Part shown: piece after piece, positions 1 to 49,165 of the stretch
Numbering within the stretch: the stretch's first letter is position 1
Layout: the number at the start of each line of letters is the position of its first letter
Source of the DNA: Ectocarpus siliculosus
Taxonomy: Eukaryota > Sar > Phaeophyceae > Ectocarpales > Ectocarpaceae
Assembly (NCBI GenBank): GCA_000310025.1
Contig: FN649747.1
Coordinates: 50,587-99,751, forward strand
Direction of reading: 5' to 3'
Length of the DNA: 49,165 bases
Notes under the pieces: generated by a model
What the model was told of the DNA's origin: nothing
Seen by the model: the letters and a program-made list of their open reading frames with translations, nothing else
The model's database searches: none
Translations under genes and position numbers: made by a program

Positions 1-9
1 CTCTAAATT

Positions 10-23
10 GGGGGGGGGGGGGG
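10..23. repeat. Poly-G tract
   Basis: A run of about 13 G with a second run of 8 G at about 33-41. Similar G/C runs of 8-14 bases recur at about 6650, 16832, 22830, 25270, 26220, 42593, 42660 and 47366. They are frequent enough to be a property of this genome, and they are places where assembly length errors are likely. Confidence 0.8.
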
Positions 24-320
24 ACAATTCGTGGGGGGGGGACAATTCAGAGGGTATTACGGTATGCCTTCACACCTGCGTGGGTAGGGAAAGGCCAGAG
101 AAACGGGCACCTAGCCGGGCGTTCCACCCACAACTTCGTGGCGGTGTGCGTGCCATGTGTCCTGCGCCCTGGGATATTAAAAACAAGGCACAGACCTCCC
201 CCCTTGCCGCCTCCCCCGATATCCCGTCCTCTGGTTTATGTGCCTCTCACACGTGCAGGCAGTGTTGGATAACGTATGGTCGAGGGGCAATAATATCAAA
301 CACAGGCATGCACACGTTAC

Positions 321-961
321 CTCGAGAGTTTCCAGGCGCATCGTGGGTATGCCGAACCTCAAGGATGCGCCCTCCCGCACTCGGAAGTGGAGGTCCTCGA
401 AGCGAAGGTCAGGAATCTTGGAAATGAAGAACGCTCTCTGGTTGACCTCGATTGTCTGCGTTTGTGTGTATGGAGTGGGGAGCAAATGGACGGAACGGGC
501 AGGGGGGCATAGCGTCAAATACGATATGGATCGAGAGAGGGGCGAATGTTTGGGTAGGTCCCGTGCGTTGATGGTGTTGTCGTTGTTGTCGTTGTTGGTG
601 GTGGTGTTGTTGCTGATTTGTTGGTGGTGGAAGAGGTCGTGGTGATGTTGTTTTTCCGTTTCGAGTTTAGTTGACTTCCAAATTTAAGCAAACACGACTA
701 ACCCAGGGGCATTCTAGCAGTGTTGTCCAATCCTGACATGATGTCCAAATTTCTTCAGTAATTTATTCGATTTCTTTGGCGGTGGATATAACCAAGAGTG
801 CATCGGCCGAATCACCCCTTCGCTACCCAACACCCCCGTTAAGTACTGCTCTACGTGTCCATGAACGCGTGTGTTGAACACATGGGCCGTGGAAAGGTGC
901 TGCCACCAACACGCAAGAGAGACATGAAACAACGAAAAGAGAGCCAGAAAAAGTGAGCAAG

Positions 962-1003
<42 letters not shown>

Positions 1004-4000
1004 GTAGCATGAGCTTCTTTGAAAACAAAACCCAACACTACCGGGGTACTCACTCTCGTCTCCTCACAGATCACGTGATCTCGGACAACGACGATGCCGT
1101 ACACGGGAGTCCGGCTTGCTTGCAGCTGGTCGCACGTGTACAAAGCCGAGGCACGGGTGTTTTGGATATCGTCAATGGGCAGAAGGCCCTGGTTTGTGGC
1201 AGCCATGGTGTCACCCCCTGTGGTAGAGGGCGAAGGCATGTCGGAGGGTTGGGGAGAGCTGTTTAGGGTGTCGATATGGTTGTTTATGTGGGGCTGCTGC
1301 TGCTGCTGCTGCTGCTGCGACGGGTTGGGGTTGGAGTCGTCTAGCCCCACGGTAGAAGAGGAAGATGTGGTGGGTACGCTAGGCGGGTCGTCGTCTTGGT
1401 GTTGTTGGTGCTGCTGGTGCTGCTGGTGCTGGCGCTGCTGGTGCTGCTTGTGCTGGGGCTGGTGCTGGGGCTGGTGGTGGTGCTGATACCGGTGCTGCTC
1501 AGACGATAGGTTTGTGTTGTCTTTGGTGCCAGAATCCGAGTGGCCACCGGAGTCGGCGTTGTCCCGGGCCCCGTTGTTTGAAGATTGCTCGGTGGAAGAG
1601 CGGGGCTCCTTCTGCTGCAGCTCGGAACCAACCTCGTCGACGAATGGCGGGCTGGCGGATGAGTGGTGGTCGACGTTGTCATTCCCGCTGGCGTCGGCGT
1701 CGGGGGGTCCGGCAACAACGATGACGGAGGTCTCGCTGAAGTGGAGAGACGAGCCGTCAAGTGTTGTGACATTTGCATCGGGGGAGGTGCGGAGCATCCA
1801 GTGCGGATCGTCCTATTGTGTACGTTGAAACGTGGCCGACGGCGGACGGGCCAGGGGGGAAAGGGGCAGAGGCGGTGAGACAGACGAGATGTAGGCAAGG
1901 CCATTTTGCGATAAACACGGCGTCCTTGGAAGGTTTCGTCGTTTGGTTATTTATGTAGAGTGTTAGCTTGCCGAACATAAAGGTGATGTGAGCTACTCAT
2001 GAATAACCCGAGAGTCCGGGGAGTCGCGTGTCAAGGTGTGCGTCGAAACTGATTGGATTGGTGTTGGAGCTGTTTAAGGGCAATCAGTTCGACCCAATAG
2101 AGTGTCAGTAGCGCTTGATTGAGTGTGTGGGATCCAAAGATCGGCATGTATCGTACAGTTGAAAGAAACACTTCTGGCACACGCACGACCTTACGTGTAG
2201 AAAAATGGCTAGCCAAGTACGTCCTGACCACGAGGTAATATCAATGTATCAACAGAACAGCACTACCACCACCACCAACAGCGACAACAACAAAAGCAAC
2301 GCAGCCAATAGGAGCCCACCGGTCTCGTGTTTCCCAGGTCGCGGGAGTTGTGCAGGTGGGCGTTGAAGCTCAGGTTGCCGTTGACATCAAATATGTGGGT
2401 CTTGTCTCCCTAAGGAAGAACACACAGCCGTCGTGAGGGGATGTTGGACAAAGACAAAGTATAGGGGCGTGGAGAAAATGGAATGGGCAAGGGAGGCAGG
2501 GATGCGGGAGGGGGAGTAAGGCTTCGCACGCACGCAAGAACGACCTCTCCGAATGGATGGACTTCGCTAGTGACGAGAAGCAGCACATCTACCTCCGACG
2601 AAAGTGGATAACAAAGTACCAGCGCTGGGGTCATTGGCAATTTGACCAGGTGTTTTCATCCGCAAAACATCCGGGGGAAATTGTCCCAGCTGGATATCAA
2701 CAACATTGGTGAAAAACCGGAAGGGGAAAATCAAGCACTAAAGATAAAAGCCACGACAGGGGCTGAGGCTCGATATCTGATCTCTAGATGCCGTAACCCA
2801 GCTTTCAAGGAGAAGAGGACACCAGACGCAAGCAAAACATTCAAAGGCTACCTGGTCCCGCTCAAAAGTGCACCCCGGGGCGCGGAAGTGCATGCGTGTT
2901 CCCTTCCGGACCTCGAACTTGACATTCTTGGTGTGCATCATTTCCTTGGCGATGAAGACGGCATTCTTTCCTCCCTCTGCGATCTCGATCACCTGCTCCG
3001 TTTTAGTATTTTTTGTTGGTGACGATACATACCTGGGTTGGAGATTATTCCCACCGTTAATTATCAGTCTATAATGGCCAGACGTCAGTCCGGACAATGT
3101 TATTACGTGGTAGGCCGCTGTTGTTGTCCGTCACATCTCTGCCCAGTGCCTTCTACTATCAGTACGGGTGAAAAGCGCGAAACACATTTGTACTAAATAA
3201 AATGGAAAAAATATATAGATATAAGATATAAGTACGGAAGGGACTATAGTATTACTTCGAATGATCTATTGGGATAAGTAACGCGAGCGGATAACACTGG
3301 CGAAAAATGTATCGCAAGCGACATGTCGGACAAAAGAAATACTAATATACTGTAGATTCCGCATCTCTCCCGTTCGAAGAAAAGGCTTTCGTTCTGATCA
3401 ATGGTTGGAGATATCATTTGAACGCTCCTGGCGGCGTGGCCACCAGCTAACCGCTTGCATCGGTTGGAGTAGTCTTGCTGACCTCGCTGCATGCTCGTAG
3501 TCTTACCACACGTTTACTGCTGCGTAGAGCTTTCGCGTATTCAGGAACCTGCACTCCTACATGTTTATTGGCTGCTTGACTCTCTATTGGTTGCACGGAA
3601 TGGTCTAATGTGGTGTTTTCCACTTTTCGGCAACTGGGTTGCATGTCCAAGGTCCTTAGAATGCAATGGTAACAAACACTCTATCCCCGCAGGAAGACAT
3701 ACACACAACGAAAACACGCAGAACGATAACGTAGGAAGACATGCACACAGCGATAACACACAGAACGACAGTGTATACATCACCATGTACCTTTGGACCG
3801 ACGACGACCCGCTTGATAGACAGGAGGCTACAGCCAAGTATTTGATACCCCGCAACGGAAGCATCTTGGTAACGCCGCAAGACCTGAACACAACAGTACC
3901 TAGAAAATCCAAACCGGACACACACGGACACACCTTCGGCGACGGGCATACGATTGCGGCCATGAAGGTTACGAAGCCTTGGACAGGGGTCCGCTCGTTC

Positions 4001-4212
4001 GGGAGGTCTGCGCACGAGTTCACGTACGTGATGTAGTTCATGTCGGTCTCACCAAGCTGGCGTTCCCCTCCCTGCTGGGCAGCGGCAGGAGAGGTGACCA
4101 GCAGAATGGCTAGAAGAAGGCACAGAAGATCCTTGGTGAGGGTGAAGAGGGTAAGGGGCTGGTTTCGAGAGCGACATCCTTGCTGAGAAGGGGTGATGAC
4201 CATGGTCACCAT
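321..4212 (-). CDS. Putative secreted beta-helix-like protein, 3' end off the window
   Basis: Five exons read from high to low coordinates: 4212-3952, 2992-2852, 2409-2320, 1812-1054 and 455-321, 462 codons so far. Every junction is phase 0 with GT-AG ends. Exon 1 starts MVTMVITPSQQ and has a hydrophobic core (LLCLLLAILLV) followed by SPAAAQQ, a good signal peptide and cleavage site, then a VNSCADL motif. Later exons carry short turn-and-strand units such as FEVRKGTRMHF, IFDVNGNLSF, TTLDGSSLHFSETSVIVV and FRVREGASLRFGIP. This pattern fits the secreted right-handed beta-helix proteins common in brown algae; that assignment is inference. Exon 4 has a Gln/His-rich linker and a Q8 run (CTG repeat on the plus strand, about 1291-1318). 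The exon 1 donor is the least certain: 3952 fits the phase, whereas a stronger-looking GTGAGA at 4052 does not. More exons are expected to the left of position 1. Confidence 0.6.
966..1002. repeat. (GA)n microsatellite in intron
   Basis: About 18 GA units, lying some 50 bp past the exon 4 donor of the secreted-protein gene. On the sense strand it is a TC tract. It produces a spurious Ser-Leu-Ser-Leu reading on the minus strand. Confidence 0.9.
2541..2724 (+). other. Candidate antisense exon or small ORF in an intron
   Basis: This open stretch sits on the plus strand inside the second intron of the minus-strand secreted-protein gene. It reads NDLSEWMDFASDEKQ..., then KYQRWGHWQFDQ, and runs to a stop at 2722-2724. 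Codon choice looks coding: Trp and aromatic rich, C/G third positions. It could end earlier at a donor-like CCAG/GTGTTT at 2649, and the preceding CGCAAG at about 2540 could be an acceptor. The complementary minus reading is also open but has no good acceptor. Product unknown; it may be a fragment of a retroposed or nested gene. Confidence 0.3.
3689..3774. repeat. Imperfect 43-bp tandem duplication
   Basis: Two adjacent copies of a unit beginning AGGAAGACAT and ending near CAGAACGA(T/C), in the first intron of the secreted-protein gene. Confidence 0.75.
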
Positions 4213-5452
4213 GGCGCCGTGTTGTTGCTCTTCTACCTCTATCTGTTCTCCGTGAGAAAGGCAAAAGAGGTGTGCGCCACTTGGGAAAGAGTGCAAGGCA
4301 ACGGGGTAAAAAAACGGGAAGAGCCAGATCCACAGCATCAAATAATTTGTTGCCCTGAGCAGGACCGCGGTGGTCCCCACACAAACAAACTCGTTATTCA
4401 AGGCTCATGAACTCTCCGCTCAGACAGCGATAGAACAAACGGAGCGAAGGTTGAAGAATTCGCGACCTCTTCTGCTCCTGCCATTCCTGCCTACTGCTGC
4501 CCCAGCGCTCCGGCTTCGACAACGATATCCAATTGATCTTTCACTTCAAGCCACTCGTTTTCGCACCACGGAATGTTCTGTTGTGCCGCACGGCAGCTGG
4601 AAGGCTCAACGGTTCGACGGGTAATTGCTGTGATAAACTTTTCTTTTCGTTTTATGGTACGCGCGAGCAAGATATACATTAATTGTCCGACCGTTGGTCG
4701 GTGACTTGGTACACAACGGGGAGCGGCAACACGTGGCATACCAACATGTCTGTCTGTTGTTGTTGTTGACATCAGAATCAATAAATATATGGTTTCGGAA
4801 AACCGAGATGGAACTGGTACAAATCGACAAACGATTTCGATAAATCGATCTGGGTACCTCTGGAATGCTACATTAGGGTGCCAACCCAGTCGTAGGCGCA
4901 TTCGTACGGCGACGTATTGTAAGCAACGTGAGAGCCAAGTAGTTGAATAGCCGAGTGAAAATCGCTCTTTGTTGTAGGGTCAATATCCAATGATAGAATG
5001 GGATTGATTGCCTCAAATGAAAGCACGTGGTTGAACCTATTACCCACAGGGGAAATATTGCTTATGTATGATGCTCGGGGAACTGTTGAGAAATTCAATT
5101 TGGATATCACACAGCACTCTGAATTCATTGCTTATCTATCAGGAACTCTTATTGTCGGAAGTGATGACTTTGCTGTGTTTTAGTATCAAATTAATCATAA
5201 GGATCAGAAAACTGGGACAGTGTCGCGCTTGGAACACTTCAAGCTCACGTGTTTTCACTTCTTCTTCTCTGGAGTGTACAGTTGTTTCGTGAGAATTGCA
5301 CAGTGACGAAGATGTTTAGAAGACCACACACTCATGCTTATCAGATTTCGCAGAACGAACACTGTGGTTCCACGCCGCCAGCATCTGTACACAGAGCCTC
5401 ACAAGTCAGCAGTAGTACACCTCTTCTCTCCATCGAAATCTTGCACACGCAG

Positions 5453-5752
5453 TCAACCTGGGATCCCGATCGGGTGCATGCAAGTGGACTGCGGTTGCAC
5501 CATGTTGCTTTGGTCGCCATGCTCGGGATTGGAAACCGCCTGCCACTCAAGCTCGGGCAGTGTGCCCTCCTGTATAATGACACGGTCGACAGTGTACCTA
5601 ATCGGACACTGGAGCCATACAGGCAACCCAAGCACGTTACGAGCAGTATGTAGCGTTCCTATCGCAGATGTGAAATACTCGCTCGATTCCTTAACAAGTA
5701 AATCGTTCAGCCACCGTTCGCAAAAGGTGTGAAAGACTAGCACGCCAGTCAC
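5453..5752 (-). CDS. Hypothetical ORF, unrecognised
   Basis: A 99-codon frame starting MTGVLVFHTFCERWLNDLL. Its composition is more protein-like than neighbouring frames (balanced charged and aromatic residues, RYTVDRVIIQEGTLPELEW in the middle), but I see no known domain. The frame has a possible donor (ATTAG/GTACAC) in the middle, so it might be an exon rather than a complete gene. It may equally be chance. Confidence 0.2.
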   Translation of the reverse strand: MTGVLVFHTFCERWLNDLLVKESSEYFTSAIGTLHTARNVLGLPVWLQCPIRYTVDRVIIQEGTLPELEWQAVSNPEHGDQSNMVQPQSTCMHPIGIPG

Positions 5753-8137
5753 CCCATGACACCCACAGCTGCACGAAGTGCATGACAGGGGATCAACAAG
5801 TGAACGATTAGTCGAGGACCGAATCCAGTTCGAACCAGGCGAACAAATATCACCATGGTAAAGGTAGCAGACAATATTCTCGGCGTAGATTTACATGTAC
5901 TTCGAAAATGTATTTAGTTCAAGACAGCAGGAACCGGTACGGTCACACGGAATTGTCGTTGTCTTCACATCAAAAACCAGCCTATGTCAGTACGGCACCG
6001 TCTGGTCTTTTTACCGTTGCAGCTGTGACGTGGGGCGCGTTAACCTGTCCCAGGCCGACCGACGAAGGTAGTCCACATGCGTCAAATGATCAAGGGAATA
6101 TTGTATACAGTTACTCGTCAAAAATACGGCGCAACATTTCACAATACAAACAGAAGTAAGATACGGAAAACGGGCCCACCCAGAAAGCAGTCCGGCGAGG
6201 CCGGTGACGCGTTCGGTAAAGGCGAGGCAATTCACGAAGAAGTAACGAGAGCCCATCTTTCCTGCTCGGAACGCGATGCCAATCAACATATACCAACATA
6301 AGCATGTAAGATCCTCTTTCAAACAAAATGAAACGGCATGGACCCATCCTTGTACCCCGAACACAAAGGCCGGGGTGTAGTCACCACCACCGGGGCTACG
6401 GTATATCCACACGAAATATTTGTGGGCGGAGGCTCACGATCACGCCCCAGGTGGCACCTGCATGCCCCACTTCAACTGGAACAAACCAGACAGTCACTGT
6501 CCCCCCAACCCGTAGAGCTATTGCGCAAGGAAAATCCCTTGCAGGCTCTCGCAGGCGAGGCTCACTCCCGCCGCGCGTAGACACGCGTGACCATCAGATC
6601 CAATAAACGAGAGAAAACATCATCACACCGTGAAGGGGGCAAAGAGACGGGGGGGGGGGTAGTGATGAAAGCATCAAGAGGAAACGTATCGATGGCATCC
6701 TTGTCACCGCCACTGACTTCAGTCCACCGCAGCACACATCTTCTGCGACCTCCGTACTCCTTTCCTCAGCTAGCTGCAGTCGTGTCCTCGAATTGGGTCT
6801 TCTCCGCTTGTTTCCCTGTCCCTCGCTGCCTGCGAGTGCAGTCCACTATTTGTTGAAACTCGCACAAAGCCGGCTGATATAAAAAAAAAAAATGGTGGAA
6901 TCACGAATTAATGCAGCAACGGTATACAGAAACTGTTCATCTATTCATTCCTTCGTACGAAACGCTGGTCTGTGCCTGTCAGCAACGTTGCCGTGTTTGT
7001 GCCCTTGGCATCAGGGTGGCATAAACGGACCTCCTTTGCCGATGAGGTCAGGAGTGAGCATGTAGTGCACAATCATGCAGCAAGAGCCCACAACGATTGC
7101 TATTTAGGGCCCAGCGCTACTGTGTATCACACCGCACCACATCTCACCATCACCAACACACCCCAATATTACCACCACCCAGGTGCCACAAGCAGATAGC
7201 CAAGGATAAACCGTGTTCCAGGGAGCATTGGCATTCCAGGTGAACGATGAGTTAATGTTGGGGGTGGACGACTTGTAGAAAAACAGACAGCCTGTAGTAT
7301 TTTTTATTTTCTTACTATGACACAATAAATCCATCTCTATCTACAGAAAAAAGTCTAAGATAGATTAACAACGAATCCATAGCTTCAGCGAAGGGCTATC
7401 TGTGTGTCTACGATTTCCCGAACAGCACACAGCATTTCTGTTTTTCCACACTGCGCTTCCTCGATTCCCTGCGTTGTCGACTGCTGTAGTGTCGATACGC
7501 CCTCCCTCGTCTCTGCGATCCACCCTTTCCAACAATGGAAGCGCCCACAGTACCTGCTCTCCAGATACCGTACTCACTGCCTGCTCTACAGAGGAGGCAT
7601 GCAATGCAGCCGCCGCTTGGACGAACCGCTGGTTTCACCTGTCAGAGGTGCTTTCGCAGCATATGCTTACAATGTACGTACGTAGTACCACCTCCGCGGC
7701 GGGCTCGCTCTCTTCGTCCTGCTCGCTTCTCTCCTCAGCCTGCGTATCCCCACTCAACCCGCCAGGTGCCTGCTCCCTTCCTTAGCCGCGGTCTCACCGA
7801 ACCTAAATGCATACGGAGGTCTGGGGTACCGTTCCACTTCCTTGCCACGTGTCTTGTGAACAGACCAGACGACCAGACCTCCGTCGCTGGCGGGCTGGAC
7901 TGTCGAAAAAGTTGTACGCCTGCTGGCGGAAAAAGGGGACAGAAACACGGCTTCCCCGCGGAAAATATTTTTTTCGTATTTTTTTCGAGACGAAAAATGC
8001 TTGTCTACATGTAATGAGCCTACAGTACAGCAACACTGGATGAGTTGATACAAGGAGAGAAGGAGAGAAGAGAAGAGGTTCCCATCAGATCGATGTGGTT
8101 TTTAGAGGGTGTTCGTGGGGGGAAGGCATCACGTGGT

Positions 8138-8153
8138 ACATGTACGTACATGT
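8138..8153. repeat. Perfect 16-bp palindrome
   Basis: ACATGTACGTACATGT is its own reverse complement. It lies in unannotated spacer with no coding context. Confidence 0.85.
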
Positions 8154-11100
8154 GCAGTAGATTTTTCTGCCTCTCTGAAGTGTACTTCGATGTACTGTCA
8201 TAACCTCAAGTTTTGGCCGAGGCGCGGTTCTCCACGCACGGCGGGGTAGCAGTTGCTAGGAATAGGCCGCTGCATATTCTGTAGTCTACATCATACGTAG
8301 CTTTAGTGTGGTTCTTAACCAGGCTCACACATGTTGTAACAAGTTATTATGTTTCGATATGATGCTGAGCATGAAGTTCCATTCTGCCGAGAGTCTCAAG
8401 TGCGGGCACGACATACTGCTGCATCAACATTGAAACTGCACTACAGCGCGTACCTGACAGCAGTCCCTTTTTTTGTTTGATTGGACGGACGACGCCAAGA
8501 CCGAGACCGTTCCAGACGTGCTCGAGCCCAGCTCGAGTCCAGCTGTGACTTGCAATACATCAGAAAGTGGGAGCAGGGTGCAGATCATCTGCTGGACGGC
8601 TGACGAAGGCATGCAAATCAACCCACACTAATTTATGCACATGTAGCACCTAGCCAGCTGTTTCGTGCCCCTTTACAGACAGTAAATAAATCACAGACCA
8701 AAATAATTTGTGAAATATCCCCGGTGATTGGTAGACTTTACACTGGCAACGGAGCCCCCAATGCCTCACGTGGGTCTCGGATTGGCATGCCATGGGTACG
8801 ATGAATGATTGCGTCAGATGTTCGTGCGATAGCTTCCATAGCGATGGTTGCCCGACGTGCAGCAACCAACAAACACAAAGCATGCGGCCTGCGGCCGCGG
8901 CTCAACTCCCTAGACTAAAGCGCTGGCACTACTATACTGCTGTCCGTTTGAATTCCTATTAAACTTCTGGTTCTCTCACCTTGTTTCTCTTGGCCTCTCA
9001 AGTGTTAAAGAATGAAAGGAAGCTGCACTCACAGCAGGACAGAGTCAACCGACTGGTTCCTCCTCGTACCACGGCCTTCCTCGTCATCGCCACTACCAGC
9101 GACCCGCTCCTGTCTCGCCGATACCAAACGGGAAGAGGGGGATACGCGGACAGCCCTCCTTGGGAGGGACCCCTATTCAGCTTACTGCTCGTGTGGTGTG
9201 GACCCCATGCGGCGGCGTTTTGGAGCAGGCTCAAGGAGCGAAGTCATGTTCGTTTCTGCTTGGTACATAGATTTCCTCCATGGAAATACTGCACATCGTT
9301 TGCCCACCATCACCGACCGGTGCAAGAGTCGAGTGAGCACCAACCGCGGGGGAAGGGGGTTTGTTCGGGCTGTAGCCGCATTGCGTCGAGTAATGATATG
9401 TTTGCTCCCAAAATATTAATGACTTGCTTGTTTATTGCACGCTTTGGCTTGTATTTTCTGCCGAACCAACGATGAGGCACAACAAGAAGAGCGCAATGTG
9501 AACCTGTATGAGTCGTCTATTAGTCCGGGTCTGTCCCTCTGCCACCTGTCCGTAGAAAAATTGGCCACTTGGAGTGAGAGATAGGAGGAGTGAAAACAAG
9601 TCGGCAGGTGTTGTTTCGAAAACGGCTAATAATGTGCGCCTCATTCCTATTCCGAGCAGATGCGTCTTGACCTAGCCCCTTTAACGGCGGACTTGTACAG
9701 TAGATTAATTTGGCAGCAACTGGCTAATCGTGAGTGAAGATCGTTTCGTAGACTCTGCATAGAAGGGGCACGCGCTCGTGATTTCGTCGGTCTGAACTTG
9801 TTCAGCAAACCATTTGGTGCAAACGGAGTGAAGGAGGGCCGAGAGCGCACTCGGTGCAGAAAGTTCCGGCAAGCAGAAACATGTTCAGCACGATAAACTG
9901 CATACGATGAACGCCCAGCCCAGGTAGTCCAGCAGTATGGCACAACTACCTCGATGTTGATGGACGATACGTATCTACCTCGCTCAACCAAACGGGTTTT
10001 ACAATCGAATTTCACATGCCACGCGTTAACCAAGCAGGTACAGTAGGCGTTGGTGATAGGGCTCCATACACATGTGCGTGCCAGGATCGGCTTTCTATCT
10101 GTGGACATTCCACGCTTGGAAACTGTGCAGCACACGCACGCATGGCATTTCACATGTGTTAACGTGTGTTTGGTTGATTGTCCTGAGAAGCGATGGTTGT
10201 TGCGCCGGGCTGGTTGCGCATGCGTTGGAAGTGTGAAAATCCAGTCTCCGCGTCCAATCATAATCGATTTTGCATTTCAAATGCCTGCAATAGCTGGGAC
10301 ATGTTTGTGGGCGTGACGCCCCCGATTGACTTCATTAGCGAACCGTCGCCACACTCGCTGCACCATCTGAAAGGATGTACAACAAGTGATACAATACCAA
10401 GTCATCAAGGAACACCTCCTCCCCACTGTTACATGGCATAACGGGACTACCGTAGACCCTTCCCACAACTCCCCACCGCCTATCGTACGGCGAACAAACC
10501 ATGCTACCATAACGTTTAGAGTCTACATTTTTTTTAGGGTCGCTCTACAGGTCGCCTCCTGAACGAACCTGGTATCAGGACGAGTGTCCGTAATGCCATC
10601 CATGCCTTTCTCGACACTAGCCTCCTTTGGTCCACCGAAGCACACCACGCTGAACTTCAATTTCGCTCCGAGCACACTAAGCTTACTCCGAGCAAAATAG
10701 GTACGGGGAGAGGGGGAAACACTACAACGGTTGGCGCACTCAAGAACACAACTCGCGCGACGCAGTTTTTTCCGGTTGCTAAATTTGCCACCGCTAAAAA
10801 CTGCAAAACGTTGCAAGCACAACCGCAATGACCTCTTCCAAACAAAACGTGACATTTTAATGAGCGAAATAGTTTCCATTCCGTGGCCATGGTAACAACG
10901 CGCAAGCGGCCTACCACGCTCGCGACGCAAACCAGACAGTGAGCCTCTTACACTCACCGCGAGTCACTACACACAGACATTGATAAGTACCCCGTATATA
11001 TACGCACGGTGAACTCCGCCCTCCCCCACGGCCCCCCAACGTGAATTAGGCCAGAAATATTGTCGTTGGCGCCTGCCAACAGCTAATAGCATGCAAGTCA

Positions 11101-11983
11101 CAGCCAAAACCAAGACGACCGGTGCTTGCTCGTTGTTGGACAAGTGATGACAGGAAGACAGAAGCAACACTTGGTGGCGGACCTGACTGACATCACCCGC
11201 GGTGTTCTTCTTTCACTGCAATTGGTGGCGCAATAATAACGATACTAACGGCATGTACATTGAGCAAAAAAAAATGAATGGGAAGAGAATTACCATCCCA
11301 AAACAAACGACGATGGGCGATCTTCACCCCACGTACCACCCCAGACAAGCGAGCCCTCCAGCCTATCCTCGAATGATTTCTCCGCCGAGTGGAGGGAGTG
11401 CGTATTAGTTCAGAAGCCCTTGTCCTTGTATGTGTTGTCGTCGACTGTTGGTGTTGTTGCTGTCGTTGTTCGGCTCCCCGACCTGGTGACTATCGGGGAA
11501 CGTGTCGTCATCGAGAAAAACAACCCAAGCAAGAACAAGACGAACCATAGTCCAGAAAAGGCTGGGGCACTCGAAAGCCGGTGAAGAAGATCAAGGCCGC
11601 CTATACGTCGGAATATCTTCTTCACCGACTTTGGGTTCTCCAGCTTCTTCTTGACCCAGTCCCCCTTTTTCTTGTTCTGGTTTTCTCGATGACGATGCGT
11701 TCCCCTGCGGTTACTACCACCTGGGGAAGTAGCAATGCCGCAGACCAAAGAGGGCAAAGTTATAAAAATAAGCGTTGCTTCAAATGAATAAGGTGTTTCT
11801 TGGGGACAAAATCTGACCAATCAATAGACAAAAAAGAAACGCATTGAGGAAACAGAACAGCATATGCGAAATGTTATCATGTGCCGAACGTAAACCTAGA
11901 TCCCCCTATGGTCTCGCCCATCGCCCCTCACACCAGACTTCTTGAATGTTACTTCTGCCGCTTGGAACTCACTCACCACATGC

Positions 11984-13030
11984 CCGGCGTTGGGGATCTC
12001 GAGGATGACGTCGTCCCCCCAATACCTCGCCGGTGAGCTGGAGGTGGTGTTGTAGATGCCGCAGCTCGCCCTTGCAGCTGCTGGTGTCGTCGCCACCGCT
12101 GGGCGTGAAGATGGTGGTGTCCTGCCCGGTGTGAGTGGTCGTTTGCGCCTTCATGCCATCGGATTGGTCCGGTCCGGCTCGCTCCTCACTTATTGAATGG
12201 TTCAGGCGGACGAGGAGCTGAGCGTCAACCTCGGCGGGTGGCACGTGATGACCCTGGGAATCGACGGCAACCCTGCTGCACATTTCCACGAGACGACATG
12301 ATCGAGGGCGTCGACAAGGGTACAAAATCTCTGTGAACGATGTACTCGAGCAGGAGCAAAGGCGGGTGTGCCTGGTGCTGGATCCTGACGTTGTTGTGGA
12401 TGGGGTGCCGTCAAGGGTACGAACGTCTGTGAACATAGGTGCGTACTCGGGGGGGTGCGAAGCCGGGCAACACCTGTTACCTCGAGATTTTCCGGGCGCA
12501 TCGTGGGAATGCTGAACATCGTTCGACGCGATTTCCCGCACGTGGGAAGTGAACGCGAAGAGAGGGCATCTTGGATATGGCAGACACGTTCTTGCCCACC
12601 TCGATCGTCTGCGTTTTGGGAAATAGAGTCGTGAGCAACAGGAGAGGGGGTGGGTGTAGTGGCAAAGAGAAAGGGACACAGCTTGGTGCCGCGATGGCGC
12701 TGTTGTGGTTGTTGCTGTTGTCTTGGCGTTTCAAATATTGTTGACTTCCCGATCCTGTGCATCGAGGAATGACCATCCCAGGTGTATTATGACAGTATTG
12801 TCCAATCCTGGTATGAGGCGGTCGAAAAAGATGCCCGTTAATACAAAACACTCGATTTAATTGTTGCGGTGGACATGACCTAGAGCAACTTGGATCATTC
12901 AACCTGTCTCTAACGAAAACCACGCGTGCGTTCAACACATGGGCCACGATGACGTAGTCGCGGACAACGACGGTGCCGTGCACAGGGCTCCAAGTGGCTT
13001 GAAGTTGGTCGCACGAGTACTGGACCGAGG
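11984..13030 (-). pseudogene. Decayed partial copy of the secreted beta-helix-like gene
   Basis: This segment parallels about 240-1180 of the window in the same orientation. At 13025-12960 it matches the end of exon 4 (YSCDQLQATWSPVHGTVVV against YTCDQLQASRTPVYGIVVV). It then lacks about 150 bp, including the exon 4 donor and the GA tract, and resumes in intron-like sequence. At 12608-12481 it matches exon 5 (acceptor ACGCAG, donor GAG/GTAACA) but is 128 instead of 135 bp, so the frame is broken. A further piece at 12300-11984 has no counterpart in the first copy inside the window. It reads well across two frames joined at a G6 run near 12020 (LQLTGEVLG, then DDVILEIPNAGHV) and ends at a strong donor GTGAGT. 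Confidence 0.6.
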
Positions 13031-13054
13031 CAGGGAGGAGCAACATCCCGGCCT

Positions 13055-13149
13055 CTGTGCGGTACTCGTGCGAGCAATTCCAAGCCAACCGGAATCCCGT
13101 GTACGGCATCGTACTTGTCCGCGGTCACGTCGGCCGCCTGAAGACGCGA
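13055..13149 (+). pseudogene. Inverted third copy of the exon 4 end
   Basis: It lies head to head with the copy at 12960-13025. It keeps 30 codons in frame (YSCEQFQANRNPVYGIVLV...LKTR) and the GTGAGC donor at the position where the parent exon has GTGAGT. The junction forms an inverted repeat with arms containing GCACGAGTAC and GTACTCGTGC. No further exons follow, so it is a fragment. Confidence 0.6.
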
Positions 13150-14697
13150 GTGAGCACCCCTTGTCGGGTTGTTTTGGTCTGCAAGCCAGCTCGTGAGCAG
13201 TGGTGTCATCTCTCTCCTGTGTGCCTTCTCATTATGCACCCGACGCGCTTGGCGAACGAACGAAATCGGAATAAAATATGAAATGCATGCGGGTACCACA
13301 AAATATGAGAGGGCATGCGGGTACCACAGCCGTTGGCTATATCCTCGCACGATCATTTGTTCGCGAAATGAGCGTTGCTCGATGAAATGACGAGGACGCA
13401 CCATGTACCAGCATCGGTTTTCCCGCTGTGGACATGCTGCTCTTGGGAATCGTCGTGCACTAAACGCATGATATCACACCGGTTACGTTTGTTGTTCATT
13501 TTCAGGCATATCGCGTGCTGTGCTGTGAAACAAATGGCCGGCTGCTGCGCATGGTTGTTTGCGTGCCTGCAGGAAGCGAAAGCCCTGTCTCTCCCTACCT
13601 CGGTGTCCAATTCGACGAAATCTTGCTTCGCTTAATACCCGGGATGTTGTGCCTGTGGGTCATGACTCTCCATGTTGATTTCGTTGGACCGATCGAAACG
13701 ATCGTCGCCTAAACCCGTTGCATCATTCGGCATCGTGACCACCGTAGAGCAAAACCATTCGCCATCTGGCATATGCATGATCCCAAAATCAAAAGTGCAG
13801 CACAGCATCGAGCTCCCCCCGCTGTGCCATGACTTTGCGGGACACTGTGCGCAAGTGGGTCTTCTGTATCCCAACCCATACTACTAACGCCGTCTTGTAT
13901 TTTGTGGCTGCATGCGACATGCTTGAAGGACGCACCAAGTCCCTCCTCCTCACCAAAGCTGGTAGCAGAACGAGAGTCCCCAGCGACAAACAGTCATTTC
14001 TCCGTTTGGTCCGCTGGAGCACATCACGTTGAAACCACTCTCCCTACTCATCGAGCGCGCCATAATACGTTTGTGACCGCAGTACCTCTAGTCGCTGATT
14101 AAGGCACCGCAAAGCACCACACCATGTACTGCTGCTGTATTGAGAGCACACACCGAGCGATCTGTACCATTCCGCGGAAATGAGAACGACGCCCAAGCGC
14201 CAACCAACGATCAAGAACAAAAAACACGCAACAAGCACACACCATTTCTCAGAACGCACCGCCCCCCCCCCTACGCCCACTAGGGAAGACATTTTGAGTG
14301 CACCAGTATGTGCCAACAGCCGACCAAGCCAACATCAAAGGCCACAACGACCGCTGCTCGCTCGCTGTGGACATGCGATTACAGAAGAATCGACACAGAA
14401 CCGGTGGCGGAAGTCAGCAACAACGCGTGATGCCCATCGGTTTTGGTGGCACGCGTATACCGATGCTCATTGTCCATGGTATCGACATTATACAGGGTGC
14501 CCGATGTGCCGCTTTAGTTATTGGCGTCACCCCCGGAACGGGGCATCATGTGTGCATGGGGCAAAGAGATACTGCATACGTAATTCAACACAACTCTCCC
14601 ATGGCAAGTTCCGAGCTGAATCGCCAATATCCTATTGAACACAACTCTCCACGACAAGCTCACCCCCATTCCGATCATCCCAACACGTGAGCGGGAG
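13150..14697. other. Spacer without recognised gene
   Basis: Short frames only on both strands; nothing resembling a known domain, and no pair of splice sites in phase with coding-like sequence. Confidence 0.5.
13271..13327. repeat. Short tandem duplication
   Basis: Two copies of about 27 bp, each starting AAATATGA and ending GCATGCGGGTACCACA. Confidence 0.8.
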
Positions 14698-15252
14698 GGA
14701 TCGGCAGATCGGATATGAGAGGCCAAAGCCTGTCGGCGTGGAGAAAAGGGAGCTCGTTCAAGGCCGGCCGACAACGGAAAGAGCCTTGCGCATTTTGTTG
14801 TGTGCTGTCAGTCACGGATGAGGTGTCGCGGAGGGGACAAATCTCTGTGAACGATACCGTGTGGTTGCGAGTCAGCGCACAGGGGTGCGATCGATTTTCA
14901 AAGCATAATTTCTCCACAGCCAGAAGGGTGCGAGCGCCAACTGATACTTCTCAGGAAAGCTCTCGATGAGATATCTCACTAACCACCCTTTTCGACAGTG
15001 GTAACCTCCTGGTTATGGAGAAAATACGCTTTGAAAATCGCTCGCACCCCTTTGCGCTGACTCGCAACCTTACGGTACTCGGGCGGGTGCGAAGGCGGGA
15101 ATACGCCATGCTGTATCCGGAATGTACGTGTTACAACACCTCAACTGTGACTGGCCGCACACACTGTTGTACTCCTATTCCATCCCGGCCCGCCTTGCAC
15201 GAGCTTAATTTTCTCCATTCCGACAAGCTGTGGCCTATCCGATCTACCGGTC
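14698..15252. mobile_element. Foldback (inverted-repeat) element
   Basis: Left arm 14698-14917 and right arm 15014-15252 are inverted copies around a spacer of about 95 bp. The best-matching blocks are the inner ends (TTTGAAAATCG(C/A)TCGCACCCC, GCGCTGACTCGCAACC) and the outer ends (GATCGGAT...GGCC). The middles of the arms have diverged. No transposase frame is present, so it would be a non-autonomous element. Blocks of the arms (CTCTGTGAACGAT and TACTCGGGCGGGTGCGAAG) also occur near 12320 and 12440, inside the decayed gene copy, so the family is dispersed. Confidence 0.65.
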
Positions 15253-15550
15253 ACAACTACCAGCGCAAACATGAGCGGACCACCAACCTGTCTTCTTGAG
15301 GCTGTTCCCCGCACCGCAGGGGAGGCATCCCGGTGTGTTGCTCGGAGATCGTAGAATCAGGTTGTATGTACAGCAGGTCGTGCGACACTACATATGAGCG
15401 CATTACAAATTGATCCTGGACTCTTCCATTATCTTTGGATAAAAAACGTGCGTTCTGTTTATTGCCGTAGACTACACACGAAAATCACGCAAGACTTTTG
15501 TATGCCCGCTCGAGACAATATAACCATAGTCGAAAGGGAGATGCTGAAGT

Positions 15551-15862
15551 AAAGTAAAGTCGAAATCATGGAACTCGAGGGGGACGTCCCAGTGGACCGC
15601 AGCTCGCATGACGGCGGCTCTGCAGGGCCATATGCGAGAAGGCCGTTTGGACGAGCACCACGGCTTGAATACTATGTACTCCTTTAGGGTGGGAGGAGCC
15701 ATTAGCCAGTCCCTCGCGGGGACGGCCGTAGAAGCTCTTACGGAGTTAGTGGGGTGGAAGACGAAAGTAGCCCAGCGATACGTAGGCTCCATGATACACG
15801 GGCGGGGGTCCTCCGCTAAGCGTCCGCGAGATCCGGACCGGAGGGAGCAGGAGCAGCGGTAA
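15551..15862 (+). pseudogene. C-terminal fragment of a tyrosine recombinase (DIRS/Crypton type)
   Basis: A frame of about 103 codons ending at 15862. It contains MYSFRVGGAISQSLAGTAVE and then LVGWKTKVAQRYVGSM. This matches the end of eukaryotic transposon tyrosine recombinases: an HxxR box (here YSFR, with the usual His replaced by Tyr), the G-W-K segment, and the nucleophile Tyr in RYVG. Catalytic residues nearer the N-terminus are not present, there is a stop just upstream (TGA at about 15543), and no reverse transcriptase is nearby. It is therefore a broken remnant. A second, shorter piece of the same element (MSKSCNREG) starts at about 16153. Confidence 0.65.
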
Positions 15863-16003
15863 ATCCAAGCGGTGGGTTTTTCACTGCAAGAAGGCTTCGC
15901 GGAGACGTTTGCGTTCGGGATATAGACTAATGGCTATCGACACTCGGCTTACTATTAATAGCATTTAAGGAAGTTTGGGATTAAATATCAGACATCAGGC
16001 ACC

Positions 16004-16066
16004 GACAAGGCATGAATAGCCGAAAGGTGAAATATAGACACGGCATGAATAGCCGAAAGGTGAAGT
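16004..16066. repeat. 33-bp tandem duplication
   Basis: Two adjacent copies containing GGCATGAATAGCCGAAAGGT, just before repeat block Q. Confidence 0.85.
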
Positions 16067-16735
16067 ATGGGTGGAGTCTCCGGGCTTTTCGTAGCCGGAG
16101 GCCTCATTTCGTCCCAAACTCTACATCGTCGACAACTATCCCGCAGTAAAATAATGTCGAAATCATGCAACCGCGAAGGGGTTCCGCAGATGAGAACAGA
16201 TTGCCTCCAGAGAAGCTTGGAGCGAGCACCCACTCGTGACAAAAGCCTTCCCAACCCTAACGGAGGGAGAGTACGGTAGGACGAACAGCAGTCCCCGCCC
16301 ACCCGACTGTACTCGGTATTTGATTCGACTGGGGTCAGTATTCTGAGCGACTGCCGCGTTGACGACACGGAGGGCGTCAACGCGGGGGTATTGTAGTAAC
16401 CCTGGGTGGAGTCTCCGGGCTTTTCGTAGCCGGAGGCCTCATTTCATCCCAGACTCTACATCGTTGACAACTATCCCGCAGTATTTTCAGTGGGTGGAGT
16501 TGTTTATTGCCATTACACGCAAATCACGGAAAGCAGTAAGTGTGGCACCCGCTCGAGACACACCAGAAGTCTAGACAGGTAAAACCAACGGAACGTGTTG
16601 AAACATGCATGCACATGGGTGTACCTACCCAGTCGAACGGACACCGTGAAGTCTGACGGGGGTCAGTATTTTTCTCATGCAATCACACCGCAGGAGGGGT
16701 GATTAGGGGGTCTCAGAGAGAAGAAACCTCCTTTA

Positions 16736-16785
16736 TGACCACGGGTTGGAGTAAACGACACAAATGTTGTGAGCGCTGATTTGAA
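16736..16785 (+). repeat. Dispersed SINE-tail-like motif, copy 1
   Basis: Contains GACCACGGGTTGGAG, then a variable middle, then GTGAGCGCTGATTTGAA. The same motif occurs at 31290-31340 and, more diverged, at 45375-45428. The copy at 31 kb follows a tRNA-like head. Confidence 0.65.
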
Positions 16786-17160
16786 GTGACGACAAACATA
16801 AACAGTAAGATAAGCTCCCCATGTCTCGCGCCCCCCCCCCGTGGCTTCGGCTGTAGAAGTCCATCTGAAACCATTTACATGTAGACTACAGCAGTAGTTC
16901 GTCGACAATGGGCGGCACATGCTACAATGCATATCATACCTCGTTGCTCTTGGAGAAGGAAGCCTGCACGCCGGTGTTGAAGCTGGGTCCCCTGCGGACT
17001 TAAAACAAATAGGTGTGCTGTAGACCTGTAGACTGAGACATGCGAGCCCTTGGCCACCTCGATCGCCTGCTGGGGTGTTTTTTTGCAGCACCCGTTGCCC
17101 CGCGCAAGGCGCAGGGCGCCCAACGAACAGATTGGGTGAAAATTGGGCGTGGTGTGTGCA

Positions 17161-17296
17161 GCCTCTGGGCGTGTTGCTATGGACCCCGGCGGTTGTCGAC
17201 AAGCCGACCTAAGGTATCTATACGGAGAGCCTCTGGGCGTGTTGCTATGGACCCCGGCGGTTGTCGACAAGCCGACCTAAGGTATCTATACGGAGA
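17161..17296. repeat. Near-perfect 68-bp tandem duplication
   Basis: Units 17161-17228 and 17229-17296 appear identical, each starting GCCTCTGGGCGTGTTGC and ending TACGGAGA. The lack of divergence suggests a recent event or an assembly duplication. Confidence 0.9.
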
Positions 17297-17493
17297 CCCG
17301 GCTTCTGGCGGGCTTGGTGTTTCGTGTGCAACCATATCACAGATCATATCATGCATGCAAGATACCCGTTTGAGGGGCCCCGCTCCTCTCCAACCTTTGG
17401 AGAATGAATGAAGGGGTGCGCCATATTGCGCTCTGCGAACCCCCGTGCTGAACTGAAAAAACACGCTGCGCCAACCACGTTAGAAGCCACGCT

Positions 17494-17517
17494 GCTGTCG
17501 GCTGCGGAGCCGACAGC
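17494..17517 (+). promoter_or_regulatory. 5'UTR hairpin just before the glycosyltransferase start
   Basis: A perfect 10-bp stem (GCTGTCGGCT / AGCCGACAGC) with a GCGG loop ends 7 nt before the ATG at 17525. A stem this close to the start codon could slow initiation in the mRNA; that role is inference. If translation began at the in-frame ATG at 17408, the stem would be coding. Confidence 0.5.
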
Positions 17518-17524
17518 TCGAGAG

Positions 17525-20500
17525 ATGATGGGCCTACTGCCCCTTTGGGTCCTGTTGACGTGGATGGTGTTCCCCCTCTTGGCGCTCGCTGCGGAGACGG
17601 CCTCGATCGGAAAGCTCCGCCCGTGGCCGGCTGAGACGGTTGCAGCCGGATGCGACGGAGGCTCACCGTGCGCGTGGGACAGGTGAGATGCTGGTGCTAC
17701 TGCTACCCAAGTGGTACCATGTTTCAGATCAAATAGTGCTCAATGATAACACTGGCCATGCCGGCCCGTCGCTGGAATCCAACATGTAGTGGCTACAGCT
17801 GTGGTGGGTGGTAACGTCGTGTGTGCAAGCTACGGTCTCGGGAACAACGTGTGTTAGTTCGCCAATTCTTTGAACCAACACAGCCGAGAGGACGGACGGA
17901 GAGGTTGCCGCTCTTGGCGACACACGTCGGCTCGGACCCAAAACGACGGAAGCAGCTCACATGCCGTTTCACCTTTCCAACGCAAAAAATCATGCGACAC
18001 TCGCTTCCTCTGCATCCCCTTGCCCTCTCTCGCGTCTCTCCTCACACACGACGTGTCCGCACTCCGCAATATGATAGATAGCGATCCTGCTTTCCCCGAA
18101 ATCTGGCGGCCTGGCTCTCTCCGTCCTCTGTAAAGATAACCCGCCGGTTCGCACCTTCGCCCAACGTGCATATGTGTTTGGTTGGGCTGTTCGAGACTCC
18201 AGTTCTTGACGGAGATGGTTTTACGATTTCCTACCCATCCTGTCGCAAACAGGTACACCTCGCACTCGCTCTTTTTACATGGCAATTGCGGCGGTATTGA
18301 CTCGATTTTCTTTCCCACAGGACGAAACCACCCACCCCCCTTGCCTCCGCGTCGAATTTAACCGCAGGCGTTGGAACTCCACAGCAAGGATAGCGTCCTT
18401 GTTCCGACCAGACATTGCTTAGATTAGGGCCTAAGCTTTTCGCCGCGGTGTCCCGGTGTGCGCGCAACCTTTGAGTTTGATTGTGGTTATCGTGCGCTTA
18501 CGTAGCCTGGCCCGCGTACCGCATGGGCCAAAGATACGAGGCTGATCGTGCGTTATCCTCCGTCGTCATGATCCGTGCATGCGTCGTGCCCGCGGGATGG
18601 ATGGCGTCGCTCCCCGCTGAAGTGTAGCCTTAACGCCAGTACACCTTAGGCTGTATTCTCTTGCTGGCCTTTATTCCTCACACAAGACGTCCCCTTAGCT
18701 ACCTTCCTAGCGCCTGAGGACCAGCAGAATGCCTTAATGATACCGCATCAAACCCATTCTATGGCGTCGCTCTGCCGTACAGAAGTGGCCCGGAGGTAAA
18801 GAAAACGTCAAATCGGGCTAATTAATAGAGGTTCAGTTTCTTGCTCCCTCTCCAGTCCACTGTCAAAGTACAGGTTATTATAGAGAGTTTAGTGTAAGGA
18901 TCCACCGCTGAGGTGCGTTTCTTACCCCAATTTTCTTAATTTTCGTGAAAAAGCTGAGCCTCTGTTTCTTAGCGAAATTGTCTGCTTCTTAACCGCGGGC
19001 CCGTACTGCTGTACGAAGAACACCTACCTATCCATACTGTACCGAAAACACCTACATATCCTCCCAACAGAGCCAGTACGCGGAGCATGTTGGCATCGAC
19101 TTGCTTCGCTTGGTAGTGCCCCCGCTTGGTGTCCTTGCCATCAGTTTGATGTAGGCTATTGTAGACAGATGCCCTGTCTTGCTGTGTGCTCCTCGTCCTC
19201 CGCCTCAGTGTCCTTGTCGGTCTCTGTGGGCGCATGGATGTCTCTCTGCTGCTGTTGCCTCTCCACCCACTCCCTTCTTGGCTCCCCTCCCCCTGCACGT
19301 ACAACGTATACCTGGATATTTTGTTGTTGCTTGCCTGGCTCTTCCAGGCCTGCTTGGCGAGACGGACGGCCAGTTCCTGGTCGAATCTTGTTCGTGTCAG
19401 TGGGTTTTTACGGCCACGCGATGCCCCTGCTGTCCTTGGCGGAAGAGATGGCGGCAAGGTACGCACGGCAAACGCAACAGCGTGGTAGTAGTGACAGTAG
19501 TAGCAGCACCAGCGCCAACGGTATGGTAGATATGGGGTGCCGCCGGCCAGTGTGGCTATTCGTTGCTCTCGGACTGCTACCGGCTGAGAGAATCCTGAAC
19601 TTCTTTTTCACGACAAGGATTAATCAAAAGATTGATTGTTAAAAAATCGATTTGTCCGCTATTAATAGTATGTCGATACGAGGAGCAGCAACAAGAACAA
19701 GTAAACGCGCTACAGCGACGGGCATTTCCGGAAATACGCCGTGCACAGCTGCCGCTTGAAAGCAGAGCGAAATGAAATCTGTTGAAGGCCAAGTTCTTTT
19801 TATGGTAAAGGGAACGTTGTAGAAAAATCCGCATCGAACCCAAACCTTTGCCGGGGTCCTTCCTATATATATATATTTATTTTTTTTATGACCCTGTTTA
19901 CGGCCTTTGTTTATATTCGAATCGAAACAAGCATCAATTTAATAGTTTGTTCGATTGCATGAAAACACATGTTGTAAACACTGTGTTGTGTTTTCTTTTC
20001 GTGTCTGTGCTGATCCAGGGGGCACAACGTCACCTTCGCCACCCACAACTGTCTTCGACCGATGGTGGACGAAACCCCCGGGGTGGCATTTCTCTCAGCG
20101 GGGCGCATGCCCATGCACGACCACCACCTGAGATCCAAGGTACGAGCGAGCCGGCATTTGGTTTGTCGCTACTGGCATCGCAGCCTTTTCTTGCGCGCCT
20201 TTCTTTTTGACGCCAGAGTCCGCGGGGGGATACGCAGTGTGGTTGCTGCTGCAGCGCGTCGAGCAAGTTTTATGGCGAATCTGCATACATCTGCAGCTCG
20301 CGGGCGACCCGCGTGCAGGACACCTAGCAAGGATGGAGGATCGCACACATGTAGGGCTCGGGCTGAAGATGCACACGTTGTAGTGGGGATCAAGCGCTAT
20401 TCGATGGCCGTCTCGGTTGCAGGCCCCTTTAGAGCCTTCGAGCTGGTTGGATGGCCTTGCTGCGCGCCCGTTTGTACTCAGGCATTGTTGCAAACGCTCG

Positions 20501-21409
20501 GGTCCCCGTCCTTCTAGGTTGGCTGTCTCACAATGTCTTATTTTTTAGCAAGCTCTCACCGCTAGATATGTTGGCTTGCGCGCGAAGACGGAAAAGAAGG
20601 CGCTACAGCAGAATCATGTTAAAAATATGGCGGACTGCTCGTGTCTCCGTCTGCAAACCAATTCCGCCACCGCCTGCAGGACCAACATTTTACAATTATT
20701 CGCCTCGGCCGCCAAAGAGTATCGGGCTGCTGTACAGTAGAGCTTTCTCGCGTTGGTGTCTTACACGACGTTCCTTTTCGGTAAACATGACACCTTCTCT
20801 TGGTTCCGAGTTGATACCCCTCTCCTCACGTTCTAGTGGAGACCAGGTTCTACATAACGGCTCTCTCCCTTCGCCCTTGTCCCCGTTTCTTTCACCGGCC
20901 TCGGGGGTCTTTTGCGTGTGTTTTACCGCATTTGGGGGGTCACGAACGGACTCTCGAACCAACCACCTCGCTCGGCGGACGGGCCGATGCATGGACGGAC
21001 GGAAATGAATCCATCTCGACGACGCCTGGACAACCATCCCGTCGTGTGTTCGATCGGTTGTGGCTCGGAAATCGGGAATCGGACCCCGAAAAAAAACCGG
21101 ACGAACAAACGAAAAATGCAAAAAACAAAAGTTACGGTCCTTGTCGCAGAACGGGGGGTTCTGGGGCTTGCTCACCCTGCTCAACGACGTCTACCTGCCG
21201 CTGGCGCGTCCGATGTACCGGGCGCTCCTGTCCGCCGTGCAGCTGCCGCCGTCGCCGCCTACGGCCTCCCCTCTGTCGCCGCCCGCTTCGGCGGCGGCTT
21301 CGGCTAGAAACGCGGGCGTGGCGGCGGGGGCTCCCCCCGGCGGTACGCAAAAGAAGCGTGGAGATGAAGTTCCCGGGACGAGTTACCCCGGACAACCGCC
21401 ACCAAGCGG

Positions 21410-21443
<34 letters not shown>

Positions 21444-24400
21444 TGCGGTGGCGGTGGCGGTAGCGGCAGCGGTGAGAGCTGCTGTTGCGGGAGAGAAGGC
21501 GCTTCTACGGAGCGGGGCGACGAGTACCTTTCCGGCAGCGAAGGAGCAGCGGGAGCATCATCGTTGGGTGCGAGCGGTGTAGCCGATGAAGCGGGAGAGG
21601 AGGGAGACCAGCAGAGCTGCTGCGGTGGCAGCGGTGGCGGTGCACATGGCTGTGGTGGCCGTCTAGACGACGACGCCGGAGGAGCGGCCGCCTGCTGCGT
21701 TCGGGACGGGGCTGCGTCGTGGGCTCGGCCGTTCGATTTGGTGGTGCTGGACATGGGCTCCCTGGGTGGGCTGGACTTTGCCCAGAAGCTGGTGAGTGAG
21801 ATGATGTCTAACCCCTGTGGCATGAAAAGAAACCCTGCAAATGTTTTCGCTGTTGCCGTTATATCTCGGGTTAGGTTTCGTTTAGCTCCGAGTCCGATGA
21901 TGGCCATGGGCCATCTACTGGCAGGTCAGGCAGGGCGGGCGGCCAGCACAGTAGGTTTCCTTGGCGCAGAGTTAATATCTTCATGGTGAATTGTTATACG
22001 GTGAATGGGGCGGGTTCCGTCTCTTATGCGCGTGAATCGGCCGGGCGTATGTACCTGCCCTATAGGTCGTCCACGACTGCAATGAATCCAGTATCGTTGG
22101 GGAAGCTGACAAGCTGAGATAGATGCTACGGAAAGTTCTTTTTTCGCACCAAGATGCTGTAGGAGAAGGGAGAAACGATGTCTGAGGGGTGGATCTGAAT
22201 GCCTGGGTGACTCGGCGGCTTGGTAGCATCGAAACCACCGTGTACGTCCTTGGCGCTGCTGCTGCTGCGGCTGCGGCTGCTGTCACTAAGGTTGTAAGCA
22301 ATCGACGCATTGATTTATGACACCCGTGTCGTGTGAATACACGGTGACGTGGGCTTGCTCGCAAGACTTGTGTGTCCATTGATGGTACAAAAAAAACGGT
22401 GATCACGATCAACGCTCGCAGTATCAACAGACGAGTTGCTGCCCTCCAAGGACGTTTTGTTGATCCCCAGCGGTGCCCAATCGCGGATTGCTAGGCATCA
22501 GCAGAGGTCACTTATCCCCTCCTCACTCTGCCTTACCCCTCGCGACGTTTCACCGTCACCGTCTTGGACGACCACGCCGCCACCGCCAGGGCATCCCGTA
22601 CATGTTCAACTCGCCGAGCCTGCTCTTCGACCTCTCCGGTAGACACGTGACAGCGACGCTTCCCGCGTGGGGCACGGGCATGGCGAGACGCATGAGCCTC
22701 GGGGATCGGCTGCAGAACGCCATCTCGCCCAGGGCGCTCTCGGTGTTCCTCACGCCGGCGTTCATCGCCATGAACAAGGTGTGTGTGTGTGTGTGCCGTA
22801 CGCAAGGTGTGTAGCAGTATGTGCGCCCGGGGGGGGGGGGGGGTTCCACCGTGATGCCAGTGATCGTCGTGCAAGGTAAAGGCCCATCATGATGAAAGCC
22901 ATGCTGTAGGTTTTCGGTGTCGGTTTTGGCCCGATAGGTGATGGGTACCGTGTACCAACGGGGGTACCGTGTGTTGACGGGGGCATCGTGAGATCCCATG
23001 CTGAGGAGCAGGAGGACTGGTTGGTCGTGTGCGGAACGAGGCTTGTCTCACGTCAGTGTGAAGAGCGCAGCCAACGGCGAGGAAGGACTGTACGGTCTGA
23101 CGAAGGCAGACATCGAGAAACTCATTGATGAAAGTGTTTTTTTGTCACTGCTGCTCCTGAAGTTCGTGAGTCTTTCATCCCAGCCCAGACCCGCCCCCCA
23201 CCGGATGTTCTCCGCCGCTCTCCCCAGCGAAGAAGTTTCTACTCTCTCCCCCAAAATTCTTCGAGCCTGACGGGCTCCCGTGCCCTATTGCTCTGCCTCC
23301 CCCCCTCCCCCCGCACACACTCCGGCACAATCGTCGAACACACACTCCGTTTCTGCCATCTCCCGTTCGAACAGGCAAGGAGGGAGCAGGGGCTGGAGCC
23401 CTTCCTCGCGCAGGACGACGTCTTTCACGGCGCGCGCGTCCTGGTCAACACGGCCTTCGGCTTCGAGTACCCGTACGGCGTCAACCCCCTCGTGGAGATG
23501 ACGGGGCCCCTCCTCCCGCCCAGGGTCGCCCGCGCCCTGTCGGCGAAGCGAGAGCTCGTCGCTGCCGTCGGTTCCGGGAACGCGACGGCTGCAGCTACGG
23601 CGGCGGCGGCGGCGGCGGGCGACGGCGACTACTCGCCGCCGTCGGGGGGGGGGAGCGGCGGTGAGGACGACGATCCGCTAGCCCTGCCGTTCCTCGTCCG
23701 GACCTGGTTGGGCGGAACGGGCGCGCTGGTGGCCCCCGGCACGGCGGCGTTCGAAGCGGCCGCGAAGCAAACGCATCGCGCCGAAGCGGCGGCGGCGGCG
23801 GCGGCGGCGGGAGCGGCGGCGGCCGACTGCAGCGACTCCTAGCGAAGGAAGAGGCCGCCGCCCCCGCCGCTACTGCTGCTGGCTCCGGTTCCGCGCTTGC
23901 CACTGCCTCCGCAATAGCGGCCGGCGAGGGCCCGATGCTTCCCGACGACAACGGGGTGATCTACGTGAACCTCGGGCGCATGCCGCAGCTGGACAAGTGG
24001 CAGCTGGTGACCATCCTGCAGGCGCTGTCGTCCCCGTCGGAGGCGATGTGCTGGGGCGGCGGCGGGGCGGAGGACAGGCTCGGGCGCTACCGCATCCTTT
24101 GGGTCTTGCCGAAGGACCAGCGGGAGCAGCTGCTGTCGGCGCTGCTGCCGATGCCGCCGCCGCCTTCCTTCCGCCTTAAGGTCTTGGGGGGGCTGCCGCA
24201 CCTCGGGGTGAGCGCGATGGGGGACCGCTTTGACACTTTATGAGATGCACCAGCTGGTGCATCAAATGCAGTGTAATGTAGTCCGTGTAATGTAGTCATA
24301 CATAGCATCAAGATAAAAGCCGGTTTCTCCCCCCCACTCACTATATGAAGGCTTCCATACTCTCCTTCGGCTGTGGTATTATTGTGTCGAAGGCGTAGTG

Positions 24401-27400
24401 TTTTCTGTGATGGTATATTTTCTACACAACAAAGTACCGGCTGTTTCCTTCGGTGTTTTGTCACTCTGTTATCTGCGTCAGTTTTCGTTATTTTTCTTCG
24501 AAGTCGAGGCCTGAGTCATGCGGCCTAGGCCCGTACTGCTGTCGAGCGCAAAGAAATGTCCAAAAAATGGCATGGTTGGAAGCCCTTCTTGGTAACCCTC
24601 ATGTGGATTTACCTTCGGTGGAATAGAGTGGAAACACACGGCGCCAGACAACAGGCGGGCCGGCCGAGCGTCCCCAACCCTTCTTCCACCCATCCGTCAA
24701 GGACTCGGCGAAACGATGCCGCTTGCCGTACACTATCTTGAATTATTCAAACTGCCCCCCCCGGTGTTTGCCATCGGGGTTGGGTTTTCGTCGCTTGGCA
24801 ACGACGTTGTAAAACAAGCCAATCCACTTCGTGAGCTCGGCAACCACTTCACCGCTGTTTTTTTTACCTTGTTTTTTTTTCTTGGCGGTAACCATAATGG
24901 TGGTCGAGTAGATCATGTTGTGCGGGGTGGAGAACCCTCACTCCGCGCAAGGCGGATGATCGCACCACGTTGTGTTCAAATGGTCAAGCATCCTCGAGGC
25001 AGTTACACAGTGCTTGCAACTGTCTCTGGAAGTGAAAGCACCAGAAAATAAATTAAGTCATACGTAGCTGTCATCCGTACGCAAGGAAGTAGGCACAAGA
25101 TGCCGAACACCCTTAGCAGGATGCAGCTCACCCTTCATGCGACTCGCCGAATACCTCACGGCGCTTCGCGCTTGGTGATGTGAGAGCCTGGTCCGGTGAG
25201 AACCCGGCGTGCTCCGTCCCGGCTTTGTAGGGATGCGAGGTCAATGGTCTAACGACTACGGCATGCACGACTATGAGTACCCTGCCCCCCCCCCTCCCCC
25301 GCAAACCCCTTCCGTGATTCTTGCCACCGTTTTCCTCCATCGCTGGAATCTCTCGGCTGCTCGATGATAGGTTTCTGTGCCGACTCCTTTCCTCTTTCTC
25401 TCTCTCTCACGCCCCCCCCCCCTCCCGTCTTTCTCTTCTGGCTGCACCGGGGGCCGGGCCATCGTGCTTCAGATCCTGGCCCACCCGGCCGTCAAGGCCG
25501 TGGTTTCGCACTGTGGCATGGGCGCCGCCCAGGAGGCGTTGCTTTTCGGCAAGCCGGTCCTCTGCCTGCCGATGCTCGCCGACCAGGAGGTATGCATTAC
25601 GCCGACGAACCCAATGCTTTTTGTGCTACTCCCGGGGGGGGGAGCAGGAGAAGGGTACCTTGGCGGGGGCGGCGGAAGTGCGACAGATGCGGCGCCACGG
25701 CTTCAGGAGCCTAAGCTGCGCCTTTCTCGCCGTTTGTTTGTTCCTGACGCGTGTGGGCTTGAGTTGCTAGTGCTGCCGGGTTGTCACTCTCCCCCCGACT
25801 ACCGCACAGCCGTGGGGCTGTTCCATACCATGAGCTGTGTATTTTTCTGCCATAGGCGTGCCATGGTACCCCAAGATTACCCCTTGCCGTACTCTGGCCG
25901 ACATTCACGCATGTCCCCCCCGGCGCGTCGCGGGCCTTCTTCGCTGTTATTTTCTGGGGGAGCAGGACGTCGCTAGGAGGGTTATCGATGCCGGCGCCGG
26001 GCTCGGGCTGTCCGGCCTCCCCACCGGGAACATCAGCTCCGGAGACATCCGGGAGGCGGCCGCGGACATCGTCTCAGACCCCTCCTATGGCGGAAGTGCC
26101 GCTGTACTGTCTGGCGTGTTGAGGTGAGAGGGAGAAGATAAGGTGGTTAGTGGTTGGTGGTTGGATCATCCGCGGTTACAACGAACGGTCACTTGCAGTG
26201 GAGGTGTCGCATCGAGCTTGGGGGGGGGGGGGGGGGTCAATCAAGGGTTTTTCATTGACCCTTGGTTGGAGAGGTTGGTTAAGGGTCAACGGAACTGGCT
26301 ACGTACCTTTAACCGCCCACCGCGGCATGGACGTATAGCTGGACTGCATGGATACGTTTTCCGCGGACTTTTAAAAGTTAGTCGTGTAGCTTCATGCGAG
26401 ACTGGCAGCAAACATAGCTCAGCTGGCTGGACTAACCATCTACGCGACTTTGCGGGTGGGGGTTGGGTCCTCACGCACGCCGCTGTGTTCTCGTTGGCGG
26501 CACGGAATGACAGGCGAGCCGGCGGCACTCTGCGAGCGGCGGATGTTGTCGAGGGGACTCTACAGCTAGGCGGGAGTTCCTACTTGCATCCCCCAGAGCT
26601 CCGAGGACCGTGGCACGAGGTAATATGTAGTTCTTCGATTTGCGTTGTTGTTGTTGTTGTTGTTGTTGTTTCTGGCGCAGATTGGTGATCCTTGCGGTAA
26701 TCTTTGTCTCATTTTGCATTGTTTGTTTTCTTTTTCTTAGCAGTTGATCCGTGCGGTACGTAGTAGCATTTGTCTCGTTTTCGCCGACTGACATTCGGCG
26801 GGTTGGACAAGATATTACCCCGGCTAGGCCGATTTTCAAAGCTCGGTGTAGTCTGCTGATTTATTCTGCCGCGAGACCAGTGATGGTGCCGAAAATGACA
26901 GCAAAGGGGCTCGATTTGAATCCACTCGTCTATAAGCCTGCGGTGTCGGACGGACTCCACCCAATGTAGACCCCACCCCGTCTGCGGAATCAGTATTTCA
27001 CGGTCTGCGGGGACCCGCCACACATCTCACATCTAATACGTTTCTACATGCGAAGGGCCAACGCGATTGTACGAGCAAGTACGGCCATGCATACATGATG
27101 CTCGGGATTGACCAATCCCTCCCGTTTGCTCCCACCTTCCACAAACCGAACGCCAGGCCTCTGGCACCGATGCGTACGTGTTCCTCTTGGCCGGCCTGGT
27201 CCTGATGGCAGTCCTTGGGTACGCCTTGTTTGCGGCGCTCTGCTACGGCGCGCTTCTCTTGCTGCGCTTCTCGGCGAGGATGGCGGTGCGCTGCGTCCGC
27301 ATGCTGTTCGGCCTCCCGCGGCGATTCCCTCGTGTCGGCAGCGGCGGCGGCACCGTGGCGGGGGGGCGGCAGATGGGATGGTGGTGCGAGTGGTGGCGGC

Positions 27401-27975
27401 GGGGCAACCCGAGGGGTTCGACCCCGAACGGCGGCAAGAAGAACAGCGACAACGGCGTGCTGCTGTCGCCGGAGAAGGCGGCGGCGGCGATGGCGGCTGC
27501 CGCCGAGGCGGAGGCCGCGGTGGCGAAGATGATGGCGGCGGCAGCGGCAGCCGGCGGCGGCGGCGACGGCAGCGGCGGCGGCGGCGACGGCAGCGGCGGC
27601 GGCGGCGGCGGCCTTTGGGACGAAGCGCTCATGACGCTCTTGGGAGGTCCGGGACCACCGGACCCGTTCCCGGAGGACTCGTTGCCGGAGCTCGACGGGC
27701 CGGCGGTGGTCAGGCAGCACGCGCCGGGGGCGGGTGGTCGCAACGGTGGCAACGGCAGGGGCGACCGTGCCGTCGCCAGCGGCGGCGCCGGGGGCGGGAA
27801 CGGCCACCTCAGGTCGCTCTCCGGGGAGCTCGTCATGTGGCCGACGGCCCCGAACGACGGCCGGACGTTTGATTTCCGCGGGTGGAGCACCGGTGCCGCC
27901 AACGGCGGGAGCTACGGCAACGGCAACGGCAACGGCAACGACGTGGCGCCGCACCACCTGAAGCGGTGGGATTGA
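17525..27975 (+). CDS. Membrane-anchored UDP-glycosyltransferase (GT1 family)
   Basis: Exons: 17525-17682, 19348-19458, 20019-20139, 21150-21791, 22590-22778, 23375-23728, 23833-24207, 25473-25589, 25966-26123, 26514-26619 and 27157-27975; phases agree throughout, about 1,049 residues. It should transfer a sugar from a UDP-sugar to a small acceptor in the ER/Golgi lumen; substrate unknown. Signal peptide MMGLLPLWVLLTWMVFPLLA; RILFVSVGFYGHAMP with the likely catalytic His at about 76; RGHNVTFATH; PFDLVVLDMGSLGGLDFAQK; donor-binding block ILAHPAVKAVVSHCGMGAAQ (residues 651-689) ending MLADQ. A transmembrane helix (VFLLAGLVLMAVLGY) lies at about 785-813, then a Gly-rich tail, as in type I animal-like UGTs. 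The protein is about twice family length because of Ser/Gly/Ala-rich insertions in exons 4, 6 and the last exon. The join at 23729-23832 (104 bp) is either a tiny intron or a frame break. An extra exon near 20542 cannot be excluded. Confidence 0.85.
25237..25300 (+). repeat. Dispersed intron repeat, copy in the glycosyltransferase gene
   Basis: GCGAGGTCAA(T/C) GGTCTAACGACTAC, GCATGCACG, CTATGAGTAC, then a C-rich run. The same block occurs at 47611-47673 in a kinesin intron, also followed by a C run. Confidence 0.75.
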
Positions 27976-28988
27976 TCGGGGGGTGAAAGAAGGCGGTGGA
28001 AGCATCATAATACGCAGGGAGGCTTAGGGCAGGCGCCGGCGGGCGGTTGCTCTTTTAGAGGAGATTCCGCTCGTTTTTTCGCCGGCCGAACGAATTGTAG
28101 ATTGGGGCGAGTGGCAGATCGACCGTCAAACTGCCGGGTCTTTTTTACCAACGCGGCAGCTGCAGGAAAGACAAAGAGGGGTTCGTACGGTATGCTGCCG
28201 GAAGGGATAGGATAGTTGGTGATGTAGGCGCATGCAAGCTTTTGTGTCCTCGGAAGACCTCACCACGCAAGTCGGCGACGGCTTTCTTTGCTTACAATAC
28301 CCGGAGTGTCCCGGTTCGATTCTTTCCGCCTTCTCGTGCACGAGCCGCCCGATGTTCGTCCACCAAGAGAGGCCACTATAGACGCGTACACATAGGCCTC
28401 CGTGATACCTTTCCTGCACCTTGCTTTTGTCCTTGGTGCAGAAGCTTGTGTTTGGTCGTGCCGAAATATTGTGGAAGGATCGAACAAACTCCAGCAGTAT
28501 AGAGCAGGAACGAGGGTCTTAAATAGCTGAATTCGAAATATCACAGCGCGTTGTGTATGCGCACGAGGAAGAACTCTTTTCTTTTTTCGTCAGAACTAGA
28601 GGTCGATCTCAATTTTGAACAACAATTTATCGTCTTGTCTCGGTATTTGAGAGGGTCGCAATCAAACAATCCCGACACAATTTTTGCGTGCAACGAGAAT
28701 GCAGAACGAACGAGGGCAATCTGTACCACACCGACCGCAGGTGTGTACGTGTATGTCACGCGGAGAGCGTACCCACGCCGTCTCGAGTTTAGTTGGCGTC
28801 ATGCATGTATTCCCGAGCTCAACGTCTTGCGTCCATCCGGGGTCCCTTCCCGCTTCCGCTCTCAAGCCTAAAAGCAACACGCACAGAAAGCAAAAGCAGG
28901 CTTAGGGCTCGCAACGTTGGCTTGCTTTACAATACCACACTTCACGGCATCTGCGACAACTACGACTACGCCACATCTACGACATCTA
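27976..28988. other. Convergent 3' intergenic region
   Basis: About 1 kb between the stops of the glycosyltransferase (+) and the MORN protein (-). It should hold both 3'UTRs. I see no gene and no recognisable terminator or polyadenylation signal that I would defend. Confidence 0.5.
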
Positions 28989-31900
28989 CTATGAAGACCC
29001 CCGGTCGCGGGGAGGTGACCGGCTGAGATCCTTCTGCTTCTGCTTCTTGGCCGCCGCCGCCTCTTGGGCGGCCTCGAGCGCTTCCTTGCCCTTCTCCCCG
29101 GCCTGTGCGTCCATCCTCTCCACCTTCGCGCGCGCGTGTGTACAAGAGCAAACGCGCCAAGATTTCGATTGATTCAAGAATGAAGTACATGCCCGCACAG
29201 GCCAATGTGTTGTGTGTGTGAGCGCTAACTCAAATGAGCTGGAAAAAAAAAATAACGCAGTTTAACGCAAGGTCCGCACGCATGAGCTGGAGGGCAATGC
29301 GTGCGGTTGACATTGTTTCAACCCCGTGAAAAAGTCTTGAGTAGTAACAGCTGGTGGCAAGGTTGTGAGAAGGAGAACTCAACATTTTTTGGTAGCCCGC
29401 CGCTGCCTCAACGAACGCACCAACTAACGGAAGAAGTCAAGGATCACGTGGAATTCGAGTTTTTCAGAAAAAAGGAACCACTAGTCTATGAATTTACTCC
29501 GACATCGTGGACCCGTCGCGGGCCTCCACCCACCTCCTCCTGCCGCAGCCTCTCTTCTTCCAGACCCCGCGCGACTTCGGCAGCTTGGTTCGCTGCTGCT
29601 TGCTCGTCCCTCTCCACCTGTCTCCGGGCAAGTATCTGGTTCGATTCGATTTGACCAACACGCAAGCACGGGGACGAACGGTAGTATGTTTCACAGGGTA
29701 GTTAGTATGGGTATTTGACGAATAAATATTCTACCATCATCGAGTCCCTACGGGACATTCATCTATCCATGAAGATTTATTTCATGCTTCCGCTTGGCAA
29801 TGTGGTCTACAATCAGCTGATGCCTTGCACATGATGGCCATAGCGACAGCCAGCGGTGTACCAAAGCCGAACTTTTCAGAGATGACGCATTCATTCTCGG
29901 TTGTTCTTTTTCATGCGTGGAGTGAACCGACCTGCGAACGTTTCATCTCGAGGTCGAGCTCCGCCTGCTTTTCCCGTTTCGCCTTCTCCCGGCCGGCCCA
30001 CAGATCAGGGTAGTAGTAGTTCTCACGGTGGGCTGTTTGTTGTCGGCGACAGGTGCAACCGTTATTGAAGGGGCAATAAAGGAACAAAAAGACCACACCG
30101 AAGCCCTAATCACTTGGAATCAATGTAGAACTCATCGATCAAAGCGAGAGTGAATGCATCTATCGCCAACCTTCTGGCAACTCCTGTTAGATGATCCCAA
30201 CTCAAAAGTGTTATTGAAGCATCAAATTCATCCGAAACAGCTCTCAAAACTGGATGGGAATTATTGCAGCAGTGAAAAGGGTTGGAAGAGAGACCCCCCG
30301 CTGAAACAAAGTCTGTCGTTACACTGCGGATTCGGTGCTGCCAGAGGGAGCAAGGCACGTGTCCGGGAACACTCTAGATGTTAATTTGGCGGCAAGCAAC
30401 AAGTACAGGCGGTCACAAAGATGCACATCTCCAAGCAATAGTTTCTTCAGCAGCTATGGACGACGTGTCGTCTGATCGAACCGTCCGGTCAGCCAAGCGG
30501 TTCTCGTACACACCTACCTGACGTCTGCGGGTTGGCCTGGTCGTCGTCGTAGTTATACAACAGCCCGTACGTGGTGGATCCTAAAATGGTGTCCAGTGTG
30601 ATAACCCGTGGTTTGTGCCTGTACGCAACCATTTCGAGCGAGAGTTGTGGGTGGGGTGGGGGTCGATTAATGGCGGCATCGTTCGATGTTGTGCATGCAA
30701 ACGTTTTGGGACAATCACACTTGATGGCAGCTATCTAGGGATCGGTGACTCTCTTCTTTCACGCCGCATCTCCCACCCCAAAAACCTACCTCGTTCGACG
30801 ACACCTCCTACGCCTACAATACTTAGCCGCGCCCTCGGTCACGCCAGTACGTTCAACACCGGCCCCAAACGCCATGACCGTTGACCCCCACTATGAATGG
30901 GGATACGTGCAACAGCTCTGGACGACGTCACCGCTTCCATCGGGTAGATAGGTTGCAGTGCTTCATGTTGAGGTGATGACGCAGCTCGACTTCGTTTTGG
31001 GGAATGCGAACCGGTGAACAAGTATCCATGCGTGTACGGTTAGAGAGAAATTATATATTTAGTGCACAGTTGGTATCCTCGAAACCTTCTAGAGGTCAGG
31101 TCAGGGGTTTGAATCCCGGCGTAAGCGAGGTTTTCTTGCAAAGTGAGTTTTTCTCTCGCTTCCGCTCCTGGCCTAGTGGATAGCGCTAGTTCGTGTGTAC
31201 ACAGAGGGAAGAGAGTGCTGAACTCTTCTCGCCTTCGAAATCGAAGGTAAAGTACCGCAGGAAGGGAAGGTAGAGAAGGGCTCTTCTGTGTGACCACGGG
31301 TTGGAGCAAACGGCACTCATGCTGTGAGCGCTGATTTGAAAACAAAAACAGTCATTGCCCGTTTCACACCTGAGCAGCCGAAACCTCTCGTTGTCCAGCC
31401 TCACCAGCTTCTCCGTCCCATTGTCGAGCCTTAGCCGGTACCGGCCCTCTCGGTGCGTGGGGCCGACAATTAACGCCGCGCCGTCGGCATCCCTTACAAA
31501 CTCGTCCGAGAGCAGTTGGAGCCTACAGCCGGGCATAAGCTCTTGTCGTCGTCCCGCGTGGTTTCACAATATTTGGGGGCGAGGTGTCAGGGAACCGTGA
31601 ATTGGGCGGGTAGACGGGAGGGTTTGTGTGATGTGGGGAGGATGGGGTGGCGTCTTAACCCACATGTTTCGGTTTTTCGGGGGAATCACATGAGCGTCGG
31701 GTACTCGAAACCCGAGCTTCGCTGTGTCCACGACTGACTGCGGCCGTAGCACGTCAATCGTTGTGGCGATGTTTCCGTGAATGTTACAGCCAGTGGATCA
31801 ATGTCACAGCCAGTAGATCATACCGGATTCGATTTACTGCTGAGGATCGAAGATGACAAAAAAACAATACACCAGAACAAGTCAGATTTTGGGCTGGCCG

Positions 31901-34900
31901 CGTCTGCCGAAAAGGAAAGCATGGGAATGGTGCTCGGTAAATTGGCTATACGAATAGGCCGGCATCGAGGTAAAATAGCCGCTGCCCGTTCACGAGAACG
32001 TCTACCGTAATTCACCGTCGAGGAAGCAGACTCTACGATCTCGCCAGTAGATGGCCTTTCGCTTGTTGTTGTCCTCCTCAGAAATGATGGTTCCCATGCC
32101 TTGCACCATGTCCTAACATGAAAGCGCCACAAAGAGGAGATGAGAAAATGTATATTTTTTAGTAGGACAGACTACTCCTGTATAACAGCCGAAGCTATGT
32201 ACTCTTCTGTCTGCGCAATGATACGGTGTTCGGCAAACGCCAAGTGAATAACATCAGGGCTCGTTGCGGCTATGTTCGCGCACCTCACGCTGGACTTACC
32301 GTCATCACCCCCACGTAGTCGATCAAAGAGAAGCAAGAGATAACGTCGACGAGACCAGGTGACCTCGCGGTTGTACTATTGTAGATCGTTGCTGGTCTCT
32401 TGGATTGTGTGCGAAATTACAGCTCGTAGTAGACGGTGACAGATGGGTGGGTATGGTGGTTCGATAGCTTGGTCCTGCCTCGGGCGAATGGAAGCTCGGT
32501 GAGAGTGAGAGAGAGACCCTCACTGGCAGCAGAAGAAATATGTTCGTTGGTGAGGCCCAAAAAACACAACGCCGAAACTCAAGCTACGGCATCAGCGCCC
32601 AAGGCATACTTGTTTTGCTTTCTTCGCCCCTCACCTTCCAGAACTGGCCCGCCCAGATATTCCCGTTGTCCATGAGCAAGCGGCCTTCGCCGTGCATGGC
32701 GCCGTCGAAGAACTGTCCCTCGTAGATGATCTCGCCATGAGCGCGATATTCTCCTGAAAGACGACAACATCGTTCAAAGAGTGCCTTCACCACGAGCTGC
32801 CCCGGCCGTTATTTAGTGGGGCCGTCGAGGCTCCCAAGACTTGTCGAGTGATGAAGTCCTCGGCTGCCCCTCGAAAAAGGGCAGCGGACATACGTCACAT
32901 GTTGTTCAGCTAGAACACACACACACGAACGTCGTCACATATAGACGGTTTGATTTGCTGAAGCACTACTGATGATGATGACCTACCGTGGCCGTGCGGT
33001 ACCCAGGCTTCTCCCCGGCGCTTCGATTCCCCGAAGTAAAGAATGCCAGTCTCCTTGCGCTTTCCCGTGATATCACGCTTCCAGAAACGCATGGTGTTCT
33101 CTTCGATATGCCTGTCTTGGAAACGACAGCAGTAACATCCACTTACATGAGTGAAATATTGTGAATCGGATAGAACACGTGTGCCGTGAATGTCATTCAC
33201 TGGCTTGTTCCATTGGGTGTCAAGTTTCGTAAAATCCCCATCATCCGTTGTTCCGCCATGAGCTATATATTCAGCTTCAAGATGACTCGCGGAAGGCTTC
33301 GCCAACGAGTGACTACTTGCTGATACGTTCTCCATTTGTCTCGGTGGGCAGAGTATCGGTTACCTTATAAGTTCCTTTTCTTTCTTCTCCTGCTCGATGC
33401 GTTTTTCAATGGCGGCCTGCTCCAACAAGACGAAAATCATAGGTAAAGCAGAGGAGAGGTACGCCAGCCGTTGCCGTTGGGTAAGTTGGGCAGCCCACTA
33501 GTCGCGTCGTGGCATTCTCAAGAGAGAGGGAGCAGGAGAACGCAACGAAAACAATTAGACCATGTCCACGTCCTCCAGGGCTAGCACAACCAGAATTAAC
33601 GGTATGTAGGAATTCAACGGGAACATGCCTGTGTCCCTTGTTTCTTTAGTTCTTGTTTCGTCCCATCAACTCTGGGTGACAGGCTATACACACTCGCGGT
33701 AAGAGTCTCTAAGAACAGTATGAGTTTCACTGGCTTCTAAAGCGCCCGGCTTCAATGACATACTGACGCATGGAAAATGCCACCCTTCGCCTAAAGGTGC
33801 ACACATGATGGACCCGAGTTGAGTGCGTGTCGACATTGTATTCACTCTGTTTTTTCAATACGCTCTACCGCGGCACTGAGCACTTGAGCACACGGTAGGA
33901 TAGAATCAATGCATCAGCGACAGAAATTTAACTGCGATGAAAAAGCCCTGTCTGTTGTGTCACACATGCTGCGAAAGCGAGTATCCAGAGACGACACATC
34001 CAGCGAGCGAGTGAATATGGCTATTGGATTTTAATGGGTAGGTGCTGCGTTGTTGCGAACTTTGAACTCACTTGACGCTTGCGCTCGAGTTCGCGCAATC
34101 TCGCAGCTTCTTTCCTGCGCGCATCCTCTTCCAGCTTCTTCAAGCTTATCTGTAGACGAGCATTCAGCATGCAGCAGAGAGAAGTAGTGGTGGAAGCGCC
34201 GAGAGGTAATCCCACGCGCTCACTTTTCGCGCAATTGGTTGAACATTGGGCATTCAAACAAATTCAGGGATCGGAGACACAAATATTTCTTTATCCAATA
34301 GAAAACATGCATGCAATCAGAGACCCCTGTTCGCGATGCTGCAGTACCATAAAGGCAAACGAAGGGGATACATTGAAGGTCTTTTATAGTGAGTCGGGGA
34401 GAACAACTGCTGGATACGGGGCTAGGTAGCCTGTACGCCGATTTATCAGTGAATGCCAGGTGTTGATCTGGGTGGTACGTGGAGGGAGGACAGTCGGATG
34501 CTCTCGTGAGTTCAGGTCTTCCTGATGTTTCTCAGCACCCTTGTAACTCGAGGAAGTACTGGGGGCAATAGACGCGGCAAAATGTCAACACACGGACACT
34601 TTTTGCAGCTGGGAAATAGTTTGCCCGGTGGGGTCGGGACATTTTTGCCGAGATGGACCGAGAGGTACACCGCCAGTGTTTGCACTTCTGAATTCCAGAC
34701 AACAACCAAACAGCAGCAGGTGCATCATTTTTGGTCAACAAGGTCTTGATGTTCGTTTGTAATTTCCTCGAGTAGATGATGCTATCCGGTTGTGAATGAA
34801 CTGTGAGTTAATTGAACATCGTTGAGCAGAACAAACACACAACCCACCTCTTTGAGCTTCTCGATTGTGATTTGCTTCTCGGCTAGGAAGCGCTTCGCGC

Positions 34901-34985
34901 GCTCGGCTTCTGTGAGCTCCTCCTCGGGCTCGTTATCCGCTTGCTCGAGGAGCTCATTGTACAGTTTGTCCAAGGCCGAGTTCAT
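28989..34985 (-). CDS. MORN-repeat and coiled-coil protein, complete
   Basis: Eleven exons, high to low: 34985-34848, 34149-34072, 33416-33364, 33111-32987, 32753-32635, 32112-32016, 31541-31370, 30618-30518, 30032-29932, 29635-29534 and 29123-28989. Total 1,221 nt, 406 residues; every GT-AG junction keeps phase. Residues 1-90 are charged coiled coil (MNSALDKLYNELLEQ...). About 110-200 hold three MORN-like repeats: YFGESKRRGEAW...HGHGE, IYEGQFFDGAMHGEGRLLMD and, split across an intron, IWAGQFWK + DMVQGMGTII. Residues 204-261 (GCRLQLLSDEF...GRYRLRLDNGTEKLVRLDN) look like a small SH3/Tudor-like barrel. 295-406 are Lys/Glu/Arg-rich coiled coil. MORN repeats often bind membranes or serve as scaffolds, for example in flagellar and cytoskeletal proteins; the exact role is unknown. 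Its start lies 282 bp from that of the divergent 14-3-3-like gene. An alternative end is a stop at about 32008-32010 if the donor at 32015 is not used. Confidence 0.8.
31050..31345 (+). mobile_element. Candidate tRNA-derived SINE in a MORN-gene intron
   Basis: On the plus strand, TTAGTGCACAGTTGGTATC (31056-31074) resembles a tRNA A box/D arm and GGGTTTGAATCCCGG (31106-31120) a B box/T arm, at roughly tRNA spacing. The acceptor ends do not pair, so it is not a functional tRNA. A second A-box-like stretch TGGCCTAGTGGATAGCGC lies at 31171-31188. The 3' part carries the dispersed motif (GACCACGGGTTGGAG ... GTGAGCGCTGATTTGAA) that also occurs at 16736 and 45375. Target-site duplications were not found by eye. 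Confidence 0.5.
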
Positions 34986-35267
34986 GGTCTAGGCAAGCAG
35001 GTGGTGGGCAGCAAAGGGTTGCTGGAAACAACACGCCCGGGGCTGGGGCTCCTCTGCGGCACAGAGTGCAGAGTTGCACCGCGTCGAAGGGGATCCGCAA
35101 CTGCGATTGGTCTTTGTGACGGTTCGTCACGGGACTGTCAAAAATAGTTCTCTGGATTTAATGTATGCACGTATGCATATGAGCAGCTGAGAGTAGAGCG
35201 CCCGGGAGGGCTGGGACACTGGGACTACAGTAGATAGCTGATACACTGGTGTCAAAATTCGAGCCAA
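34986..35267. promoter_or_regulatory. Shared divergent promoter region
   Basis: Only 282 bp separate the start codons of the MORN gene (-) and the 14-3-3-like gene (+), so both 5'UTRs and any promoter elements lie here. I see no TATA box that I would defend. No convincing upstream exon of the plus-strand gene is visible here, and there is an in-frame stop at 35235. Confidence 0.55.
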
Positions 35268-38200
35268 ATGACTTCCGTCAACCACCACGAAGGAAGGAAC
35301 GTCAGCCGGGGCCTGTGCGATGGCATCGCGAGGCTGGCCGCGAAACGGCTGGCTTTCGACACGAAAATGCGTCAACGAGGTCCCACGGCGAATGCATGCA
35401 TGTCCGTCGAAGGAAGGGTAACTTATTTGAAGCTCCGAGGCGACCAGCTACTTCACCTGGCAGAAATAGCCCGGCACAACGGCGAGGTGTCAATGCCCGA
35501 GTGCGAGGGACTAGCGGCAGATGCGCTGGAGTCCTACGTCGCTGCCCAGGACGAAGCGTCTTCAAACGCGATTGACTCGTCCGATGTTGTCAACAGCAGG
35601 ACAAACACCGACAACGGTCGCAGCCACCACAGCAGCAGCGGGAGCAGCAGTGCTCTTCCAGAGCTCCACCCTTTGCGAATAGAGCTGGCCCTGAGAATAT
35701 CTTCCGTCCTCTTACACCTGCTCGATCGGCCGATCGAGGCATGGGGAGCAGCATACCCGACCTACGTCGCGGCGGCAGAACGCCCGACTCACCTCGGCCC
35801 TCGAGGACTTGCCGTCACGCAGGTGCTTCGAGACCACTTGGCATGCATCGGCGTCCGGGGCGGGGGCAGCGGGTATCAACAAGAAGGAAGCAGGGCATGC
35901 AAGAACAGCAAAGGAGAAGAGCCTACCCACGTGCAAGATCTAAATGGAGGGTTCACCGGCGGAGACGAGTGGGGTTTCCTTCGAATGGCCCCCGGGTTTG
36001 ATGAAGGCTCAGGAGCGGTGGTCGGGATCGGGTCCACGGCGAGTGACAAGTTGCGGGCTCTGGCGCAAATGAAGCAGGCTCGATCGTGCCTAGATGGCAT
36101 GACGGCAGCGAAGCGAGTGCTCCTGGGCACCATGGAGCATGCGAATGACGTGAAGTCAGCACTCAAGCAGGCAAGAGTAGGACCTACCTGGGGACGATTA
36201 GTTGCTCGTCTTGCTGGGCAGGCCTTTCGTCTGTTCTTTGGCCCCTTTGGTATCTGGATGTGGGCATATGTGCCCTGCAACAGGGAGAAAAACACTAGCT
36301 GCGACCCCGTGAAGTGGAGTATCGACCAAAGAGGGTCTCAGGTGTTTGTATTTGAACCCTCTGGGTCTCATTGTGTATCGCGTGCCATAATTATGAAAGA
36401 ATGCCGGATCTTGAACGACTTCTTTGGACTTGCCTACCGTAATAATCCTGGCTGAGCGGTAGCAAAACCAGAGACCCACACCGCATACCGGTCTTCTATG
36501 CAAAAGCGATGCACCTTGCACCGACACTTGATGTTCATGTGCAGATACTGTTCTTCAGCGACTTCTTTGGCGCTTGCCTACGGTGATTATCCCGGCTGAG
36601 CGGTAGCAAAACCAGACACCCACACCGCATACCGATCTTCTATGTAAAAGCGATGCACCTTGCACTGACACTTGATGCTCGTGTGCAGATATTCGACGTG
36701 TACTGCCGAAAACACGCCCAGCCGGCCACGAAATGCTCGGACGATGGCCACGGTACCACCGGTGAGCACGTGTGGCTGCAAGGACGGAAAGTGACGCCGC
36801 GTGCTTATCTTCGGCCGGGGCCGTTCCTCTCGTGGCCGGGTTTCGAGTCCGTGTGCCACGACTTCAGCATCACTACCGCCGCAACCGTCTCTCCAGCGGC
36901 TGACCGCCCCCACCCTCCTGCTCAATACAATCACCACGACCGCAGCATCACTGAGCACCACGCTCAATTTAGGAGTACCTCGCCAGACCACCATCGACAT
37001 CGATCGCCAAGAACAAATCCTGCAGCTCCTGCTGCTACGGTGATGCCACGGCCAAGCGCTCCCCCTCCAAGGATGCTGTTAGGGGACACCGCTACTGCTG
37101 TTGGCGGTCTGTTGAGCCGGTTGCAGGCCCGGATTGCGTTCGTGAGCGCTTGCACGCACGAGTCAGTGGTCGCCTCGTTTCCTGACCCTGATGGTACAAG
37201 CGGAAGCAATAACGTTGTTGTAAATGGCGCCGGTGGCGGCGGCGGTGGGCGGGGATGCAGAACTGGGGGCGCTGGAATCGCGGGCACGGAACCAGGTCGT
37301 GTAGAGGAAGGCGACGGGATACCCTCCACCGACGGAGACACAGCATATTGGCGTGTGAGTTTTGTGGTGTCCGAGGCCTATCAGAACGTTTGGTGTTTAC
37401 ACCACCGTATGTGGAGCCGATCGAGTCGTCAACATTGATATACTGCATCCGCCTTTCTTGGCCCTGTCAGAAGGGGCGAAGGAGTAGAACTGCTCATTCG
37501 TTTGAAAGCAATCGCTTGTGTTCCACGAGCACAGTTAGGTATTCAACGCCGCTTGATTGTTGTTCCTGAGTCGCCCTGCATACGCACCACAACCGCAAAC
37601 GGCAACCGGCCATGTTCCATCCACGGCCTGACGAGTGCAAACACGGGGGAGGTGGTGTCGTCAAAGTTTCACTCGAACAAGTTCGAATACAAAAAATAAA
37701 ATAGCAGTATTTCATCGGTGACGCATTTTTCTTGCAGAGGATGAATGAAACTCCGAGAAGTGTTGCACAGAAAACCTCTGTGTTATCTTGGCTGTTACCC
37801 ACGACCTCGTGATGTCATCTCCATTTCATTGCTTCCCCGTCAGGCTGTTGAGCAGGTGATCCTTTCAGGCGCTGCCCCAGACGATAAGGAAGCCGCGCCG
37901 GGCCTAAACTTCCGCCAGTTCGTCGACGGGCTCGCGCGATGTGGCCTCATCGGGTTTTCCAAAAACGGCACCGGATTCAAGCAGTGCGTGTCCGCTGCTG
38001 AGCGCATGCAAGCGGTCTTCATGGCGCGGATGAGACTGCTCGACAGCGAACACGTAGAGGCAACGCTGCTGCAGCAGCAGCAGCAGCAGCAGCCAGCGGA
38101 GCACCTGACGGCCGGAGCAGCGGCAGCAGGAGTAGCGGGAAAACGCGAGATCACCGTCGCCGGCGGCAGCGGCCCCGGTGCGGGCGGAACTAGCAAGGAA

Positions 38201-38383
38201 GGCGAGCGTGTCCACGTCGCGGGCGTCGAGAGAGCGAGCAGAACGGTGGGCAGCAAGACAGGGCGTGGCAAGACCAACAGCCGGAGAGCACCGCCGAGGG
38301 AAGGCACAAGAAGGGTGACCGCGGCGGCGGCGGCGGCGGTGGCTGATCCAACGCCTGCCACGACCCTTGCGCCTGTGCTTTAG
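35268..38383 (+). CDS. Diverged 14-3-3-like domain protein with long C-terminal extension
   Basis: Three exons, all phase 0: 35268-36170, 36689-37354 and 37844-38383; 702 residues. Residues about 15-194 follow the 14-3-3 fold: GLCDGIARL, GRVTYLKLRGDQLLHLAEIA, HPLRIELALRISSVLLHLL and VTQVLRDHLACI align with helices C to I, with a Ser-rich insertion at about 96-130. The first helices are missing. Pocket residues R127, Y128, N173 and N224 (human zeta numbering) are L62, H63, R143 and H190 here, so canonical phosphopeptide binding is unlikely. The C-terminal half (IFDVYCRKH, LSWPGFESVCHDF, LNFRQFVDGLARCG) looks helical and faintly EF-hand-like; I do not recognise it. The end is Gln/Ala/Gly-rich. 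Intron 1 starts with GC (CAG/GCAAGA) rather than GT. A strong in-frame stop upstream supports the ATG at 35268, unless an unseen exon supplies the N-terminus. Confidence 0.7.
36416..36701 (+). repeat. 143-bp tandem duplication including a splice acceptor
   Basis: Units 36416-36558 and 36559-36701 share CGACTTCTTTGG, GGCTGAGCGGTAGCAAAACC, CACACCGCATACCG and the acceptor GTGCAGATA. The second copy's acceptor begins exon 2 of the 14-3-3-like gene (36689). The first copy's acceptor is at about 36545. Confidence 0.9.
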
Positions 38384-41300
38384 GTCATGCCTCGAAAAAC
38401 GAAGAGCTAGAAGAAGCCGGGGTTGACGCAGATGTGGTGGATTGCGCTCAGGAAGCGTACGGCTGCGCGCCAATTGTTCCCTCAAAGGGCCAGCGGCGTG
38501 AAAACCGAAAAAAATACCATCTACTGTAGTTCCACCATGCGTCGCAGGCACGATTAACCAGTCTCTCGGAAACCGCCGTAAAGATACGGCCGGTCGCCCT
38601 GTATAAGACCGGTGGTACCCCGTCCCACAGATGGAATATTCTCATGCCATGAAAAGTGTCAGGTGCCCGATAATACGCCGGCATACTCTTAGCATGGCAC
38701 TATGCGGCCATGCAAAGGGAACCACAACTGTCTTCATGACAGAGAGGATTTTGTAGGTTCCATTGGAGGAGTGAAGCGATAACGCCGTCCTGGAGGTTGG
38801 AAAAAACGTCTGTGATAAGACTTTGTTGCGCCTCCCTCATCCAGGGGGTGAAACACGCCTACTGCTGTAGTCCTTCCAATGACGCTCACGTCCATGCCTG
38901 CTGCCATAGGTAAGCACCACCATCTCACGCGGTGGGTGTCGCTGATCGAAGTCCCGAAAAGCAACTTTCTTCGTAGTCCGGACCACCTCGGCAATAACGA
39001 CCGAGGTAAATTAGCGAAACTAAGAGAGGTGGTTGCTTGTGCTATATCATCCATCTGCAGGAAAGTTTCTGTCCACCATGCGCGTCCCGGCAAGCCAAAA
39101 GCCTGGCCGCACAGCAGAGGTTAGTAAGAAAAATCATAGGGTTCTTCATGTCGACATGCAACGAAAGCAGCAGCAGCAGCAGCAGCAGCAGAAGCGACGC
39201 CAAAGCCACAACAAGCCCAAGAGAAGAAAAAAAAAGGTCAAGACCCTTACAAAGGTTAAGAGCAGGAGCGTTCTCAAAAGACAAAACCGGGACGCCCGTC
39301 AATCGACACCTCGCGTGCTGCACGCAAGCAACGCGAGAGCGCGATGGAGACAAGCGAGCACCAAATCATCATACATTTGTCACTCCGCATCGCGAACCTT
39401 GAACAAAAAACAAAATCGACCTTCTTCTCAACCACCACACGTACGTGCTGTCGAAGTCCCCCAAGAAAATCTGGCGACGGAGGCCATCATTAACCGTGAC
39501 CCCAACAAATCGTTTAACCTGCGCACCACGCACCCGTCGTCCCAAGCAATGCTGTGTCCCAAAAGCCACACCAGTCCAAGAGACTCACACTCATGCCCAA
39601 AGGGTGCACTTCTTTCTAGGCCGAGACCGACTACACAGGTCCCGTCGATAGCACCACCCAAAAGCCCGCATGCAGCAGCAGCAGCGCGGTGCTTTCACTC
39701 TGACGGTCGAGGGTTTGCTCACAAGTCTATGCGCTTGGGAGCACTCCCTCGTGTCTGTTGCCACGCGGAACGGGTACAGCACTGCTGCTGTTCCAAAAGA
39801 GGTATAAGCACAGGGCAGAGACACAAGCGAACGTACCCGCAGGGGGTGAGATAGATCGCGAATACTTTCCGCAACGACTGCCGCAGAAACGAAAACGGCG
39901 CGGGAAAAAACTAGGACTTTGGCAGGCATAACAGCGCAGCCGGGCAGGCACAACCACAGCCGCTCTGATTGCAAAGCGTTCAATGCCTGCGATAAGAGCC
40001 AGCTGGACAAACCTATCGAAAGCAGTAAAGTCCAGTCTCTCTCTTTACTACTGTGATAAAACTAGTGTATAATCGATAGAGGAGAATTTAAGAAACCTTG
40101 CACGCGCGACAGGTGTGTCAGACCGAAAACCAAACAAACTACCTGACAGAACGTTAAGCTGTAGACATGCCAGAACCCCCGTTTTCCAACGCCTCCCCAC
40201 CGCGCCGAGCATCAGTTGTTTCGAATTTTCCGCTGCATTTGTTCACACCGGGCCAGGAGAACACTACTACTGTGATGCACAGCACATCCTCCCCCTCGCA
40301 AAAACAAAAAACATCCAATCCGCGGCCTCATGTCAGCCCCTTCCTCTACGCCGACTACAGAACATCGCTCAATAGTAGCGGGTCACACACACGCAACAAG
40401 AGCAAAGAACAGCAAGAAGAGAGATACAATAACTAGATTCAGCTGATAACGTACGTCAACCAACGTGGTGCATACGCTCGAACAACATCAACATCATCAT
40501 CATCATCATCAACAACAGTAGTAACAACAAGCAGCGGTAGCAACGACATCAGCACCCCGCACCGGGCAGTCGTGCATGCATCCAAGAGACCTCCCCCTCA
40601 ACTGCGGCCGCAAAAAGTGAGCAGAGACACAGGCGAGGACAAGTTTGTCGAAACCACTAACGTCAAGTTATCAGGCATTTATACTAACGAATCCAAACAA
40701 ACAATAATGACCTAACGCATCCACTGGGGCGGCCGGCAACCGCCGCACTTTCAGCCTCCCCCTCTTGCATGCGGCCGATACGGAACGGTGTGAAAAAAGG
40801 CTCGGAACCGACGAAGAAAAAAAAAAAAAAAGCGCCAGCTGACTCTGTCCTCCTGCCCGAGCACACGCCACACGAAATAGGCAAGTCACGTCGCAAACAC
40901 AAACACATACACACACACAGCAAGCCCCTCCAAGAAGCTTACGAGTACGTGCCGAAGGTAGACGCGGTGGGCGGGGACGCACTTGGCGCAGGGAAGTGCC
41001 AGACGTTTGGCCACCGCCGCCGCCGCCGCCGGTCCTCCCCCACGTTGACGCACCAAGAACAAAACAAGGAGAAAATTTCTACACAAGCGCTTCCGTAGAT
41101 ACAGCGGCTGCGTTGCCTGACGTCTCTCTTTCTTGGCTAGTGCCGGCACCACTGACCCTACGCCCCACAAAAGGAGGACGTGTGCCCTGCGGCGCCGGGG
41201 GGAGCCAGTCTTCCAGAAGATCATACATCGAAAAAAAAGGACCGCCGACAAGAAGTGGCATTCCTGGGAAGAGCAAAACCCAGCAGCGCTTCACGCATCA

Positions 41301-41699
41301 CCGATGTGCGACCGTGGACGGGTAGGGTTCGCTCGCACAACCCGCCGAGCACCACCGCTTTCGCCTCTGCTGCGTCTCTAGTCCCCGGCCAACATAAGCC
41401 CATAACCGTATGTAGCACAGGAAAATACTACTGTTTCGCCTCCGAAAACAACCCACACGCACGCCAATCGGTACCTATTCCGCCGCGAACCGGCCGCACA
41501 GTCAGCTGCAGCTGCTAGTTTTGAGGGACGTGAAGTTCCAGAACCGGCACCTATTCCACCGCAAACCGGTCAACTGTTCGTAGTACTTAGGGACGTGCAG
41601 CTCCCGAACAGGCGTCTATTCCGCCGCAACACCGGTAAGCTGCTAGCAGCAGTGACGGTCGTGCAGCTCCCGAACCGGCACCTATTCCTCGCAAACCGG
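38384..41699. other. Convergent 3' region between 14-3-3-like and kinesin genes
   Basis: About 3.3 kb with no protein I recognise. Both 3'UTRs should lie here; brown-algal 3'UTRs are known to be long. A 273-codon open frame at 39033-39854 (+) is Lys/Gln/Ser/Arg-rich without domain or codon signature, and I treat it as non-coding. Microsatellites: (CAG)n at about 39168-39190 and (ATC)n at about 40490-40512. A poly-A run occurs at about 40816-40831. Confidence 0.5.
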
Positions 41700-48724
<7,025 letters not shown>

Positions 48725-48799
48725 CTGACGGGGAGGGGGCGTCGTGGGTTGAGATGGGGGGGAGGGGGGCGAACTCTTATCTTATGTTTTGCATGCCTT

Positions 48800-48842
48800 C
48801 GCGATTGGACGATTGACCACGCGTCCTCGAGAGGACGGAGCA
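48800..48842 (+). repeat. Hairpin repeat in a kinesin intron, copy 2
   Basis: Matches 42617-42657 (TTGACCACGCGTCCTCGAGA, GGACGGAG), again in the intron upstream (sense) of an exon acceptor, here about 75 bp before 48724. From 48843 to the right edge I see no exon of the kinesin. Confidence 0.7.
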
Positions 48843-49165
48843 CTGTTCCCACAGGACCGATCACCGATGGCCAATCGGCCATTCCCACTTTGCCAAAGGT
48901 GGCTCAAATATGTCTTCCCTACATAGTCTATCTATCGATATCATTGCCTGCTTATTCAACCCACTTCCCATGCCCCAGAACAGCTACTGTCTTCTCCTGG
49001 CTACTCATGCTTCAAACATCTCCCTGTATGTTTCTTTTTGCTTTTCCCTGCTCAGTCATGTGCACTTCCCTCTACTTGTTGTACAACGGACATTCCGCAA
49101 CTACATGAACACGTGGGGGGGGGGTTCCAGGGAGGGAGTTTATTGGATATATATAGAGAGATATA

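Follow-up and report, generated by a model that had tools for sequence, protein, structure and literature searches.

The question raised by this locus of the brown alga Ectocarpus siliculosus is whether an open reading frame with the appearance of a 14-3-3 protein, bereft of its first helices and of most residues that would contact phosphate, forms the beginning of a larger gene, and what the product of such a gene might be. The 14-3-3 proteins are highly conserved stand-alone dimers, and few regulators in complex cells are as well conserved. The window, as the whole analysed stretch of 49,165 nucleotides is called here, lies on contig 22 of a 189-Mb genome assembly with unread stretches, and it is this assembly that the own-genome searches reported below cover. 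The interpretation favoured here, to which we give about an even chance, is of a three-exon gene encoding approximately 702 residues, the first 200 of which constitute a partial and highly diverged 14-3-3 domain comprised of helices D to I. The features concerned are as follows, with positions numbered within the window.

34782-34985, reverse strand: putative start of the coding sequence of a divergent neighbouring gene, coiled-coil-like, with a presumed start codon at 34985 (reading of the sequence)
35268-36170, forward strand: proposed exon 1, 301 codons, carrying the domain, then a linker and a long helix predicted with low confidence (open reading frame, splice signals)
35268-35867, forward strand: 14-3-3-like domain spanning residues 1-200 and helices D to I (profile, PDB, alignment and model)
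36171-36688, forward strand: proposed intron 1, GC-AG (or GT-AG from 36177)
36689-37354, forward strand: proposed exon 2, 222 codons, unrecognised, with Pro/Gly/His-rich linkers
37355-37843, forward strand: proposed intron 2, gtgagt...gtcag
37844-38383, forward strand: proposed exon 3, 179 codons and the stop codon TAG

The open reading frame

An ORF of 301 codons, beginning with an ATG, occupies positions 35268-36170 of the forward strand, precisely where an earlier, sequence-only reading of this DNA had placed it. It is enclosed by a stop-free frame of 405 codons (35238-36455), the longest in the 49-kb window. First-order Markov resamplings of the window (n = 60) gave a longest ORF of 247 codons on average and 324 at most, and none of 1000 local resamplings of the 405-codon stretch stayed open.

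Sequence similarity to 14-3-3 proteins

The sequence-only reading had claimed a helix-by-helix similarity to 14-3-3 proteins and had proposed a profile search as a check. The Pfam 14-3-3 profile (PF00244) does match residues 45-100 of exon 1 with E=0.0027, although at 17.8 bits the domain does not reach the curated cut-off of 33.2 bits. Comparison of residues 1-301 with PDB sequences by phmmer gave a best E-value of 1.4e-4 and 122 sequences at E<=1, the best 60 of these 122 all being 14-3-3 proteins by name or synonym; the best row consists of two collinear pieces (residues 46-71 and 126-202), and its significance is a joint one because each piece is weak alone (i-E 10 and 0.2). A 14-3-3 model of six sequences, two of them assembled from the own genome, scored 20.6 bits over residues 11-200 against a maximum of 7.3 bits in 2000 shuffles. 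Likewise, a model of the C-terminal half of 14-3-3 was applied to the 1467 ORFs of at least 20 residues found in the six frames of the window, and its sole match was the exon 1 ORF (E=3.7e-5, the next being 3.6). Since the Pfam, PDB, shuffle and window-ORF statistics agree, the observed likeness is real and above chance; as judged by its sequence, the exon 1 ORF is homologous to 14-3-3 and a descendant of that family.

The sequence statistics establish collinearity with 14-3-3 for helices E, F, G and I, and helix D (residues 7-37) is placed by the hand alignment and the seeded structural model described below. Motifs shared between the domain and canonical 14-3-3 include H-P-x-R-x-x-L-A-L, Y-x-K-x-x-G-D and L-R-D-x-L. 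Identity to 14-3-3 zeta is about 29% (34 of 117 residues in hand-set ungapped blocks), and 25 of the 73 family-invariant residues, defined as those unchanged across five canonical 14-3-3 sequences, are kept, mostly in helices E, G and I. A Ser/Asn-rich insertion of about 30 residues separates helices F and G, and the coding sequence of the domain is uninterrupted by introns.

Predicted fold

Unseeded AlphaFold prediction of exon 1 gave a model of unusable quality (pLDDT 41, pTM 0.27), although its helices lie, by eye, where 14-3-3 would have them. With the canonical 14-3-3 fragments L043 (viral contig) and L044 (MAG, with the row for its N-terminal piece left out) supplied as the alignment, residues 1-200 were predicted with a mean pLDDT of 76 and a pTM of 0.70. 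The best 50 Foldseek rows of the seeded model are all 14-3-3 structures or 14-3-3 complexes (best E 7e-5), with TM-scores by query of about 0.52-0.58 and rmsd of 5-15, and Giardia chain 4zq0 is found among the Foldseek rows of this model. In the VIA superposition its residues 3-196 fall on positions 75-230 of a 14-3-3 chain (148 aligned, rmsd 2.8, Z 16.5), on a scale where helical models with no clear match can reach a Z of about 14; a Cryptosporidium 14-3-3 chain, 3efz_C, is among the VIA rows with a Z of 15.2. The seeded model is not independent of the 14-3-3 hypothesis because 14-3-3 rows were supplied to it. In the Foldseek comparison put forward by the sequence-only reading, the seeded model retrieves 14-3-3 and the unseeded one gives nothing significant, with 14-3-3c at rank 1 and E=5.

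Gene structure and the C-terminal half

Joined in phase 0, the three exons would encode 702 residues, and under this model the chain does continue for about 500 residues beyond the domain, as had been claimed. Alternatively, a GT donor may be used in place of the GC donor, which would extend exon 1 to 36176; both ends are in phase 0. The GC content is 0.60, 0.62 and 0.66 in exons 1, 2 and 3, as compared to 0.51 and 0.49 in the two introns. A tandem duplication of 144 bp, present as two copies at 36409-36691, lies nearly wholly within intron 1 and copies the 3' splice acceptor; use of the first acceptor copy would lead to an early stop.

Codon usage was scored with a training set of 22 exon matches from the own genome, comprised of 18 kinase matches and four from the 14-3-3 gene of locus C16. 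The kinase matches represent 18 of 25 loci, the seven whose matches hold a stop having been left out, and in leave-one-out scoring the training exons range from -0.18 to 0.86, three of them lying below zero. Exon 3 scores 0.11 and, by synonymous choice alone, 0.12, each the best of its six frames. The score of exon 1, -0.01, is weak but again the best of six, and its synonymous choice alone gives -0.05 against -0.04 in an antisense frame. Exon 2 scores -0.27, third of six frames behind two at -0.20 and -0.22, and by synonymous choice alone (-0.19) it is the lowest of the six. Frame, composition and splice signals favour a fusion, and the gene model is plausible; the codon scores are weak, those of exon 2 oppose the fusion, and exon 2 is the weakest part of the gene model.

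These same weaknesses are what a pair of neighbouring genes would draw upon, namely a short half-14-3-3 from exon 1 and a second, independent gene from about 36.65 kb onward. An ATG stands in the frame of exon 2 upstream of the proposed acceptor, the first donor is either non-canonical (GC) or weak, and the coding score of exon 2 is poor. Nevertheless, exon 1 read beyond its donor becomes intron-like (GC 0.50, codon score -0.40), the stretch preceding exon 2 is the 144-bp tandem duplicate and has an intron-like composition, both exon 1 donors are in phase 0 with exon 2, and a helix predicted at residues 258-300 of exon 1, in a low-confidence model, runs up to the junction of the two exons. Taken together, we regard two genes as unlikely.

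In the proposed three-exon gene, the first 76 residues of exon 3 are of ordinary composition and are followed by a Gln/Ala/Gly-rich tail. The C-terminal half had been described as unrecognised, and this description holds in the searches made here: the joined exons 2 and 3 match no Pfam family at E<=10, and there is no credible match among PDB sequences, where the best E-value is 0.55 (a hydrogenase) and further searches returned a single row at E 1.2 for exon 3 and none for exon 2. Searches of viral contigs with exon 1 and with residues 1-74 of exon 2 found no relative. In the own genome these two queries, and likewise the opening 76 residues of exon 3, each recovered the gene itself only, apart from one further row at E=0.4 in the search with exon 1.

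One candidate identity for the C-terminal half was suggested by eye, the p25-alpha/TPPP family (PF05517), an EF-hand-like ciliary module. It was rejected at the level of sequence, as no Pfam family appears at E<=10, the PDB sequences gave nothing, and a model of two TPPP sequences gave no reportable domain in the real C-terminal half, while some shuffles reached up to 7.6 bits. Seven exon matches to p25-alpha at E<=1, from one gene or an array, are present in the own genome (C25:1835557-1845766, reverse strand), and inspection of the own-genome p25-alpha matches was of no help in identifying the C-terminal half.

The absent N-terminal helices

Helices A-C, which in 14-3-3 proteins bear K49, R56 and half of the dimer interface, are absent from the chain. 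Of the nine-helix bundle the seeded model represents only the part beginning at about residue 75 of 14-3-3. That the first helices are missing, as previously claimed, is borne out within the window: an in-frame stop lies directly upstream of the exon 1 ORF, the presumed start codon of the opposite-strand neighbour is 282 bp from the methionine codon at 35268, and a model of the N-terminal half of 14-3-3 finds nothing significant among the 1467 window ORFs (best 4.6 bits, E=3.2). The same model scores 98.7 bits on the C16 14-3-3 of the own genome, which is among its source sequences. Owing to the absence of helices A-C, the usual dimer, in which helices A/B pair with C/D, is not to be expected.

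A 38-codon ORF at 28406-28519 on the forward strand has a non-significant match to 14-3-3 helix C (3.9 bits, E=5.1) that is probably due to chance.

Were there undetected 5' exons, perhaps beyond the window, that supply helices A-C, the gene would instead encode a full-length divergent 14-3-3 followed by the C-terminal half. The seeded model begins at about an exon boundary of the C16 gene, a short first exon diverged to this degree could evade a profile, and the 38-codon ORF offers an N-half match, though a non-significant one. The upstream stop and the 282 bp that separate exon 1 from the presumed start of the opposite-strand gene stand against such exons, as does the best N-half score in the window, and we hold this arrangement to be improbable.

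The phosphopeptide pocket

In canonical 14-3-3 proteins, phosphate is bound by K49, R56, R127 and Y128 (14-3-3 numbering). On a hand-set alignment, the pocket residues replaced are R127 (by L62), Y128 (H63), N173 (R143), E180 (H150), N224 (H190) and W228 (I194), and those kept, which the sequence-only reading passed over, are K120, E131 and L172. The sequence-only reading, in which R127, Y128, N173 and N224 were said to have become L, H, R and H, was therefore right on this alignment. It was also correct that most phosphate-contact residues are lost, as K49 and R56 are absent from the chain and R127 and Y128 are replaced by Leu and His.

Its wording of an erased pocket, which suggests a specific event, is not supported. 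Pocket invariants are kept at 3 of 14 positions and other invariants at 22 of 59, a difference that is not significant by Fisher's test (P=0.35). A targeted erasure is not supported on this ground, and the loss of the pocket is indistinguishable from general divergence. The domain falls short of the profile cut-off and lacks both helices A-C and the phosphate-binding residues, and for these reasons it is not considered a member of the 14-3-3 family in function.

Such losses might also be expected of a decaying pseudogene, a 14-3-3 remnant whose frame remains open by chance in GC-rich DNA. The weak codon scores are compatible with decay, as are the missing N-terminus and pocket, a pocket loss indistinguishable from general divergence, and the lack of a paralogue in the own genome for the parts searched. 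In opposition to this, the 405 open codons were unmatched in the 60 resamplings of the window and in the 1000 local ones, and the likeness to 14-3-3 is still recognisable, with a third or so of the family-invariant residues kept and most of these in helices E, G and I. At the present identity to 14-3-3 zeta, a copy evolving free of constraint should presumably have gained stops by now. Decay is consequently judged quite improbable, and the gene is probably real and bears a partial, divergent 14-3-3 domain. Finally, a chance or convergent likeness of some other helical bundle is highly improbable, for although the matched pieces are singly weak and the unseeded model has no significant 14-3-3 fold match, the order and spacing of the motifs agree with 14-3-3, the best 60 of the 122 PDB rows are all 14-3-3 and none of the 2000 shuffles comes near.

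Canonical 14-3-3 genes of the genome and a possible origin

Two canonical 14-3-3 loci, C16 and C14, are present in the own genome. The C16 gene has exons from start codon to stop, and the C14 gene is visible from helix E onward. Of the 13,504 bases examined at C14, 10,934 read N, and whether this gene has an N-terminal half cannot be told because the upstream side is almost wholly N. Both genes have their coding sequence broken up within the part that matches helices D-I, from which introns are presumed there, and the C16 break is close to where the match of the seeded model begins. The C16 exon boundary and the missing D-I introns would fit either an ancient processed (retro) copy truncated at its 5' end or an old loss of introns. 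By such a history, a 14-3-3 coding copy lacking the first exons would have become joined to unrelated downstream exons.

The last intron of the C14 gene (L006 342-793) features a 117-bp unit repeated 3.9 times, in which the splice acceptor and the first part of the LLRDN exon are apparently contained. With the repeat in intron 1 of the 14-3-3-like gene, C14 would be a second case in this genome of a tandem duplication that copies a splice acceptor.

A putative function and comparison with known systems

In the absence of K49, R56, R127 and Y128, phosphate would presumably not be held in the usual way, and a chain that lacks helices A and B should be unable to dimerise as 14-3-3 proteins normally do. 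What is left of the bundle could then bind partners independently of phosphorylation and hold the C-terminal part in position, as a structural element or scaffold. Tentatively, and with rather less than even confidence, we envisage a "pseudo-14-3-3" restricted to helices D-I, so named by comparison to the pseudokinases, that has neither the usual dimer nor the usual phosphate binding and acts as a phospho-independent module of a multidomain protein; it possibly arose from a 5'-truncated processed copy that was captured upstream of older exons, beside a divergent promoter. If the gene is expressed, the 14-3-3 fold has probably been turned to a different function. Should this be true, the helical bundle would be separable from the reading of phosphorylated residues and the locus would present a natural test of fold versus binding residues; should the gene model fail, an old remnant of little interest would be left.

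The domain resembles canonical 14-3-3 proteins (PF00244) in its collinear helices and differs from them in lacking helices A-C, in the insertion between helices F and G, in the absence of introns from the domain and in the long additional C-terminal half. A canonical 14-3-3 is a stand-alone chain of about 250 residues, as compared to the 702 residues predicted by the three-exon model. SMG5, SMG6 and SMG7 are large multidomain proteins that contain a 14-3-3-like domain and bind phospho-UPF1; they share with the proposed product of the present gene a 14-3-3-like domain within a larger chain.

Divergent 14-3-3 proteins with a disturbed pocket are known from a protist, Cryptosporidium parvum. Cp14a is described as a classical dimer whose RRY triad is disoriented, so that it may be incapable of phosphopeptide binding, and Cp14b as a degenerate dimer in which the cleft of one subunit is occluded and helices A and B are there merged into one (PMC3154893). 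The gene described here is like both in being a divergent 14-3-3 with a disturbed pocket, but for neither Cp14a nor Cp14b does the abstract mention the loss of the N-terminal third or fusion to an extra half (PMC3154893). The single 14-3-3 isoform of Giardia, likewise a protist 14-3-3 of unusual behaviour, is reported to be modified and to form domain-swapped oligomers, yet it binds targets (PMC3962474). The C-terminal domain of the mitochondrial Mdm38/LETM1 is described as a 14-3-3-like fold of nine helices for which ribosome binding has been proposed (PMC6358941), and by this description it provides a precedent for a 14-3-3-like fold put to another purpose inside a larger protein. Among the open-access titles and abstract openings listed, no description of a fused partial 14-3-3 of the present layout was found.

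Neighbouring genes

The 282-bp upstream region is common to the 14-3-3-like gene and its divergently oriented neighbour. This neighbour apparently combines the coiled-coil-like start and a set of MORN-repeat exons at about 32000-33110 on the reverse strand (PF02493, E=4.6e-7) in one gene. Elsewhere in the window, an exon at 25371-25973 on the forward strand matches the UDP-glucuronosyl/glucosyltransferases (PF00201, E=2.5e-6), and exons of a kinesin motor domain (PF00225, E=7.9e-18 and 3e-14) are found at 46827-48373 on the reverse strand.
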